DNA from: an uncultured Synergistales bacterium
GTDB taxonomy: Bacteria; Synergistota; Synergistia; Synergistales; Aminobacteriaceae
DNA length: 64,000 nt
Assembly (NCBI GenBank): GCA_905235735.1
Contig: CAJOMU010000001.1
Span: forward strand, 62,001 to 126,000
Direction of reading: 5' to 3'
In this document: one piece after another, positions 1-64,000 of the stretch
Layout of the letters: every line of letters begins with the position of its first letter
Position numbering within the stretch: the first letter of the stretch is position 1
Program-made: the position numbers and the translations under genes
Notes under the pieces: model-generated
What the model was told of the DNA's origin: nothing
Databases searched by the model: none
The model's input: the letters and a program-made list of their open reading frames with translations, nothing else

Positions 1-1
1 G

Positions 2-472
2 GGCGATGCTTCTGGAAATCATATCGGAGAGGCAAAAGTGTTATTCCCAAGAATAGATGTAACTGAATGGCAGAAAGCATATGATGAAAAACGAAAGGAG
101 AAAGTGAAATTGCCAGAAGTTGAGACGAAACCAGAAATTACGATTGATGAATTCGCAAAAGTTGAGATGAGAGTTGCACGCATAATCAATGTTGAGGAGA
201 TACCACGTTCAAAGAAACTCTACAAGCTCGAACTCGATTTAGGTTACGAGAAACGCACTGTATGTTCTGGGATCAAAGCGTTCTTCACTCCCGAAGATTT
301 GAACGGAAGACTCGTGATTGTCGTAACGAATTTGAAGCCCGTGAAATTATGCGGAGTTGAAAGCAACGGAATGGTATTAGCCGCAAGTGTGAAGCATGAC
401 GGAAAAGCAGAAGTGTTGACGCTCTTACGCCCTGCTGATGAAAATATTCCGCTTGGAAGTCTGGTGAGCTGA
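2..472 (+). CDS. metG: Methionyl-tRNA synthetase, C-terminal part (cut by window start)
   Basis: This is the 3' end of a methionyl-tRNA synthetase gene. The frame is open from base 2, so the visible start codons are internal. The first residues contain LFPRID, the usual link just before the C-terminal region. The rest (about residues 45-156 of the visible part) is an EMAP/Trbp111-type OB-fold tRNA-binding domain, with VEMRVARI and a SNGMVLAA segment typical of this domain. The catalytic domain lies outside the window. The downstream DUF2157 gene begins 2 bases after the stop, so the two are probably cotranscribed. A free-standing tRNA-binding protein is less likely because of the LFPRID linker and open upstream frame. 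Confidence 0.9.
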   Translation, partial: GDASGNHIGEAKVLFPRIDVTEWQKAYDEKRKEKVKLPEVETKPEITIDEFAKVEMRVARIINVEEIPRSKKLYKLELDLGYEKRTVCSGIKAFFTPEDLNGRLVIVVTNLKPVKLCGVESNGMVLAASVKHDGKAEVLTLLRPADENIPLGSLVS

Positions 473-474
473 CG

Positions 475-1602
475 ATGGAAGATTTTTACCAAATCAGCAA
501 AAAGGAGATGGAATTCTTAACCGCCGAAATAAACCGCTGGAAGGAAGAAAATATAATCTCAGAGGAACAATCAGAAGATATTCTTGCACTCTATGAACTC
601 AAAAAGAGCAGCCTTCGTATGGTTCTCTTCACCGCAGGGTGTGTATTGCTAGGTCTGGGTGCAATTAGCTTCATTGCTGCACAATGGCATGTGATACCTA
701 AATTGCTTCGTGTATGCATTATCGTTAGCTTTTACATTCTGAGTATTGCGGCATATCTCTTCACTGGAAGGTCTGAGACTAAGACGGGGAAATCATTCTT
801 GCTTCTTGCAGGAGCGATTCTAGGTTCGGGTATATATCTCATAACCAGAATGTACAACTACAAACTCGAATGGTCAACGATACTCGGCGTATGGGGATTA
901 TGCATAATGATTGCGGCACTGTTCACGCGTGATACATGGCAGGTATACTTCTCACAGGTAATAGTGTTAATGTATCTCATTGTGATAGATGCAGTGGATA
1001 TATTCGCACTCGATTTCCTGAATACAGCGAGACTTCCTTTGAGTGAATTCTTCTCACCCATTAATGCATTTGCACTTATTGCATCGCTCTGGGTACTCTG
1101 GAAGATTCTTAATGACCGTTTAGCATTCAACCTCAATCTTGCATTGACGATATTGCTTCTTGCATCACGAATGAGCTTATGCTTCGGAGGAACATGGACG
1201 TTAATCATTCTTGCGCTTACGGGAGCAGTTATGTCGTTTATCTCGCGCTGGATTGATACGGAACATGCTGGTCTGCTTATGCTTGGTGTGTTTGGATTGC
1301 TTCTTACATGGCCGGAATTCTGGAAAGGAGATTTATTCACTCAGCCGATTATGGGCATTGAAGGTTCATCATTCTGGCCTGTGATTAATGCATTAGTTGT
1401 CGCTGTCTTAATGCTCGTGAATATATATCGCGGTCATGGTGCAATCGGTGTAGTATTCTGTGCACTACTTGCATCGAGATACTTCTTCGATCATCTATTT
1501 GGGTATATGCCTAAAGCATGGGGATTCACACTGACGGGAATAATTTTTCTCGGAGCAAGTATGTTCTTCGGTAAGATTCGAAAATTCTTCAGCAAGGAAT
1601 GA
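475..1602 (+). CDS. DUF2157 family integral membrane protein
   Basis: The 375-residue product starts with a charged helical region (about 1-45) followed by roughly ten hydrophobic segments, giving a polytopic inner-membrane protein. The N-terminal block, a short soluble domain leading into a segment with GLGAISFIAAQW, matches the DUF2157 family, whose biochemical function is unknown. It lies 2 bases behind metG and is convergent with the RNase G gene, whose stop is only 15 bases away; I see no clear terminator in that gap. Confidence 0.75.
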   Translation: MEDFYQISKKEMEFLTAEINRWKEENIISEEQSEDILALYELKKSSLRMVLFTAGCVLLGLGAISFIAAQWHVIPKLLRVCIIVSFYILSIAAYLFTGRSETKTGKSFLLLAGAILGSGIYLITRMYNYKLEWSTILGVWGLCIMIAALFTRDTWQVYFSQVIVLMYLIVIDAVDIFALDFLNTARLPLSEFFSPINAFALIASLWVLWKILNDRLAFNLNLALTILLLASRMSLCFGGTWTLIILALTGAVMSFISRWIDTEHAGLLMLGVFGLLLTWPEFWKGDLFTQPIMGIEGSSFWPVINALVVAVLMLVNIYRGHGAIGVVFCALLASRYFFDHLFGYMPKAWGFTLTGIIFLGASMFFGKIRKFFSKE

Positions 1603-1617
1603 GCTTCAGGGGGCTTG

Positions 1618-3138
1618 TTACGTCCTGTAGATGATAACCTGCCCCTTGCTGTTTCTCTTTAAATCTTTAGCTTGTGATTCTGCATTCTCAATACTTCCCT
1701 GATAATACAGCTTGTATTTGCTCCATGAGAAATTTGGCGTTGATGCTATGAATATCTTTCTGCTGAACTCATTTTCCCATTCGCTTAGTACATGCGAGAT
1801 GTAACTTGCGGCGTAAGGTGCACATTGAATCATGAATGCCTCAGAATTATTATTGCCGATTAACTTTCTAATGAAACGTTTGATGTTCATTGCAATGTTC
1901 TCTTCACGTTCAACGAATCCATTATCGACGCATACAGGACAGTTTCGGGTTAATATGCTCCGTAAGTCAGGACGTTCTCTTCTGCGTGTGAGTTCAACGA
2001 GGCCAAGATGAGTTATTCCGAAGATATGTGCCTTCTGTCTGTCATGCGATAATACCCTCTCGAAGTGTGTAATGAGTTCCTGTTTGTCTTCCTCAAAGAG
2101 CATATCAATGAAATCAACTATCACTATTCCTCCAATTGAACGTAATCGTAACTGTCTTGCTATTTCATCAGCAGCCTCAAGGTTAGTTGCAAGTACCGTA
2201 TGTCTCATGTCAGGAGCACTAGTGAACTTGCCGGTGTTCACATCAATCACTGTTAATGCTTCTGTCTGATCAATCACTAGATATGCTCCGCTTCGTAACC
2301 ACACTTTGCGTTCAAGAGCTTTCATGATTTCCTGTTCGATTCCGAAATAGTCGAATATAGGTGTAGTTCCCGAATACAGTTTTACATCTGGCTTCTCGGT
2401 GAAAAATCTTTCTGCGAATGATTCAGTGCGTTCAAATTCTTCAGATTCATCAATGATAATCTCATCTATCCTGCCGATAATTTCATCTCGTAACACTTTG
2501 CCTAATGTACCTGTATCACGGTATAACATACATGGAGCTGGAGTAACATCAGCCTTATGCTTAATATCATTCCAGAGTTCAAGAAGTGAATTCATATCCG
2601 AACGCAGTAATTCTTCAGAGATATTTTCTGCCGCAGTCCTGATTATTACTCCGAAGTTCACAAGTTCAGTCTGCAATGTCTCTGCAATGCGCTTCAGGCG
2701 TTTACGTTCTGCATTATCTTCAATGCGTCTTGATACTCCGGTTTCATCACTATCAGGAACGAGCACTAACCACCTTCCAGGAAGTGAAATTCTTGCACTA
2801 ACTCTGGGTGCTTTATTCTTGCGGGCATTCTTCGTTATCTGAACTATGATATTCTGACCTGCTTTGATACCTGACGTATGAATCGATTCACCGAGATACA
2901 GGAATGCGTTTCGTAATTCATTCTTCTCACTCTTGGTTGAGATTGCAACGAACGCGGCATTAATTGACGGCATGATTTTATCTACACGTGCCTTGAATAT
3001 ATCACCTTGTCTTGAAAGTTTAGCTGAATGTTCCTCATCGTATTCAATGAAAACTTCTGCGAGCTTTCCATTTTCAAGCACAGCTATTCGTGATTGTTCC
3101 GATTCTCTGAGGTCAGCAATGATTTTCACTTCAGGCAT
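1618..3138 (-). CDS. rng: Ribonuclease E/G family endoribonuclease
   Basis: Single-strand-specific endoribonuclease of the RNase E/G family, acting in rRNA maturation and mRNA turnover. The N-terminal part contains the S1-type RNA-binding insertion (about residues 35-120). The catalytic metal-binding aspartates are visible in IDVNTG (D299) and VDFIDM (D342), and the zinc-link cysteines in NCPVC (about 400-403). At about 506 residues it is RNase G-like, lacking the long degradosome-scaffold tail of enterobacterial RNase E. I chose ATG at 3138 because AAGGTG lies 7 bases upstream; an in-frame TTG at 3144 is too close to it. It overlaps the upstream gene by 13 bases and is last in the long minus-strand operon. 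Confidence 0.92.
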   Translation of the reverse strand: MPEVKIIADLRESEQSRIAVLENGKLAEVFIEYDEEHSAKLSRQGDIFKARVDKIMPSINAAFVAISTKSEKNELRNAFLYLGESIHTSGIKAGQNIIVQITKNARKNKAPRVSARISLPGRWLVLVPDSDETGVSRRIEDNAERKRLKRIAETLQTELVNFGVIIRTAAENISEELLRSDMNSLLELWNDIKHKADVTPAPCMLYRDTGTLGKVLRDEIIGRIDEIIIDESEEFERTESFAERFFTEKPDVKLYSGTTPIFDYFGIEQEIMKALERKVWLRSGAYLVIDQTEALTVIDVNTGKFTSAPDMRHTVLATNLEAADEIARQLRLRSIGGIVIVDFIDMLFEEDKQELITHFERVLSHDRQKAHIFGITHLGLVELTRRRERPDLRSILTRNCPVCVDNGFVEREENIAMNIKRFIRKLIGNNNSEAFMIQCAPYAASYISHVLSEWENEFSRKIFIASTPNFSWSKYKLYYQGSIENAESQAKDLKRNSKGQVIIYRT

Positions 3139-3713
3139 ACGCAATCACCTTCCGAATCATATCCGCCTATTGAAACTCGTACTATGTTCATTTGATGCCA
3201 ACCTTCAATCACATTTTCATTCTTCAGGTACTTAATGAATCCTCCGATTGGATTCTGCGCAGGCTCAGTGAGAATTATGCGTAACCATTCATCTACTTTT
3301 GCAAGTCTGAATAATGATGCTCCGAAAAATTTTCGTGAATGTTCGTTAATGTCATGGCCTTCTGTACTTCGTATGAGATATTCGGCATACTTGCACATCT
3401 TTCCGAGTGAAGGTGAATCATCTTCAGGGAATAATACGCGTGAGACATGAAAGCCTTCGGGCAGTGATTCATTCATGAGCAGTGCAATATCATCATGAAC
3501 ATCATCAACGTACATATCAACTGGTTCATTGAATGCGACAACTCCTGCGGGTAATTCGGGAGCAAAACTGATTTTCGCTCTCGGTGAAAATCCTTGAGTC
3601 ATTATGAGTTTCAGACCAGAACGCATAGCTGAACGTGAGAATATCTGTGCAAGTGCAATGTGAGGAACGAAACATGCTCCGCCTCTTTTTGAGTAAATTA
3701 ATCTCGCTCTCAT
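3126..3713 (-). CDS. DUF2344 (TIGR03936-type) radical-SAM-linked protein
   Basis: A 195-residue protein of the DUF2344/TIGR03936 group, which occurs next to or fused with TIGR03960 radical SAM proteins in many anaerobes and cyanobacteria. The conserved opening R-x-x-Y-x-K-x-G and the region around FSPRAKISFAPELPAG are typical. The start at 3713 is chosen because its ATG overlaps the TGA of the radical SAM gene as ATGA, indicating translational coupling; the longer frame to 3755 would run into the conserved cysteine-rich tail of that gene. Function is unproven; position beside RNase G suggests a role in RNA or ribosome modification. Confidence 0.85.
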   Translation of the reverse strand: MRARLIYSKRGGACFVPHIALAQIFSRSAMRSGLKLIMTQGFSPRAKISFAPELPAGVVAFNEPVDMYVDDVHDDIALLMNESLPEGFHVSRVLFPEDDSPSLGKMCKYAEYLIRSTEGHDINEHSRKFFGASLFRLAKVDEWLRIILTEPAQNPIGGFIKYLKNENVIEGWHQMNIVRVSIGGYDSEGDCVCLK

Positions 3714-5470
3714 TTCACACATCCAATTCCGCAGGACGCACAGCCAGTTCTGCAATCAATCGTTAATCTTCCCTCATATGCTCTGTGTCTCTCACGCAGA
3801 AGAAATTCTTTCGATAGTCCGACGTTCACGAAATCCCACGAGAGAATTTCAGCCTCGCTTCGTTCACGCGTATATTCTTCTGGATCAATTCCGCAGTAAT
3901 CGAACGCATCAATCCATCTCTGAAGGTTAAAGTATTCTGTCCAGTTGTCGAAACGTGCACCTGTTTCCCATGCTCTATGAATCACTTTGCATGTACGTTT
4001 GTCGCCTCGTGATAACACTCCTTCGAGGAATGTCTGTTCGGGTTCATGATATGCTACCGATATGTTTCTGTCATGAATCAATGACTTTATGTATCTGCCT
4101 TTCTCTTTGAGTTCCTGAATTGAATTTTGTCTTTCCCATTGAAAAGGAGTATGTGCCTTCGGAACAAATCCCGATACACTCACGCTTACAGTTGTACGTT
4201 TTCGTCCCAAAGACCTGCCTAGTTTTAGTGTCTGATATGAAATCTCAGAAATTGCTTCAAGGTCATCATATGTCTCTGTTGGAAGTCCCATCATGAAATA
4301 CAATTTAACGCGTTCCCAGCCTCGCGAAAATATTTCCTTCAGGCATGAGTTTATCATCTCTTCATTGATTCCCTTGTTGATTACATCACGCAGTCTTTGA
4401 GTTCCTGCTTCAGGTGCAAAGGTTATGCCTCCATGCTTTGAACGTAATCCTTCAAGTTTCTCTGCAAGTCCAATCGAGAAACCGTCCATGCGCAGACTTG
4501 GAAGACTGAGTTTAGCGCGTCTGTTGTTGAGTTCATCTGAGAGTTCATCAATGAGAGTTTCAATGCCGGAATAATCACATGATGCTAGAGATAACAGACC
4601 AGCTTCTTCCCAGCCTGTAGACCTGACAATATCGAGTACTGACTGAACAGATTCATCAACATCACGTTCTCTCACAGGACGATTCACCATTCCAGCCTGA
4701 CAGAATCGACAGCCTCTGCCGCAGCCTCTGAAGAGTTCAACTGCTGCCCTGTCATGAACAATGCCAACGCTCGGCACTATCATTGAATGCAGTGTGAAGA
4801 GTTTATCGGCAAACTGACGTTCAACTACATGGCCTTCACGATAGAACATAGGCACGTAAAATCCTTTGAGCTTTGAAATCTCATTCAGAATATCATCGCG
4901 TGAATACCCCTTCATGCTTTCGATGAGAGGCAGCAGTTCAGGCAGTAATGCTTCAGCTTCACCCACACAGAACACATCAATGAATTCACTCATAACATCA
5001 GGAACAAATGCGCCGTAACCTCCTGCAATCACAATCGGAGAATCAGTTCTCTCACTTGCGAATAACGGAATGCCAGATAGATTTATCATCGTGAGTATAT
5101 TCGTGTAACTCGCTTCATGAGGAAGTGTGAACGCTAATACATCGAAGTCTTTAACCGGCCTCTTATGTTCTGTTGACGTGAGCAATACATCATTCTTGAG
5201 CATCAAGTCTTCCATGTCAGGCCACACGCAATATGTTCTGTCTGCAATGTACCTGCTATTCATTGAGTGAATGAACTGCTCTATTATCTGAAAGCCGTAA
5301 TAGCTCATTCCGATTTCATAGACATCTGGGAATGCAAGACATACACGCAGAATCGAATCGTCCCATGAGATTTTTTTATGAGGTCTCCATTCTGAACAAC
5401 AATAACGTGATGGCCTTGATACCTGAGATAACAACTTCCATTCCGGCAGATTGAATTCATCAAAATCCAT
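3710..5470 (-). CDS. TIGR03960 family B12-binding-like radical SAM protein
   Basis: A 586-residue radical SAM protein. The N-terminal part (about 40-200) resembles a B12-binding fold, and the radical SAM cluster motif C-x3-C-x2-C is visible as CGRGCRFC (C250, C254, C257). A cysteine-rich C-terminus follows, the hallmark of TIGR03960. The family substrate is unknown to me. It sits between rodA (2-base gap) and its DUF2344 partner (ATGA overlap), then RNase G; this three-gene block is a recurring association. Inference: the three act on RNA or on the translation machinery. Confidence 0.88.
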   Translation of the reverse strand: MDFDEFNLPEWKLLSQVSRPSRYCCSEWRPHKKISWDDSILRVCLAFPDVYEIGMSYYGFQIIEQFIHSMNSRYIADRTYCVWPDMEDLMLKNDVLLTSTEHKRPVKDFDVLAFTLPHEASYTNILTMINLSGIPLFASERTDSPIVIAGGYGAFVPDVMSEFIDVFCVGEAEALLPELLPLIESMKGYSRDDILNEISKLKGFYVPMFYREGHVVERQFADKLFTLHSMIVPSVGIVHDRAAVELFRGCGRGCRFCQAGMVNRPVRERDVDESVQSVLDIVRSTGWEEAGLLSLASCDYSGIETLIDELSDELNNRRAKLSLPSLRMDGFSIGLAEKLEGLRSKHGGITFAPEAGTQRLRDVINKGINEEMINSCLKEIFSRGWERVKLYFMMGLPTETYDDLEAISEISYQTLKLGRSLGRKRTTVSVSVSGFVPKAHTPFQWERQNSIQELKEKGRYIKSLIHDRNISVAYHEPEQTFLEGVLSRGDKRTCKVIHRAWETGARFDNWTEYFNLQRWIDAFDYCGIDPEEYTRERSEAEILSWDFVNVGLSKEFLLRERHRAYEGRLTIDCRTGCASCGIGCVK

Positions 5471-5472
5471 GC

Positions 5473-6585
5473 TTAGAATTTTCTTTCAGCCCCCTCAATA
5501 TATACGCTCGCTACTAATCCAAGTGCCATGAATATCGCAAGCATTGAACTTCCTCCGTAACTCAGAAACGGAAGAGGAAGACCTGTAACGGGAGTTAAGC
5601 CTATACTCATTCCGATACTCTCGAACATCTGAAACCATAACCATGAAGCTACACCTGCCGTTAAGATTTTGCATCTCCTGTCCTTACTCCTTATTCCCGT
5701 AAGCGTTATCCTGAACAGCAGGAGTGCGAACATTAATATCAGAATCAAATTGCCAATGAAACCGAATTCCTCAGAGAATACACTGAATATAAAATCCGTG
5801 TGAGGTTCTGGAAGGAATTTCAGTTTGCTCTGCGTTCCCATCATGTAGCCTTTACCGTAAACCCCTCCTGAACCTACAGCTATCCTTGATTGTATTACAT
5901 TGTAGCCTGCACCTAACGGATCACGCATTGGGTCAAGGAAAACGAGAATACGATTCTTCTGATATTCTTTCAGTGCGAACATGATTAATATGGGAATTGC
6001 TGAGAGGCCAAGACCAACAATAGTGCCGAGAAATTTAAACGGTGTACCTGCGGCAACTAACATTCCGAATGAGATTACGAGATAGACTAATGCACTTCCT
6101 GCATCAGGCTGAAGCAGAACAAGCAATACGGGCAGAGATATTACACCTAAACCTGCAAGAAATGTTTTGATGTCGAGAGGAGGATAACGTGTGAGAAATT
6201 TCGACATCATTAGAATGATTGCTATCTTCGCAAACTCTGAAGGCTGTACTCTCAGACTTCCCACACCTAACCATGACTGTGCACCCTTGACCTTCGGAGC
6301 AAATATGTCCGTGAGAAGCAGAAACAGAAGCATCAACCCATAAAGAGGATATGCGCCCTCTAACATCTTTCTGTGTCCGACATACATGATTATGAGCATT
6401 GCAATCACACTCACAAGAAGCCACATCGATTGACGGAACGCAAGATCAAAACCACGTCCCATTATTCCGGCACCTGCACTGTAGACGCAGAACACTCCCC
6501 ACATTGAGAGTGTCAATGCACAAAGTATCATGAGCCTGTCTGTGAGGGCTATATCATCTTTCAGGCGTATCCAGAAGTCCTGCAT
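5473..6585 (-). CDS. rodA: Rod-shape SEDS peptidoglycan polymerase RodA
   Basis: Inner-membrane peptidoglycan glycosyltransferase of the SEDS family that works with PBP2 in cell-wall elongation. The 370-residue product has about ten transmembrane segments and family signatures including LQPDAGSALVY, the EEFGFIGN loop and the C-terminal TGLPLPFLSYGGSSM. It lies in the same operon as mrdA, mreBCD and minCDE, which points to RodA rather than FtsW or SpoVE. ATG start at 6585, one base after the minE stop codon, so translation is probably coupled. Confidence 0.95.
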   Translation of the reverse strand: MQDFWIRLKDDIALTDRLMILCALTLSMWGVFCVYSAGAGIMGRGFDLAFRQSMWLLVSVIAMLIIMYVGHRKMLEGAYPLYGLMLLFLLLTDIFAPKVKGAQSWLGVGSLRVQPSEFAKIAIILMMSKFLTRYPPLDIKTFLAGLGVISLPVLLVLLQPDAGSALVYLVISFGMLVAAGTPFKFLGTIVGLGLSAIPILIMFALKEYQKNRILVFLDPMRDPLGAGYNVIQSRIAVGSGGVYGKGYMMGTQSKLKFLPEPHTDFIFSVFSEEFGFIGNLILILMFALLLFRITLTGIRSKDRRCKILTAGVASWLWFQMFESIGMSIGLTPVTGLPLPFLSYGGSSMLAIFMALGLVASVYIEGAERKF

Positions 6586-6586
6586 G

Positions 6587-6862
6587 CTATTTCGTTTCGA
6601 CTCCGCTGCGTTTGATTCTCAGTACCGGGATATTCGCCACAAGTGCTACTGCTTTTTCATCGCGGTCTAAATCTATTTCGATTTTTTTCTCGTCAATGTC
6701 CATGTACTTCACAAGAACGTGAACTATCTCCTTACGAAGATTATCGAGTAACTGCGGAGATATATCTGTTCTGTCATGTATCAATACGATTCTCAATCTG
6801 TCCTTTGCTTTCTGCCCGGAAGTTTCACTGCCACTCCCAAATAATTTTTTAAGAAAATCCAT
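6587..6862 (-). CDS. minE: Cell division topological specificity factor MinE
   Basis: MinE, 91 residues, which triggers MinD ATP hydrolysis and so drives pole-to-pole oscillation of the division inhibitor. The N-terminal amphipathic helix (MDFLKKLF) and the RLRIVLIHDR segment that binds MinD are visible, followed by the dimerisation region with DIDLDRD. It follows minD by 12 bases, with a good ribosome binding site (GGGAGGA) in that gap. Presence of MinE as well as MinCD predicts a Min oscillator rather than a static DivIVA-anchored system. Confidence 0.93.
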   Translation of the reverse strand: MDFLKKLFGSGSETSGQKAKDRLRIVLIHDRTDISPQLLDNLRKEIVHVLVKYMDIDEKKIEIDLDRDEKAVALVANIPVLRIKRSGVETK

Positions 6863-6874
6863 CCTCCCAACTCC

Positions 6875-7684
6875 TTATCTCTTTTTCCCTTTGAAGAACT
6901 TCTTTATCTTGCTGAAGAATCCTCGTCCTGCATAACTCTCAAGATCCATTAACGGCACATCATTACCCAGCAGTCTCTCCGCTATGTTCAAATATGCGTG
7001 TGCTGCCGGTGAATCAAGCGTCATTGTCATAGGCTCACCGTTATTCGTGGCACGTATTACGCTTTCATCTTCGGGGACGACACCGATTAATTCAATCGAA
7101 AGGACATCAAGAATGTCTTCCTTCGCTAACATGTCGCCGTCCTGAACCATATTAGGACGCAAACGATTTATGATTAGCCTTATCGGAGATTTGCCCATTG
7201 ATTCGAGCATTCCGATGATTCTATCTGCGTCTCTCACTGATGGAATTTCGGGTGTCGTTACAACGAGTGCTTCATCTGCACCTGCGGCCGCGTTCTTGAA
7301 TCCTCCTTCAATGCCTGCGGGACAATCAAGAAGAATGAAATCAAAATCAGGTTTCAATTCCTCACATAATGCAACCATTTGTTCAGGGTTCACTGCATCT
7401 TTCGTTCTTGTCTGTGCGGCAGGAAGCAGAAATAAACCCGGAACTCTTTTATCCTTGACGAGTGCAGCAGACATCTTGCAGGTCTTCTCGATTACATCAA
7501 TGAAGTTATACACAACTCTGTTTTCAAGTCCCATGATGACATCAAGATTGCGCAATCCTACATCTGCATCAATTGCTACTACTTTCTTTCCGAACTTGGC
7601 CAGTGCGGCGGCAATATTTGCTGTTGAAGTTGTCTTGCCTACTCCGCCTTTGCCTGAAGTCGTTACTATTACACGTGCTGACAT
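6875..7684 (-). CDS. minD: Septum site-determining ATPase MinD
   Basis: Membrane-associated ATPase of the ParA/MinD family that recruits MinC and is stimulated by MinE. The deviant Walker A motif KGGVGKTT is at residues 11-18, with switch sequences in DADVGLRNLD and the LLDCPAGIE segment. The basic amphipathic C-terminal tail (FFSKIKKFFKGKKR) is the membrane-targeting sequence. 269 residues is normal. AGGAGGG lies about 12 bases before the ATG, a rather long spacing. Confidence 0.97.
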   Translation of the reverse strand: MSARVIVTTSGKGGVGKTTSTANIAAALAKFGKKVVAIDADVGLRNLDVIMGLENRVVYNFIDVIEKTCKMSAALVKDKRVPGLFLLPAAQTRTKDAVNPEQMVALCEELKPDFDFILLDCPAGIEGGFKNAAAGADEALVVTTPEIPSVRDADRIIGMLESMGKSPIRLIINRLRPNMVQDGDMLAKEDILDVLSIELIGVVPEDESVIRATNNGEPMTMTLDSPAAHAYLNIAERLLGNDVPLMDLESYAGRGFFSKIKKFFKGKKR

Positions 7685-7704
7685 TTAAAATAAAAACCCT
7701 CCTG

Positions 7705-8469
7705 TTATTTTTTCTCCATGCTCATAAATTTATTCTCACGTATTACCGGCGTTCCATCTTCAAGCGTAATCACGACGCATTTCCGCCAGCATGACGTGGA
7801 TTTTGAATCGGCATAACATAATTTGTTTCCGATTCTAACCTGTGGTGTCTCGAAGCTCCCTGCCCAGACGAATACATCTCCTCGTCCGTAACCTCCTGCA
7901 TGAACAACACCGAGTAGTCTTCCTGCAACTATTATGCTTCCTCCTGCAATTACTTCTGCACCTGGATTCAGATGACCGAGAACGAGAACGTCTCCTTCAG
8001 TTTCAACTTTCTGCCCTGAACGCATAGAATTATATACAACCTTCAAGGCTGAAATACGTTCTTCTTTTCTGTTTTCTTCATTCAAAGTTTCATGATGTTC
8101 TTCTGGCTTTTTTGCCTCGCTGATATTTGCGGCAGGTTCATTCACGGATAAACCTGCGGCACGGAAGAGTTTCACGCTGTCTTCATTGCTTGAGAGCCAC
8201 GAGAGGATTTTCAAGTCTTTCTCCCACACAATAGAATTCAGTATGTGAAGCACCAGCCTTTTTGAACATGAACGTCCTCCGAAATCAAGTGTAATCCCTT
8301 GTTCATCAGGCAGCTTGTAATTCTTTGCAGGTATACGCACAAGAGACTTTAAGATTTCATCTTCCGTGAGGTTCTCAGGAATTACGAATTTTAATCCGTA
8401 ATGTGTACGCTCAGGTTTTGCATCTGACTTGCGAATCTTTCTCAGCAAATTTAAATTTGGTATCTTCAT
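7705..8469 (-). CDS. minC: Septum site-determining protein MinC
   Basis: FtsZ-polymerisation inhibitor that is localised by MinD. The C-terminal domain (about residues 150-254) is the right-handed beta-helix MinC_C domain with the glycine-rich GDVLVLGHLNPGAEVIAGG and GRLLGVVHAGG repeats. The N-terminal domain is divergent, and residues around 105-130 form an acidic/lysine-rich linker. I start at ATG 8469 (AAAAGG close upstream) rather than the upstream TTG at 8547, which has no ribosome binding site. It lies 88 bases after mrdA in the same operon. Confidence 0.92.
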   Translation of the reverse strand: MKIPNLNLLRKIRKSDAKPERTHYGLKFVIPENLTEDEILKSLVRIPAKNYKLPDEQGITLDFGGRSCSKRLVLHILNSIVWEKDLKILSWLSSNEDSVKLFRAAGLSVNEPAANISEAKKPEEHHETLNEENRKEERISALKVVYNSMRSGQKVETEGDVLVLGHLNPGAEVIAGGSIIVAGRLLGVVHAGGYGRGDVFVWAGSFETPQVRIGNKLCYADSKSTSCWRKCVVITLEDGTPVIRENKFMSMEKK

Positions 8470-8557
8470 AGCCTTTTCATTCTTTATATCTTCGTGATAA
8501 AAATTTTTTGTATGCTTAATTATTTTGTTAATGTGGAATTTTTGCAAGTATTAATTT

Positions 8558-10270
8558 CTAATGAGATAACAAATGTGCAAGCATCTGACCTACTATAGGC
8601 CCTGCTACACTGCTTCCATGTTTGCCTCCTTCAATCACAGCAACAGCTACGTACTTCGGATCATCAGCTGGAGCGTAACCTGCAAAGAGTGCATGATCAT
8701 CACCGTGTGAATTCTGAGCCGTTCCAGTTTTGCCTGCAACCTTCACACCGAAACGTCCTGCTCTTGAACCTGTTCCTCTGCTCACAACTGCTTCTAATCC
8801 TCTGCGAACTATTTCGAGCTTCTCAGGATTCAGACCAATATTTTCGGGTGTCTTATAGCCTTTGATGTTGAGGTGAGGCGTAACCATTTTTCCACCGTTA
8901 GCTATTGCCGCATATACACGAGCGATTTGAATCGGAGTCATTAACATATAGCCCTGACCGATTGAATAGTTAATCGTGTCTCCATTTCCCCATTGACGAT
9001 TGAACCTTCGCATTTTCCATTCTGCACCTGCGATGTTGCCTCCGCTTTCACCTGGTAAATCTATTCCTGTTGGTTCACCTAAATGAAATTTTCTGCCCCA
9101 TTTGATTAATTTATCGATTCCTGTCTTCAATCCTACCTGATAGAAGAATACATCACATGAATGCTGTAATGCTCCGATTACATTCAAACCTCCATGCCCT
9201 GAATGTTTCCAGCATTTGAAGAGATGTGAACCAAAACGCAAGCCTCCTCTGCATGAATACATACTTGATTGCGTAATTGAATTTTCTTCGAGTGATGCTA
9301 TCGACATGAACGCCTTGAATGTACTTGCAGGAGGATATACTCCCGCAATTGCACGGTCTAACATGGGTCTGTTTGGGTCATTTATCATTGCACTCCATTC
9401 ACGTCCTGATATTCCCCACGTCAATGGATTATTATCGTACACTGGGCTTGATGCAATCGCTAACACTTCACCTGTCTTAACGTCCATAGCGACGACTGCA
9501 CCTTTCCAGTTCTTGAGGAGTTCAACCGCTAATTTTTGTGCTCCCATGTCGAGAGTGAGATGAAGGTCTTCACCTTTGACCGCAGGATTTGCATCGAGAG
9601 TTCTAACTCTTCGTCCGCGTGCATCAACTTCAAGTGCTTCCTGTCCTGGTGAACCTCTGAGTATTGATTCATATGAGCGTTCGATTCCTGACTTCCCTAT
9701 TAAATCACCTCCTACATAACCTTCTTCGGAACGTGCTTCGAGTTCCCTCTCTGAAATTTCTCCGACATAACCAAGAATATTAGCCGCAACTGTACCTGCT
9801 GGATATGTTCGTCTCCATACGCTTAAAGGGAATAATTCACGAGGAAAATCATAATCTGCAACGAGTTCTGCCATTTGCGTCATCGTGAGATTGGGTACTA
9901 TCTTCATCACTCTGTAAGGTGCAATTCTCTGCTGCTTAATCGTCTTCTGTAAATCTTCTATGCTTATCGGGATTCCATGACGCATTAATATCTTGCTGAG
10001 GTGTTCAAGTTTTTCAGGAGTGTTCAGGTCGAGAGGATAACCCATTATACAGAAGGTTGTATCATTCACAGCTAAGGGTACACCGTTACGGTCAAAAATT
10101 TCGCCTCTTGGTGCGGGAAATCGAATCATTCTGAGCCTGTTGATATGTGCAAGACGAACATATTTATCGCTCTGATAAATCTGACAGAAATATAATCCGC
10201 TGATTAGAATCAATAATGAGGCAGTCATGCAGTACATAAATAATTTAAGTCTGCTGTCCAATATTTCCAA
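8558..10270 (-). CDS. mrdA: Penicillin-binding protein 2 (elongasome transpeptidase)
   Basis: Class B penicillin-binding protein that cross-links peptidoglycan together with RodA during elongation. One N-terminal transmembrane segment (about 12-32), a pedestal region with PAPRGEIFDRNG (about 53-63), then the transpeptidase domain with active-site motifs STFK (S316), SCD (371-373) and KTG (514-516). The start appears to be TTG at 10270 with AGGAAG about 12 bases upstream, inside the end of mreD. 570 residues is slightly short for PBP2 but complete. Confidence 0.94.
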   Translation of the reverse strand: MEILDSRLKLFMYCMTASLLILISGLYFCQIYQSDKYVRLAHINRLRMIRFPAPRGEIFDRNGVPLAVNDTTFCIMGYPLDLNTPEKLEHLSKILMRHGIPISIEDLQKTIKQQRIAPYRVMKIVPNLTMTQMAELVADYDFPRELFPLSVWRRTYPAGTVAANILGYVGEISERELEARSEEGYVGGDLIGKSGIERSYESILRGSPGQEALEVDARGRRVRTLDANPAVKGEDLHLTLDMGAQKLAVELLKNWKGAVVAMDVKTGEVLAIASSPVYDNNPLTWGISGREWSAMINDPNRPMLDRAIAGVYPPASTFKAFMSIASLEENSITQSSMYSCRGGLRFGSHLFKCWKHSGHGGLNVIGALQHSCDVFFYQVGLKTGIDKLIKWGRKFHLGEPTGIDLPGESGGNIAGAEWKMRRFNRQWGNGDTINYSIGQGYMLMTPIQIARVYAAIANGGKMVTPHLNIKGYKTPENIGLNPEKLEIVRRGLEAVVSRGTGSRAGRFGVKVAGKTGTAQNSHGDDHALFAGYAPADDPKYVAVAVIEGGKHGSSVAGPIVGQMLAHLLSH

Positions 10271-10279
10271 TTTTCATTT

Positions 10280-10750
10280 TCACTTCCTGTTTCGGACTTT
10301 TCGATTGTAGATGTATATGCAGAATAGTATTGCCGGAAGAGAATACACCTGCTGCATAAGAAAGAACCTCCAGCCTGCTGAACCTCCGAGAATCAGAACG
10401 GGCAGTAACGGAGGAATGAGCTGTGATATTTCCATGAGTATGAACACGATTAAACTTGTACCTGAGCTTCTGCCTTGAGGAGGAATGATTCCCCATACCT
10501 GAATCACTGCAAGCACAACGACAACATAACCCAGCGTGAAGAATCCCGGAATGCCTATCCACCGTAAATCCCAGAGAATGCCTCCTGCAAATGCACTCCA
10601 TATTCCCCATAGATTTACGCCTTCGTCATTACTGTCATCAATGAGCAGACGATACACGAGGCCAAGCATAAAGAGGCTGGGTATCTGCATACCTCCACCA
10701 ATGAAGACGGTCAATAAGTCCTGAATGAGCCAAAGAATAACTAACGTCAT
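10280..10750 (-). CDS. mreD: Rod shape-determining protein MreD
   Basis: Small polytopic membrane protein (156 residues, about five hydrophobic segments) of the MreD family. Sequence identity in this family is low, so the call rests on size, topology, the LWGIWSAFAGGILWDL segment typical of MreD, and position between mreC (3-base gap) and mrdA. It supports assembly of the elongasome at the inner membrane. Confidence 0.88.
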   Translation of the reverse strand: MTLVILWLIQDLLTVFIGGGMQIPSLFMLGLVYRLLIDDSNDEGVNLWGIWSAFAGGILWDLRWIGIPGFFTLGYVVVVLAVIQVWGIIPPQGRSSGTSLIVFILMEISQLIPPLLPVLILGGSAGWRFFLMQQVYSLPAILFCIYIYNRKVRNRK

Positions 10751-10753
10751 GAA

Positions 10754-11521
10754 TCAATAACTCACTGTGTAAAATTTCGACATGTCTGCGCCCGGTTCAA
10801 TTCTGTATGTAGTATAACCATCAACGCCTGCGGAAAACTCTCCAGCAATTTGTCCTATGGGCAATCCAGGCGGCACTTGTTCTCCAATCATTGCTGTACT
10901 CACTTTCATTCCTGTTTTGATTCCTCTGCCTGCTGGAATATATCTCAATAGCACAGAACCGTTTCCGTCACCTGCAACTACTCCGAGTTCACGTGTCTCT
11001 TCAATCACTGCGGGAATCATGAATGACGGAGAGGTAATCAGTTCTGCCCATGAAGACATCAACGATACGGAACTCACGCGTCCGATTAAATATCCGTTGC
11101 TGAACACCGGAAGCCCTTGCGTAATTTTGTCCTGTTCACCTCTGTCTATTCGTATTTCACTCCACCATGACATTGGTGCTCTCAATGTTACTCTTGCTGT
11201 CCGTATTTCACTATCCGATGAGGCATACATCTTTTCACTGTTGAACTTCGCTAGGTCTAATCTCAGTTTCGCATTCTCATTCCTTAAACGCCTTACCTCA
11301 TCATTCAACGTGTTTTTATCGCGAGACCATGATCGCCATTCTATGAACATTTCACGAAGAATTACAGCAGGGTATTCAGGAATAGAGAGAATTCCTCCCC
11401 ATAAATCAACTATGCTCTTCATCACTCCCATTCCTGAACTTATTCCCAGAAGAAAGAGACCTAATATTAATGCCGTTAAACCGTGTACCCATTCACGCGC
11501 AGTGTTTCTTGTGTTATCCAT
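10754..11521 (-). CDS. mreC: Rod shape-determining protein MreC
   Basis: Bitopic membrane protein with a short cytoplasmic end, one transmembrane segment (about residues 12-34), a coiled-coil (about 65-95, rich in Asn/Leu/Arg) and the periplasmic beta domains containing the GLPVFSNGYLIGRV and TGMKVSTA segments. 255 residues is typical. Lies 6 bases after mreB. It links cytoplasmic MreB to PBP2 and RodA. Confidence 0.93.
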   Translation of the reverse strand: MDNTRNTAREWVHGLTALILGLFLLGISSGMGVMKSIVDLWGGILSIPEYPAVILREMFIEWRSWSRDKNTLNDEVRRLRNENAKLRLDLAKFNSEKMYASSDSEIRTARVTLRAPMSWWSEIRIDRGEQDKITQGLPVFSNGYLIGRVSSVSLMSSWAELITSPSFMIPAVIEETRELGVVAGDGNGSVLLRYIPAGRGIKTGMKVSTAMIGEQVPPGLPIGQIAGEFSAGVDGYTTYRIEPGADMSKFYTVSY

Positions 11522-11527
11522 TAAAGT

Positions 11528-12583
11528 TTAACGTGAGCCTCTCTCAACTGATGTTAATACTCTTCTCATTGCTCCGAGATTGTCGAGCATCTTCCCTACA
11601 CCCAGTGCTACGGAGTTCAAAGGTTCTTCTGCAACAATCACAGGGGTATTTATTGCACGCGATAACCTCTCAGAGAATCCGCGCATTAGTGCAACTCCTC
11701 CCGTAAGAATCACTCCTCTGTCCACAACATCTTTTGCTAATTCAGGCGGCATCTTCTCAAGTGCAACTTTCACCATGTCCTCAATTCCAACAAAGATAGG
11801 TTCCATTGCCTCGCGGACTTCTATTGATGATACTGTATCACTCTTAGGCAATCCGTCGGATAAGTCGCGACCTTTAACATTCATTTCGAGTTCAGGTGTC
11901 AGAGGTAGTGCAGAACCGATTGTATTCTTCACTTCTTCTGCTGTAGTCTCACCTATGAGCAGTGCATAACGTGAACGTACCATTGCGATAATTGCGTTGT
12001 CCATCATCTTGCCTGCTGTACGAAGTGAACTCGTTACTACAATTCCTCCGAGTGATATTACGCTGACTTCGCTTGTTCCTCCGCCTATGTCTATTATCAT
12101 GCATCCCGATGGCTTATCGATTGGCAGACCTACACCTAATGCCGCACTTATTGGTTCTTCAACTACATATGCTTCACTTGCACCTGCACCAAGTGTTGCA
12201 TCAATTACGGCTTTACGTTCAACTTCAGTTACCTCTGCTGGAATCGATATTACAACTCTCGGATGAACCATGAATGTATTGCTTGAACTCACGCGTTTCA
12301 ATGCATAATGTATGAGTTCCTGAGTCATATCGAAATTCGCGATTACTCCACCTTCAAGAGGCCATATAGCTTCAATTCCTGCGGGAACTTTCCCTGACAT
12401 TGCTTTTGCATCACGTCCAACAGCAATAACTTCTGAACCTTCGCCTCTGGGTAATTTTTTCACGGCTACTGCTGAAGGTTCACTTAAAATTATTCCCTTC
12501 TCTTTGACATAGACGACTATATTCGATGAACCTAAATCTATTCCTACATCCATTCCCAAAACGCCGGATAAATATTTGAACAT
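11528..12583 (-). CDS. mreB: Actin-like rod shape protein MreB
   Basis: Bacterial actin homologue that organises lateral wall synthesis. The actin-fold phosphate loops are visible as MDVGIDLGSSN near the N-terminus, IIDIGGGTSEVSVI in the middle and ILTGGVALMRG near the end. 351 residues, ATG start, in the order mreB-mreC-mreD-mrdA. No unusual changes seen. Confidence 0.97.
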   Translation of the reverse strand: MFKYLSGVLGMDVGIDLGSSNIVVYVKEKGIILSEPSAVAVKKLPRGEGSEVIAVGRDAKAMSGKVPAGIEAIWPLEGGVIANFDMTQELIHYALKRVSSSNTFMVHPRVVISIPAEVTEVERKAVIDATLGAGASEAYVVEEPISAALGVGLPIDKPSGCMIIDIGGGTSEVSVISLGGIVVTSSLRTAGKMMDNAIIAMVRSRYALLIGETTAEEVKNTIGSALPLTPELEMNVKGRDLSDGLPKSDTVSSIEVREAMEPIFVGIEDMVKVALEKMPPELAKDVVDRGVILTGGVALMRGFSERLSRAINTPVIVAEEPLNSVALGVGKMLDNLGAMRRVLTSVERGSR

Positions 12584-12596
12584 GTTAATTCTCTCT

Positions 12597-13232
12597 CTAT
12601 CTTGGCCAGTATGGATTTAATTCGCGTTCTTCACCGATTGATGTATCAGGGCCATGACCGGGAAGAACATGCAAGCCGGGCTTCAAAGTATCAAGTCTTC
12701 GGAGTGATGCCTCAAGTTTGATTTCATCTCCGCCTTCGAGGTCAGTACGTCCGACACTCTGAGCAAATAACGTATCGCCTGAAATTAAGAGGCTGTGATT
12801 TTCTTTGTCCGTTATGATGTAACATACACTTCCTTCTGTATGTCCGGGTGTCTCCATAACTTTAATCTTGTAGCCAGGAAAATCAATCTCTCTTCCTTCA
12901 TTCACTTCATGAAATTCATTTATGCCTTCGCAATGAACTCCGAGCAATTCCTGAAGCTGTGTTGAAGGTTTACGTAACATGGCCGCATCTTTCTCACCGA
13001 TGTATATGTTATCGTGTACGTAAGGTACAAGCTCATGAATTCCTGCGATGTGATCTATGTGTCCGTGAGTGAGAAGAATCATTGTGAGTTTCAAATCGTG
13101 TTCCTTCAGAAATTTTTGAACATCTCTTGTCTTTCCGCCCGGATCAATGAAAAATGCCTCATGAGATTCATCATCCCAGAATAAATAACCGTTAGTCCAT
13201 AATGCTCCCAATGGAAAGCGTTTATAGTTCAA
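12597..13232 (-). CDS. MBL-fold hydrolase (glyoxalase II-like)
   Basis: Metallo-beta-lactamase-fold hydrolase of about 211 residues. The metal-binding motif T-H-x-H-x-D-H is visible as THGHIDH, with the further ligands in TPGHTEGSV and LPGHGPDT. Such short glyoxalase II-like proteins hydrolyse thioesters, but the physiological substrate is unknown. I place the start at a TTG at 13232, 6-8 bases behind a strong AAAGGGGGA; the longer frame from 13259 begins before that ribosome binding site and overlaps dtd. It lies between dtd and mreB in the operon. Confidence 0.85.
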   Translation of the reverse strand: MNYKRFPLGALWTNGYLFWDDESHEAFFIDPGGKTRDVQKFLKEHDLKLTMILLTHGHIDHIAGIHELVPYVHDNIYIGEKDAAMLRKPSTQLQELLGVHCEGINEFHEVNEGREIDFPGYKIKVMETPGHTEGSVCYIITDKENHSLLISGDTLFAQSVGRTDLEGGDEIKLEASLRRLDTLKPGLHVLPGHGPDTSIGEERELNPYWPR

Positions 13233-13248
13233 TTTAAATTTTCCCCCT

Positions 13249-13689
13249 TTATGAATCAATGATAAACGTCAATGGCCCGTCATTAATTATTTCAACTTCC
13301 ATATCTGCACCGAATTCACCGCATTCTACCTTTTTGAATTCAAAGCTCTTAACCTTTGAAACGAAATAATCATACAATCTTTCTGCCTCATCAGGTTTAG
13401 CGGCATCAGTGAAACTTGGCCGTCTTCCTTTTGCGCATGAAGCGTAGAGTGTGAACTGTGATATGAGAAGTAATTCACCTTCTAAATCTTTGACTGAGAG
13501 ATTCAATTTTCCGTTTTCATCTTCAAATATTCTAAGCCCGGAAATTTTTTCTGCCAGCCAGTCAGCATTTGATTCATTATCACCGTGAGTTATGCCGATG
13601 AATATGCACATGCCATGATTGATTTCACGTTTCTCTATCCCGTTTATGATTACTGAAGCTCGTTTTACTCTCTGAATCAGAATCCGCAA
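13249..13689 (-). CDS. dtd: D-aminoacyl-tRNA deacylase
   Basis: Homodimeric proofreading enzyme that removes D-amino acids (and glycine mischarged on tRNA-Ala) from tRNA. The family signatures LLISQFTLYA and GRRPSFTDAA are both present, as is the C-terminal NDGPLTFIID, and 146 residues is standard. The start is TTG at 13689 with GAGGGGG 7 bases upstream. It follows the RelA/SpoT gene by 4 bases, an arrangement common in many bacteria. Confidence 0.95.
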   Translation of the reverse strand: MRILIQRVKRASVIINGIEKREINHGMCIFIGITHGDNESNADWLAEKISGLRIFEDENGKLNLSVKDLEGELLLISQFTLYASCAKGRRPSFTDAAKPDEAERLYDYFVSKVKSFEFKKVECGEFGADMEVEIINDGPLTFIIDS

Positions 13690-13693
13690 ATTT

Positions 13694-16030
13694 TTACCCC
13701 CTCGTTACTTCAAGTATTCCTCTGACCTCATTCAATTTTGCCATTGCTGAATACAAATGTTCAAGATTTCGTACACGTATTTCTATTTTCATTCGCATTA
13801 AACTGTTCCCTGCCATTAATGCCTTTATGCCTGCTATGCTTGCTCCGTCGAGAGTGAGTGCACGTGTAGTATCCGCAATAAGGTCTTCACGGTCAATGCC
13901 TTCTGCTTTAAGTCTCGCTGTGTAGAGTTTAGACTTTCTAATCGTGTTAGCGGGATCAATCGGTGCCCATGATACATTAATTCTGCGTTCCTGATTAGTT
14001 CCCGATATGCCAGGACAGTCAACGCGGTGAATCGTTATGCCTCGCCTGTTTGTTGAATACCCTATGATGTCATCTCCGTAGACGGGGTTGCAGCAGCTTG
14101 CGAGATTTACGCTTACTCCTCCTTCACCTTCGACCAGAATATCGGATTTGCTGTCTCTGTTACGTTTTATTTCTTCTGTCTGCATTTCAACGGGAGTATT
14201 CTGCTGGGGCAATGATGACGAATGATGCTGAAGATATGCGAGTGATAATTTCTGTGCTGCCTCGCCTGGCCCTATTGAACCTGATCCTACAGCTACTAAC
14301 TGTTCGTCTATGTTGCTGAAGTCCTCACGCTTTACGTCAGTTAATCCTCTGCGTTTCAATTCACGTTCGATTAACTTCCAGCCGCGTTCAAGTTTTTCTT
14401 CACGGTCAATCTTTTCAGCCTGACGGAAATAGTTGCGTATTTTGCTTCGTGTCTTTGCACTATTCACTATCTTCAGCCAGTCCTTTGAGGGTGATCCGTT
14501 CGGTGATGTCAGAATGCGCACTATATCTCCCGAATGCAACTGAGTATTCAGAGGCACAATTCTTCCGTTAATCTGTGCACCTACACAATGATTTCCTACC
14601 TCAGTATGAACTGAATATGCGAAGTCTAAAGTTGTTGAACCATTTGGAAGGATTACGGGCTTTCCATGAGGAGTGAAAACGTACACTTCACTTGTGAGCA
14701 ATATATCGCTCTTCAGAACGTCCATGAATTCTTTTCTGTCTCCGTCCTGACCTGCCTCTAATGCCTGACGTACCCACATGAGTTTTGCATCAAGTCCCTT
14801 AATGGATTTCCTTCCGCCTCCTGCCTTGTATACCCAGTGAGCGGCAATTCCATATTCAGCATAATGATTCATTTCGTATGTTCGTATCTGAACTTCAAGA
14901 GGTACACCGAATGCCATAACTGTCGTGTGCAATGACTGGTACATATTGCTCTTCGGAGTTGCAATGTAATCATCGAACTGTCCGGGAACAGGAACCCATA
15001 ATGCATGAACGATTCCGAGAACAGAATAGCATGTAGTAACATCATCAACGAGAACACGCACAGCAAGAATATCATACAGTTCATCAAACGAAATCTTCTT
15101 GCGCTGCATCTTCTCGTATATGCTGTAGTAATGCTTAGATCGTCCCTTTATCCTGCATGGTATGTTATCCCTCTGAAGACGTTCCTCTAATATTTCGCGT
15201 GCCTTATTGATGACTTCTTCCATTTTGGGCATACGTTTCTTTACTCTCTGTTCAACTTCTGCGTAAATGTCAGGATGAAGATATTTGAATGATAAGTCTT
15301 CGAGTTCACGTTTAAGCTGATATATTCCGAGACGATGTGCAAGAGGTGCATATATCTCCATTGTTTCGAGGGCAATGCGTTTCTGTTTCTCCTCACGCAT
15401 GACGTAGAGCGTTCTCATGTTGTGAAGTCTGTCTGCAAGTTTTATCAGGACGACCCTAATATCACGTGCCATAACGATGAACATTCGACGTAAATTTTCA
15501 CTGTTCAGGTCTTCTCTCGACATGAATTCTTTCACATCATCATGTGCCAGTTTCGTTACTCCGTCAACCAGCATCTCAACATCAGAACCGAACTTCTCTT
15601 TGAGTTCCTCAGGCGTAACCGAAGTATCTTCAATCGTATCATGAAGTAATGCTGCCTCAAGCGTGGCCATGTCCAAATGCATATCAGCGAGAATCAATGC
15701 GGCACTGATTGTATGAATGATATACGGATCTCCTGACTTCCTCTGTTGATGCTGATGTGCTTCTGCTGCAAATACGAATGTCTCACCGAGTTTCTGCATT
15801 TGTTCGGGAGTTAATGACATCATTGCTTTGTTCCAGAGTTCATACCATATAGACCGAACGCATTCCTTCTGTGAGTTCTCCGGAATTTGCGAGAAATATG
15901 CATCACGTGATGAGGACATTTCACGAAGGAAGTCCGAAGAATTATCGATTGAAGGTACGCTGTTCATTATCGATGAAAAAGTTTCACTGCCGGTTTCTAA
16001 TGTTTCAGGAGTAGTTTTCTCTGTATCCAA
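13694..16030 (-). CDS. rsh: Bifunctional (p)ppGpp synthetase/hydrolase (Rel/SpoT)
   Basis: Long RSH enzyme that makes and degrades the stringent-response alarmone. Domains in order: an unusual N-terminal extension of about 60 residues, an HD hydrolase domain with H92, H106 and the H130-D131 pair, a synthetase domain with the RKSIKG and AKLMWVRQ region at its end, a TGS domain (about 420-480) starting VYVFTPHGKP, and an ACT domain at the C-terminus. Both catalytic domains look intact, implying a bifunctional enzyme. The start is TTG at 16030 with GGAGG about 10 bases upstream. It lies between recJ and dtd in the long operon. Confidence 0.95.
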   Translation of the reverse strand: MDTEKTTPETLETGSETFSSIMNSVPSIDNSSDFLREMSSSRDAYFSQIPENSQKECVRSIWYELWNKAMMSLTPEQMQKLGETFVFAAEAHQHQQRKSGDPYIIHTISAALILADMHLDMATLEAALLHDTIEDTSVTPEELKEKFGSDVEMLVDGVTKLAHDDVKEFMSREDLNSENLRRMFIVMARDIRVVLIKLADRLHNMRTLYVMREEKQKRIALETMEIYAPLAHRLGIYQLKRELEDLSFKYLHPDIYAEVEQRVKKRMPKMEEVINKAREILEERLQRDNIPCRIKGRSKHYYSIYEKMQRKKISFDELYDILAVRVLVDDVTTCYSVLGIVHALWVPVPGQFDDYIATPKSNMYQSLHTTVMAFGVPLEVQIRTYEMNHYAEYGIAAHWVYKAGGGRKSIKGLDAKLMWVRQALEAGQDGDRKEFMDVLKSDILLTSEVYVFTPHGKPVILPNGSTTLDFAYSVHTEVGNHCVGAQINGRIVPLNTQLHSGDIVRILTSPNGSPSKDWLKIVNSAKTRSKIRNYFRQAEKIDREEKLERGWKLIERELKRRGLTDVKREDFSNIDEQLVAVGSGSIGPGEAAQKLSLAYLQHHSSSLPQQNTPVEMQTEEIKRNRDSKSDILVEGEGGVSVNLASCCNPVYGDDIIGYSTNRRGITIHRVDCPGISGTNQERRINVSWAPIDPANTIRKSKLYTARLKAEGIDREDLIADTTRALTLDGASIAGIKALMAGNSLMRMKIEIRVRNLEHLYSAMAKLNEVRGILEVTRG

Positions 16031-16033
16031 AAA

Positions 16034-17722
16034 TCAAATGCCTCCTTCTGTTACTGCGCAGTCGAGTATAAACTGTAACTGTTCTTCATTCCTCCAATAA
16101 TCTAATCTGGGATGATATACCCAGCCTTTTACTTTGCTTATTATCTCTGCTACATCTCTTGCTGGTGTGTTGAATGCAAGAAGTCTCGCATTGTTCACAC
16201 GAATATAGCTGTGCTTTCCTTCTTTGCCCATAGGATTTATTTCCGCTGATGATAAATTCCGATCCGTGAAGAATTTGGGAGAAGGATTGTTATTTCCAAA
16301 CGGCCCTAATTCAGATACAGCCCGCCAATCTGAAATTGATATATCTGACGGTGAAATATCGATTACTGGTGTAACAGATTCAGGTTTAATTTCAATATCA
16401 GCAAGCATTTGTTCAAGAGCTTTGCATACCTTCATCCAGTTTTCAGTCAGAACAGAAAATCCTGCGGCGTATTTATGTCCTCCCCAAGCATCAAGCATCT
16501 CTGCAATCTCACGAAGTATACCTACAGCGTCGCCTCCTTCAGGAACTCTCAATGTCCCTCGAATAACTTTGCTTCCCACTGGTGCGGCAAGGGCTATCGG
16601 CATATTGTACTGTGCACATACTCTGCTTGCCACTCCGCTTAACACTCCTATAGGCCATGAATCATGATACAGAACCTTCTTTGTGATTCGTCCTTCGAGG
16701 ATACCTTTATCAATTTCATGCGCTATATTTTCGGTGAGTGTCTGCCTCTTTCTGTTTATTCGCATGAGATCACTCACACATGAATATATCGAATCATTAC
16801 TGCCGTTCCCAAGTAATGCACGTACACCTATATCTGCTGTTGCGATTCTTCCAGGTGCATTGAGACACGGTATAACACGCATTGAAAGATGTTCTTCGGA
16901 TAACTGGGACTTATTGATTCCGAGACAGTCAAACAGTGCGCCTAATCCTCGTCTTGGGTTTGAACGCATGAGATTCATTCCGTAACGTACAAGCGAGCGA
17001 TTGAGATTGTGAAGAGGCATACAGTCAGCAATAGTTGCAAGAGCAGTGAGGTCTAGCTCATACTTCAGGAAATCATGAGACACAATATTTTCCTTCCATG
17101 CCCAGCACCATAACACCGCAGTCGCACATATTTTCTGAACATCTCCGGCTTCCATATCGATTGATGGATTCACAATTGCAGGTATAGTTATAGGAGCAGA
17201 CACAGAATGATGATCGAACACGAAAATATTCATGCCGGTCTTGCGAAGTTCTTCAAGCATCTCTGAATCATTTGTGCCGCAGTCAACGACAACGAGTGTG
17301 TTGCATCCCATTGACGGAAGTTTTTCGAGGACACCCGCATTCAATCCGTAACCGTGAATGTCTCTTCTCGGAATGAAATATCTGACCTGTGCGGCCTTAT
17401 TCCTGAAGATTTCCATTGCCATAACAGTGGAACATATTCCGTCAGTGTCATAATCACCATACACGAGGACATTTCCGAATGAGCTTTTAGATTCCCATAA
17501 TGCTTTTGCGGCTTTTCCACTTTCACCTAGTTCAAGGTTCTCCATTTGCTTTGTGAAGTCAGGTTTTATCCATTCGCGAAGAAAGTTTAAATCTTCATCA
17601 CCCTTCAGCATTTCGAGGACACCTGCGGCAAGTTCAGGACATGATAATTCACTCGCAAGGTGTCTTGTTGAATCGCCTGTGTGAAAAATTTTCAGGTCTG
17701 ACATTGAGCATGTAGGGATCAT
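16034..17722 (-). CDS. recJ: Single-stranded-DNA-specific exonuclease RecJ
   Basis: DHH/DHHA1 phosphoesterase family 5'-3' exonuclease used in recombination and repair. Motifs: DYDTDG (D90, D92, D94), VDCGTND, DHH (170-172) and the DHHA1-type GGHKYAAGF. The 562-residue length matches RecJ. Translation is coupled to tadA by a 4-base ATGA overlap and to the rsh gene by a 3-base gap. Confidence 0.93.
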   Translation of the reverse strand: MIPTCSMSDLKIFHTGDSTRHLASELSCPELAAGVLEMLKGDEDLNFLREWIKPDFTKQMENLELGESGKAAKALWESKSSFGNVLVYGDYDTDGICSTVMAMEIFRNKAAQVRYFIPRRDIHGYGLNAGVLEKLPSMGCNTLVVVDCGTNDSEMLEELRKTGMNIFVFDHHSVSAPITIPAIVNPSIDMEAGDVQKICATAVLWCWAWKENIVSHDFLKYELDLTALATIADCMPLHNLNRSLVRYGMNLMRSNPRRGLGALFDCLGINKSQLSEEHLSMRVIPCLNAPGRIATADIGVRALLGNGSNDSIYSCVSDLMRINRKRQTLTENIAHEIDKGILEGRITKKVLYHDSWPIGVLSGVASRVCAQYNMPIALAAPVGSKVIRGTLRVPEGGDAVGILREIAEMLDAWGGHKYAAGFSVLTENWMKVCKALEQMLADIEIKPESVTPVIDISPSDISISDWRAVSELGPFGNNNPSPKFFTDRNLSSAEINPMGKEGKHSYIRVNNARLLAFNTPARDVAEIISKVKGWVYHPRLDYWRNEEQLQFILDCAVTEGGI

Positions 17723-18177
17723 TTATTCTTCCTCCGTTCGAGAAAATATTTCTGAAGGATATTCAGGCATTCAGATTCCATTACGCCCGATTGAACTTCG
17801 CATGTATGATTCAGTCTTGAGTCTCTGAGTATGTCATAGAGAGTTCCGCCTGCACCGCTCTTGTAGTTTTTTGCGCCGTAAACCACGCGTGATATCCGGG
17901 AGTTCACACATGCACCTGCACACATAGGACAAGGTTCGAGTGTAACATAGAGAGTGCAGCCTGAGAGATTCCATTTCTGAAGTTTATGTGAGGCATCACG
18001 GATTGCAATCATCTCTGCGTGTTCGGTTGGGTCATTAAGTTTCTTATCGCTTCCCGAACTCAGTATATTATTGTTGTGTACTATTAATGCTCCTACAGGC
18101 ACATCTCCTCTTGAGAAAGCATATTCTGCTTCATTGAGTGCTGCCTGCATGAACATATCATCATATTGATTAGTCAT
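17719..18177 (-). CDS. tadA: tRNA-specific adenosine deaminase TadA
   Basis: Zinc deaminase that converts adenosine 34 of tRNA-Arg(ACG) to inosine. Zinc ligands and the catalytic glutamate are visible in HAE (53-55) and PCPMC (82-86). 152 residues is standard. First gene of the long minus-strand operon; an AAGG sits 4 bases before the ATG, and a -10 box (TATAAT) lies about 55 bases upstream. Confidence 0.94.
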
Positions 18178-18231
18178 AAGGCCTTGTTTATTTCAGCTCC
18201 GTTTATGTTTCTAAGTTTGATTTTGAGACGT

Positions 18232-18237
18232 ATTATA
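18232..18237 (-). promoter_or_regulatory. Probable -10 box for the tadA-to-rng operon
   Basis: On the minus strand a perfect TATAAT, preceded by GTG, lies about 55 bases before tadA. I see no convincing -35 hexamer 16-18 bases upstream. The transcript would start near 18225 with a leader of about 48 bases. No terminator is evident in the 16 genes downstream, so this may feed all of them. Confidence 0.5.
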
Positions 18238-18298
18238 CACGCCGTGCAATATGATTCAGTTTCCGTGAACTTGTCTGAAAATTTATTTATGTTTGAGG

Positions 18299-18307
18299 TG
18301 TTATCAT
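18299..18307 (+). promoter_or_regulatory. Probable extended -10 promoter of guaB
   Basis: TG-t-TATCAT, an extended -10 element, lies 38 bases before the guaB ATG; no good -35 is visible. It resembles the extended -10 boxes of hisC, rpsF and rplY in this window. The 168-base tadA/guaB gap shows no purine-riboswitch core that I can recognise. Confidence 0.45.
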
Positions 18308-18345
18308 ACACACTAAAATTTTTTGAAAGGAGAAATCTTTTTTAC

Positions 18346-19857
18346 ATGGCATATTTTTATACCGAACCCTCTCACACATTCTCCGAGTACCTGTTGATCC
18401 CGTCGTACTCATCAGAAAATTGCGTGCCTTCAAACGTCTCACTGAAAACACCGTTATGTAAATTCAAACGAGGCGAAGAAGCACCATTGAGCATAAACAT
18501 TCCGTTAATATCAGCAAGCATGCAGTCAGTTTCAGATGATAACATGGCAATTGCTCTTGCTCGTGAAGGAGGAATAGCATTCATATACTGCTCACAGCCA
18601 ATCGAAAAGCAGGCAGAGATGATCGCGAAAGTGAAACGATACAAGGCAGGTTTCGTCGCAAATGATTCGGCAATCAGTCCTGAACAGACACTCAAAGACA
18701 TTCTTGCACTCAAAGAGCAGACTGGACACAATACAGTTGCAGTTACACATGACGGAAGCCTCACGGGTAAACTGTTAGGAATCGTAACGAGTAGAGACTA
18801 TCGGGTGAGCAGGACGGACATCAACGCAAAAGTGAAGGAGTTCATGACACCAATCGACAAAGTGATAGCTGCACATGACGGTTTGAGTCTGAGTGAAGCA
18901 AATGATATTCTCTGGGAACATAAACTGAATCAACTTCCCGTTATTGATTCAAATGGCAATATGGTAGCGTTCGTATTCAGAAAAGATTACGATATGCACA
19001 AAGAGAATCCGTTAGAACTTCTTGATTCTCAGAAACGTTACATGACAGGTGCAGGAATTAATACCAGAGACTATGAAGATAGAGTGCCTGCGTTAATCGA
19101 TGCTGGAGTTGATGTGTTATGCATCGATTCATCAGAAGGATTCACCGAATGGCAGAAAAGAACTCTCAAATGGATTCGCGGCAAGTACGGCGATGATGTG
19201 AAAGTCGGAGGAGGAAATGTAGTTGATGCTGACGGATTCAGATTCCTCGCTGAGAATGGAGCAGACTTCGTGAAGGTTGGTATTGGAGGAGGCTCAATTT
19301 GCATTACTCGTGAGGCAAAAGGAATCGGAAGAGGACAAGCTACAGCAGTGATAGAAGTTGCAAAAGCCAGAGACGAATACTTCAAGGAAACAGGAATATA
19401 CATACCAGTTTGTTCAGACGGAGGCATCGTTATGGATTATCACATCACATTAGCTCTTGCTATGGGTGCTGACTTCTGTATGTTGGGAAGATACTTCGCA
19501 CGTTTCGATGAAAGTCCAACGAACAAAGTCATGGTGAATGGGAATTACGTCAAAGAATATTGGGGCGAAGGTTCATCGAGAGCACGAAACTGGCAGCGTT
19601 ATGATTCAGGTGATTCATCTCAGGCTAAGCTCTCATTTGAAGAAGGCGTTGATAGTTATGTTCCGTATGCAGGAAGTTTACGCGCTAATGTTACGGAGAC
19701 ATTGAGCAAAATCAAATCAACATTCTGCAACTGCGGTGCACTGAATTTACATGAGATGAGAGAGAAAGCAAAATTGACGCTTGTATCTCCTGTTGCACTT
19801 CTTGAAGGAGGAGCGCATGACGTTATGATGAAGGAAGCAGTGAGACGGACAAAGTGA
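18346..19857 (+). CDS. guaB: IMP dehydrogenase
   Basis: NAD-dependent oxidation of IMP to XMP, the committed step of guanine nucleotide synthesis. TIM barrel with an inserted CBS pair (about residues 105-225). The catalytic cysteine is C319 in GGSICITRE. The active-site loop reads [20 protein letters not shown] instead of the common GPGSICTTR, marking a divergent IMPDH subgroup found in several anaerobes. The start at 18346 has GAAAGGAG upstream; an open frame reaching back to 18166 is not conserved. 503 residues. Confidence 0.93.
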
Positions 19858-19870
19858 AAATGAAAATTAT

Positions 19871-19908
19871 TCCCCTGTTATGAGTGATTCAGCAGGGGAT
19901 ATTTCATT
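19871..19908. terminator. Terminator hairpin between guaB and comEC
   Basis: TCCCCTG at 19871-19877 pairs with CAGGGGA at 19893-19899, a 7-bp stem with a 15-base loop, followed by a T-rich stretch. It lies between two convergent genes and can serve both. Its CCCCTG/CAGGGG core recurs in two other terminators of this window. Confidence 0.75.
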
Positions 19909-21321
19909 TCACATGAAGATTATGAACGCAAAGAAACTTATTCCGGCCATTAAGATAAACGTTCTGGTTAGTGAGAAGTTGAAGTATCTGCACAGAAATA
20001 GAATCAATGTACCCGTTCCAATCCATGCAGTGAAAAAATTCCAGTTCATGATAAACGTAAAATGATTCGCAATGTATTCCGCAAGTCTCTCAAAGATGAT
20101 GAATATTCCTTCAGACGCAAGCACAAGATACTGTGATAACGGAAAGTTCATTAGTCTCAGGAATGCACATGCAGACGCAATCGTAAACGCAAATCCAAAG
20201 TAGAAGGGTGCAAATAGATTCAGAATGATTCCAACGAGAGGCACATTATGAAATGTCTTCGCAATCTGTGGAAACGTAACGAGGAATACTATTGTGCTGA
20301 TTAAAGGCCACAAAACTTTTCGTATATCAGCGAGTGATGTTAAGGTCAGCGCAGATAGAACTGACAATCTGAATCCAATATCCCAGAATAAGAACGGTCT
20401 CCATAAAAGTAATAACACTCCGGCAACCGATACACTGTTCACTCCCATAATCGGACGTTTAAGCACTCTCGCTAATAATCCAACCTGAAGCATTAAACCT
20501 GCACGCATTGCACTCGGTGCTGCTCCTGTGAGAAGAATATATGCCCAAAGAATTACGCTGAGAATCAAAATGTTCTTCCTGAAGAAATAAGCCGCAATCA
20601 GAATCACAATCCCTACATGAAATCCTGAGACCGCTAGAAGATGACTCGTTCCCCATTTCACATGCTGCTTGTTGAGTTCATTATCTCGTTCACCGAGCCA
20701 CGCCGCTTTTAAGTATGATGCTATTCGGTTAGGCATGTATATAGTCAGTGCTCTTGATAGTCTGTAACGCATTAAAGGTATGCTGAATCTCTTCGGGAGT
20801 TCATGAACATCTTTAATGTTAATCCAGCCTGATATACCTCTTGCTCTGAAGTAACGTTCCTCATCAAAACTTCCGTCATGCTTCGAGACTTTGAATTTTC
20901 GTGTTACTCCGCTGAATCTGATTCGTGTACCCGGCATTATGTCCGCAAATCTCCTCCAGCTTACATAACTTCCAATTCCGTCAATATCAATCACTGCCGT
21001 GTATCCTCTTCCCCATGTACGAATCGATTCAACTGTTCCGTATGCTCCATTGAGGGTTATGGGTTCAGGAAGAGGACGAGAGATTTCATTGCAGATTCGA
21101 ATTGAGCATAGGAAGGTGAAGATTAATGCAACGATGAAAACCTGCCATTGATGTTTGAATTCGCGAGTGTATGAACATAACATTACGCCTGAATACACAA
21201 CAGGAACTGCAATAATGAAAGCATACACATTGAACGTATCATAGAACTTATCATAGAGTGCAAGACCAGATACGAGACTCGCAAGAACTCCCAGCATAGG
21301 AGCACATCTAATAATTTCCAT
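19909..21321 (-). CDS. comEC: ComEC/Rec2-type DNA uptake channel, short form
   Basis: Inner-membrane channel protein for import of single-stranded DNA during natural transformation. The N-terminal DUF4131 region and OB-like soluble part (about 85-185) and the polytopic Competence domain are present, including the signature LLAVSGFHVGI. The protein stops after about 470 residues, so the C-terminal metallo-beta-lactamase-like domain of typical 700-800-residue ComEC is missing. It follows comEA by 9 bases. I see no frameshift that would restore a longer protein; the convergent terminator follows directly. Confidence 0.85.
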   Translation of the reverse strand: MEIIRCAPMLGVLASLVSGLALYDKFYDTFNVYAFIIAVPVVYSGVMLCSYTREFKHQWQVFIVALIFTFLCSIRICNEISRPLPEPITLNGAYGTVESIRTWGRGYTAVIDIDGIGSYVSWRRFADIMPGTRIRFSGVTRKFKVSKHDGSFDEERYFRARGISGWINIKDVHELPKRFSIPLMRYRLSRALTIYMPNRIASYLKAAWLGERDNELNKQHVKWGTSHLLAVSGFHVGIVILIAAYFFRKNILILSVILWAYILLTGAAPSAMRAGLMLQVGLLARVLKRPIMGVNSVSVAGVLLLLWRPFLFWDIGFRLSVLSALTLTSLADIRKVLWPLISTIVFLVTFPQIAKTFHNVPLVGIILNLFAPFYFGFAFTIASACAFLRLMNFPLSQYLVLASEGIFIIFERLAEYIANHFTFIMNWNFFTAWIGTGTLILFLCRYFNFSLTRTFILMAGISFFAFIIFM

Positions 21322-21330
21322 TGTGAACTA

Positions 21331-22026
21331 TTAGCGTATTAGAATCTGTGAACGCATCTTTTCGAGTCTGGCCGGTCCAATCCCGCGAACATTGATTAAT
21401 TCTTCCGCACTCTTAAACCTTCCGTTCTTCTGTCTGTATTCGTATATTCGTTTCGCTATTGCAGGCCCTACACCGTTTAATCTTTGAAGCTCATTCTCTG
21501 AGGCATTGTTCACATCAACAAGTCCTGTATTGCCTGACGACTTAGCATTTGATTTCGATGTTTTTGATTCCGTAGGCTGAACTGTTACGTGCGTATACGT
21601 GTCTGCATTTGCGTTTGCATTTGTGCGGGAACGTTCCCCTTTCACGGGAATATGAATGTGCTGTGCGTCTGAAAATGTCTCTGCGAGATTCAATGCTGAT
21701 ATGTCTGCTTTAGGTGTGAATCCTCCTGCTGAATCTATTGCCTCAAATATCCTTGAGCCTTCAGGAAATTTATATACGCCTGGCTTCTTCACTGCTCCTG
21801 TTACGTATACGTAGATTTCTTTCACGCTTTCCTGTCTTTTAGGCTGAGGTTCTGGTTCTGATTTTGATTCTATTATCGCATTTTGATTCTTAGTTTGCGT
21901 TTCCTGCACTGGCTCACTAGTTACCGACTTAGTGATGAACATTGCAAATGAACCGGCTATCATGAACAATAACACTCCTGCTCCCGTGATTATCTCTTTG
22001 CGATGTGTCTCAATAAAGCTCTGCAT
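21331..22026 (-). CDS. comEA: ComEA-type DNA-binding competence protein
   Basis: Membrane-anchored periplasmic DNA receptor for transformation. One N-terminal transmembrane segment, a linker rich in Glu/Gln/Lys, an SLBB domain (about residues 75-130, containing VYVTGAVKKPGVYKFPEG), another low-complexity linker, and a C-terminal helix-hairpin-helix pair (about 165-231) with LNGVGPAIAKRI and VRGIGPARLEKM. ATG at 22026 has a strong AGGAGGAG; the open frame to 22113 is upstream leader. Operon comEA-comEC. Confidence 0.9.
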   Translation of the reverse strand: MQSFIETHRKEIITGAGVLLFMIAGSFAMFITKSVTSEPVQETQTKNQNAIIESKSEPEPQPKRQESVKEIYVYVTGAVKKPGVYKFPEGSRIFEAIDSAGGFTPKADISALNLAETFSDAQHIHIPVKGERSRTNANANADTYTHVTVQPTESKTSKSNAKSSGNTGLVDVNNASENELQRLNGVGPAIAKRIYEYRQKNGRFKSAEELINVRGIGPARLEKMRSQILIR

Positions 22027-22054
22027 GATTCTCCTCCTGTAATTTATGAGAGTG

Positions 22055-22060
22055 ATTATA
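22055..22060 (-). promoter_or_regulatory. -10 box of comEA-comEC
   Basis: TATAAT on the minus strand, about 30 bases before the comEA start. Its -35 region overlaps the -35 (TTGACG, 22076-22081) of the divergent DUF1015 promoter, so the two promoters may compete for polymerase. Confidence 0.5.
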
Positions 22061-22075
22061 ACGTAGCTAGACGAA

Positions 22076-22104
22076 TTGACGCACCCATAATGCCCAAATA
22101 AAAT
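22076..22104 (+). promoter_or_regulatory. Sigma-70-type promoter of the DUF1015 operon
   Basis: TTGACG (22076-22081), 17-base spacer, TAAAAT (22099-22104). The same two hexamers occur at the purB and both tRNA promoters in this window. The expected transcript start is near 22111, which leaves only about 27 bases before the conserved coding sequence. Confidence 0.75.
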
Positions 22105-22137
22105 TATTATCATTAATTCAAAGAAAGGACTTGAAGA

Positions 22138-23343
22138 ATCATATTCACATCTGGAAATTTCTTACTGCCTAACGTCAATGATTTATCTCAATGGGCAGTC
22201 ATTGCCTGCGATCAATTTACATCACAGCCGGAATACTGGCAGAAGGTACAATCAATCGCAGGTACATCACCGTCTGCATACAATCTCATTCTTCCTGAGG
22301 CCATGCTGAATGAGTCCGGGCTTCAGAAGATTGAACAGATAAATGCCGCAATGAATAGCTATCTTGAACAGAACATCTTCACTGAATACAGAGACTCATA
22401 TGTATACGTTGAACGTGAACTCCTTGACGGTTCAATCAGGCGCGGTGTCGTTGGAGTGATTGACCTTGAAGAATATGATTATCGTGAAGGAACAGCATCA
22501 AGGATACGTGCAACAGAAGAGACAGTAAAAGAACGAATCCCCGCACGCAAAACTATCCGTGAAAATGCAGCACTCGAACTCTCACACGTGATTCTCCTCT
22601 GCGATGATGAAAAGAAAACTCTCATTGAACCTTTGACGCATTCAAAGCATAGCATGAAGAAACTCTACGGTTTTGAACTTATGCTCGGAGGAGGAAAAAT
22701 TGACGGCTGGCTGATGAATGGTGAACATGCAAGAGCATTCAATACACGAATGAACTCGTACATTAAGCGAAAGGCAAAAGAACTGTCATTAACGTTTGCT
22801 GTAGGTGATGGGAATCATTCACTTGCTGCGGCTAAAGCATGTTACCTCGATAATCCCTCTGAGCTTTCACGTTACGCAATGGTTGAACTTGAGAATATTC
22901 ATGATGATGCATTGAAGTTTGAACCAATTCACAGAATCGTTAAGGGAGTTAATCCTGAAGAATTTATTGCGGAGATTCAGAATCAAATATGCGTTAAAGG
23001 TTGGACAAGTTCAAAAAATTCATGGGCATTGAACTATTACTCACACGGCAAGAAAGGCATAATCTTCATCGATAAGTCCAAAGGAGCATCGGCATTAATC
23101 GTTCTGCAAAAATATCTTGATGAAAGAGGCTGTGATATAGATTATATTCATGACACCGAATCACTTCGCAAACTTGCAGATGAATCCGGCTGTGTTGGAT
23201 TTGAGATGCCTGCGTTTGATGAGAATGCTAAACGTGATTTCTTCAGCATAATCTCACAGTCAGGTGTACTGCCTAGAAAGACATTCTCAATGGGTCATGC
23301 ACAGGAGAAGCGTTATTACCTTGAAGCCAGGAGAATCAAATAA
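22138..23343 (+). CDS. DUF1015 family protein with apparent non-canonical start
   Basis: A DUF1015 family protein of about 401 residues, function unknown, often found near serine or cofactor metabolism genes. The conserved N-terminal block of the family (GNFLLPN, then WAVIACDQFTSQPEYW) is encoded from about 22144, but no ATG, GTG or TTG exists in that frame between the stop at 22132 and ATG 22303. AAAGGA at 22124-22129 lies 8 bases before ATC at 22138 and 11 before ATA at 22141, so translation probably begins there. A conserved AVGDGNHSLAAAK motif lies mid-protein. A start at 22303 would delete about 55 conserved residues. A sequencing error is the alternative. The next gene overlaps by one base. 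Confidence 0.8.
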   Translation: MIFTSGNFLLPNVNDLSQWAVIACDQFTSQPEYWQKVQSIAGTSPSAYNLILPEAMLNESGLQKIEQINAAMNSYLEQNIFTEYRDSYVYVERELLDGSIRRGVVGVIDLEEYDYREGTASRIRATEETVKERIPARKTIRENAALELSHVILLCDDEKKTLIEPLTHSKHSMKKLYGFELMLGGGKIDGWLMNGEHARAFNTRMNSYIKRKAKELSLTFAVGDGNHSLAAAKACYLDNPSELSRYAMVELENIHDDALKFEPIHRIVKGVNPEEFIAEIQNQICVKGWTSSKNSWALNYYSHGKKGIIFIDKSKGASALIVLQKYLDERGCDIDYIHDTESLRKLADESGCVGFEMPAFDENAKRDFFSIISQSGVLPRKTFSMGHAQEKRYYLEARRIK

Positions 23344-24209
23344 TGCTTGCCGATTTAGCCCTTCTATACTGCGCAATGTTCTGGGGATTAAGTTTCCCGA
23401 CAATGAAGATACTCGTCAATATTTATCCTACATGCTGGCTTTTATTCCTGAGATTCGGAACTGCCGCACTCATGGTATATGTATTCTTTCGCGGGAGAAT
23501 TCACGAATCGATTCGTAAATGTCTCAAGGGAGGAATGATAATCGGTGCACTTCTATTCGCGGCAATAGGAAGCCAGACTGTCGGACTTCAATACATAGGC
23601 GGAGGACGTTCTGCATTCATATCAGCAATATACGTTCTGATAGTTCCGTTAATGGTCTGGGCATTCAGGAAGGTATTTCCCGGATGGATTACACTCTTTG
23701 CGGCGTGCTTATGCGTTGTCGGAATGTATTTTCTCACTGGTGATGACATGACAGGCCCTATGAACATAGGCGACATTCTCACGATAATATGTGCGGTTAC
23801 GTTTGCAGTTCAGATACTCGCGATCAATCATTACACTTATGACTGCGATCCCATTACGCTCAGTTTCATTGAGTTCGTTACGCTTGCAGTACTGTCATTC
23901 ATAACGTCATTGATATTCGAGACACGCAATGAAATTCTCAGCATGAACGGAATATATGAGCTTGCATTCACAACTGTATTCTGTACGTTCGGGTGTTACA
24001 TGATTCAGATATGCGCACAGAAATACGCAAAGCCTTCACATGCCGCTATCATAATGAGCCTTGAATCAGTGTTCGGATTATTCAGCAGCATAATATTTCT
24101 CGGTGAGACATTAACGATGAGGGCATCAATAGGATGTGCGATGATATTTGCGTCTGTACTGATAGCAGAGCTTGAACCATTCATGCATTTCAAAACGAAT
24201 CGAGGCTGA
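23343..24209 (+). CDS. EamA/DMT-family transporter
   Basis: Integral membrane protein of 288 residues with ten hydrophobic segments arranged as two EamA repeats (about 1-135 and 145-280), the drug/metabolite transporter fold. The second repeat ends with the usual PSHAAIIMSLESVFG and LGE segments. Substrate cannot be told from sequence. The start codon overlaps the DUF1015 stop as TAATG, so the genes are translationally coupled. Confidence 0.88.
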   Translation: MLADLALLYCAMFWGLSFPTMKILVNIYPTCWLLFLRFGTAALMVYVFFRGRIHESIRKCLKGGMIIGALLFAAIGSQTVGLQYIGGGRSAFISAIYVLIVPLMVWAFRKVFPGWITLFAACLCVVGMYFLTGDDMTGPMNIGDILTIICAVTFAVQILAINHYTYDCDPITLSFIEFVTLAVLSFITSLIFETRNEILSMNGIYELAFTTVFCTFGCYMIQICAQKYAKPSHAAIIMSLESVFGLFSSIIFLGETLTMRASIGCAMIFASVLIAELEPFMHFKTNRG

Positions 24210-24216
24210 AAATATT

Positions 24217-25320
24217 TTGAGTTTCCTCTCTGATACTAACTGGCTGCTTATACTCTCACTCGTATTCGGAAGTGCCGCACTCGCTGTAGCAGGAGATACG
24301 ATAGGCACTAAATACGGAAAGAAGCGAATATCACTCTTCAGATTGCGGCCAAGACGCACAAGCCAGCTCATAACCGCAATAACAGGAGCATTAATTGCAC
24401 TGGGCATTCTCGGAGTCGTGTCTGTATTATCGCAGGATGTACGCACTGCGCTCTTCGGCATGAAGATTCTGAAGCAGCAGATGAATGAATTGCAGTTCCA
24501 ATTGAATCAGAGCGAAGCCAATGCTGAACATACGCGTCTAAGTTTCGCAGAGGCATCCGCAAGTCTGGACATCGTTGGGTTTGAACTGGACACGATGAAG
24601 AATGACAAGCTGATTCTTGAGCAGGAGAAACGAGACCTTGAGGTTATGCTTCGTCTTATGCGTGATGAATCTGAACAGCTGAAGAGAGACCTGAAGACTA
24701 TGCGAAGTGAATCTATTGCAATGAATGCTAATGTCCTTCTTGCCCAGCGTGCATTTGAACCTGGAATGTCGAGAATTGAAATCATTTCAGGATTAAACTC
24801 ATTAAAGCAGCAGGTGAGATTGAATGTGCTCACCAGAATTTCGGATCAGTCATTCTCAAGGCTTCGTAATATTCCCATTATATTCAATGCAGACGAGGAA
24901 GAAGAATTGATACGTGAACTTCAGAGTGCAGATGTTCGGCAGTATGTCAGGGCGTTATCGGGAGAGAATGCCGCACTTGGGGATAACATGAGAATAACCG
25001 TGAGGCTTGAAACTGGTACGAGCATAATCATTTATCATGACGGAGAAGCAGTGTACAGGAAATTCTTCGATATGGACAGTAAAGGAACACCTGAGGAAAT
25101 ACTTCATTACTTCCTGAGAGAACTTCGGAATAAGGCTATCAATGACGGAATCGTTCCTGAACCTGCAACTAATAATGTTGGAACTCTCGACGGTGAAACA
25201 TTCTTTGATGCAGTAGAGACATTGAGCGAGATAACTGAATCCGTAATCATAAGTGCACGTGCCTCTGGAGACATTTATACAGAAGGCCCTGTTGTGATAA
25301 GCATAGTCTTCGAGGAATAA
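24217..25320 (+). CDS. DUF3084 family membrane-anchored coiled-coil protein
   Basis: DUF3084 protein of unknown function. Two N-terminal transmembrane segments flank a conserved cytoplasmic loop (KRISLFRLRPRRT), followed by a long coiled coil (about residues 85-185, rich in Leu/Glu/Gln) and a C-terminal soluble domain. I place the start at TTG 24217, 8 bases after the transporter stop with GAGG about 11 bases upstream, because family members begin just before the first membrane segment; the frame reaching back to 24172 overlaps the transporter and lacks conservation. Confidence 0.78.
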   Translation: MSFLSDTNWLLILSLVFGSAALAVAGDTIGTKYGKKRISLFRLRPRRTSQLITAITGALIALGILGVVSVLSQDVRTALFGMKILKQQMNELQFQLNQSEANAEHTRLSFAEASASLDIVGFELDTMKNDKLILEQEKRDLEVMLRLMRDESEQLKRDLKTMRSESIAMNANVLLAQRAFEPGMSRIEIISGLNSLKQQVRLNVLTRISDQSFSRLRNIPIIFNADEEEELIRELQSADVRQYVRALSGENAALGDNMRITVRLETGTSIIIYHDGEAVYRKFFDMDSKGTPEEILHYFLRELRNKAINDGIVPEPATNNVGTLDGETFFDAVETLSEITESVIISARASGDIYTEGPVVISIVFEE

Positions 25321-25323
25321 TTG

Positions 25324-25779
25324 ATGAATGAAATGAAACCTCATGTGATAATTTACACTGACGGAGGAGCCTCACCTAATCCAGGCTTGGGAGGCTGGGC
25401 AGCAATATTATATTCACCTGCTCATGATGCAGAACGCGAAATTTATGGTGCAGAACGTAACACGACCAATAACCGAATGGAACTCACTGCGGCGATTAAA
25501 GCACTTGAGGCATTGAAGACTTCATGCGAAGTTGATTTGCACACTGACAGCGCATATCTTCAGAATGCATTTGTTAAAGGCTGGCTGAGAAACTGGCAGC
25601 GTAAGAACTGGAAGAGTTCAACGGGAAGTGATGTACTGAATCGTGATTTATGGGAGAAGCTGATTATCTTAACGAGAACACATGAAGTCAAATGGCATTG
25701 GGTGAAGGGACATGCAGAAGATGAACGTAATAACCGTTGCGATGAGTTAGTGAGACGTGCACGTGATGAAATTATATAG
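25324..25779 (+). CDS. rnhA: Ribonuclease HI
   Basis: Endonuclease for RNA in RNA-DNA hybrids. The DEDD catalytic residues are visible in YTDGG, NRMELTA, HTDSAYL and, near the end, RCDELV; the handle region GWLRNWQRKNWK is of the E. coli type. 151 residues. GAGGA precedes ATG 25324; an adjacent TTG at 25321 is possible. Overlaps the following comF-like gene by 14 bases. Confidence 0.94.
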   Translation: MNEMKPHVIIYTDGGASPNPGLGGWAAILYSPAHDAEREIYGAERNTTNNRMELTAAIKALEALKTSCEVDLHTDSAYLQNAFVKGWLRNWQRKNWKSSTGSDVLNRDLWEKLIILTRTHEVKWHWVKGHAEDERNNRCDELVRRARDEII

Positions 25780-26449
25780 ATGCCTGAAAATCATTCTTCA
25801 TTTATTCTGGCCATGTGATAATACGTTTGACGATGATGTTATTGATGATGTACCTGCTCCCGCTGAAATTGAATCACCAGAAGCCGAACCCGAACGCAAA
25901 GATACATTTGAACTTGAGAAGCAATATTTATCTCTGCTGTTTGAAAGTGAACCCATAACACGCGAATTGAATCAGCTCACTATACATTCAGCATCATATT
26001 TCTATTCTGGCATGAGAAGCATAATTCACAGGTTCAAATACGAAGGTGCAAAGAATTTATGCCTTCCATTGGGACGCGCAATGTCAATGCTCTTCACTAA
26101 ACCTGAAATTCATTATCTTATCCCCGTTCCACTTCACATAAACAGCACACGTAAATACAACCAGTCATATGAACTAGCAAAAGGAATGTCCGAACTCTGG
26201 AACATAAAAGTGATTGAGGCGGCAGAATGGGCAAACGATGTTCAGCATCGTGTAGGCTTGAATGCAAGTGAACGAATGAAACTCAGTGCAGATGATTTCA
26301 GAATCACATTTAACGTTAAGGGATTAAGAGTGTCAGTTGTAGATGATGTATGCACAACAGGAGCTACGTTACTGAGACTGTCCGAAGCATTAGAGAAAGC
26401 CGGAGCAATTGTAGTATGTGCATATGCATTGTCATCTGTGGGAGAGTGA
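25766..26449 (+). CDS. ComF-like phosphoribosyltransferase-fold protein
   Basis: ComF/GntX family protein, associated with natural transformation. The C-terminal two thirds show the conserved IPVPLHINSTRKYNQSYELAKG segment and the phosphoribosyl-diphosphate-binding motif VVDDVCTTGAT. The N-terminal zinc finger of many ComF proteins is absent; in its place is an acidic stretch (about residues 20-50) rich in Asp/Glu/Pro. Probably the last gene of the DUF1015-EamA-DUF3084-rnhA operon. Together with comEA and comEC it points to some DNA-uptake ability. Confidence 0.85.
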   Translation: MKLYRCLKIILHLFWPCDNTFDDDVIDDVPAPAEIESPEAEPERKDTFELEKQYLSLLFESEPITRELNQLTIHSASYFYSGMRSIIHRFKYEGAKNLCLPLGRAMSMLFTKPEIHYLIPVPLHINSTRKYNQSYELAKGMSELWNIKVIEAAEWANDVQHRVGLNASERMKLSADDFRITFNVKGLRVSVVDDVCTTGATLLRLSEALEKAGAIVVCAYALSSVGE

Positions 26450-26460
26450 AGTACTCCGCC

Positions 26461-27402
26461 TTAGGTTGTAAGCCTATTGCCGATACGTTGTGAAATGCTG
26501 ACGATAGCAAACGATAGGGCAAAGCTGACAACAGCAGTGAACAGGAAATTACTCACACTGAAAAGTTGTAACTGCCTTTCTGCAATGATTATAATTGCGA
26601 AATGAAGAATATATACCAGGTCATTAAATTTCCTAAGTGTCCTCATTGACGTAGTGGAGTATTTTACGTGAACTTTCAGCCCTATAATCAGGAGGAAAAA
26701 CGCGGGCGTCCAGCCAAATATAGTAACATCGTTATATATTGGGGGTATAAAGTTTCTGCGGATACATTCAGCCTCAATGAATGAGAGCGCGAACGCACCA
26801 GCCGTAAACATAACCGCCGATGACAGTCTCATGTTGAGAATTTCCCTGTTCCTGTATAACTCTCTTCCTGCCGCAAGCATAGGAAACGCGAAAAATATAC
26901 CGTTTCTTGCACCGCCCATATATGAATCGATGAAAACAGCGCACGATTTTATAGCTTTATACTCCGAAAACTTCCAGTACGTGCAGAATAGTATTCCTAC
27001 CATTAACATAATGACAGCGAAAATGTTTCCGGCTCTTTTGCCAATGAGTTCGGTGAGCCATAGGAGCATAAGTCCTTCAGCAAGTGCAATCAAGTACCAC
27101 AGATGCTGGAAGCCGAATGCAATCTGATACCATATCGGGGATTGTTCGGCGATATACGGATAGTAGAGAATGCTGGAAATTATGTAGATTACCAGAATTC
27201 GGACAATGTACGAATGCTTTTTGACGCTGTTCATTCCTGTGAAGAAATATCCCGATGACATAAAGAAAAATGGAACGCAGAACCTAAAGAAACATTGCCC
27301 ATAGAAGTAATTTGCCGTTGGGTTGGGCATAATGTTGACGATATGAGATGCAATTATCAGGATACAGCAGAAGAATTTTATAATGTCGACCGAATTAACC
27401 AT
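26461..27402 (-). CDS. Acyltransferase 3 family membrane protein
   Basis: Polytopic membrane protein of 313 residues with about nine or ten hydrophobic segments. The opening DIIKFFCCILIIASH and the RFCVPFFFMSSGYFF segment are typical of acyltransferase family 3 (OafA/WecH type), which transfers acetyl or other acyl groups to cell-surface sugars. The substrate is unknown. GGGAG lies about 10 bases before the ATG. It is the first gene of a stretch that looks accessory compared with the housekeeping genes on both sides. Confidence 0.85.
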   Translation of the reverse strand: MVNSVDIIKFFCCILIIASHIVNIMPNPTANYFYGQCFFRFCVPFFFMSSGYFFTGMNSVKKHSYIVRILVIYIISSILYYPYIAEQSPIWYQIAFGFQHLWYLIALAEGLMLLWLTELIGKRAGNIFAVIMLMVGILFCTYWKFSEYKAIKSCAVFIDSYMGGARNGIFFAFPMLAAGRELYRNREILNMRLSSAVMFTAGAFALSFIEAECIRRNFIPPIYNDVTIFGWTPAFFLLIIGLKVHVKYSTTSMRTLRKFNDLVYILHFAIIIIAERQLQLFSVSNFLFTAVVSFALSFAIVSISQRIGNRLTT

Positions 27403-27432
27403 ATAAAGATACTCCCATCACAAAATAATCCT

Positions 27433-28794
27433 TTACTCATATATTAAATATGGTTCACGCTGCTTTTTGAAAAATTCGATGTCATCTTTCCATGAACCCT
27501 TAATCTCTTGGGCTGTATTGCCATTTTCTACCATTATCCGCAATTTATCAGAACCGCTCAGCTTATCAATCCAGTATACCCCGTTTTTATCAGGAGTTCC
27601 CCAGAAAGATTCGTCTTGCAATTTTCCTTTTACTGCGTTGTAAGCTCTTACTAAATAATCAAGATTAATTCCATCACTCAAAATTTTTTCGATTGGTGTA
27701 GTTCTTAAATCCTCTCCATAACATATTTCGTTCTCAAACGGGGGATTTTGAGCACCGCTAGTACTTTGCGGCGTAAACGAAAAATTAAATCCTTCAACAT
27801 TTTCAAGATATGGACTGCCGTAAACTTCAAAAGGAAAATCTGTTCCACGTCCGACAGATACTGACGTATTTTCAAAAAAACATATCGATGCATAAAGATA
27901 CACTGCCCTCATATCCCTGATATTGGGTGAAGGTCTGCGGATTAAATAGCTTTTTTTGCTGTGTGAATAATTTTTGCATGGTATCACTGTCAGATTACAT
28001 GAATTTTTCCCTGCTTCTAACCAGCCCTCACCGTTGATCATTTGCGCAAGTTCTCCCCAAGTCATGCCATACACTACCGGAATTGGAAGCTGACCAACTC
28101 CGGATTTATATGAATCCTGTAAAATTCCTCCGTCAACATAAAATCCATTGGGATTCGGTCTGTCTAAAATAATTACTTCCTTGCCGGCTGCCGCACATGC
28201 GTCCATGAGATAATACAGAGTAATATAATATGTGTAATACCTCAAACCTACATCCTGCATATCTACCACTAGTGTATCAAATTTCCCCATATCTTCCGAA
28301 GAAGGCGAATGCGTGTTATTTGCATATAGCGATAATATAGGGATTCCTGTCTTCTCATCTACGGTATCATCTATTGTTGTCCCAGCATCTTCTGTCCCTC
28401 TAAAACCATGTTCAGGGCAAAATATTGCTGTAACATTTACATTTTTTTCAATTAGTGCGTCAAGAATATGCTCACCATAAATAATTTCGTTTCCATTTAA
28501 GTCCGTTCCGAATTGGATTAATGATTTATCAATTTCTGGATTGCCGTTCGTTATATCGGCTTTAGAACCGTCTTCTTGAAAAATCATGTCTCCGACTATG
28601 CCGGTATGATTGGAATATAAAGCAACACGCTTCCCGTTCAACATTGGAATATACACATCAAATTGCTCATTGCCGAGCACTATGCGCCCTGACTCTGATA
28701 TTGAGTTCGTGTGAGAAGACCCGCCACAGCCCGCCAAACTAAAAATCAGAGCAGCTATTACACTTAACGTGAAAAAACTATTCCTAAAATTCAT
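27433..28794 (-). CDS. DUF1343/NamZ-like exo-N-acetylmuramidase lipoprotein
   Basis: Secreted lipoprotein of 453 residues. The signal peptide ends in a lipobox (SLAGC at about residue 22). The body matches DUF1343, characterised in Bacillus NamZ as an exo-beta-N-acetylmuramidase acting on peptidoglycan fragments: RVALYSNHTGI, IFCPEHGFRG, DMQDVGLRYYTY, LDRPNPNG and the C-terminal fold are all recognisable. The likely job is recycling of muropeptide glycans in the periplasm. No companion NagZ or amidase gene is seen nearby. Good ribosome binding site (CAGGAGG). A terminator-like repeat lies just upstream, at 28813-28847. Confidence 0.88.
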   Translation of the reverse strand: MNFRNSFFTLSVIAALIFSLAGCGGSSHTNSISESGRIVLGNEQFDVYIPMLNGKRVALYSNHTGIVGDMIFQEDGSKADITNGNPEIDKSLIQFGTDLNGNEIIYGEHILDALIEKNVNVTAIFCPEHGFRGTEDAGTTIDDTVDEKTGIPILSLYANNTHSPSSEDMGKFDTLVVDMQDVGLRYYTYYITLYYLMDACAAAGKEVIILDRPNPNGFYVDGGILQDSYKSGVGQLPIPVVYGMTWGELAQMINGEGWLEAGKNSCNLTVIPCKNYSHSKKSYLIRRPSPNIRDMRAVYLYASICFFENTSVSVGRGTDFPFEVYGSPYLENVEGFNFSFTPQSTSGAQNPPFENEICYGEDLRTTPIEKILSDGINLDYLVRAYNAVKGKLQDESFWGTPDKNGVYWIDKLSGSDKLRIMVENGNTAQEIKGSWKDDIEFFKKQREPYLIYE

Positions 28795-28812
28795 GAATAA
28801 GCCTCCTGAATT

Positions 28813-28847
28813 AAAAAATTCCCCTATTATTCTAACACGCGAGAGAA
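28813..28847 (-). repeat. Hairpin repeat copy A (decayed terminator upstream of the NamZ-like gene)
   Basis: A 35-base stretch matching 29849-29883 at 29 of 35 positions, in the same orientation. Read on the minus strand it is TTCTCT, a loop, a pairing arm with GGGGAA, then six T, so it still has terminator form with some G-T pairs. It stands in the leader of the NamZ-like gene, where a terminator is not expected. Confidence 0.75.
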
Positions 28848-28939
28848 GTGAACTGCCGCGACTTGGCGTTACTCCCGTAGCCCCTACGATAGTTATTTCT
28901 ATATCGACTGCTTCCGTCTTTCATGGATACTTAGTTTTC

Positions 28940-28968
28940 TTGTCTATTTCTATATTGAACAGTATAAT
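28940..28968 (+). promoter_or_regulatory. Promoter of the PheC-like gene
   Basis: TTGTCT (28940-28945), 17-base spacer, TATAAT (28963-28968). Expected start near 28975, giving a leader of about 58 bases. Confidence 0.7.
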
Positions 28969-29011
28969 TTTTTTATAAAGTTGAGTATGGGTAAAATCAG
29001 CCAGCTTTAAT

Positions 29012-29024
29012 TTCCTGAAAGGAA
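29012..29024 (+). promoter_or_regulatory. Small hairpin over the PheC-like ribosome binding site
   Basis: TTCCT (29012-29016) pairs with AGGAA (29020-29024) around a 3-base loop; the second arm is the Shine-Dalgarno of the gene at 29033. It could lower translation, but a 5-bp stem is weak. Confidence 0.35.
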
Positions 29025-29032
29025 GTGTAAAA

Positions 29033-29800
29033 ATGATTATGCAAAAAGTATTGTTTTTTCTACTCTTGCTTGCTACGTCTGCTAATGCCGCAACTACATT
29101 AGAGCAAATCAAACAGCGAGGCTTCATTAAGGTGGGTACAACTGGAGACTATGCGCCGCAATCCTGGTTAAATCCTGCTACAGGCTTTTACGAAGGCTTT
29201 GATACAGAACTGACGGAAGACTTAGCAAAAAGTTTAGGCGTAGAAATCAAATACATTCCGACATCTTGGCCAAATTTAATGAATGATACGCTTGAGGAGA
29301 AATTCGATCTTGCCATTTGCGGAATAACCATTACTCAGGCTAGAAAAGAGAAAGCCCTAATGTCAATCGGATATTTAGGCAACGGAAAAACTATTCTGAT
29401 TCGTCAAGAAGATACGGACAAATACAAGACGCTTGATGATATTAACAAGCCCGAAGTTAGAGTGATGGAAAATCCAGGCGGACAGAATGAAAAATTTGCA
29501 CGTGAATATTTGAAAAATGCTACGCTCATAATTCACTCACCTAATGATGAAATTCCAGAACTTATTGCTCGTGGAGAAGCTGATGTAATGATAACTGAAA
29601 TTTTAGAAGCCGGTTATTATGTCAAAAAAGATTCTCGCCTGGCAGCTCCATTGATAAAATCACCTTTCAATCACGGAGAATTAGGAGTTCTCCTGCCCAA
29701 AGGCTCAGAAGATTTATTGGAGTTTGTGAATGAGTTTATATTGCAAGAGAAAGATTCAGGCAGACTTGAATTTTTATCTAAAAAATATATTTATATGTAG
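29033..29800 (+). CDS. Periplasmic PheC-like (cyclohexadienyl dehydratase / SBP3 fold) protein
   Basis: Secreted protein of 255 residues with a signal peptide (cleavage after SANA, about residue 19). The fold is the type-3 periplasmic binding protein, but motifs match cyclohexadienyl dehydratase PheC more than amino-acid receptors: GTTGDYAPQSW, GFDTELTEDLA, TSWPNLM, CGITIT and NPGGQNEKFAR. PheC converts prephenate or arogenate outside the cytoplasm. No ABC permease or ATPase gene is adjacent, which also favours an enzyme over a transporter receptor. It is monocistronic, with its own promoter, and lies between two hairpin repeats. Confidence 0.8.
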   Translation: MIMQKVLFFLLLLATSANAATTLEQIKQRGFIKVGTTGDYAPQSWLNPATGFYEGFDTELTEDLAKSLGVEIKYIPTSWPNLMNDTLEEKFDLAICGITITQARKEKALMSIGYLGNGKTILIRQEDTDKYKTLDDINKPEVRVMENPGGQNEKFAREYLKNATLIIHSPNDEIPELIARGEADVMITEILEAGYYVKKDSRLAAPLIKSPFNHGELGVLLPKGSEDLLEFVNEFILQEKDSGRLEFLSKKYIYM

Positions 29801-29848
29801 CCATTTAAATTTAACGCATTGAATCGACTCTGTCTTTCCGGTTTAAAA

Positions 29849-29883
29849 AAAAAATTCCCCCGCCATTCTGACACGCGAGGGAA
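29849..29883 (-). terminator. Hairpin repeat copy B, terminator of the C1 protease gene
   Basis: On the minus strand TTCCC and CGC pair with GCG and GGGAA (8 bp with one mismatch, 11-base loop), followed by nine or more T. It ends transcription of the protease gene at 29903. It shares 29 of 35 bases with 28813-28847. Confidence 0.8.
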
Positions 29884-29902
29884 TCAAAACTAAATTTCGG
29901 TA

Positions 29903-32830
29903 TTACCTGCTCCTTCTGCTTATTGTCATTAACGAAATTCCTGCAAGCATAATTAACGCCGCATTCACGCCAATATTACAGCCTGAACTGCTGCGACTTA
30001 CGGTTATTTTTTTATTATCACCGTCATCATCTTCTGATGCTGAAGATGAAATTACAGGAATATAAGTCCCTTCTTCAAGATACACCGCAACATTAATATC
30101 GCCTGAAGCAGGTATTCTTGTTACAACATTTCCGTCAGCGTCAAAGAATTTATAATCCCCTGTTTCTTCGCTTAATTCAACTTCGTCTGAAGCATTATCC
30201 GGCAGCACGTGCAAAAATATTTCGTTTCCATAAACAAGTTTGGCATTATTGAACGTGTTTCTCGGAATCGCAAAGACATAATGATGTCCTTCAGTAACTG
30301 TTACTATAGGCAGTGCAATTTTAGCTGTCTGGCTTTCGGGAATCAAATTTTTCTGCTCATCAGTTAAATCATCAAGACTTGTAGAGCCTCCCCACATTCC
30401 GGTATAAACAGGCCACGGATAATCTGACTTGTCCATACCGAGTGCAGCTTTGATTTTTTCAACGCTTTCTTCAGAATAAAGCAGTACTGATTTCTGTACC
30501 ATTCCCGCAGTTTTAGGGGTTGTTCCCACAAGTCTTAATGTTACAGAGGCTTTGAAGGTATTTACATCGCTGCTGTCAAAGAAAACTACATCATATGTTC
30601 CGTCAGGGATTGCTCCCCACAGTCCGTCAGCTTTTATAGTGCTTCCGCCGTATTTCAGCTCATCGACATCAAGATTGAATACTCCTTGTCCATTAATGCG
30701 TTCGGCATTCTCGATAAACGGCCCGTACACCGGGTATTCAACGCCGTAAATTTTATAGTTCCCGCTTGATGTTTTCCAATATTCGTCAGGCTCGTAACCG
30801 TCTTCAAATAAACTTTTATATTCTAAATTATCAATCTGAAGAAGTCCGAGTTCGTTCGGCGTGCTTGTATCTTTTGACGATACATAAATCTCTGCAATAT
30901 CTTTGTTTACAAGATAAAAAGTAACTTTTTCTCCTTCATCAAACTGATTATACCTATCTTTTACCGCGATAATCTCCCGTTTGGAAACAGGACGGTCTGA
31001 CACCGAAATATTAGCTTTCGTAACCGCAGGGAAATCATTAACCGGCTTGAACATAATTAAATCTTTATCGGCCTCAACATCCGAATCTGAAGGATCGCTG
31101 TCAATCGTGAAGGCTTTTATACACGCATTCATCGGGGTCTGCTTTACTGTTCCGTGCTCCCTGAAATATGTCCAGGCACCGTCTTCCCAGTTTTCGCCGT
31201 CTTCTGAAAACCAGCTCTCAAAATCGTGAACAACAGTAAAGTTTGCATATTCTTTGAATTTAAGTTCAACGGCAACAGGGCAGAAATACTCGGAGTTCGT
31301 AATCTTTAAGACCACTGTAAAATATCCGCCTTTAGTCAAAGTTTTCTGCTCTGCAAATTTAACGGTGTGGTAGCCGGGATATTCAAAAGTGTCTGAGCCT
31401 GACAAAATTAATTGAGCAGTGTCATTATAAGGTCTTCTTACAATCGGTCTTTCAGACTGAGTATAGATTCTCCATTCTACTATTGCGTTGCTGTCGGTCG
31501 TGTAGAACGAAATAGCTTCGAGTTTTTCACCGCTTGATTTAACTTTGAAGGCGTTTGCAGCCCATGCGGTCTTATTATTTTCATACCCTGCTTCTTTGCA
31601 ATATCCTAATGGATCATGCTCGTAAACCCTTATATTTTCGGGCATGTCTTCAACAACATGGGCTAAAGCCACTTGGATAGGCTGCTCGTATGAAAGCCAG
31701 AAATATCCTCCATCGGGGTTGCCGCTAATTTTGTCAGCAGAATTTGGCCAGTCTGTATCCCAGTTGTTACGGACAAGCCACGCACCGTCTGTCGAAGGCT
31801 GATGACCAGAATTGAAATTTTCTTTTGGGAAATTATCGTCCCAGCCTATTATCGCTACGGCATGATTGGCACCAACATTATCCGGCTGGTCATAATAATA
31901 AGCATGCGTTTCGAGATTGATATAGTCCCCGCTTTGATTCACCTTATAACCCATTTCGACTGCGCCGTACTGCATTATTAAACGTTTTGTCTTTGCCGGA
32001 TCGGGTCTCAATGCCTGACTCGTATTTTCAATATCATCACGGGTTCCTATGTAAATACCCGGAGTTACTAGAGAACCGAAAAACGCATCTGTGAGCCTGA
32101 GCTTAGCGTCAAATTTTTTCGCGGCAATATTGGCTGTGTCAGACACTTGGGGCAATTTGTCTGCACTGCCAGGAATTCTCATGAGTGCTAAAGCCGAAAA
32201 TTCAAGATACGAAGGAAGGGCAGCTATTTTTCTCAAGGTCAGCCATTCATCCTTAGTATATCCAAGTTTGTTGAGATATTCAAAACCGAAATAAGGCATA
32301 TCCGTTTCCAATACGGGGCCGTCAAGCCTTGAGAAATAAGCCAGACTCATATTAGGAAATCCGCCTTGAAAAATCGTCATTGAATTTGCCCAGATTTTTT
32401 CCTCCGTGTCAGCATCATTATCAAGAACTCTGCTCCTGTCAGCGTCATTTTTCGTAAACCAAGCCAAATGAAGCGGAGAAAGATTTATGTCCGTTGAGAC
32501 GGCAAGTTCACGCGCAAGTTTAGAAACCTTTGCACGTTCGTTTGAATCAGTGTTTAGCAAGCGTGTCAAATAATTGCTTTCGACAGAACTCATAGCACCG
32601 AACGCCCAGCATGTTCCCCAAGGATTTTGATTCCTAATTGGAGGTATTCTACCGTAATCCCTTAAGTCGTAGGAGGCCGGAAGATTGGTATCATCAGCAG
32701 CAGAAATTTTTGGGGGAACGGAATTATGCTCGGTTATGAAAGCAGAACTTGAAGGCTTAATTCCTGCATAAGCCGGAATAGCCGCTGAAACAACGACTGC
32801 AATAATGAAAATGCTTTTTAAGATTTTCAA
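29903..32830 (-). CDS. Large exported papain-like (C1) cysteine protease with Synergist-type sorting tail
   Basis: Secreted protein of about 975 residues. The order is: a signal peptide, a short linker, and a papain-type domain with NQNPWGTCWAF (catalytic Gln and Cys, about residues 70-80), NHAVAIIGWDD (catalytic His) and WLVRNNWDTDW (catalytic Asn). A lectin-like/beta-sandwich region and further repeats follow. The C-terminus is Ser-Ser-Gly-Cys-Asn-x-Gly, a hydrophobic segment and Arg-Arg-Ser-Arg, which looks like the Synergist-CTERM sorting signal. I start at TTG 32830, with AAAGGAG 11 bases upstream and a normal signal peptide; the GTG at 32842 abuts that ribosome binding site. Confidence 0.88.
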   Translation of the reverse strand: MKILKSIFIIAVVVSAAIPAYAGIKPSSSAFITEHNSVPPKISAADDTNLPASYDLRDYGRIPPIRNQNPWGTCWAFGAMSSVESNYLTRLLNTDSNERAKVSKLARELAVSTDINLSPLHLAWFTKNDADRSRVLDNDADTEEKIWANSMTIFQGGFPNMSLAYFSRLDGPVLETDMPYFGFEYLNKLGYTKDEWLTLRKIAALPSYLEFSALALMRIPGSADKLPQVSDTANIAAKKFDAKLRLTDAFFGSLVTPGIYIGTRDDIENTSQALRPDPAKTKRLIMQYGAVEMGYKVNQSGDYINLETHAYYYDQPDNVGANHAVAIIGWDDNFPKENFNSGHQPSTDGAWLVRNNWDTDWPNSADKISGNPDGGYFWLSYEQPIQVALAHVVEDMPENIRVYEHDPLGYCKEAGYENNKTAWAANAFKVKSSGEKLEAISFYTTDSNAIVEWRIYTQSERPIVRRPYNDTAQLILSGSDTFEYPGYHTVKFAEQKTLTKGGYFTVVLKITNSEYFCPVAVELKFKEYANFTVVHDFESWFSEDGENWEDGAWTYFREHGTVKQTPMNACIKAFTIDSDPSDSDVEADKDLIMFKPVNDFPAVTKANISVSDRPVSKREIIAVKDRYNQFDEGEKVTFYLVNKDIAEIYVSSKDTSTPNELGLLQIDNLEYKSLFEDGYEPDEYWKTSSGNYKIYGVEYPVYGPFIENAERINGQGVFNLDVDELKYGGSTIKADGLWGAIPDGTYDVVFFDSSDVNTFKASVTLRLVGTTPKTAGMVQKSVLLYSEESVEKIKAALGMDKSDYPWPVYTGMWGGSTSLDDLTDEQKNLIPESQTAKIALPIVTVTEGHHYVFAIPRNTFNNAKLVYGNEIFLHVLPDNASDEVELSEETGDYKFFDADGNVVTRIPASGDINVAVYLEEGTYIPVISSSASEDDDGDNKKITVSRSSSGCNIGVNAALIMLAGISLMTISRRSR

Positions 32831-32947
32831 ATTGAAAAACACTCCTTTACCGTAAATATTATTACAATTAAAATTTTACTATATTGCGCTTTATATTCCG
32901 ATAGCAGAAGTTAGGAGTTTTACGGCGATTTTTGATAATGACGTGTG

Positions 32948-32953
32948 TATAAT
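32948..32953 (+). promoter_or_regulatory. -10 box before murJ
   Basis: TATAAT preceded by TGTG, 21 bases before the murJ start codon; no clear -35. The implied leader is very short (about 15 bases). Confidence 0.4.
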
Positions 32954-32973
32954 CTCTGCGGGGTGATTAAACT

Positions 32974-34542
32974 TTGCAGAACAATGATTCACATTCGCAT
33001 TCAGAAAATCCTTCAATGGTTCGTCATGCTGTCTTCATGATGGCAGGTACTCTCACTAGCCGTGTACTTGGCCTCGCACGTGAAATTCTTGTTGCAGCAT
33101 TCTTCGGAGCAACGAGAGCAATGGATGCATTCAACGTAGCATACACACTATCGAACTTAGCGCGTCAGCTTCTCGCAGAAGGAGCTTTATCGGCGGCATT
33201 CGTTCCTGTATTCTCACAGGCACTCGAAAAGAGCAGGCAGAAAGCTCTTGAATTAGCACGAGGAACAATGACTGTGTTAATATTCGCGACATGTATCGTA
33301 GTTGCTCTTGGAATATTCGCCGCACCTGCACTCGTTAAGTTCATGGCACCTGGATTTGATTCATCGAGTCATGAATTAGCCGTCAGTTTAACGCGATGGA
33401 TGTTTCCTTTCCTGATAGTAATATCGCTTGCTGCTCTCACTATGGGTGAATTGAATTCTCTCGGTTCATTTTTCATTCCTGCATTATCTCCGGCATTCAG
33501 CAATTTAGTTTTCATCATTACAGCTCCGTACTTTGCTTCTAAGTTCGGTGTATATGGTCTCACACTCTCAGTGTTATGCGGAGGTCTTGCACATTTCCTC
33601 ACACAATGGCTTTGGGGATTCAAAATGAAAGCTGTCTTATATCCCACAAAACCGAATCTAAATGACCCTGATCTTAAACGCATAATGAAACTCTTCCTTC
33701 CATATGCAGCAGGTCTTTCACTGAATCAAGTCAATCCTGTGATAAGCCGCATGTTAGGTTCATTCCTTCAAGAAGGAAGCATATCTGTGCTCAATTACTC
33801 GAATCGAATCCTTCAATTACCGTTGGGCTTATTCGTCATCGCAATATCACAGGCAGTTCTTCCTCAGCTTGCACGAGCGAAAGATAACGAAGAATTCATT
33901 GAAACACTCAGACAGGCAGTAAGATTCGCATTGTTCGTAGTAGTTCCTGCATCACTGGGCGTGATTCTAATCTCAGATGAATTCGTTCATCTCGTTTTCG
34001 TTCGCGGAGAGTTCAACTCTTGGGCATGGTCTGCAACATCATCAACTCTTTCATTCAGTATGCTTGGACTTTCAGGTATGGCATGTTCAACGGTAGTCAT
34101 GCGTGCACTCTATGCACTCTCAATGCCTAGTGAAGCATTCAAGGTTACATCCTTCAGTGTTGCCTCAACTGCAATCCTCTCATTGATTCTCGTGTACCCA
34201 ATGAGCTATAACGGTCTCGCACTTGCACCTGGAATCGCATTCACATTATCAGGTATGCTTGGACTGTATTATGTCCGAAGGAAGCTCGGAAGGTCTCTGA
34301 ATATCATTAACTGGAAGTTGTTCGGAGATTATCTCGTCGCATTGATGGTTATTGATATTGCGATTATGCTGTACAAATTCGTATGGCCGTATAACGTTGA
34401 TGCAGGGATTTGGATTCGTTCATTATGGGTTCTCGGAGTTATAGCATTAAGTGCAGTGTCATATTCAATCGTAACGTTGATGATGAAGTTTGAAGAATGG
34501 AAATTGCTTCGTCAGGCATTCGGAAAAAGTAAAGCGTTATAA
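32974..34542 (+). CDS. murJ: Lipid II flippase MurJ
   Basis: Moves lipid II across the inner membrane for peptidoglycan synthesis. 522 residues with about 14 hydrophobic segments of the MATE-like MVF fold; family motifs include SRVLGLAREILVAAFFGA, DAFNVAY and LLAEGALSAAFVPVF. The start appears to be TTG at 32974 with GGGGTG 8 bases upstream. Next gene 35 bases downstream. Confidence 0.95.
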   Translation: MQNNDSHSHSENPSMVRHAVFMMAGTLTSRVLGLAREILVAAFFGATRAMDAFNVAYTLSNLARQLLAEGALSAAFVPVFSQALEKSRQKALELARGTMTVLIFATCIVVALGIFAAPALVKFMAPGFDSSSHELAVSLTRWMFPFLIVISLAALTMGELNSLGSFFIPALSPAFSNLVFIITAPYFASKFGVYGLTLSVLCGGLAHFLTQWLWGFKMKAVLYPTKPNLNDPDLKRIMKLFLPYAAGLSLNQVNPVISRMLGSFLQEGSISVLNYSNRILQLPLGLFVIAISQAVLPQLARAKDNEEFIETLRQAVRFALFVVVPASLGVILISDEFVHLVFVRGEFNSWAWSATSSTLSFSMLGLSGMACSTVVMRALYALSMPSEAFKVTSFSVASTAILSLILVYPMSYNGLALAPGIAFTLSGMLGLYYVRRKLGRSLNIINWKLFGDYLVALMVIDIAIMLYKFVWPYNVDAGIWIRSLWVLGVIALSAVSYSIVTLMMKFEEWKLLRQAFGKSKAL

Positions 34543-34577
34543 TTAGACAGAAAATTTTTCATGGAAGGTGTTAGATT

Positions 34578-36257
34578 TTGTCATTCACAGTTTGTGTATT
34601 AACTGCGGCCAAGAAGAGAGATACATACATAGCAAGTTACATAGCAGGAGAAACACCAGTAACAGGCCATGAAGTAATGACAGAAATGATAACGAAACAT
34701 GACATGCCTCAGCGAAGAGTGATTGCATGGTTCGTTAATAATTATACGAGACCGTTAGACTGGGTTGTAGATGAAGATGCAACGGTTGAATTCATCACAT
34801 CAATCTCACCGACAGGACAGAGAATATATAAACGTTCATTAGGATTTGTTCTCATAATTGCATGTTCAAGGGTACTGGGACGTAAGGCGATAATCAGACA
34901 TTCAATAGCGGACGGAAATTACTGGGAATTTGAAGACGGCCCCGTTACACAGTCAGACGTTGAGAAGATAAAGGCAGAGATGAATGAAATAATCCGTCAT
35001 GATTCGGTGATAACGAGAGAGATACTCACGATAGATAAGGCACGCAGAGTTTTTCAGAGGCAGGGCGAGAATGAAATTGCAGAATTATTCGTGAGAGCAA
35101 ATCTTGATCCTGTTGAAGTGTATCGATGCGGCGACCGTTACGGATATTTCTGCGGCGGGCCTCTTGCACCATCAACAGGAATGCTGAAGACGTTTGACCT
35201 TGTGCTTTACGAGCAGGGAATGTTACTGCGCTTCCCTGACACCGAATCACCGGAAGAAGTTCCCGAATTGAAACTTGAGCCTTCAATGGGAAAAGTATTT
35301 TTCGATTATGCACACTGGCTTCAAGTTCTCGATTTGAATTACCTGAATAAACTTCATCATAGAGTTACGGAGGGAAAGATTCAGGAATTAATTCTGATTG
35401 CGGAAGCGTTTCATTCACAGCGTCTCGGAAACATCGCGGAGGATATTGCTGCACGTCCTGTGAAAGTCGTAACGATTGCAGGCCCGTCAGGTTCAGGCAA
35501 GACTACATTCTCTGAACGCTTGAAGGTTCAATTAATGGTATGCGGGAAGACACCTGTAACATTGCCATTGGATAATTACTTCAAGGAACGCGAAGATTCA
35601 CCCAAAGATGAAACCGGCGAATACGATTATGAACGTCTTGATGCATTAGATTTAGATCTGCTCGGCGATAATCTGGCGCGCATACTTTCAGGAGAAGAAG
35701 TGATAACTCCTGTGTACAATTTCATCAAAGGGCAGAAGGAACCCGGCAAGGTCGTAAAACTGAAACCTTCTGACGTTCTCATCATGGAAGGTATTCACGG
35801 ACTGAACGATAATATTCTCTCAATGATTCCTGAGTCAGGCAGATACGGTGTATTTGTGTCGCCATTAACTGGAATATGCATTGATCCTCACAACAGGACG
35901 AGCACGAGCGACAATAGATTATTGAGGAGGATAATTCGAGATTACAGGACGAGGGGAAAATCTGCGCAGGTAACACTCGAAGTATATCCGAAGGTTATCA
36001 GGGGAGCAAAGAAGTATATATTCCCATACAGGAGCAGAGCAAATGCAATCTTCAATTCATCATTGCCGTATGAACTCGGTGTGCTGAAACCTTACGTTGA
36101 ACCGTTACTGCATACAGTCGATGAGAATTCGAGCGTATTCAGTGAAGCATTAAGGCTCTTGAACATTCTTAGGTTTGTTCCTGCATTGAACAATGACGGA
36201 ATACCGAACAATTCAGTTATTCGCGAGTTTATCGGAGGAAGCTGCCTTGATGTTTAG
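34578..36257 (+). CDS. Nucleoside (uridine-type) kinase with N-terminal ThrRS-like domain
   Basis: A 559-residue protein. The N-terminal half (about 1-285) resembles the TGS/second-additional domain of threonyl-tRNA synthetase, with IACSRVLGRKAIIRHSI and YFCGGPLAPSTG. The C-terminal half is a uridine kinase/phosphoribulokinase-like P-loop kinase, with AGPSGSGKTTF, LPLDNYF and LIMEGIHGLN. Such fusions are known in anaerobes and act as nucleoside kinases (pyrimidine salvage); the N-terminal role is unclear. Start TTG at 34578 with GGAAGGTG 7 bases upstream. Confidence 0.88.
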   Translation: MSFTVCVLTAAKKRDTYIASYIAGETPVTGHEVMTEMITKHDMPQRRVIAWFVNNYTRPLDWVVDEDATVEFITSISPTGQRIYKRSLGFVLIIACSRVLGRKAIIRHSIADGNYWEFEDGPVTQSDVEKIKAEMNEIIRHDSVITREILTIDKARRVFQRQGENEIAELFVRANLDPVEVYRCGDRYGYFCGGPLAPSTGMLKTFDLVLYEQGMLLRFPDTESPEEVPELKLEPSMGKVFFDYAHWLQVLDLNYLNKLHHRVTEGKIQELILIAEAFHSQRLGNIAEDIAARPVKVVTIAGPSGSGKTTFSERLKVQLMVCGKTPVTLPLDNYFKEREDSPKDETGEYDYERLDALDLDLLGDNLARILSGEEVITPVYNFIKGQKEPGKVVKLKPSDVLIMEGIHGLNDNILSMIPESGRYGVFVSPLTGICIDPHNRTSTSDNRLLRRIIRDYRTRGKSAQVTLEVYPKVIRGAKKYIFPYRSRANAIFNSSLPYELGVLKPYVEPLLHTVDENSSVFSEALRLLNILRFVPALNNDGIPNNSVIREFIGGSCLDV

Positions 36258-36295
36258 GTTATAATATCGCAAATTTTTTATCGGAGGAAATAAAC

Positions 36296-37036
36296 ATGAC
36301 AAGAAAAATTTTCATATTCGCATTAATCTTTACGCTCGCATTCTCGTCTGTGTCTTTCGCAGAGACAGGCCCAGTTCCGCCGTCAAAAGGTCAATGGGCA
36401 TTAGCTCTCGAATCAAAATCACTTCTCTACTCGAAAGCCGACAGGGGATCAAGAAACCGTGAAATCGAAATGCCAGATGAATGGATACGCGTCCCCAGCG
36501 CAGTACGTGATGATGATAATTATCTCTGGTACAGCGTGAACATTGACGGTCGTAAAGGCTGGCTTCCACAGAACGGAATACGCCTGAAAATGGGAGGAAA
36601 GAGCAAAGCAGCATCAAATCTCTACAAGACCTACGCAAAGACACGAAGAAATATCACTAGCAGATCATCGCGTTCATGGACGAAAAGCAATGATGACGGA
36701 GTAACGATGTACACGTCAGACAACGGAGAATTCTGGGTACGTGAAAGCAAAAGAGGAGTTGAAGATGTATACTTCCATACAAGCGACCACGAGACATGTG
36801 AATTATTCTTCGGAACTGACTTAATCGGAATGTATCAGACAAAACTGCGCTCAAAACTCGGAACTCCTACAATGCGTGAAAGTCCATACGAAGATATCAA
36901 TACGAGCATTCTCTCATTTGAACTTTCAGATAGAGATATGACACTTTCGATTACGCTTGTACGTGATGAAGGCGATGAAGAAGGCAAAGTTGAATCCGTT
37001 GCATTATATCGCGGCAGAACGGGAAGCAATGACTGA
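36296..37036 (+). CDS. Exported protein with SH3-like region, function unknown
   Basis: 246 residues with a clear signal peptide (cleavage after VSFA, about residue 21). The region around 30-100, ending in WYSVNIDGRKGWLPQNGI, looks like a bacterial SH3 domain. A basic Ser/Arg-rich linker (about 105-130) and a C-terminal domain (about 130-246) that I do not recognise follow. Strong CGGAGG ribosome binding site. The cbiB start codon directly follows its stop, so it is cotranscribed with cobalamin genes, but nothing in it suggests corrinoid binding. Confidence 0.7.
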   Translation: MTRKIFIFALIFTLAFSSVSFAETGPVPPSKGQWALALESKSLLYSKADRGSRNREIEMPDEWIRVPSAVRDDDNYLWYSVNIDGRKGWLPQNGIRLKMGGKSKAASNLYKTYAKTRRNITSRSSRSWTKSNDDGVTMYTSDNGEFWVRESKRGVEDVYFHTSDHETCELFFGTDLIGMYQTKLRSKLGTPTMRESPYEDINTSILSFELSDRDMTLSITLVRDEGDEEGKVESVALYRGRTGSND

Positions 37037-37981
37037 TTGAATTTCGCATTAACGTTATGCATTTCACTTCTGCTTGATGCGATTCTCGGAGACCCGATGA
37101 GCTTTCCTCATTCTGTTAAACTCATCGGGAATCTAATCACATTCCTGAAATCAAAATTATTCACTGATACACATTCATTCATTCGCGGCCTCGTTCTATG
37201 TTCACTAACACTCATAGTAACGGGGCTTGCTGTTTCATTCATACTCTTCACCACTGACTGCAATATTTTGGTTCAGATATACCTGCTGTATTCTGCGATT
37301 GCATGGAGAGACCTCAAAGATGAAACTATGCCTGCCGTATTCGCATTAATGAATCAAGATATAGAAGCCTCACGAAAATTCTTGTCGCGTGTTGTAGGAC
37401 GTGATACAGATAAACTCAATGAGACCGAAATCACTCGTGCAATCATTGAGACAATAGCGGAGAATTCAATTGACGGAATAATATCCGTCATGTTCTATGC
37501 GGCTTTGGGATATGCATTCAATCACTCATACGGAATGGCAGTATTTGTGTGGGTGTTCAAGGCAGCAAGCACACTCGATTCAATGATAGGATATGAACAC
37601 TATCATGAATTCGGGAAGGCGAGTGCGAGACTTGATGACATTCTGAACTTCATACCCGCGAGACTTGGAGGATTGATTATCATTCTTGCAGGGATATTCA
37701 CAGGCCATGATGTGAAACATGCGTTGAGAGTTTTCATTCACGACAGGAAAAAGCATAAGAGTCCGAACAGTGCACATTCTGAGAGTGCATTTGCAGGAGT
37801 GTTATGTGTGAGGCTTGGAGGAGGTGCATATTACGACGGCATATTTGAATCACGTCCGTATATCAATGAATGTGCTGACAATCCGAAGATCTCAGATGTC
37901 TTCAGTGCATATGAACTTCTTGATGTATCATGTTCACTCTTTACATTTATGCTAATATTCTTCACATGGATAATATACTGA
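37037..37981 (+). CDS. cbiB: Adenosylcobinamide-phosphate synthase (CbiB/CobD type)
   Basis: Membrane enzyme that attaches the aminopropanol (or its phosphate) arm to adenosylcobyric acid. 314 residues; signatures DAILGDPMSFPHSVKLIG, ARKFLSRVVGRDT, ENSIDGIISVMFYA and KAASTLDSMIGY are all present. Start TTG at 37037, immediately after the stop of the upstream gene. Followed with overlap by the threonine-phosphate decarboxylase and cobyric acid synthase, so this is a late-pathway corrinoid cluster. Confidence 0.93.
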   Translation: MNFALTLCISLLLDAILGDPMSFPHSVKLIGNLITFLKSKLFTDTHSFIRGLVLCSLTLIVTGLAVSFILFTTDCNILVQIYLLYSAIAWRDLKDETMPAVFALMNQDIEASRKFLSRVVGRDTDKLNETEITRAIIETIAENSIDGIISVMFYAALGYAFNHSYGMAVFVWVFKAASTLDSMIGYEHYHEFGKASARLDDILNFIPARLGGLIIILAGIFTGHDVKHALRVFIHDRKKHKSPNSAHSESAFAGVLCVRLGGGAYYDGIFESRPYINECADNPKISDVFSAYELLDVSCSLFTFMLIFFTWIIY

Positions 37982-38952
37982 CACTTCACGGAGCTAACCC
38001 TGAAAATTTATACCGAGCATTCAATATTACAATGCCTGATAAGATTATCGACTTCAGCATAAACACAAATATACTTTCATGGCCAAGCATAAACATAAAT
38101 CTTGAGGAACTTGCATCGCATTACCCTGACCCTGATTGCAATTCACTTCGCAGATTAATATCTGAACGTGAGAACATAAGCCCTGAACGAATACTCTTCA
38201 CGAACGGAATCAATGAGGCAATATATCTTCTCTCACAATCACTTTCAGGAACGACAGCGATACTTCAGCCATGCTACTCTGAATATAAGCGTGCATTCAG
38301 AACCTCACATGACGCATTCAGACTTGATGACGCAGGACATTTCGACAACTTCATACTCACGAACCCGAATAACCCGACAGGAAAATATATCCCTGACTTG
38401 TCGCGAATTATAATGCGATACCCTGATACGATGTTCATAGTTGATGAGGCATATATAGATTTCCTGATTCATGATTCAGTTCGTGAAAAGCTGTGTGAAT
38501 TCAGGAATGTAATTTTGCTTCGTTCACTCACGAAATTTTTTCATCTCAGCGGAGTACGTATCGGTTATGTGATTGCAGATGAAAATTTAATTTCGGAACT
38601 CAAAGCGATACAACCGACATGGAGCGTGAATTCAATTGCACAGGAATTAGCAGAACGATTCCTGAATGACGAAACTTTTTATGCTGACACACAAAAATTC
38701 TATCGCAAGAATACTCCTGCGTTCATTGATTCACTGAGGGCTTCAGGCTTTCATGTCATGAATTCTGATGTTCATTACTTCCTAATTCAGGTTGATGATG
38801 ATATTTCGATGATAAGGCACTTGCTGATGAATGGAATTGCAGTGAGGCACACAAGAAATTTTGCGGGTCTCAACGGAAGATATATACGAGTTGTAACCAG
38901 ACAGCCAGACGAGAATGAAATCTTTGTGAGGGTGTTAAAATATCAATCATGA
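37966..38952 (+). CDS. cobD: Threonine-phosphate decarboxylase-like PLP enzyme
   Basis: Fold-type I PLP enzyme of the histidinol-phosphate aminotransferase family. Position between cbiB and cobyric acid synthase, and the opening LHGANPENL resembling the family's HGG motif, point to L-threonine O-3-phosphate decarboxylase (CobD), which supplies aminopropanol phosphate. The PLP lysine lies in RSLTKFFHLSGVRIGY, and NPNNPTG and DEAYIDF are present. I start at ATG 37966, inside the end of cbiB, rather than at 37930. HisC is the alternative, but a separate hisC occurs at 58956. Confidence 0.85.
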   Translation: MDNILTLHGANPENLYRAFNITMPDKIIDFSINTNILSWPSININLEELASHYPDPDCNSLRRLISERENISPERILFTNGINEAIYLLSQSLSGTTAILQPCYSEYKRAFRTSHDAFRLDDAGHFDNFILTNPNNPTGKYIPDLSRIIMRYPDTMFIVDEAYIDFLIHDSVREKLCEFRNVILLRSLTKFFHLSGVRIGYVIADENLISELKAIQPTWSVNSIAQELAERFLNDETFYADTQKFYRKNTPAFIDSLRASGFHVMNSDVHYFLIQVDDDISMIRHLLMNGIAVRHTRNFAGLNGRYIRVVTRQPDENEIFVRVLKYQS

Positions 38953-40133
38953 AAGGAATAATGATTCAGGGAACATCAAGCGATTCAGGAAAGAGTTTCA
39001 TTGTAACAGGGTTATGTCGTATGCTCTCAAACATGGGAATGAATGTATGCCCCTTCAAATCACAGAATATGTCCAACAACGCATACGTTACTCATGGCGG
39101 ATTAGAGATAAGTAATGCACAGGCAGTTCAGGCACAAGCCGCAAGATTGAACCCTGAAGTCTTCATGAATCCGATTCTCCTGAAGCCCATACACAACCAA
39201 TCCTCAGAGATAATTCTGAACGGAAGAGTATTCGCACATTCAACGAGACATTACAGAGAGTTCACGCAGAATGAAGGCATTCGTGCAGTACGTGAATCAC
39301 TGAGACACATTGAGAGACACTTTGATGCAGTGATAATTGAAGGTGCAGGAAGTCCCGCAGAAGTGAATCTGAATGACACTGAGATTGTGAACATGAAAGT
39401 TGCACGTGAAGCAGACGTTAATGTTCTTCTTGTCGCTGACGTTGACAGAGGCGGTTCACTTGCATGTGTTGCAGGTACACTTGATCTTCTTGGCCAAGAC
39501 CGAGAACGTGTGAAGGGGATAATCTACAATAAGTTTCGTGGAGACATTGAGCTGTTCAAAAGTGCGGTTGAATGGACAGAAGATTACACCGGCATAAAGG
39601 TTGTCGGAGTGATTCCGTTTCTTGAGGACGTGAAGATTTCTGCTGAGGATTCACTGAACATACATTCGAGCATTAAGAGCAATGCAGGAATTAATATCGG
39701 TATCATCAAATTTCCGTACATATCGAACTTCAACGACTTTGATTCATTCATTCATGAGCCGGACGTGAATCTAATCTACATTGATGACAATACAACCATA
39801 AGACGCTTTCATGAACTTGATGCAATTATTCTCCCTGAAACAACGAATACATCTCTTGCGTTGAACTGGCTCAAAGATTCGGGACTTGATACGATGATTG
39901 AAAACTTTGACGGCTTCATCTTCAATGTATGCGGAGGACTTCATGTTACGTGCAATGAATGGCTGAACATGATACGTGAAAAGAAAGGTTTCGGCACGCA
40001 TGAAGCGATTGACACACGCGCCGTAAATGAAGATTCGTATGATGAGATTGCGAGAGTGTTAGCTCAGAACCTCGACATAGATTTTATTCTGAGACTAATT
40101 CACCATGAAGACACCATGCTTCAGCCTGAGTGA
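38949..40133 (+). CDS. cobQ: Cobyric acid synthase, internally shortened amidotransferase domain
   Basis: ATP-dependent amidation of adenosylcobyrinic acid a,c-diamide. The N-terminal synthetase domain is normal: MIQGTSSDSGKS P-loop, FKSQNMSNNAYVT, EGAGSPAEVNL, DVDRGGSLA. After DAIILPETTNTS the class I glutamine amidotransferase region is much shorter than usual: the protein goes quickly to FNVCGGLHVT, then to a tail (YDEIARVLAQNLDIDFI) that matches the normal C-terminus. At 394 residues it lacks about 100. Ammonia-dependent activity or inactivity is possible. Its last 50 bases overlap miaB on the other strand. ATGA overlap with cobD. Confidence 0.85.
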   Translation: MKGIMIQGTSSDSGKSFIVTGLCRMLSNMGMNVCPFKSQNMSNNAYVTHGGLEISNAQAVQAQAARLNPEVFMNPILLKPIHNQSSEIILNGRVFAHSTRHYREFTQNEGIRAVRESLRHIERHFDAVIIEGAGSPAEVNLNDTEIVNMKVAREADVNVLLVADVDRGGSLACVAGTLDLLGQDRERVKGIIYNKFRGDIELFKSAVEWTEDYTGIKVVGVIPFLEDVKISAEDSLNIHSSIKSNAGINIGIIKFPYISNFNDFDSFIHEPDVNLIYIDDNTTIRRFHELDAIILPETTNTSLALNWLKDSGLDTMIENFDGFIFNVCGGLHVTCNEWLNMIREKKGFGTHEAIDTRAVNEDSYDEIARVLAQNLDIDFILRLIHHEDTMLQPE

Positions 40134-41430
40134 TTCTGACATTCACGAACTGACCGATTAAACTCTTCTTACCCTCGAAGATTACAACTTTATCTGAAGG
40201 AGTTCGTCCCTGCAATAAGCCTTCACCTTTTGGAGCAGGAGCATCAACCAGAACCTCGAATACATGGCCTTGAAGATTCTGATTTATGCTGAGTGTTATG
40301 CTGTCTTGAAGTTCATTCAGCCTGTTCAACCTATCAAGTCTAAGTTCAACAGGCAATGCACCTGTCATTGTTGCGGCAGATGTACCGTCACGTTCAGAGT
40401 ATGCGGCAGAGTGAACGAGGTCAAAGCGAATCTCCTCAAGTGCACTCATCGAGTCAGCAAAGTCTTCTTCCGTCTCACCTGGAAAACCTACGATTAAATC
40501 TGTAGTGAGTCCCAATTCGGGAACATGTTCACGAGTCATAGCGACTTTGGCAAAATATTCTTCGCGTGTATACTTCCGGTTCATGAGCTTCAAGATATGA
40601 TTGCTTCCTGACTGTATCGGAAGGTTAAGCGACGGGCAAACTGTTTTCTCACTGGCCATGACATTAACGATGTCCTCTGTGAAATCCTGCGGCAATGACG
40701 TTACGAACCGAACGCGTTTAATTCCGTCTAACTGTGCAACGTTCTTCAACAGCCATGCAAAATTCAAGCCTATATCTTTTCCGTAGCTGTTCACGTTCTG
40801 ACCCAACAACGTAATCTCCTTCACCCCGTCATGAATCAGCATCTCACATTCAGCGAATATGTCATCAGGTTTACGTGAAACGAATCTTCCTCTCACATAC
40901 GGAACGATACAGTAAGTGCAGAAGTTATCACAGCCGTGTGCAATCGTAACGTATGCCTTGTACTTGTTCTCGCGCTTTATGGTTATGTCATCAGAATCAA
41001 AATCCAGAGCGTGAAATTCTCTCGCGTCAGTATCGAGAAGATTGATTCGTGATTTCGGATGAGCTTCAATCTGTTCTATTGCATTTGGAAGCATACCAAT
41101 ATGACGAGGCCCTGCAACCAGTCTCACATAGGGGAATCTGGATAATGCTTTTTCACCTAGCCTTTGAGCAATGCATCCTGTGAGAGCGATTAAGGGTTTA
41201 TGATTCTTCTGCCATGATGATTCATAGAGACCGAGCTCACTCCACACTTTTTGTTCAGCCTTAGCGCGTACACTGCACCCTGTAATCATCACAACGTCAG
41301 CATCAAATTGATTCTCTTCTGGAATTTCCTCCCAGCCTCTTGAACATAGAACTGTGCGAACGCGATCGGCATCATAGACGTTCATCTGACAGCCGTAAAC
41401 TTTCACGCAGAATTTTTTATTTGCCTGCAT
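40084..41430 (-). CDS. miaB: tRNA-2-methylthio-N6-dimethylallyladenosine synthase MiaB
   Basis: Radical SAM methylthiotransferase acting on A37 of tRNAs. N-terminal UPF0004 domain with CYGCQMN, radical SAM motif HGCDNFCTYCIVPYVRG, and a C-terminal TRAM domain (about 380-448). 448 residues. The start codon shares one base with the purB stop, so it is coupled to purB. Its 3' end overlaps the convergent cobQ by 50 bases. Confidence 0.94.
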   Translation of the reverse strand: MQANKKFCVKVYGCQMNVYDADRVRTVLCSRGWEEIPEENQFDADVVMITGCSVRAKAEQKVWSELGLYESSWQKNHKPLIALTGCIAQRLGEKALSRFPYVRLVAGPRHIGMLPNAIEQIEAHPKSRINLLDTDAREFHALDFDSDDITIKRENKYKAYVTIAHGCDNFCTYCIVPYVRGRFVSRKPDDIFAECEMLIHDGVKEITLLGQNVNSYGKDIGLNFAWLLKNVAQLDGIKRVRFVTSLPQDFTEDIVNVMASEKTVCPSLNLPIQSGSNHILKLMNRKYTREEYFAKVAMTREHVPELGLTTDLIVGFPGETEEDFADSMSALEEIRFDLVHSAAYSERDGTSAATMTGALPVELRLDRLNRLNELQDSITLSINQNLQGHVFEVLVDAPAPKGEGLLQGRTPSDKVVIFEGKKSLIGQFVNVRITQAEAWCLHGELVSE

Positions 41431-42734
41431 TACTCCTCGAAAAACCTCGCAAATATTTCATCTACATATCTCAGATAATAATCATTCTCAAACAGATTCT
41501 TCAGGCTCTCCTCATCAACCACATCATGAAGCCTCTCATCACTCAGCAATAATTCAAGAAAACTCACCTTTCCGTTAGCTGAAGCTGTCTTCATCGCATT
41601 CTCCTGAACAATCGCGTATGCATCTTCACGAGAGAGTTTCAATTCATCGAGAAGGAATGTAAGCACTCTCTGAGAATATACGAGTCCATTAGTCATGCTG
41701 ATATTCTCCTTCACTCGTTCCTCATCAACGACAAGTCCGCCCAAAATCTTCGTCATACTCCTCACCATGAACGCCGCAACATTGAACGCATCAGGCCATA
41801 TCACTCTCTCAGTTGAAGAATGGCTTATATCTCTTTCATGCCACAACGCAACATTCTCCATTCCCGTTAATGCATAACCGCGAAGTAATCTCGACATTCC
41901 GCAGATACGCTCGCATTTAATTGGGTTACGCTTGTGAGGCATCGCACTTGATCCCTTCTGACCTACACCGAAAGGTTCAAATGCTTCACGCACTTCTGTC
42001 CTCTGTAAGTTTCGAATCTCAAGAGCCATTCTCTCAAGTGTACAGCCCATAACCGCAAGTGCATTTAGAACAGCTGCATGACGATCACGCTGAAGAATCT
42101 GATTTGATACCTTTGCTGGTTCAAGGCCAAGAAGTTCACACACTCTTGCTTCGAGTTCAGGTGAACACATTGCGTATGTACCTACTGCTCCCGAAATCTT
42201 TCCGGCTGATATATCTTTGCGTGCGTATTCGAGCCTTCCTTTATCGCGTAAAAGTTCAGAGTGCCAGTTCAGGAAGCGAAGTCCCAATGACATAGGCTCC
42301 GCATGAATTCCGTGTGTCCGTCCCATGCATGGAAGATACTTATACTTCTTCGCGAGTTCAATCACAACTTCATCAAGTTCATCGAGCGCATTAATAACTA
42401 TGTCTAACGAATCACGAAGCATTATTGAACTTGCTGTGTCTAATATATCGCTTGAAGTCATTCCAAGATGCAGATACCTTCCATTCGCACCTATGTTTTC
42501 AGCTACTGCACTCACAAACGCTACTACATCATGCTGTGTCTTTTTCTCAATCTCATGTACTCTTTCAACCGTGAAGTGCGCATGCGAAACTATATCTTCA
42601 AGTGCATCTTCTGGAATGCGTCCCATTTCGCACCATGCACGGCATACGGCAAGCTCAACATCAAGCATAACCTTCAGCCTGTTGTAGTCGTCCCATAAAG
42701 CAGACACATCATGCTCTGAATATCTTTCAATCAT
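41430..42734 (-). CDS. purB: Adenylosuccinate lyase
   Basis: Purine synthesis enzyme cleaving SAICAR and adenylosuccinate. Signatures: TSSDILDTASS, GRTHGIHAEP and the fumarase-superfamily loop GSSAMPHKRNP. 434 residues. Driven by a near-consensus promoter 45 bases upstream; first gene of a purB-miaB operon. Confidence 0.95.
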   Translation of the reverse strand: MIERYSEHDVSALWDDYNRLKVMLDVELAVCRAWCEMGRIPEDALEDIVSHAHFTVERVHEIEKKTQHDVVAFVSAVAENIGANGRYLHLGMTSSDILDTASSIMLRDSLDIVINALDELDEVVIELAKKYKYLPCMGRTHGIHAEPMSLGLRFLNWHSELLRDKGRLEYARKDISAGKISGAVGTYAMCSPELEARVCELLGLEPAKVSNQILQRDRHAAVLNALAVMGCTLERMALEIRNLQRTEVREAFEPFGVGQKGSSAMPHKRNPIKCERICGMSRLLRGYALTGMENVALWHERDISHSSTERVIWPDAFNVAAFMVRSMTKILGGLVVDEERVKENISMTNGLVYSQRVLTFLLDELKLSREDAYAIVQENAMKTASANGKVSFLELLLSDERLHDVVDEESLKNLFENDYYLRYVDEIFARFFEE

Positions 42735-42778
42735 GTATATGCAATCTCTCCATATGAAAAATTTTTGATTATGTCTGA

Positions 42779-42807
42779 ATTTTAATTGCGGTATAAAATC
42801 GCGTCAA
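42779..42807 (-). promoter_or_regulatory. Sigma-70-type promoter of purB-miaB
   Basis: On the minus strand TTGACG (42807-42802), a 17-base spacer and TAAAAT (42784-42779). Expected start near 42772, leader about 38 bases. Identical hexamers occur at three other promoters in the window. The rest of the 156-base purB/YjbH gap holds GTGTAAAAT at 42853-42860, a possible -10 for the YjbH gene, but no -35. Confidence 0.8.
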
Positions 42808-42890
42808 GCAAAAATAATTACTAATGCATGTGTAATTTTTCGGGATTTTTAGTGTAAAATAATGCAAAAATTCAATTAGGGGAGATCATT

Positions 42891-45041
42891 TTGCGGAAGG
42901 GTCTAACTGGCTTATTATTTATCATACTATTCACGGTGATACTTTCATGTCAGGCTTCAGCTTCCACTTCAGGAAATACAGGTTTAACAGGTCTATGGGA
43001 ATATCCCACAGCAGAAATGCCTGAAGACGGAACAGGAAGATTCGGCTATACAAACGCATCACCCTATGCATTTTATTTTATCGATTTAGCTTGGCTTCCA
43101 TGGTTTGAAATTAATGCAAGACTATCTACATTCGACGGTATCCCGGCAAACAGTCAACCTGATTCACGCGTATATATGGACAAGGCAATAGACCTTAAAG
43201 CTATTCTATGGCACAACAACGACCCAGAAAAATGGTATCTTCCGTCAATTGCATTCGGTATCGTCGATATGATGGGAACAGAACTTATGCGTGCATGGTA
43301 TGGTGCAGCAACATGGAGATGGGGAAGTGTTGCCGCAACTGTAGGGTACGGTACGGACAGATTGAACGGTGTGTATGCAGGAATTGAATGGGACATTGCA
43401 AACTGGCTTACGTTTAAGGCAGAGTACAGTCCACTTGATTACGAGGAAGACAAGGTAGGGAGCAGAAGAATACTTGATGAACTTCCTTCAAGTAAATACA
43501 ATTTCGGAATCGTTCTCAAAGCTCCATGGGGTATGCAGGGTTCAGTGAGTTATCAGAGAGGCGATGAATTCGTCTTCACAATCTCACAGCGAATAGATCT
43601 CAAAGGGCCGTTCTTCGGAAATCACAAGAAAAATTACGGCACTGACGGAGAAGCAAGGATTATTAACTGGGACAATACAGATAAAACAGAATTGCTCTCC
43701 CGAATCAAAACAGGTATCGAAAAATATGTGCGTGTCCGTGATGTTGATATAAAACTTGAAGACACAGAAGAAGGAAAGAGATTAACATTAGGGTATGAGA
43801 ACTATGGATATTCTTCACATGCTGAGGCCATGACAAGAGTTTTAGTTCTTCTTGCTTCAGTTATGCCGGAGACAACTGAACTTGTTCTTGTGCATAAGAA
43901 TGCAGGAGTTCCTGTAGTGAGTGCACAATTTCCAGGACAATTATTATTTGATCTCAGAACACATTCACTCAGAAATGAAGACCCGATACATGCATCAATT
44001 TTTGCGTGGGCAGGTTCAAATTCAGGAATTGAAGACGCAGATGAGAAACACATTCTTCAGAGCAAAGCACAGCATGAAGTGAAAGCAATGGTAGTATATG
44101 AGCCTCGAATAGATCAGACGCTGTATAAGGATTACATGGACAGATGGGATATAGACTTAATTTACAACGGAAGATATTCAAACGGCTGGGGCAGTGTGAT
44201 AGATATTCGTTTCCCCATTCATAACAACGTGGACACTGAAAACATAATGGGCTTATGGTGGGAGAAAGATTTGAATGATGAGATAAGAATTCAGCAGTTA
44301 GGCATGACATACGCAAACAGAATAGGCTCATCAGGACGCGCATGGTTCTTCGGTGAAGGAGGCTATCTCGATGAAGAATGGTTCGGTTCTAACCTCTGGG
44401 CGAGATATTACGGTGAGAGCGGAAACTGGTGGATTGGTGCAAGAGTTGCGGCATACAGGGACAGAGACCCCGAATCGTTCGGAGGTTTCACTGATGGAAG
44501 GTTCATGTATTTAGGCGGAAGGCCAAGAGGAGTTGATAATGGCCGCGACTGGTGGAACACAATGTTTGTTCAGGCAGGCTATCACTTTGAAGATCTCGAT
44601 ATTGATCTTCAGGCTGAATGGGGAAGTTTCGTTGACGATGATAAAGGCTACAAGATTTCACTTACCAGACATTGGGATGATACAGCAATTGGCTTCTGGT
44701 ATATTGATACGGACGTAAATGCACCCGATAAGGACTTCACGAAGGCAGGCGTACACATGGAAATTCCTGCGGAGAAATGGTTCGGTTCATGGTTCGGGAA
44801 TTCAAGCTCTCATGTATGGGAACAGGATACAATGTTCTTATCGACATGGAGGATGCATTCAGGGCGTGAAGGAGGGCACATAAGAACACCTGAAAGAATG
44901 ATGAGCCAGCTCAGACCTGCGGCAATGAAACGCAATGTAGAGAGGCTGCTTATGGATTACTGTTCATACGAGGAGGGTGAAGTGAGATATAAAGAAGAAT
45001 CAGAACAGGCAAAAAGCCTTCTTGAATACATTTTCAAGTAG
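42891..45041 (+). CDS. YjbH-family exopolysaccharide outer-membrane protein
   Basis: Secreted protein of 716 residues. The signal sequence has a possible lipobox (VILSC). The mature part opens with the YjbH-family segment GNTGLTGLWEYPTAEM and ends in long beta-barrel-like repeats rich in aromatic residues and Trp. YjbH proteins act in exopolysaccharide export or cell-surface assembly at the outer membrane; the exact role is not established. Start TTG at 42891 with GGGGAG upstream. Followed by an SLBB/Wza-type export gene, which supports a polysaccharide role. Confidence 0.82.
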   Translation: MRKGLTGLLFIILFTVILSCQASASTSGNTGLTGLWEYPTAEMPEDGTGRFGYTNASPYAFYFIDLAWLPWFEINARLSTFDGIPANSQPDSRVYMDKAIDLKAILWHNNDPEKWYLPSIAFGIVDMMGTELMRAWYGAATWRWGSVAATVGYGTDRLNGVYAGIEWDIANWLTFKAEYSPLDYEEDKVGSRRILDELPSSKYNFGIVLKAPWGMQGSVSYQRGDEFVFTISQRIDLKGPFFGNHKKNYGTDGEARIINWDNTDKTELLSRIKTGIEKYVRVRDVDIKLEDTEEGKRLTLGYENYGYSSHAEAMTRVLVLLASVMPETTELVLVHKNAGVPVVSAQFPGQLLFDLRTHSLRNEDPIHASIFAWAGSNSGIEDADEKHILQSKAQHEVKAMVVYEPRIDQTLYKDYMDRWDIDLIYNGRYSNGWGSVIDIRFPIHNNVDTENIMGLWWEKDLNDEIRIQQLGMTYANRIGSSGRAWFFGEGGYLDEEWFGSNLWARYYGESGNWWIGARVAAYRDRDPESFGGFTDGRFMYLGGRPRGVDNGRDWWNTMFVQAGYHFEDLDIDLQAEWGSFVDDDKGYKISLTRHWDDTAIGFWYIDTDVNAPDKDFTKAGVHMEIPAEKWFGSWFGNSSSHVWEQDTMFLSTWRMHSGREGGHIRTPERMMSQLRPAAMKRNVERLLMDYCSYEEGEVRYKEESEQAKSLLEYIFK

Positions 45042-45086
45042 AATAATATAGATATAGGACGAAATAAAAATTTTTCAGAGGTGATT

Positions 45087-47390
45087 ATGTTGACGCATAA
45101 AAAACTTATTCTAACTTTCATAGCAGGATGTTTTCTGCTGACTTCATCTTTCGCAACTGGAGCATTTGCCGCCGCACTTGGAGGAGGAGGAGGAGGAGGA
45201 ACAGGTATAGGTGAAGCATCTGCAATGCCCACAGTGCCATCACAACCAACTGTACCAGCACAGCCGAATATTCCTACAGGACGTACAGGAGGGATTGATC
45301 TTTCAGGTTTGAATTATACCAACAATACACGAGTTGAAGATATTGACCTGACTGGTGAGAATCCAAATCTTCAGACAGAAATTTATTCTTTAGCGGAAGG
45401 TTCATTCGATCTCAGAGCAGAAGCAACAGAAGCGGAAATCAACAGCTACTTTGAGGACATACTTCGTGCAGATACATCAGGAAGTCCAATGAGGCAGTTA
45501 ATCACGAGGCTTCCGAGATTCGGAATGTCATTCTTCCGCAGACCTCCTTCAACGTATGCTCCTCAGGATAACGTACCAGTAACGCAGGGCTATAGAATCG
45601 GAGTCGGCGATGAGATCACGCTTACGTTATGGGGAATTCCCGAAGAAGGAAGTTACAGAGTATCCGTGAACCGCGACGGCATTGCCACAATTCCGCATAT
45701 AGGTGCAGTTCGTCTTGCAGGTTACACGCTCACTGAAGCAGAACGAGTCATCAGTGCTAGACTGAATCAATATTACACTGGCTATCAGATGAATCTTTCA
45801 ATGGGAAGATTAAGCTCAATTCTGGTCTACGTAACTGGAAATGCACAGAGACCCGGAGCTTATACAGTCTCATCATTCGCGACATTGCTCAATGCACTTA
45901 TCGCATCAGGAGGCCCATCAGCAACAGGTTCATTGAGACGCATTGAACTCAAACGTAACGGCAAGACAATAACGGTGTTCGACATGTACGCAATGCTTCT
46001 TCAGGGTGATAAAAGTCAGGACGCGAGACTTGAGGCAGGAGACGTGATATATATTCCGCCGGTCGGGCCATTAATCGGTCTTGCGGGTGAAATTCAGAGG
46101 CCGGGAGTTTATGAGCTTAACGGTGCTACGAGAGTGAAAGACCTTCTTTACATTGCGGGAGGATTGAACGCACAGACATTCAGAGGCAGAATTCAATTTT
46201 ACAGAGTGTACAATCATCAGTACGCAGGAGCATTCGAGGGCAATCTGTCAGAAGTAGAAGACAATGAACTTCAAGACGGAGATGTTATCAGGCTCTACCC
46301 AGTATTCAACTATGCGACCACAGCATCAATATCGGGGCCTGTAATGCGTCCCGGCACATTCGTAATCGTTCCCGGACATACGAGAGTATCTGACCTGATT
46401 AACCGTGCGGGAGGATTGAATATCACTGCATCGGACAGAGCAGAAGTAACGCGTGTAACTCCTTCAATGGAAGGCCCGGTCAACCAGAGATTTGAGATAA
46501 ACGTAATGCAGGCAATGCAGGGAGACCCTGTGAATAACATTATTCTTGAGGCTAACGATCAGGTAACGATAATAGTGATTCCAGAGTGGAAACAGCAGAT
46601 AAGCGTAACAATTGCAGGAGAAGTCCGAAGACCTGGAACGTATTCGTTATTCGCCGGAGAAAAACTTTCTGACCTTATAGAGCGTGCAGGAGGATTTACA
46701 TCAAAGGCATTTTTACGCGGTGCAGTCTTCACGAGAAAAAGTGTTGCGGAGGAACAGAGACGTGCATTGAATCAGATGGCCGACAGAATGGAACGTGAAT
46801 TACTCGAATCAATGCAGAACACAGCCAGCGGAGGAGCAGCAAGTTCAGGTAATGCGTCGACAGCACTCAATCAGGAATATCAAAACCGAAAACGGCTCAT
46901 CGATAATCTGCGTCAGCTCGACATAATGGGCAGAATCGTAACAAAAATTGATACCCCCAAGAACATAATTAATACGCCCTGGAACTATGAACTTCAGGAC
47001 GGAGATTTTCTTAGAATTCCTGAAGTGCCTCTCACAGTCAACGTAATGGGAGCGGTCTATACGTCATCATCACAGCTTTATCGTCCTGACATGAGCATAA
47101 ACGGCTACATCAATGCGGCAGGAGGACAGATAAAGACTGCGCATAAACGAATGGTGTATCTTCTCAAGGCAGACGGCACTACAATTAGGCTCACAAGAAG
47201 CACTGCTATGCTCTCAAGCAAGGCATGGACACCTCCGCGAGGATTTTCAGCAAAGGTTGAACCTGGCGATACTATAGTTGTCCCAGTCAAGTACTTGGAT
47301 CGTCAGGGGATTGACGCGTTCAAGGATGCGATTGATGTAATTTATCGTGTAGCTGTATCTGTCGGCGTGATTATAAATGCTACAAAATAA
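45087..47390 (+). CDS. Polysaccharide export protein with multiple SLBB domains
   Basis: Outer-membrane/periplasmic protein of about 767 residues. Signal peptide, a Gly-rich and Pro-rich linker (about 30-65), a Poly_export domain (about 165-240, starting YRIGVGDEITLTLWG), then about five SLBB repeats (for example VYVTGNAQRPGAYTV, LAGEIQRPGVYEL, ISGPVMRPGTFVI, IAGEVRRPGTYSL), and a short C-terminal hydrophobic segment. It is longer than classical Wza and resembles forms used in capsule or exopolysaccharide secretion. ATG at 45087 preceded by AGAGG; GTG at 45081 is an alternative. Confidence 0.9.
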   Translation: MLTHKKLILTFIAGCFLLTSSFATGAFAAALGGGGGGGTGIGEASAMPTVPSQPTVPAQPNIPTGRTGGIDLSGLNYTNNTRVEDIDLTGENPNLQTEIYSLAEGSFDLRAEATEAEINSYFEDILRADTSGSPMRQLITRLPRFGMSFFRRPPSTYAPQDNVPVTQGYRIGVGDEITLTLWGIPEEGSYRVSVNRDGIATIPHIGAVRLAGYTLTEAERVISARLNQYYTGYQMNLSMGRLSSILVYVTGNAQRPGAYTVSSFATLLNALIASGGPSATGSLRRIELKRNGKTITVFDMYAMLLQGDKSQDARLEAGDVIYIPPVGPLIGLAGEIQRPGVYELNGATRVKDLLYIAGGLNAQTFRGRIQFYRVYNHQYAGAFEGNLSEVEDNELQDGDVIRLYPVFNYATTASISGPVMRPGTFVIVPGHTRVSDLINRAGGLNITASDRAEVTRVTPSMEGPVNQRFEINVMQAMQGDPVNNIILEANDQVTIIVIPEWKQQISVTIAGEVRRPGTYSLFAGEKLSDLIERAGGFTSKAFLRGAVFTRKSVAEEQRRALNQMADRMERELLESMQNTASGGAASSGNASTALNQEYQNRKRLIDNLRQLDIMGRIVTKIDTPKNIINTPWNYELQDGDFLRIPEVPLTVNVMGAVYTSSSQLYRPDMSINGYINAAGGQIKTAHKRMVYLLKADGTTIRLTRSTAMLSSKAWTPPRGFSAKVEPGDTIVVPVKYLDRQGIDAFKDAIDVIYRVAVSVGVIINATK

Positions 47391-47402
47391 GGAGGCGAGG
47401 CC

Positions 47403-47669
47403 ATGAAAAAATTTCTCGCGTTTATGATTCTCGTTTCGTGTCTCGCTTTTCCGGCTCACGCTGAGAACGTGAAGTATGAATACAAAGTTGTATCGTTAGG
47501 TTCACTGACATCATTGCAGAAATCGAAAGAGGCAGTGAAGAAGACAGAACAGGTTGAGGAATTGCTCAATAAATACGGTGCTGAAGGCTGGGAACTTTCA
47601 GAGATATTTGCTGTGCGTACAACCTTTGATCCGAACGTGTTCTTCGTCATCATGAAACGCAGGCTGTGA
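47403..47669 (+). CDS. Small secreted DUF4177 protein
   Basis: 88 residues: signal peptide (cleavage after AHA, about residue 20), then a DUF4177 domain with YEYKVV at the start and LNKYGAEGWEL in the middle. Function unknown; such proteins are small alpha/beta domains. It lies 12 bases after the SLBB export gene with a GGAGG ribosome binding site, so it probably belongs to the same operon. Confidence 0.8.
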   Translation: MKKFLAFMILVSCLAFPAHAENVKYEYKVVSLGSLTSLQKSKEAVKKTEQVEELLNKYGAEGWELSEIFAVRTTFDPNVFFVIMKRRL

Positions 47670-47671
47670 AC

Positions 47672-47699
47672 TTGACGAATGAAAATTTTGCGTTAAAAT
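47672..47699 (+). promoter_or_regulatory. Promoter of tRNA-Pro
   Basis: TTGACG (47672-47677), 16-base spacer, TAAAAT (47694-47699); start expected about 7 bases before the tRNA. It begins only 2 bases after the stop of the upstream gene, with no terminator between. Confidence 0.8.
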
Positions 47700-47712
47700 G
47701 ATTCATGTTTTA

Positions 47713-47791
47713 CGGGACGTAGCGCAGTCTGGCTTAGCGCATCTGCATGGGGTGCAGGGGGTCGGAGGTTCGAATCCTCTCGTCCCGACCA
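47713..47791 (+). tRNA. tRNA-Pro (anticodon GGG), CCA encoded
   Basis: The cloverleaf folds cleanly: acceptor CGGGACG/CGTCCCG, D stem GCGC/GCGC, anticodon stem TCTGC/GCAGG with loop ATGGGGT (anticodon GGG), T stem GGAGG/CCTCT with loop TTCGAAT, discriminator A and encoded CCA at 47789-47791. Confidence 0.95.
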
Positions 47792-47810
47792 ATAAAACAA
47801 TGTAGGGGTG

Positions 47811-47850
47811 AGTATCAGAGGTTCGTGGATTTTACGAATTTTTCTCGTCC
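47811..47850 (+). repeat. Degenerate echo of the tRNA-Pro 3' end
   Basis: AGAGGTTCG, ten unrelated bases, then AATTTTTCTCGTCCCAATCA. Without the ten bases this follows the tRNA's T arm and acceptor 3' strand (GGAGGTTCG, then CTCGTCCCGACCA), starting about 20 bases after the tRNA. It could be a decayed tRNA duplicate or an old integration junction. Confidence 0.4.
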
Positions 47851-47873
47851 CAATCACAAAACTGAAATCAACA

Positions 47874-47912
47874 ATGAGGCTCTTACGATAAAACGTGAGG
47901 GCTTCATTTTTT
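47874..47912 (+). terminator. Terminator after tRNA-Pro
   Basis: A 14-bp stem with several G-T pairs (47874-47887 with 47894-47907), a 6-base loop, and a run of T to 47912. It ends the tRNA-Pro transcript. Confidence 0.75.
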
Positions 47913-47932
47913 GTGGCAAAAATAAATTTCGC

Positions 47933-47941
47933 TGATATAAT
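47933..47941 (+). promoter_or_regulatory. Extended -10 promoter of the rpsF operon
   Basis: TGATATAAT, a perfect extended -10. The nearest -35-like hexamer (TTGTGG, 47911) is 19 bases away. The start is expected near 47948. Confidence 0.7.
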
Positions 47942-47944
47942 ACT

Positions 47945-47989
47945 TTACGCCCTGCCTCCTGTGAGACGCATTTAACGGGAGGCCGTAAG
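47945..47989 (+). promoter_or_regulatory. Possible S6:S18 autoregulatory leader structure
   Basis: Just before rpsF: outer stem TTACG/CGTAA (47945-47949 with 47984-47988), a 4-base bulge CCCT, inner stem GCCTCC/GGAGGC (47954-47959 with 47978-47983) and an 18-base loop. rpsF leaders of many bacteria carry a hairpin bound by the S6:S18 complex, and both proteins are encoded in this operon. I cannot confirm the conserved nucleotides of that motif. The predicted transcript start falls within the outer stem. Confidence 0.4.
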
Positions 47990-48012
47990 TCCAAAGGGAG
48001 GAGGTGCAGAGA

Positions 48013-48297
48013 ATGCGTAAGTATGAGATGCTTGTAATTCTTGAGGCTGCAGTAGAAGCAGATCAGGCAGGCGAGACCACACAGATAGAGGAACTCATAA
48101 AGAGGCTTGGAGGGAACTTAACCAAGACCGATGTATGGGGCAAAAGAACTTTAGCTTATCCAATCCGCAAGAAACCCGAAGGCTATTATGTGCTGTTTAC
48201 ATTTGAGCTTGAACCTTCACAGACATTTGAACTCAGACGTGTACTTGGCCTGCGTGCGAATGTTTACCGTCAGCTTGTTATTCTTCTTGATGATTAA
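48013..48297 (+). CDS. rpsF: 30S ribosomal protein S6
   Basis: 94-residue S6, starting MRKYEMLVILEA. ATG at 48013 follows GGGAGGAGG; the upstream GTG at 48004 lies inside that ribosome binding site. In the 30S subunit S6 pairs with S18, whose gene is two positions downstream (rpsF-ssb-rpsR). Confidence 0.96.
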   Translation: MRKYEMLVILEAAVEADQAGETTQIEELIKRLGGNLTKTDVWGKRTLAYPIRKKPEGYYVLFTFELEPSQTFELRRVLGLRANVYRQLVILLDD

Positions 48298-48319
48298 GTA
48301 TGATTAAGGAGGAAATGCG

Positions 48320-48826
48320 ATGAAAGGGTTGAACAAAGTTATTCTTGCTGGAAATCTTGCAAGAGACCCTGAAGTGAGATACACAGTTACTAAACGTGCT
48401 TGGGCTAGGTTTTCTGTAGCTGTGAATTATCGCTACAAGGATACAAATGGAGAATATAAAGACGGAGTTGATTATATTCCTGTATCTGTATGGGGATCTC
48501 TGGGTGAGAACTGCGGCAAATATCTTAAGAAAGGCAGTCCCGTAATTATTGAAGGCAAGATTACTTCAAGAAGTTATGAGGCAAATGATGGTTCAGGTAA
48601 AAAGTATATAACCGAAGTGAATGCTGACAATGTAATCTTTCTTGGTTCAGGTCAGGGCAATTCATCAGGAACAGGAACAGATTCATCATCTGGTTACTCA
48701 CAGATGCCTCCAATGAATGATGATGCAGGTTACGGCAGGAGCATAGGAGAAAGCAATTTCGGCGATATATCATCGCAGGGATTTGCAGGCGTAAGCACTA
48801 ACGATGAAACAGATATACCATTTTAA
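48320..48826 (+). CDS. ssb: Single-stranded DNA-binding protein
   Basis: 168 residues: an N-terminal OB fold (about 1-108) starting [22 protein letters not shown], a Gly/Ser-rich flexible linker, and an acidic C-terminal tip ending DETDIPF, the partner-protein docking tail. Placed between rpsF and rpsR as in many bacteria; AAGGAGG ribosome binding site. Confidence 0.96.
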
Positions 48827-48855
48827 TCGAAACTGGAAGGAGGAATTTATACAGC

Positions 48856-49158
48856 ATGAATGAGCGTGAAAATACAACCTACGATGCTAAGACAAGTGCA
48901 CCTTCAAGAAACGGCAATACTACAGGAGGATTGAGAAGAAGCCCGTCAAGACGCAGGCCAAAATTCTGCTACTATTGCGTTGAGAAACAGGAGCACGTTG
49001 ATTACAAAGACGTTGAGAAGCTCAGAAAGTATATCAGTGAGAGAGGGAAGATCATTCCCAGACGCGTAACAGGAAATTGCGCAAAACATCAGCGTCTCTT
49101 AACTGAAGCAATCAAGAGAGCGAGATACATGGCCTTACTGCCTTACTCACTCGACTAA
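48856..49158 (+). CDS. rpsR: 30S ribosomal protein S18
   Basis: 100 residues. The S18 core with [21 protein letters not shown] and a conserved [13 protein letters not shown] end. The N-terminal about 35 residues form a basic, Ser/Arg-rich extension with CYYCVEK, including a C-x2-C pair seen in cysteine-containing S18 variants that may bind zinc; only two of the possible ligands are evident here. Good GGAGG upstream. Confidence 0.95.
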
Positions 49159-49191
49159 CTGAATCATTTCGGCCATTAACGGGTTATCTGC

Positions 49192-50127
49192 ATGAAGAGA
49201 ATCATATTCTGCGTGTTTATATCTCTCGCACTGACACTCTCAGGGTATTTCCTGCCTGTCTTCGGTGTTATCGGAATGATGTTATGCCCTCTGCCGTTAG
49301 CTATACTCGGAAATCTTGAGGGACATAAACGCATGAGCATTGCAGAACTCATGATTGAAGCTACACTTTTCCTCGCAGTTTCTCCTTCAATGGCCGTCTA
49401 TTTCCTGATTGGATGCGCTCCAGTCTCAGCAATAATCTTCATGCTTTCACGTGAAGAGTTCAAAGACGCAAAGAAGTATTCAGGTGCAGAGAGTTTGCTT
49501 GTGTGCACGGCTTTTTCTCTTGCAATGAAAGTTGTATTGATGCTCGTGTTCTGGTTCTTCACCAGCAGAAATATTCTGTTTCCTGATTCAGCTCAGATGA
49601 ACGTGCTCATGAATCAGATGTACGGCAATGATCCTGAAATGCAGAGGGCAGTCAGTCAGGTTCTCGCAATCTTCCCGTATTTGATTCCAACAATGACAGT
49701 GCTGTATTCAACGGCAGAAACATATTTGAACTATTCACTTTGTCATTCAATCACACGGAAATATTTCCCTGATACGAAAAATTTTCCTCCAGCATTGCCC
49801 GCATTCATAAACTGGAAGTTCCCTGTGTCGTTGTTAATCGCGTCAATATTCTCGCTTGTTATGGGATACTTCATTGACATCGATACATGGTTTGCAGGCT
49901 CAATGTTCGTGCTGAACCTTCAGATAGTGTTGAATGCATTCATGTTCATTCAGGGGTTATCATTTGCATTCTGGCTGATGCATGGGTTCAAATTCAGACG
50001 CTTCACGAAAATCATAATGTGCATAATCTTCACGATACCATTCTTCTGGGCATGGCTGATAGTGATGGGAATGTGCGATATGGTATTAAATCTCCGCAAT
50101 AGAATCAAATTCGGAAAATCAGAGTGA
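49192..50127 (+). CDS. DUF2232 (YybS-like) membrane protein
   Basis: Polytopic membrane protein, 311 residues with about eight hydrophobic segments; size, topology and position after rpsR fit the DUF2232/YybS family, which commonly follows the rpsF-ssb-rpsR genes. Function unknown. The rplI, dnaB or gdpP-like genes that often follow are absent here; the next gene is on the opposite strand. Confidence 0.78.
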   Translation: MKRIIFCVFISLALTLSGYFLPVFGVIGMMLCPLPLAILGNLEGHKRMSIAELMIEATLFLAVSPSMAVYFLIGCAPVSAIIFMLSREEFKDAKKYSGAESLLVCTAFSLAMKVVLMLVFWFFTSRNILFPDSAQMNVLMNQMYGNDPEMQRAVSQVLAIFPYLIPTMTVLYSTAETYLNYSLCHSITRKYFPDTKNFPPALPAFINWKFPVSLLIASIFSLVMGYFIDIDTWFAGSMFVLNLQIVLNAFMFIQGLSFAFWLMHGFKFRRFTKIIMCIIFTIPFFWAWLIVMGMCDMVLNLRNRIKFGKSE

Positions 50128-50172
50128 AATGCGGAAACTTTTTTCATCTCCGCAATCCTGAGATTATTTCTG

Positions 50173-51264
50173 TTATTTCAGATACAGTGCTGCTCTGAAC
50201 GTTATATTAGGATGATGATTATTGCCAGGCAGAGGGTCTCGGACAGCCGCAGGATAACGGTTTCCAGGACATGCCCCGCCCATAAGGTTATATCCTCCAC
50301 CGCGAGCAACGTAATTTGAACCGTATCGTTCCTGTGTCCATTCCCAGTTATTACCGGCTAAGTCATAGATGTTGTTTGCTTTTGCTTCTTTCCATAGACC
50401 CGTATAATTTCCAATTGCACCTTGCGAGAAGCTATCGTTAGAATAATTTCCCCAGCCTGAACTGTCATCTTTGATTTCACTCAGGGTCTTGCATCCTGAA
50501 TCAACAAGCCACTGAAGAACAGTATCCCAGTTTGCACCCCAAGTGAAGAAACCCTGTACTGTATCATTGTCAGCATAGAGATTCTTGCAGGCTGAAGTTA
50601 TATCCTGCGGTGAAAATTGTACCCAGATACGTCCTTTTTCGTTTTCAGTTACTCTTTTGCTTGCAGGCAGTCCGTTATCGCCTCTGCTTGCCTCATAACG
50701 TCCGATATAGAATCCTCCGTAACGTTTCGTACTTTCTGCCATTGCTTTATATTCAGGTAAATCCGTTTCATCATGGTAATTAGAAATTGAATCACCGTAA
50801 GAAAAATAACTACCGAAGTCGCGTACAGAAAGTGCAGTTACAGTAGTCGGTATCCATACGAATTCGCTGCCATCGGGAGCAATAACAACAAGTCCGGAAT
50901 TGATTATCCGTTCATCATTCTTTTCAGAAACAGTGAAATCTGCCGGAATGTATGCAGTATCGCCATTAACATCAGTATAGAGAGTTATTTTCGTTGAGTT
51001 TTCTTCAGGAGGAGTTGTGTCATCAGGCGGTGTTGTATCATCAGGTGGCAAAGTGTCTTCAGGCGGAGTTATATCTTCAGATGGCGTTGTGTCTTCAGGA
51101 GGTGTTATGTCTTCAGGAGGTGTTGTGTCTTCGGGGGGTAATGTGTCTTCAAGCTGTGTCGTATTGCCTGGAACACTGCTGCCTCCGCCTCCGCAACCTG
51201 ATATTACAAACAGTGAAAACAGAACAAGTACAACGGGAAGAAATTGTTTATACATGTTTCTCAT
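50173..51264 (-). CDS. Lipoprotein with Pro-Glu-Asp-Thr repeats and FGE/sulfatase-modifying-like domain
   Basis: 363 residues. Lipobox ISGC at about residue 24 followed by Gly/Ser, then about eight hexapeptide repeats of the PPEDTT type (about 40-92). The C-terminal domain (about 100-363) resembles formylglycine-generating-enzyme/SUMF1-like proteins, with FVWIPT near its start, GFYIGRYEAS, NIYDLAGNNWEWTQE and RGGGYNL. No sulfatase or selenoneine gene is nearby, so it is more likely a surface C-type-lectin-fold protein than an active FGE; the paired catalytic cysteines are not evident. Confidence 0.8.
   Translation of the reverse strand: MRNMYKQFLPVVLVLFSLFVISGCGGGGSSVPGNTTQLEDTLPPEDTTPPEDITPPEDTTPSEDITPPEDTLPPDDTTPPDDTTPPEENSTKITLYTDVNGDTAYIPADFTVSEKNDERIINSGLVVIAPDGSEFVWIPTTVTALSVRDFGSYFSYGDSISNYHDETDLPEYKAMAESTKRYGGFYIGRYEASRGDNGLPASKRVTENEKGRIWVQFSPQDITSACKNLYADNDTVQGFFTWGANWDTVLQWLVDSGCKTLSEIKDDSSGWGNYSNDSFSQGAIGNYTGLWKEAKANNIYDLAGNNWEWTQERYGSNYVARGGGYNLMGGACPGNRYPAAVRDPLPGNNHHPNITFRAALYLK
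51000..51160 (-). repeat. 18-bp tandem repeats encoding PPEDTT-type hexapeptides
   Basis: About eight imperfect copies of an 18-base unit in the lipoprotein gene. They vary mainly at third positions and at the D/E, T/I/L and P/S sites, so the reading frame is kept. The segment is a flexible, acidic, proline-rich stalk. Confidence 0.85.
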
Positions 51265-51298
51265 TTTGAAATCTCCTTACATATAACTATTTGGAAAC

Positions 51299-51327
51299 AT
51301 GATAAGCGATTGTGTAAAGATTGGCAA
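51299..51327 (-). promoter_or_regulatory. Promoter of the FGE-like lipoprotein
   Basis: On the minus strand TTGCCA (51327-51322), 17-base spacer, TATCAT (51304-51299). It lies between tRNA-Met and the gene, so the lipoprotein has its own promoter. Confidence 0.6.
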
Positions 51328-51342
51328 GAAATTAAATTTAGG

Positions 51343-51416
51343 TGGCGGCACCTGGAATCGAACCGGGGACACTGCGGGTATGAACCGCATGCTCTAGCCA
51401 TCTGAGCTATGCCGCC
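51343..51416 (-). tRNA. tRNA-Met (CAT, elongator), CCA not fully encoded
   Basis: Acceptor GGCGGCA/TGCCGCC, anticodon stem TGCGG/CCGCA with loop TTCATAC (anticodon CAT). The three G-C pairs and unpaired 1-72 of initiators are absent, so it is elongator-like; tRNA-Ile2 is the alternative. The T stem (CCCGG/CCAGG) has one C-A mismatch. The genomic 3' end after the acceptor reads A-C-C-T, so the terminal A must be added enzymatically. Confidence 0.9.
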
Positions 51417-51427
51417 TCTCTTAATTC

Positions 51428-51504
51428 TGGTGGCGGGGAATGGATTTGAACCATTGACCTTCGGGTTATGAGCCCGACGAGCTTCCAAACTGCTCCACCC
51501 CGCG
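51428..51504 (-). tRNA. Initiator tRNA-fMet (CAT)
   Basis: Starts CGCGGGGTGGAGCAG and has the GGG/CCC anticodon-stem pairs, anticodon loop CTCATAA and A11-T24, all initiator hallmarks. CCA is encoded. Positions 1 and 72 are C and C, still unpaired but not the usual C-A. It sits 11 bases upstream of tRNA-Met in the same transcript. Confidence 0.95.
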
Positions 51505-51531
51505 ATGTTCGTCTGTCAATTTGCTTCTTGA

Positions 51532-51615
51532 TGCCGGACGAGGGATTTGAACCCTCACGGACTTTACGCCCTCGGGATTTTAAGTCCCGTGTGTCTACCA
51601 TTCCACCAGCCCGGC
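51532..51615 (-). tRNA. tRNA-Leu (TAA), CCA not encoded
   Basis: Class II tRNA: acceptor GCCGGGC/GTCCGGC, anticodon stem CGGGA/TCCCG with loop CTTAAAA (anticodon TAA), a long variable arm, and T stem GAGGG/CCCTC. The genomic 3' end reads A-T-C-A, so CCA is added post-transcriptionally. First tRNA of the Leu-fMet-Met transcript. Confidence 0.94.
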
Positions 51616-51644
51616 GTTTAGTACTGGCTTCAAAGACAAAGAGT

Positions 51645-51673
51645 ATTTTATCCCACAACTAAATTTGCGTCAA
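51645..51673 (-). promoter_or_regulatory. Promoter of the tRNA-Leu/fMet/Met operon
   Basis: On the minus strand TTGACG (51673-51668), 17-base spacer, TAAAAT (51650-51645). Start expected near 51638, about 23 bases before tRNA-Leu. Identical hexamers to the tRNA-Pro, purB and DUF1015 promoters. Confidence 0.82.
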
Positions 51674-51718
51674 GCTGATAGAATCAGAACTCATTGATAC
51701 AAAACTGAAGGTGAAATT

Positions 51719-52705
51719 ATGAATGATGCCGCAATGAAAGTTATTTGCACTCTCAATCAACATGGCCATGACGCTTATCTCGTCGGAGGCTGCGTGAGAA
51801 ATCATCTTATGGGAATTGAGCCTGCTGATTATGACATTGCGACCAGTGCTGACGTTGATGACATGAAGAAAATTTTTGACTGGCGAGCTATAGGTTCAGG
51901 TGAAAAACATGGAACTCTTCTTATACTTGTTGAGGGAACTGATTATCATATTGAGGTTACCTCCTACCGCAATGGTGCACTCACTCTCAATGATGACCTT
52001 CTGCACAGAGACTTCACTATGAACTCAATCGCATATCATCCTGATAAAGGCATAATAGATCCGTTCGGAGGAGCTGAAGACATAAAGAATAGAAGCATAA
52101 GAGGCATAGTTGACCCTCGCGAACGATTTCATGAAGACCCTTTGAGAATATTGCGGGCATTAAGATTTTCATCTGTCTTCGGATTCATGATTGAACATGA
52201 AACTTCTCTCGCTGTTCATGAACTCGCAGGCACTTTAAGCAGAGTTGCATCTGAACGAATCGAAAACGAACTCACGAAGATTATTTGCGGCAATGATTCA
52301 GAACACATACTAACAGAATATCCAGACGTAATATTTTCCGTGATACCGGCAATCAGTGTTCACTTACCTGAAAATAAAAAGGAAATTAGGCGTTACATCT
52401 CAAGATTCGGACATGATAACTACGTTATGCTTCTTGAGTTTCAGAAGGCATACATGCTTGATGATTCTTCAATGAGTAAGTATGAACGTGCAGTCGAACT
52501 ATTGCATGAAGTTGAATATGAGGATTCACGCATGAACATAAAAGATTTGGCCGTAAATGGCTATGACGTAATGGAATTAGGTTTGCATGGCCGTGATGTG
52601 GGAAATGCATTATCGTTTTTGCTTGAGGCTGTTATTGATGAGAGAGTGAAGAATGATAGAGATACTTTATTGAACTTCCTCGAAAAAAATTACCCCCTGC
52701 AATAA
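51719..52705 (+). CDS. Compact CCA-type tRNA nucleotidyltransferase
   Basis: Class II nucleotidyltransferase of 328 residues. The head domain shows AYLVGGCVRNHLMG, the metal-binding pair in DYDIAT, the HRDFTMNSIAY loop and the ERFHEDPLRILRALRF segment of the neck. It is short, with a reduced tail. With the second nucleotidyltransferase at 54001 this suggests divided CC- and A-adding activities, though a single full CCA-adding enzyme is possible. Two of the three tRNA genes directly upstream (opposite strand) lack encoded CCA. The terminator hairpin overlaps its stop codon. Confidence 0.88.
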   Translation: MNDAAMKVICTLNQHGHDAYLVGGCVRNHLMGIEPADYDIATSADVDDMKKIFDWRAIGSGEKHGTLLILVEGTDYHIEVTSYRNGALTLNDDLLHRDFTMNSIAYHPDKGIIDPFGGAEDIKNRSIRGIVDPRERFHEDPLRILRALRFSSVFGFMIEHETSLAVHELAGTLSRVASERIENELTKIICGNDSEHILTEYPDVIFSVIPAISVHLPENKKEIRRYISRFGHDNYVMLLEFQKAYMLDDSSMSKYERAVELLHEVEYEDSRMNIKDLAVNGYDVMELGLHGRDVGNALSFLLEAVIDERVKNDRDTLLNFLEKNYPLQ

Positions 52706-52723
52706 TACAGAGGGGTTTCGTTT
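52693..52723 (+). terminator. Terminator at the end of the nucleotidyltransferase gene
   Basis: CCCCCTG (52693-52699) pairs with CAG-a-GGGG (52708-52715) with one bulged A, followed by TTTCGTTTT. The stop codon lies in the loop. Same CCCCTG/CAGGGG core as the terminators at 19871 and 61979. Confidence 0.75.
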
Positions 52724-52725
52724 TC

Positions 52726-53277
52726 TCATTGACGGTTCACGATTGTCATGGCCTTCTGTATATCTCCTTCAAGCCACGCATTAACCGCCTCTTCTGAATG
52801 GTCTAATATCTCAGGAAGTGCTTCACGTTCCTCATCACTGAAGTGTCCAAGAACATAATTTATCATGCTTGATGGTGCTTTCCCGATTCCGATTCGTAAA
52901 CGCGGAATGTGCATATCTCCGAGTGAACCGATTATCGAAATCAATCCGTTATGTCCTCCTGCTGAACCCTGCGCACGCATTCTCAATTTCCCGAACGGTA
53001 AGGCCATGTCATCATAAATTATCAGTATGTCTTCAAGTTCAATCCTGTAGTAATTCACAATCTCACTAACAGAAATTCCGCTTGAGTTCATGTATGTCGT
53101 AGGCTTCAGGAGAAACGTATTCTTCTCGTGCCAATGATATATTTCACCGTGAAATTTGTGTGAAGGATTGCCGAGATTGTTTCGCAGTACAAGATTATCA
53201 ATACATAGCCAGCCCATATTATGACGGGTAAACGCGTATTCTATTCCTGGATTACCGAGACCGGCTATGAGTTTCAT
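52726..53277 (-). CDS. pth: Peptidyl-tRNA hydrolase
   Basis: Recycles tRNA from stalled peptidyl-tRNA. Signatures: GLGNPGIEYAFTRHNMGW with the catalytic His, KPTTYMNSSG, and IYDDMALPFGKLRMR with the catalytic Asp. 183 residues. Follows rplY by 9 bases, the usual rplY-pth pairing. Confidence 0.96.
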   Translation of the reverse strand: MKLIAGLGNPGIEYAFTRHNMGWLCIDNLVLRNNLGNPSHKFHGEIYHWHEKNTFLLKPTTYMNSSGISVSEIVNYYRIELEDILIIYDDMALPFGKLRMRAQGSAGGHNGLISIIGSLGDMHIPRLRIGIGKAPSSMINYVLGHFSDEEREALPEILDHSEEAVNAWLEGDIQKAMTIVNRQ

Positions 53278-53286
53278 GATTCTATG

Positions 53287-53961
53287 TTACTTCTTCTCGT
53301 CTGAAGCAGCTTCGTCTTCTTTGGCTGCTTTGCCCTTCGCTACTACTTCAACATCTGCCGCTGCTGCTGCTTCTTCTTCGGGTGCTGCATCCTCAACACC
53401 TCTTGATGTTACGACTATAGCAACAACTTCTTCAGGGTCAACTGAAAGTTCAACGCCTTCTGGAAGTTTAATGTCGCCTGCGTGAATCGCATCGCCTACG
53501 TTGAGTGCTGAAACATCAACTGTAATTACATCAGGAATGCTCATCGGAAGTGAGAGAACTTCAAGCTCATGCGTAACCTCAAGAACTCCGCCGTCCTTAA
53601 TGCCCTGCGAATTTTCGCGTCCGATAACCTCAATGGGAATGTTCACCGTAATCTTATGTCCTCTCACAAGATGCAGAAGGTCAATGTGTAACGGCATATC
53701 ACTTAACGGGTGTCTCTGCGCCTCACGAATCAGGCATGACTCTTCGCGTCCGTCTGGGAGTTTTACGTTCAGACGCGTTGATTCCCATCGTCCTGAAAGA
53801 ATGCGTTCAACTTCTCGCATTTTCAGCTTCCCTTTGATGTTCTCTGTTATCTCCGGGCCGTAAAGTATGCAGGGTACATAACCTGCTTTTCTGAGTCTGC
53901 CGTTTTCACCTTTGCCGGTCTTCTCACGCGACTCCATCACTAATGTTACTATGTCTGCCAT
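53287..53961 (-). CDS. rplY: 50S ribosomal protein L25/Ctc
   Basis: 224-residue long form of L25 (TL5/CTC type): an N-terminal 5S-rRNA-binding domain (about 1-92) starting with the KTGKGENGRLRKAGYVPCILYG segment, a C-terminal beta domain (about 95-185), and an Ala/Glu-rich acidic tail (about 190-224). Binds 5S rRNA in the 50S subunit. Has its own extended -10 promoter. Confidence 0.94.
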   Translation of the reverse strand: MADIVTLVMESREKTGKGENGRLRKAGYVPCILYGPEITENIKGKLKMREVERILSGRWESTRLNVKLPDGREESCLIREAQRHPLSDMPLHIDLLHLVRGHKITVNIPIEVIGRENSQGIKDGGVLEVTHELEVLSLPMSIPDVITVDVSALNVGDAIHAGDIKLPEGVELSVDPEEVVAIVVTSRGVEDAAPEEEAAAAADVEVVAKGKAAKEDEAASDEKK

Positions 53962-53999
53962 GATGATTTTATCTCTCCTTTGAAATTTTAATCGCGCAT

Positions 54000-54008
54000 A
54001 TTATATCA
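54000..54008 (-). promoter_or_regulatory. Extended -10 promoter of rplY-pth
   Basis: TGATATAAT on the minus strand, identical to the rpsF box. It overlaps the stop codon of the upstream gene (the TAA is within the -10). No -35 seen. Start near 53993. Confidence 0.6.
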
Positions 54009-56628
54009 GTATGTTCTCCTGAACGTATCTTACTTCGTCATCATGATTCTGAATCTCTCCGTCAATGATTGCGAGTTTTATTTGACTCAGTGCATCACCG
54101 ATTGCTTTCCCTTTCAGGCCGAAATTCTGCAAGTCCTTTCCTGTAAGCTCTCCTTTGTAGGTCATCCAGAGTTCCATATGTTCGATGATAAGTCTTCGTG
54201 ATGCAGGAGACTTCAGGCATGTAAGCCAGTAAACCAAAGGTACAGGCCCGTAATCCTTGAAGAATATATATGCTTCGCTGTTCTTGATACTCTTCTTGCT
54301 CGAACAGAACTTTTCGACTTCAGGCCACCGCATAAAGCATCTGGTCATTTGTTCGCGTTCGTTGGGGTTCAGGCTCATTCTGTCCATTGCACTGAATCTG
54401 ACTTCCGGCTTCGAGTCCGTGAAGATCACTGCCATTTTAATAATCCATTCCATACCTTTGAAATCTATTCCGTGCCTGGCTGTCTGCTTCATGAAGTGTT
54501 CAAGTATATGAAGACGCTGATTCATTGATTTGCTAACGTACATTCCCGCAAATAATGATTCCCATACTCCCAAATCCTGCATTCTCATCACGATTTTCCT
54601 GAAACATGCTTCCTTCATACTGAGTTCAAGTTCAGCACGTATTCTTGTCGTTGATAGAAGTTCAAGCAGTCCGCCTTTTATTGCACTCTTGAGAAGTCTG
54701 AATGTATTATCCTCGAACTGCATATTCAATCTCTGTTCGAGTCTTATGCCTCGTAAAACTCTCGAAGGGTCTTCAACGAAACTCAGATTGTGCAATATCT
54801 TTAAGAGTTTATCTTTGAGGTCTGCGCGTCCTCCGAAATTGTCAGTTAATGTTCCCCAATCTGATTCGCTGAGTGAAATTGACATTGCATTTACCGTGAA
54901 GTCTCTGCGTCCTAAGTCCTGTTTGAGTGAACTGTTCTGAACTGTCGGCATTGCTGCTGCATACTCGTAGAACTCTCTGCGTGCTGTGGCAACGTCTACC
55001 TTCTCACCGTCGGGAAATATAATCGTGCCCGTCTTGTATCGGCCATGAAGAGCGGTTCTGCATCCTGGTTCATTCCATGACGTTACGAGTTGTTCCGCAT
55101 CTCCCTCAACCGATATATCTATGTCCATGTTGTGAACTCCCATTAGAATATCTCGCACTGTTCCGCCTACAAGATACGCTTTCATTCCGAGTTCATGTGC
55201 CTTTGCTCCTACACGCCGCAATAATGATAGTGTCTTCAGACTGAATGATTCTTCCATGAGGTGAGCGACATTCTCAACCCATAAGAAGCCTGTCGAATCA
55301 TGTGATGTATCCTCAGATGAATATAACTGTCCCGAATGATATAACGCCTTCAGCAATGCAGAACGTGTGAGTGTTCCAACAAGTTTTTTGTTGTCATCGA
55401 GCACCGGCATTTTCTCAAATCCATATGTAGCCATAAGTCTATGAGCTTCATCTATTGATGCTTCCGATGATAGGCTGATTACTCCCTGTGTCATGAAGTC
55501 AGAAATTGTTGCGCGGTCGAGGCCATGAAGGTGGGCTTTGTCGAGGTCTCTTCGCGTCATAATTCCGACAACTTCACCTTCTTCTGCAACTGGAAGGGAC
55601 TTAACACCGAAACGCAGCATTGTACGATATGCTTCATCAACTCTTGCCTCTGGACTTACTGCTATAACGGGAGATGTCATTATGTCCGACACAGTTACCA
55701 TAGGTGAAATTGCTCCGTGAAGCCTGCTCTCAATCTCACTTAGAATTTCCTGTGCATTTCCTTCTGATAATGTTGCACTGCCTGCCTGATAGTGTCCGCT
55801 TCCACCGTAAGGAGCAAGGAACTCTTTTACATTCAGAATTCCTTCTGCACTCCTCGCGATTATGTTTATTTTCTTGCCTCCGTTATTTACAACTGCAATC
55901 GTTACATGTGAGTCGCAATATTCCTTCAGCTTGTTCACCATCATAGATAATCCCTGAACGTATTCGGGAGTTTCTGCCCACGTGAGGAAAACTTTTGCAC
56001 CGTTGATGTAAATCTCTCTGGCATTTTCAGCAAGAGTATCAAGAAGTTTTTTGTCCTCTGATGACATATCAGACTCAACCTGATTCAGAATGCCGGATAA
56101 ATCTGCTCCAAGTTCACGAAGATAACTCACTGCGGCAATATCTCGTTCGGTTGTCGTCTCGTATGTGAATGCTCCTGTATCATCGTATATTCCCATTGCG
56201 AAGAGTGTAGCTTCATCGGGAGTAATTTCTTTGCGTTCATTCAGGAGATGTTCGAGTACCATTGTAGTTGCTGCTCCAATCTCCTCATACACGAATTCTT
56301 CTGCGGGAATATCATCCTGTGTCTGCGGGTGATGATCGTACACATGAACTGCTACATCCTGACGGCCTGCTAGAGCTGCGAATGGTCCAATGCGTGAACG
56401 TGATCGAGTATCGACTACTACCATTAGTGTAACTTCATCTAGAGGAATTTTCTTGGGTTTCAGGATTCTTCCGGCCCATTTCTGTCCGTACTTGGTCATG
56501 TAGTCGCGTACTTTTCTGGACATTGAACCTGGAGGACAAATTACAGCATCAGGGTATAGTTTCTGAATTGCGATCATGCTTGCGAGTGAATCAAAATCTG
56601 TATTCAAATGGCTTGTGATTAAATGCAT
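54001..56628 (-). CDS. DHH-CBS-nucleotidyltransferase fusion (tRNA nucleotidyltransferase / poly(A) polymerase type)
   Basis: 875 residues in three parts. N-terminal DHH/DHHA1 phosphoesterase (about 1-310): HLNTDFDSLAS, VVVDTRSRSR, YDHHPQ and GGSGHYQAGSA. Two CBS motifs (about 315-430) with VSDIMTSPVIAVSP and ISDFMTQGVISLSS. Class II nucleotidyltransferase head and tail (about 465-875) with AYLVGGTVRDILMG, the MDIDISVEGD catalytic pair, RRDFTVNAM and EDPSRVLRGIRLEQR. Similar fusions in Aquifex, cyanobacteria and others act in tRNA CC or A addition. CBS binding of adenylates could regulate it. The DHH part may be an oligoribonuclease. Confidence 0.92.
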   Translation of the reverse strand: MHLITSHLNTDFDSLASMIAIQKLYPDAVICPPGSMSRKVRDYMTKYGQKWAGRILKPKKIPLDEVTLMVVVDTRSRSRIGPFAALAGRQDVAVHVYDHHPQTQDDIPAEEFVYEEIGAATTMVLEHLLNERKEITPDEATLFAMGIYDDTGAFTYETTTERDIAAVSYLRELGADLSGILNQVESDMSSEDKKLLDTLAENAREIYINGAKVFLTWAETPEYVQGLSMMVNKLKEYCDSHVTIAVVNNGGKKINIIARSAEGILNVKEFLAPYGGSGHYQAGSATLSEGNAQEILSEIESRLHGAISPMVTVSDIMTSPVIAVSPEARVDEAYRTMLRFGVKSLPVAEEGEVVGIMTRRDLDKAHLHGLDRATISDFMTQGVISLSSEASIDEAHRLMATYGFEKMPVLDDNKKLVGTLTRSALLKALYHSGQLYSSEDTSHDSTGFLWVENVAHLMEESFSLKTLSLLRRVGAKAHELGMKAYLVGGTVRDILMGVHNMDIDISVEGDAEQLVTSWNEPGCRTALHGRYKTGTIIFPDGEKVDVATARREFYEYAAAMPTVQNSSLKQDLGRRDFTVNAMSISLSESDWGTLTDNFGGRADLKDKLLKILHNLSFVEDPSRVLRGIRLEQRLNMQFEDNTFRLLKSAIKGGLLELLSTTRIRAELELSMKEACFRKIVMRMQDLGVWESLFAGMYVSKSMNQRLHILEHFMKQTARHGIDFKGMEWIIKMAVIFTDSKPEVRFSAMDRMSLNPNEREQMTRCFMRWPEVEKFCSSKKSIKNSEAYIFFKDYGPVPLVYWLTCLKSPASRRLIIEHMELWMTYKGELTGKDLQNFGLKGKAIGDALSQIKLAIIDGEIQNHDDEVRYVQENILI

Positions 56629-56644
56629 AGTTGCCTGTCCTTCT

Positions 56645-56857
56645 TTAATCTGCTGTCTGCGGCATTCTCTGCCTCTTATAAGGGATAACAGGAGTCAATG
56701 TGCTTCTTTTCAACCCGAATTGTCTCATTATCGGTGCGGTTTTAGCTATTATGTAAGCAACCTCTTCTTCTGGAGTCATGTCTTTAATCTCCTCGTAAAG
56801 ACTTAAACGTATAGCATCAAGTTCATCTTCAAGATCATGATAAACCATCTCAGGCAT
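56645..56857 (-). CDS. Small protein, probable antitoxin of the PIN toxin
   Basis: 70 residues, acidic N-terminal half with EEIKDMTPEEEVAYI, a motif seen in small proteins encoded with PIN nucleases, then a basic C-terminal part. The start overlaps the end of the PIN gene by 8 bases, so the two are translationally coupled in a toxin-first order. No DNA-binding domain is recognisable. The next gene (DHH-CBS fusion) begins 16 bases downstream. Confidence 0.6.
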   Translation of the reverse strand: MPEMVYHDLEDELDAIRLSLYEEIKDMTPEEEVAYIIAKTAPIMRQFGLKRSTLTPVIPYKRQRMPQTAD

Positions 56858-57329
56858 TCTCTAACACCTCCTCTGCCGTTGCAATCATAATTGAATTGTA
56901 GCCTTCTTCTGTATTAACGACGGACGTTAATGTTTTTGTCTTCATGCGGTTGATGTGGTGAAAATTATATGACACTATGCAATGAAGTTCATAGACTGAT
57001 GTAATAGCTACATGTGTGCTGTCTAGAGTATGTGAGGCTGGAATTATTCCTCTTTCAATATAAAGACTTCTCAAACGTGTAACTTCAGGTTTGGGATAAA
57101 GCATCGTAAGGCTATACGTATCTATGAGGTTCAACATATTTGTGCGTTTAGGTTCTGGTGCTCTCTTTAGTTCCTGAACAACATAGTCTGATGTATAACC
57201 TTCAAACCTGCCATCTTTCACAGCTTCAAATAATTTCACTACGTCTTCATGACCATCACGTTCTGAATCGAAATAGTAATTGAAAACCGTAGTCTCAAAA
57301 TATAATCTTAACTTTTCTATTTTTTTCAT
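56850..57329 (-). CDS. PIN-domain ribonuclease, probable toxin
   Basis: 159 residues of PIN fold: YFETTVFNYYFD near the start with an acidic residue E12 in place of the usual Asp, a second acidic site in VVQEL (E53), D103 in the SHTLDSTHVAI segment, and VSYNFHHINR, a typical end of this PIN subgroup (compare TWN-x2-HI). These point to a metal-dependent RNase. Encoded 8 bases after the restriction enzyme and overlapping a small partner gene. GGGG abuts the ATG, so initiation may be weak. Confidence 0.75.
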   Translation of the reverse strand: MKKIEKLRLYFETTVFNYYFDSERDGHEDVVKLFEAVKDGRFEGYTSDYVVQELKRAPEPKRTNMLNLIDTYSLTMLYPKPEVTRLRSLYIERGIIPASHTLDSTHVAITSVYELHCIVSYNFHHINRMKTKTLTSVVNTEEGYNSIMIATAEEVLENA

Positions 57330-57337
57330 CCCCTTTG

Positions 57338-58132
57338 TTAAATGTGCCTCACATCTTCATACAAGAAGGGTAATGCGCTCTGCTTGATTCTGAATTTCGT
57401 ACCATGATTATGACCAGTACGAGCATCAAAATCTATCAAAATATTTCCGTCTCTGATATTCGATAAAAATCTATCCAATGTGAAACCTGATATCTGCATT
57501 ATATCTGAGTATCTATAGAAGTAATCTTCACCTTCTTTCTTTACATCAGCGGATACGTAAAAACAGTTTCCTAATTTTATTCCGGCCTTGTGAAATACAT
57601 CATTAAATCCCCAATAAGGTACATAATCATCGTTATATTTTATTCTTCTGCGTTCAATTAAGTCATTTTTCCAGTCAGTGCATTCATCTCCTATTCTGGA
57701 AGGGTCAAACCTTACGACTATTCTATTGTTATAAGTGTCTATGTCTATAAAGAATCCTCGTGATGTTGGCTTCATATAGCTCAATGTCTGTCTGAAGCTC
57801 TTTTCACTTTCAGGGTATTTTATGCCAGCATCCTTATGTCTCCAACCGTAATTAGAGACAAGATAATCTGCTATGTGAAGCCCGCGCGGTGAAGGTTCAA
57901 GATGAAACAATGTAAGCAATGCAGTTGTGTTTTTCCTTTGAGTTTTCAGTTCCCATTCAGCAGCATTCGGAAGAGGCAGATTATTTTCTGAGATGCCTAG
58001 TAAATCCTCGAGTGTATTGCCTATTGCACCATCATTATGAACATTGCGATGACTCTTTATCCACCCTTTAGAACGTATATCCCTTAGAGCAGAAATAATT
58101 GTTGACTTTGTGAATTTTGTGATACCTGACAT
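57338..58132 (-). CDS. MvaI/BcnI-type type II restriction endonuclease
   Basis: 264 residues. The N-terminal signature GAIGNTLEDLLGI-x-ENNLPLPN (about 35-56), the E61-x-K63 catalytic pair in EWELKTQRK, and LLTLFHLEPSPRG are characteristic of the MvaI/BcnI family, monomeric enzymes that cut CC(W/S)GG-type sites. The specificity here (CCWGG, CCSGG or similar) cannot be told. The first 49 bases of the gene overlap the methyltransferase gene, so it is probably made after the methylase. AAAGG lies about 8 bases before the ATG. Confidence 0.9.
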   Translation of the reverse strand: MSGITKFTKSTIISALRDIRSKGWIKSHRNVHNDGAIGNTLEDLLGISENNLPLPNAAEWELKTQRKNTTALLTLFHLEPSPRGLHIADYLVSNYGWRHKDAGIKYPESEKSFRQTLSYMKPTSRGFFIDIDTYNNRIVVRFDPSRIGDECTDWKNDLIERRRIKYNDDYVPYWGFNDVFHKAGIKLGNCFYVSADVKKEGEDYFYRYSDIMQISGFTLDRFLSNIRDGNILIDFDARTGHNHGTKFRIKQSALPFLYEDVRHI

Positions 58133-58851
58133 CCTGATAGCCTTTCTTTTGACATCTCACAGTACTCAGGAGAAATCTCAATCCCGATAAAATTCCGTTT
58201 TAAATTCTTAGCGGCAACTGCTGTCGTTCCGCTTCCCATGAACGGATCAAGAATGAGTTCTGCATATGTACTTGAGATGATACGTTCAACAAGTGCAACA
58301 GGGAACGGAGCAGGATGATTATTCTTCATCTCTTGCGGAAATTCCCAGACATCACCGTGAGCATTAGCACGAGGTACAAGTTTGAAGCCAAGTTTAGCGA
58401 TGATATATATGACTTCATATGTTGGGAGAAAATATCCAGGATTGAAATTGATTCCTCCTTTACGCTTCCAGATTATTATCTGCCTCACAGGAAAGCCTTC
58501 AATAATTTCATGTCTGTCCTGTATAAGTCCCTTCTGAACTCTCCATTTGTGATTGTAGAATATAGCTCCGTCATCATGAATCAATCTCATCATTTCGTTC
58601 AGGCAATCACGCTGCCATTGTATATATTCATCGTAGGGCATATTGTCATCATAATTTGAGTAGCCATTAATCAGAGCAGCATTCGACCACTTTCCGCACT
58701 TCCCGTTCTTTAAGCCGTTACCTGTTGAATTCTTTAGGTTGTACGGAGGAGAGGTAACAATTAAATCAATACTGCCGTTGGGAAACTTCTTCATCTCTTG
58801 TACTGCATCACCGCAAATGAATGTGTTCTTGATTTCATCTATCGTATACAT
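58084..58851 (-). CDS. DNA methyltransferase of a type II R-M system (probable N4-cytosine)
   Basis: 255 residues. Catalytic motif IV TSPPYNL (33-39) precedes the SAM-binding motif DPFMGSGTT (about 200-215), so it is a beta-class amino-methylase. The S-P-P-Y variant is typical of N4-cytosine enzymes, as in the BcnI and MvaI systems, fitting the adjacent endonuclease. The last helix region ends SQNSQSQQLF. Leader is short (about 30 bases) with no strong Shine-Dalgarno. First gene of the R-M/PIN operon. Confidence 0.9.
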   Translation of the reverse strand: MYTIDEIKNTFICGDAVQEMKKFPNGSIDLIVTSPPYNLKNSTGNGLKNGKCGKWSNAALINGYSNYDDNMPYDEYIQWQRDCLNEMMRLIHDDGAIFYNHKWRVQKGLIQDRHEIIEGFPVRQIIIWKRKGGINFNPGYFLPTYEVIYIIAKLGFKLVPRANAHGDVWEFPQEMKNNHPAPFPVALVERIISSTYAELILDPFMGSGTTAVAAKNLKRNFIGIEISPEYCEMSKERLSGCQVSQNSQSQQLFLL

Positions 58852-58888
58852 AATTGCATAATAACTCTAAATATTATTGGAATAGTTA

Positions 58889-58897
58889 ATTATATCA
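58889..58897 (-). promoter_or_regulatory. Extended -10 promoter of the R-M operon
   Basis: TGATATAAT on the minus strand, identical to the rpsF and rplY boxes; no -35. Start near 58882. Its neighbour hisC has a divergent extended -10 about 20 bases away. Confidence 0.65.
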
Positions 58898-58913
58898 TTG
58901 TAGAGAAAAATCA

Positions 58914-58922
58914 TGTTATGAT
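58914..58922 (+). promoter_or_regulatory. Extended -10 promoter of hisC
   Basis: TG-t-TATGAT, about 35 bases before the hisC ATG. Divergent with the R-M promoter; the two transcripts overlap no sequence but their polymerase footprints do. Confidence 0.5.
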
Positions 58923-58955
58923 ACAGAAAATTTTTCATGAAAGGTCTTTTTCATC

Positions 58956-60011
58956 ATGAGCAGATTCTTACACTCAAAATATGATTCACTCACACCATAC
59001 GACACAAGCGGAGAGGTTGAAAGCCTCACAGGTTACATTCGATTGAACACAAACGAATCACCATATCCTCCATCACCAAAAGCAATTGAGTACGCACATG
59101 AAGCATCACGAAACATGAATTACTATTCAGACCCTGATTGCAGAGAATTGGCCATTAAACTATCATCACGCATGAACGTTAAGCCAAATGAAATAGTATT
59201 CGGAAATGGTTCAGATGAAATTCTGAGCTTCATCTTCATGGCCTTCTGTGAAAATGGTGCTGCATTCCCTGAAATAACGTACTCATTCTACAAGATACTT
59301 GCGGAGCTTCATGGAGTAAATTATGTTACAGTTCCTCTTCGAGATTTCAGAGTTGAACCTGAAGATTACGCAGACATGAATCATCGTACAATCTTCATCG
59401 CCAATCCAAACGCGCCAACAGGAATAGCATTAAATCTGAATGAGATTGAGAGAATCATAAATCTGAATCCTGAAAGTCTGATTGTGATTGATGAAGCATA
59501 TATAGATTTCGGAGCAGAGAGTTCAGTTAGATTCATTGATGACTATGATAACGTAATCATCACACGAACATTCTCGAAGTCGCGATCACTTGCGGGAGGT
59601 AGATTAGGGTGGTGCATGACGAATGAATCACTTGCAAAGGACATCAGAGACATCAAGAATACGATTGCACCATATAATATAAATGCAATGACGCAGGCAG
59701 CAGGAACAGGTTCAGTTGAGGATGAAGAGTACACGAAGAGGAATATAGCTGAGATATGCAGAGAACGTGAACTCACGAAGAATGCATTGACAGAAATGGG
59801 ATTTGAAGTTCTTGATTCACGGACTAACTTTTTGTTCGTGAGACATAAAGACATATCCGGCATAAGAATATTCGAGGGGCTGAAGGAAAGACACATAATG
59901 ATTCGGCATTTCTCGAATCCAAAGATTAATGACTGGAACAGAATCACAATCGGTACACATGAACAGATGCAGGCCATGTTAGATGTACTGAAGGAGGAAA
60001 TGTTCCAATGA
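58956..60011 (+). CDS. hisC: Histidinol-phosphate aminotransferase
   Basis: PLP-dependent aminotransferase, 351 residues. LNTNESPYPPSPKA near the N-terminus, FGNGSDEIL, NPNAPTG, DEAYIDF and the PLP lysine in TFSKSRSLAGGRLGW fit HisC. No other his gene is adjacent, so an aromatic or other amino-acid role is possible. Overlaps the P1 peptidase gene by 4 bases (ATGA). Confidence 0.87.
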   Translation: MSRFLHSKYDSLTPYDTSGEVESLTGYIRLNTNESPYPPSPKAIEYAHEASRNMNYYSDPDCRELAIKLSSRMNVKPNEIVFGNGSDEILSFIFMAFCENGAAFPEITYSFYKILAELHGVNYVTVPLRDFRVEPEDYADMNHRTIFIANPNAPTGIALNLNEIERIINLNPESLIVIDEAYIDFGAESSVRFIDDYDNVIITRTFSKSRSLAGGRLGWCMTNESLAKDIRDIKNTIAPYNINAMTQAAGTGSVEDEEYTKRNIAEICRERELTKNALTEMGFEVLDSRTNFLFVRHKDISGIRIFEGLKERHIMIRHFSNPKINDWNRITIGTHEQMQAMLDVLKEEMFQ

Positions 60012-61063
60012 AGATAAAATTATGTCTGATGTTTATCATTGTCCTTGCAGTTGCAACATCATCGAGTGCAAAAGGTGGAGGCATAAAAATGGAAGAGATA
60101 CCAATAACGAGCATAGAAGGCATACGAATGGGTCAGACTGAGAATGTGAAAGCAGGAACAGGCTGTACGGTATTCATAAGTGAATCAGGAATGAGAGCAG
60201 GAATTGATGTTCGCGGAGGAGGCCCGGCATCACGAGAGACGGAACTATTGAACCCATTGATGTCAGCACAAGAGATTCATGCAGTTGTTTTATCTGGAGG
60301 AAGTGCATTCGGATTAGGAGCATCGAACGGAGTCATGAAATATCTTGAGGAACATGACATAGGTTTTGATGTCGGAATAACGAAAGTTCCTCTTGTAGTT
60401 CAGTCATGCCTCTTTGATCTGACGGTTGGCGACATGAAAACTCGTCCTGATTCTGCGATGGGATATGAGGCAGCGAGATTAGCATTTGAGAGTCCGAACT
60501 ACAGAGACGGGAATTATGGAGCAGGCTGCGGATGTACAGTCGGAAAGATTGCGGGAATGAATACGTGCATGAAGACGGGAATTGGGAGTTATGCGATTCA
60601 GACTTCAGGAGGCTTGAAGGTAGGTGCAGTTGTCGCATTGAATGCATTGGGTGATGTGTTCAACTACAGGACAGGTGAACAGATTGCAGGATTACTCACA
60701 ACGGACAAAGGGGAATTACGAAGCACGAGAGACTATATGATTCAGAATTATGCAGTGAGGGAGAATAAATTCGTCAGCAATACGACACTCGGAGTTGTAA
60801 TCACAAATGCGAAGTTCAATAAGTCTCAGCTGTGCAAGATTTCAGGAATGTCTCTTAACGGCTATGCGCGTTCAATCAATCCTGTGAACACTTCAGCAGA
60901 TGGTGATACAGTATACGTTCTGTCAGTTGGAGATGTTGATGCGGATATGGATTTAGTTGGAACATTAGCGGCAGATGTATTGAGTGAGGCAATTATACGA
61001 GCAGTTGAAAGTTCAGAAGGTGCATATGGATTTCCATCAGCGAAAGATATTCTGAGGAAGTGA
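60008..61063 (+). CDS. P1 (DmpA/S58-family) peptidase with signal peptide
   Basis: 351 residues: signal peptide (about 1-21), then the self-processing DmpA/P1 fold with ISIEGIRMGQ-like start, RGGGPASRETELLNP, VVLSGGSAFGLGA and NTTLGVVITNA, the autocleavage site. Enzymes of the family are L-aminopeptidase/D-amidase or related. Exported to the periplasm. Translationally coupled to hisC; linked rsmG follows by 5 bases. Confidence 0.88.
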   Translation: MKIKLCLMFIIVLAVATSSSAKGGGIKMEEIPITSIEGIRMGQTENVKAGTGCTVFISESGMRAGIDVRGGGPASRETELLNPLMSAQEIHAVVLSGGSAFGLGASNGVMKYLEEHDIGFDVGITKVPLVVQSCLFDLTVGDMKTRPDSAMGYEAARLAFESPNYRDGNYGAGCGCTVGKIAGMNTCMKTGIGSYAIQTSGGLKVGAVVALNALGDVFNYRTGEQIAGLLTTDKGELRSTRDYMIQNYAVRENKFVSNTTLGVVITNAKFNKSQLCKISGMSLNGYARSINPVNTSADGDTVYVLSVGDVDADMDLVGTLAADVLSEAIIRAVESSEGAYGFPSAKDILRK

Positions 61064-61068
61064 GATGA

Positions 61069-61740
61069 ATGAATGAGATAGCATATCCAGACATGAAGCT
61101 TCGAGAGTCCATACTATACAGATACGCTGAACTTCTAGCGGAGTGCAGAACAGCAAGATTAACGGGTACAAGAGGCGCAGATGAAATATATGAACTTCAG
61201 ATACTCGATTGCATTCCGTCATTAGAATTCCTTCCTGAATCTGGAAGCGTAATTGATGTTGGAAGCGGAGGAGGTCTGCCTGGAATTGTCTGGGCAGTAT
61301 ACCGGCCTGATTTGAAGGTTACATTGCTGGACAGCATACGAAAAAAATGTGAAGCGGTGAAGACTATCATTGATGCATTAGAGATTCAAAACGTGAATGT
61401 GATTTGCGCACGAAGCGAGGAGTTTTCGTTGTCTCATCGTGAAGAGTTCATGCTTGCTGGTGCACGTGCATTATCATCTTCAGGTGTAGTTGCAGAATTA
61501 TTATCGCCTCTCGTGAAAGTCGGAGGAAGAATCATAACGTTCAAAGGTGAGAAAGTTCATGAGGAGATTTCAGAAGTTAATGATATGTGGCATAAACTTG
61601 GCCTGAGTAAACCCTCACTGAAATTTTACGGCGGAAATGAATCATCAAAGTGTATAGTCTCATGGGAAAAAGTATCGAAGTGTCCTGCAATGTATCCGAG
61701 AAGAACAGGTTTAGCAGGAACAAAAAAATTCTGGGAATGA
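61069..61740 (+). CDS. rsmG: 16S rRNA (guanine527-N7)-methyltransferase RsmG
   Basis: 223 residues. The SAM-binding loop DVGSGGGLPGI, the second motif TLLDSIRKKCEAV, and a C-terminal basic end YPRRTGLAGTKKF are typical of RsmG (GidB). GAGGAAG lies about 8 bases before the ATG. Part of a hisC-P1-rsmG-AtpI-like run. Usually found near gidA/parA; here it is not. Confidence 0.93.
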   Translation: MNEIAYPDMKLRESILYRYAELLAECRTARLTGTRGADEIYELQILDCIPSLEFLPESGSVIDVGSGGGLPGIVWAVYRPDLKVTLLDSIRKKCEAVKTIIDALEIQNVNVICARSEEFSLSHREEFMLAGARALSSSGVVAELLSPLVKVGGRIITFKGEKVHEEISEVNDMWHKLGLSKPSLKFYGGNESSKCIVSWEKVSKCPAMYPRRTGLAGTKKFWE

Positions 61741-61756
61741 ATGTGAGTGAGTGTGA

Positions 61757-61975
61757 ATGAAATTCAAAGGTATTCATGATGCAGTAATGTTCGCTAAAGT
61801 ATTATCTGCTGGTCTTGTTGTTGCAGGCTATGCGTTTCTTGGTGTCTGGTTGTCTAACTGGCTGAATCAAAATGGCTGGCCTATACTGCTTTCACTGTGT
61901 GCAATTCCAATCGTAACGGGATTTGGAATGTGGCAAGGCTGGTTATTCATCACGAAATCAAGAAAGAAGAAGTGA
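61757..61975 (+). CDS. Small AtpI/AtpZ-like two-TM membrane protein
   Basis: 72 residues with two transmembrane segments (about 10-32 and 40-62), a GYAFLGVWL motif and a basic C-terminal tail. It fits the AtpI/AtpZ family of ATP synthase assembly proteins, usually located before the atp operon; no atp genes are seen in the window, so the role is unproven. Confidence 0.6.
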   Translation: MKFKGIHDAVMFAKVLSAGLVVAGYAFLGVWLSNWLNQNGWPILLSLCAIPIVTGFGMWQGWLFITKSRKKK

Positions 61976-61978
61976 AAT

Positions 61979-62000
61979 CCCCCTGCACTGTTACAGGGGA
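61979..62000. terminator. Terminator between convergent genes
   Basis: CCCCTG (61980-61985) pairs with CAGGGG (61994-61999), 8-base loop, followed by AAATTTG. It separates the AtpI-like gene from the convergent alcohol dehydrogenase. Confidence 0.6.
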
Positions 62001-62009
62001 AATTTGATT

Positions 62010-63176
62010 CTAATACGCGAGTTTGTATATCTCTGTTACATCTTCTTCGTTGAGTTCCTTCAATGCTCCAAACGGCAGTAACTTACATACATTCTCTGCA
62101 AGTTTCTCTATGTCGTCTTCTTTGAGGCCAAGTTCACGAAGAGTTGTAGGCGCATTGATGTCCCTGAAGAAATCTTCAAGTGCTTCAATCGCCTCAAGTG
62201 CTTTGTCTTCGTCTTCACCATCGTAAATGTCGAACACATTCTCGCCAAGCCGCGCAAATGGTACAGGATTATCCTCATAGAGATAACGCGACCATGCAGG
62301 CATAATCACTGAGAGTGAAGCTCCATGTGCAACACCAAACAGCAAACTCATCGAATGACCGAGTTTATGTGATGAGAAATCCCCTCGTGCAACACGTCCC
62401 ATCGAAAAGAATCCTGAATGCGCAATCATTCCTGCCATTGCATAATCAGCTCGTGCATCATAATCCTTCGGGTCTTCAATCAAATCAGGGATAACTCTTA
62501 TCATCGTTCGGAGTAACGCATAACACTGATCATCAATGAGGTCTGAACCTTCATCACCGTCAAGAACACGTTCAAGAATGTGTGCCATGATGTCTACGCC
62601 TCCGTAAACCGTCTGCTTAACCGGCAATGTGAACTGGAATGACGGATCTATCACTGATACTTTAGGGTATAGGACATCACTTGTGATTGACACCTTCAGT
62701 TCACTCTTTGGATTGCTTACAACCGCAATGTTATTCACTTCACTCGATGATGCCGATGCAGTCAACACTCCGTAAATTGGAAGTGCCTTTGTGATTTTCG
62801 CTTTACCCTCGAAGAAGTCCCATACATCACCAGAGTAACATGAACCTGCTGCAATTGCCTTCGCCGTATCGAATGCGCTGCCTCCTCCTACAGGAAGTAT
62901 CGCGTCAATTCCTCCTGCCTTCACTCTTGCGATTCCTTCACGGACTTTATCGATTAACGGATTAGGTTTAACGTCATTCACTTCAGGAAATGATATTCCT
63001 GCTTTCGTCAGCATATCCGTAACCTGTGTATATGCTCCGCTCTTGAACGTTCCCTTTCCGCCGTAAACTAACAGGACACTCTTAACATTTGCAGCTTTGA
63101 GATGATCTGTAAGTTCCTTCACCGTATCCTTTCCGAAGATTACAGCTGTAGGATTGTGCCAGAAAAAATTTTCCAT
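62010..63176 (-). CDS. Iron-containing alcohol dehydrogenase (BdhA/YqhD type)
   Basis: 388 residues. Group III Fe-dependent ADH: nucleotide-binding GGGSAFDTAK (about 95-104), metal ligands in MAHILERVLD and GVAHGASLS. The N-terminus FWHNPTAVIFGKDT is typical of butanol dehydrogenase/YqhD members that reduce aldehydes with NAD(P)H. The natural substrate is unknown. A GGAGG lies before the ATG and a TGTATAAT at 63205-63210 (minus strand) is a probable -10. Confidence 0.93.
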   Translation of the reverse strand: MENFFWHNPTAVIFGKDTVKELTDHLKAANVKSVLLVYGGKGTFKSGAYTQVTDMLTKAGISFPEVNDVKPNPLIDKVREGIARVKAGGIDAILPVGGGSAFDTAKAIAAGSCYSGDVWDFFEGKAKITKALPIYGVLTASASSSEVNNIAVVSNPKSELKVSITSDVLYPKVSVIDPSFQFTLPVKQTVYGGVDIMAHILERVLDGDEGSDLIDDQCYALLRTMIRVIPDLIEDPKDYDARADYAMAGMIAHSGFFSMGRVARGDFSSHKLGHSMSLLFGVAHGASLSVIMPAWSRYLYEDNPVPFARLGENVFDIYDGEDEDKALEAIEALEDFFRDINAPTTLRELGLKEDDIEKLAENVCKLLPFGALKELNEEDVTEIYKLAY

Positions 63177-63304
63177 CGTTAATAATTCCTCCTTTGAAAA
63201 TTAATTATACAGACCGTGAAAATTTTAACAGCTTTTGTTTTTGCCGGTGCTTATATTAAAATTAAACTTAGCAGAAAAATTACGAAGGAGGATTTTAATC
63301 AGTC

Positions 63305-64000
63305 ATGTACAAACCAGTACTAGCGAATAAAGACACATGGTGGTTAGGTGTAAATGATTATGAGACAGACCTGTTTGAATCATTATGGCCTCTTCCACAG
63401 GGAGTAGCATACAACGCATATATAGTTCTTGGTTCAACAGCAACAGCCGCAATCGATACAGTAAAAGGCCCATACCTTGATGACTATATCAGCAAGCTCA
63501 CGCAGGCATTGAATGGCAGACCATTAAACTATCTTGTAGTGAATCATATGGAACCAGATCATGCAGGATTAATCTCGCAGCTAAAAAGCAGATGGCCTTC
63601 ATTGAAATTCATCGGGAACGCAAAAACTCTGCCTATGCTCAAAGGGTATCACGGAATAACAGAGAACATTATCACTGTGAAAGACGGAGACACATTAGAT
63701 TTGGGAGGCCATGTACTGAGGTTTGCGACAGTTCCAATGTTACACTGGCCTGAAAGCATGGTAACGTTCGACACATCAACGGGAGTTCTCTTCTCGAATG
63801 ATTCATTTGGTGGTTTCGGTGCTCATGAGGGAGGAATATTCGACGACGAGAAAGTACGTTCAAGGTGGGAAGACGAAATGCTGAGATATTATGCATGTAT
63901 CGTAGCGAAGTATTCAAATATCGTTCAGGCGGCATTGAGCAAACTTAAAGCTCTTGATATAAAGAATATATTCCCGTCTCACGGGACATTATTCAGAGAT
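63305..64000 (+). CDS. Flavodiiron protein (FprA family), cut by window end
   Basis: The first 232 residues of an A-type flavoprotein that reduces O2 or NO in anaerobes. Diiron ligands of the beta-lactamase-like domain are visible: NHMEPDHAG (H-x-E-x-D-H), the His in VPMLHWPES, SNDSFGGFG and SHGTLF. The flavodoxin domain lies beyond the window. ATG at 63305 has AAGGAGG about 13 bases upstream, a rather long spacing. The 128-base gap to the alcohol dehydrogenase holds divergent promoters; I see only weak boxes. Confidence 0.92.
   Translation, partial: MYKPVLANKDTWWLGVNDYETDLFESLWPLPQGVAYNAYIVLGSTATAAIDTVKGPYLDDYISKLTQALNGRPLNYLVVNHMEPDHAGLISQLKSRWPSLKFIGNAKTLPMLKGYHGITENIITVKDGDTLDLGGHVLRFATVPMLHWPESMVTFDTSTGVLFSNDSFGGFGAHEGGIFDDEKVRSRWEDEMLRYYACIVAKYSNIVQAALSKLKALDIKNIFPSHGTLFRD

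Follow-up and report, generated by a model that had tools for sequence, protein, structure and literature searches.

A conserved AUA codon as the probable start of a DUF1015 gene in a Synergistales genus with further candidate AUA/AUU starts

The window, a 64,000-nucleotide stretch of an uncultured Synergistales genome (assembly of 2.1 Mb in 41 contigs), contains a DUF1015 gene preceded by a promoter and a Shine-Dalgarno (SD) sequence and followed directly by a transporter gene. The features of the locus are as follows.

22076-22081, plus strand: -35 box TTGACG, followed by a 17-nt spacer
22099-22104, plus strand: -10 box TAAAAT, 36 nt 5' of the ATA at 22141
22124-22134, plus strand: SD sequence AAAGGA (22124-22129) with an NTGA extension (AAAGGA-C-TTGA), conserved in nearly all species
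22132-22134, plus strand: TGA, a stop in the DUF1015 frame, followed by AGA, ATC, ATA, TTC, ACA, TCT
22138-22140, plus strand: ATC, rejected as the start; the aligned codon is variable in 34 species
22141-22143, plus strand: ATA, proposed start codon; the aligned codon is ATA, ATT or ATG in 34 species
22141-23343, plus strand: DUF1015 gene, 400 codons and a stop, predicted serine-kinase-like fold (PF06245, AlphaFold2, Foldseek)
22303-22305, plus strand: earliest ATG in frame; not accepted as the start, given the conservation of the N-terminus upstream of it
23343-24209, plus strand: EamA transporter gene (PF00892), its start overlapping the DUF1015 stop (TAATG)

Membership of the encoded protein in DUF1015 is clear (PF06245, 177.3 bits against a Pfam gathering cut-off of 25.8; E 4.8e-52), and the EamA transporter gene adjoins DUF1015 in all 34 loci compared. 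Of the named relatives the nearest, an uncultured Synergistales bacterium, comes from a reindeer sample; its DUF1015 protein is 96% identical and its start region is the same as that of the window. Other near relatives by this protein are Synergistaceae of the ruminant gut. An earlier note on this DNA had placed the SD at 22124-22129, the stop at 22132, ATC at 22138, ATA at 22141 and ATG at 22303, all of which proved correct, and had proposed that the gene lacks a canonical start. A search of the DUF1015 frame for ATG, GTG or TTG between the TGA at 22132 and the ATG at 22303 found none. Most relatives, whose alignment the note had suggested, show the same: of 34 orthologues from one GTDB genus (Synergistaceae, uncultured and from the rumen), the window's own included, 30 lack an in-frame ATG, GTG or TTG in the interval from the SD to the conserved block.

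As the first canonical codon in frame, ATG 22303 could be the true start, with the conservation upstream of it unrelated to the protein. Such a start would forfeit conserved N-terminal sequence, as the note had predicted: 54 residues would be lost, 12 of them invariant among 33 sequences from several phyla. The block is present in relatives, contrary to a scenario the note had raised in which they would lack it. In the AlphaFold2 model (mean pLDDT 91.9), residues 1-10 score 97 and residues 5-10 form a confident strand, and both promoter and SD are located at 22076-22134. We give a start at 22303 almost no credence. Foldseek returned nine matches to the model at E <0.001, namely SerK, SbnI and one Pyrococcus protein whose function is not known. 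SerK and SbnI (E 2.4e-6 to 3.9e-5) were the only significant fold matches; they scored as having the same fold, with moderate query TM-scores of 0.29-0.38, and the Pyrococcus protein shares it. The DUF1015 protein differs from SerK and SbnI in being larger, with 9-12% identity and no sequence match; phmmer against PDB sequences found none at E 0.001. We read the protein as a probable SerK-like enzyme, its serine-kinase-like activity being suggested by the fold.

Comparison of the start region across the 34 orthologues distinguished between the two isoleucine codons that the note had offered as starts. The codon aligned with 22141 is ATA in 22, ATT in 11 and ATG in one, and is never ATC or a valine codon; at least seven changes on the tree are needed to account for it, all confined to ATA, ATT and ATG. 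This is not how isoleucine codons behave elsewhere in the gene: all 17 other conserved isoleucine columns (at least 90% isoleucine in the same orthologue set) include ATC, and in no such column does ATA reach a count of 22. The codon aligned with 22138 encodes isoleucine in 23 species, threonine in four, alanine and asparagine in two each, and histidine, valine or methionine in the others, and codon -2 relative to 22141 is likewise free. One codon 5' of the ATA, ATC 22138 (most relatives have ATT) could by its codon serve as a start in about two thirds of the species, and its distance of 8 nt from the SD is usable; yet in about ten species the codon here is GCT, ACT, ACC, ACG, CAC or AAT. Aligned SD-to-ATG spacing in the host genome is mostly 7-13 nt, with 9 as the commonest value. 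In DUF1015 it is 9 for ATA 22141 and 6 for ATC 22138, a value rarer than 9 among ATG genes. We consider a start at 22138 improbable. Of the note's two candidates ATA thus stands and ATC falls, and as a non-canonical start ATA 22141 is strongly supported by the alignment. The SD-to-ATG spacing of this genome is long, exceeding the usual E. coli optimum.

In one orthologue (L031) codons -1 and 0 are both ATG, so that a canonical start stands at the very position occupied by ATA or ATT in the others. In three others (L004, L022 and L023) an ATG is present three codons before the start position; this counts against the ATA/ATT start, although the ATG abuts the SD. In L011 a TTG is present, located 5' of its SD. 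An ordinary ATG is found at a more 5' position in L035, a more divergent member of the genus (53% identity), and in most Clostridia examined the DUF1015 ATG is two codons earlier (M-A-I-F, M-S-V-F). Because the Clostridia have Ile or Val at the aligned position (M-A-I-F), codon 22141 may in part be kept for its residue; a hydrophobic residue may also be favoured at codon 0, although the residue would be Met in a protein started there. The assembly is a draft, and a change of one base would turn ATC or ATA into ATG; about 30 separately assembled species agree, however, and we regard a sequencing or assembly error that conceals an ATG as negligibly probable. Nor is there need for the one-base error placing TTG 22131 in frame that the note had named. 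On the evidence of the orthologues, the absence of a canonical DUF1015 start cannot be put down to chance or to a sequencing error.

The promoter that the note had read as TTGACG-17-TAAAAT is correctly placed and conserved: 25 of 34 same-genus orthologues match it perfectly, always at a spacing of 17. In these 25 species the -10 box lies 33-45 nt before the start codon, and the mRNA would therefore have a leader of about 30 nt with a single SD. This SD reads GAAAGGA, and in most species NTGA comes after it at a fixed distance whatever the reading frame. The TGA can plausibly extend the complement to the anti-SD (GGAGGUGA), across a gap of one base in most species. We excluded the idea that it is a conserved stop; it tracks the SD and not the frame. 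The conservation of NTGA beside the SD could also indicate initiation at TTG 22131, with a frameshift or as a 13-codon regulatory leader peptide, as the note had suggested, and this TTG does open 13 codons in a frame other than that of DUF1015. However, the NTG of the element falls in frame 0, +1 or +2 relative to DUF1015 depending on the species, which refutes either role; its N is often C, the NTG lies 0-1 nt from the SD, too close, and no conserved leader peptide follows. We judge this reading very unlikely.

The layout of the proposed AUA start recurs in infC. In the window's genus infC starts with TTG (e.g. L058, L061, L062 and L064), and in sister Synergistales families it starts with ATA (L051-L057, L059, L060, L063, L065, L066 and L079), arranged as GGAGG-TGA-NNN-NYT-ATA-GCT. 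The DUF1015 start has the same layout as this infC (GGAGGTGA-NNN-NYT-ATA), and the NYT preceding the ATA of sister-family infC further argues against reading the codon at 22138 as the start. An initiator tRNA is encoded in the window (51428-51504, minus strand) with anticodon CAT, the three G-C pairs kept and C-C at 1:72; the E. coli initiator has C-A there. An unusual initiator tRNA or IF3 was considered as a cause of relaxed initiation and dismissed, the tRNA being ordinary apart from C-C at 1:72 and IF3 being full length. An AUC start would oppose C to C at the third codon-anticodon position, and would be expected to be the worst of AUA, AUU and AUC. In vitro, IF3 excludes weak third pairs, and AUU with anticodon CAU is strongly reduced (PMC10158994). 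By analogy with results obtained in E. coli, Streptomyces and Staphylococcus (PMC5472188, PMC13009471), IF3 would repress the AUA/AUU starts of the genus and probably limits translation of the genes that carry them.

We screened nearly the whole genome (2.106 Mb) for frames whose coding part precedes the first canonical start. The screen is crude and relies on an approximate gene caller, and the other genes it lists are a minimum; the classic prfB frameshift ranked near the top, as expected. In the 277 genes where no canonical start has an SD, ATA was the codon most over-represented after a strong SD (14 versus 5.8 expected; nominal p 0.002 for the best of 61 codons, before correction for the 61). 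The following candidates were supported by orthologues.

trmD, L148:1251-2375 (G000 contig C23), minus strand: apparent start ATT (GAGGATTAAAT ATT AAC GTA)
polA, L212:14494-16845 (contig C14), plus strand: start position behind GAGGTGA
DnaJ-domain gene, L183:17683-18582 (contig C5), minus strand: start ATA (AGGAGGAGTTCAC ATA GAC)
queT-like gene, L201:4938-5405, plus strand: start ATT; ATT or ATA in orthologues
murA, L169 near 5765, plus strand: probable ATA start

The trmD start is ATT in 22 and ATA in one of 23 same-genus orthologues, behind codons that are free to vary, and with this ATT as the start, residue 2 of the protein falls on position 2 of the NCBIfam TrmD models. At the polA start position ATA, ATT, ATC, GTG or ATG is found according to species; an in-frame GTG lies inside the SD in many species, and others have TGA there. 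The DnaJ-domain gene mostly has ATA at its start position, with some ATT or ATC and with ATG in two loci (L319, L321). In one murA orthologue (L382) the ATA position is TTG and the later ATG is replaced by CTG; comparisons for murA and queT are fewer or weaker than for the other genes. With DUF1015 included, these alignments bring the genes of the genus that have conserved AUA/AUU starts to at least five and probably six, murA being the probable one. A pattern search of the window's own genome for the SD-ATA layout returned two matches (L128 and L129), neither relevant. A RecQ-like gene (L181) was dropped as a further case, having too few homologues.

Non-canonical starts of this kind are known from infC, ccpN, sigR and pncA, and the published reports cited here describe one to four AUA/AUU/AUC-start genes per organism. 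DUF1015 resembles infC (AUU, AUA or AUC) in lacking a canonical start (30 of 34), in the start-like constraint on its codon and in a strong SD at a spacing of 9, and sister-family infC has its AUA behind an SD with TGA at the same spacing. The difference is that the gene here is DUF1015, the infC of this genus having TTG; S. aureus infC starts at AUA (PMC13009471). Staphylococcal ccpN (AUA) and cvfC1 (AUU) share the conserved AUA/AUU start, an extended SD and the position as first gene of the transcript; their starts were shown by ribosome profiling and reporters, at about 10-30% of AUG (PMC13009471), whereas that of DUF1015 is deduced by comparison alone. Streptomyces sigR likewise has a genus-wide conserved non-canonical start and a conserved SD, but uses GTC/GTT, and its control by IF3 was demonstrated experimentally (PMC5472188). 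Borrelia pncA (bbe22), with an AUU start, was similarly annotated from a later canonical codon that truncates the fold; it differs in being a single gene confirmed by a crystal structure (PMC13398362).

Comparison of orthologues establishes the frame, the start position, the codon constraint, the SD, the promoter and the other genes. We propose that the ordinary initiator tRNA (anticodon CAU) would start DUF1015 at AUA 22141 or, in roughly one species in three, at AUU, with the conserved GAAAGGA-NTGA on a short leader setting the codon at the spacing usual for the genome. The weak third codon-anticodon pair, disfavoured by IF3, would hold expression low and IF3-sensitive, as for infC, ccpN and sigR. 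DUF1015 would then be one of at least five, probably six, such genes, and its product probably a SerK-like enzyme. We hold this proposal as a whole with high confidence. A broader reading, in which start choice is relaxed throughout the genus, AUA/AUU being routine even in trmD, polA and murA, IF3 setting the expression of these genes jointly and infC having moved from AUA to UUG, is more speculative, and we lean somewhat against it.

Neither the DUF1015 case nor the genus-wide spread of such starts was found described in the literature searched, from which DUF1015 itself is all but absent. A single genus with at least five such genes, core functions among them, lends itself to natural experiments on IF3 and on how start codons are selected, the evidence taking the form of orthologues that swap ATA/ATT with other start codons or of a fixed ATT after free codons. 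Gene finders run automatically will cut these proteins short or set their starts in the wrong place. For DUF1015, the fold provides a lead as a serine-kinase-like family.

Two further observations concern the 5' ends of other frames. On the minus strand of the window, a long frame at 27435-28923 continues in coding-like fashion for 42 codons ahead of its first canonical start. Elsewhere, transferase-like frames carry short tandem repeats at their 5' ends (NHEPRTT, TTNDQRP and SHIPHPT), as in phase-variable genes.

L202 near 16831; L140 near 13595; L192 near 3645: repeat-bearing transferase-like frames
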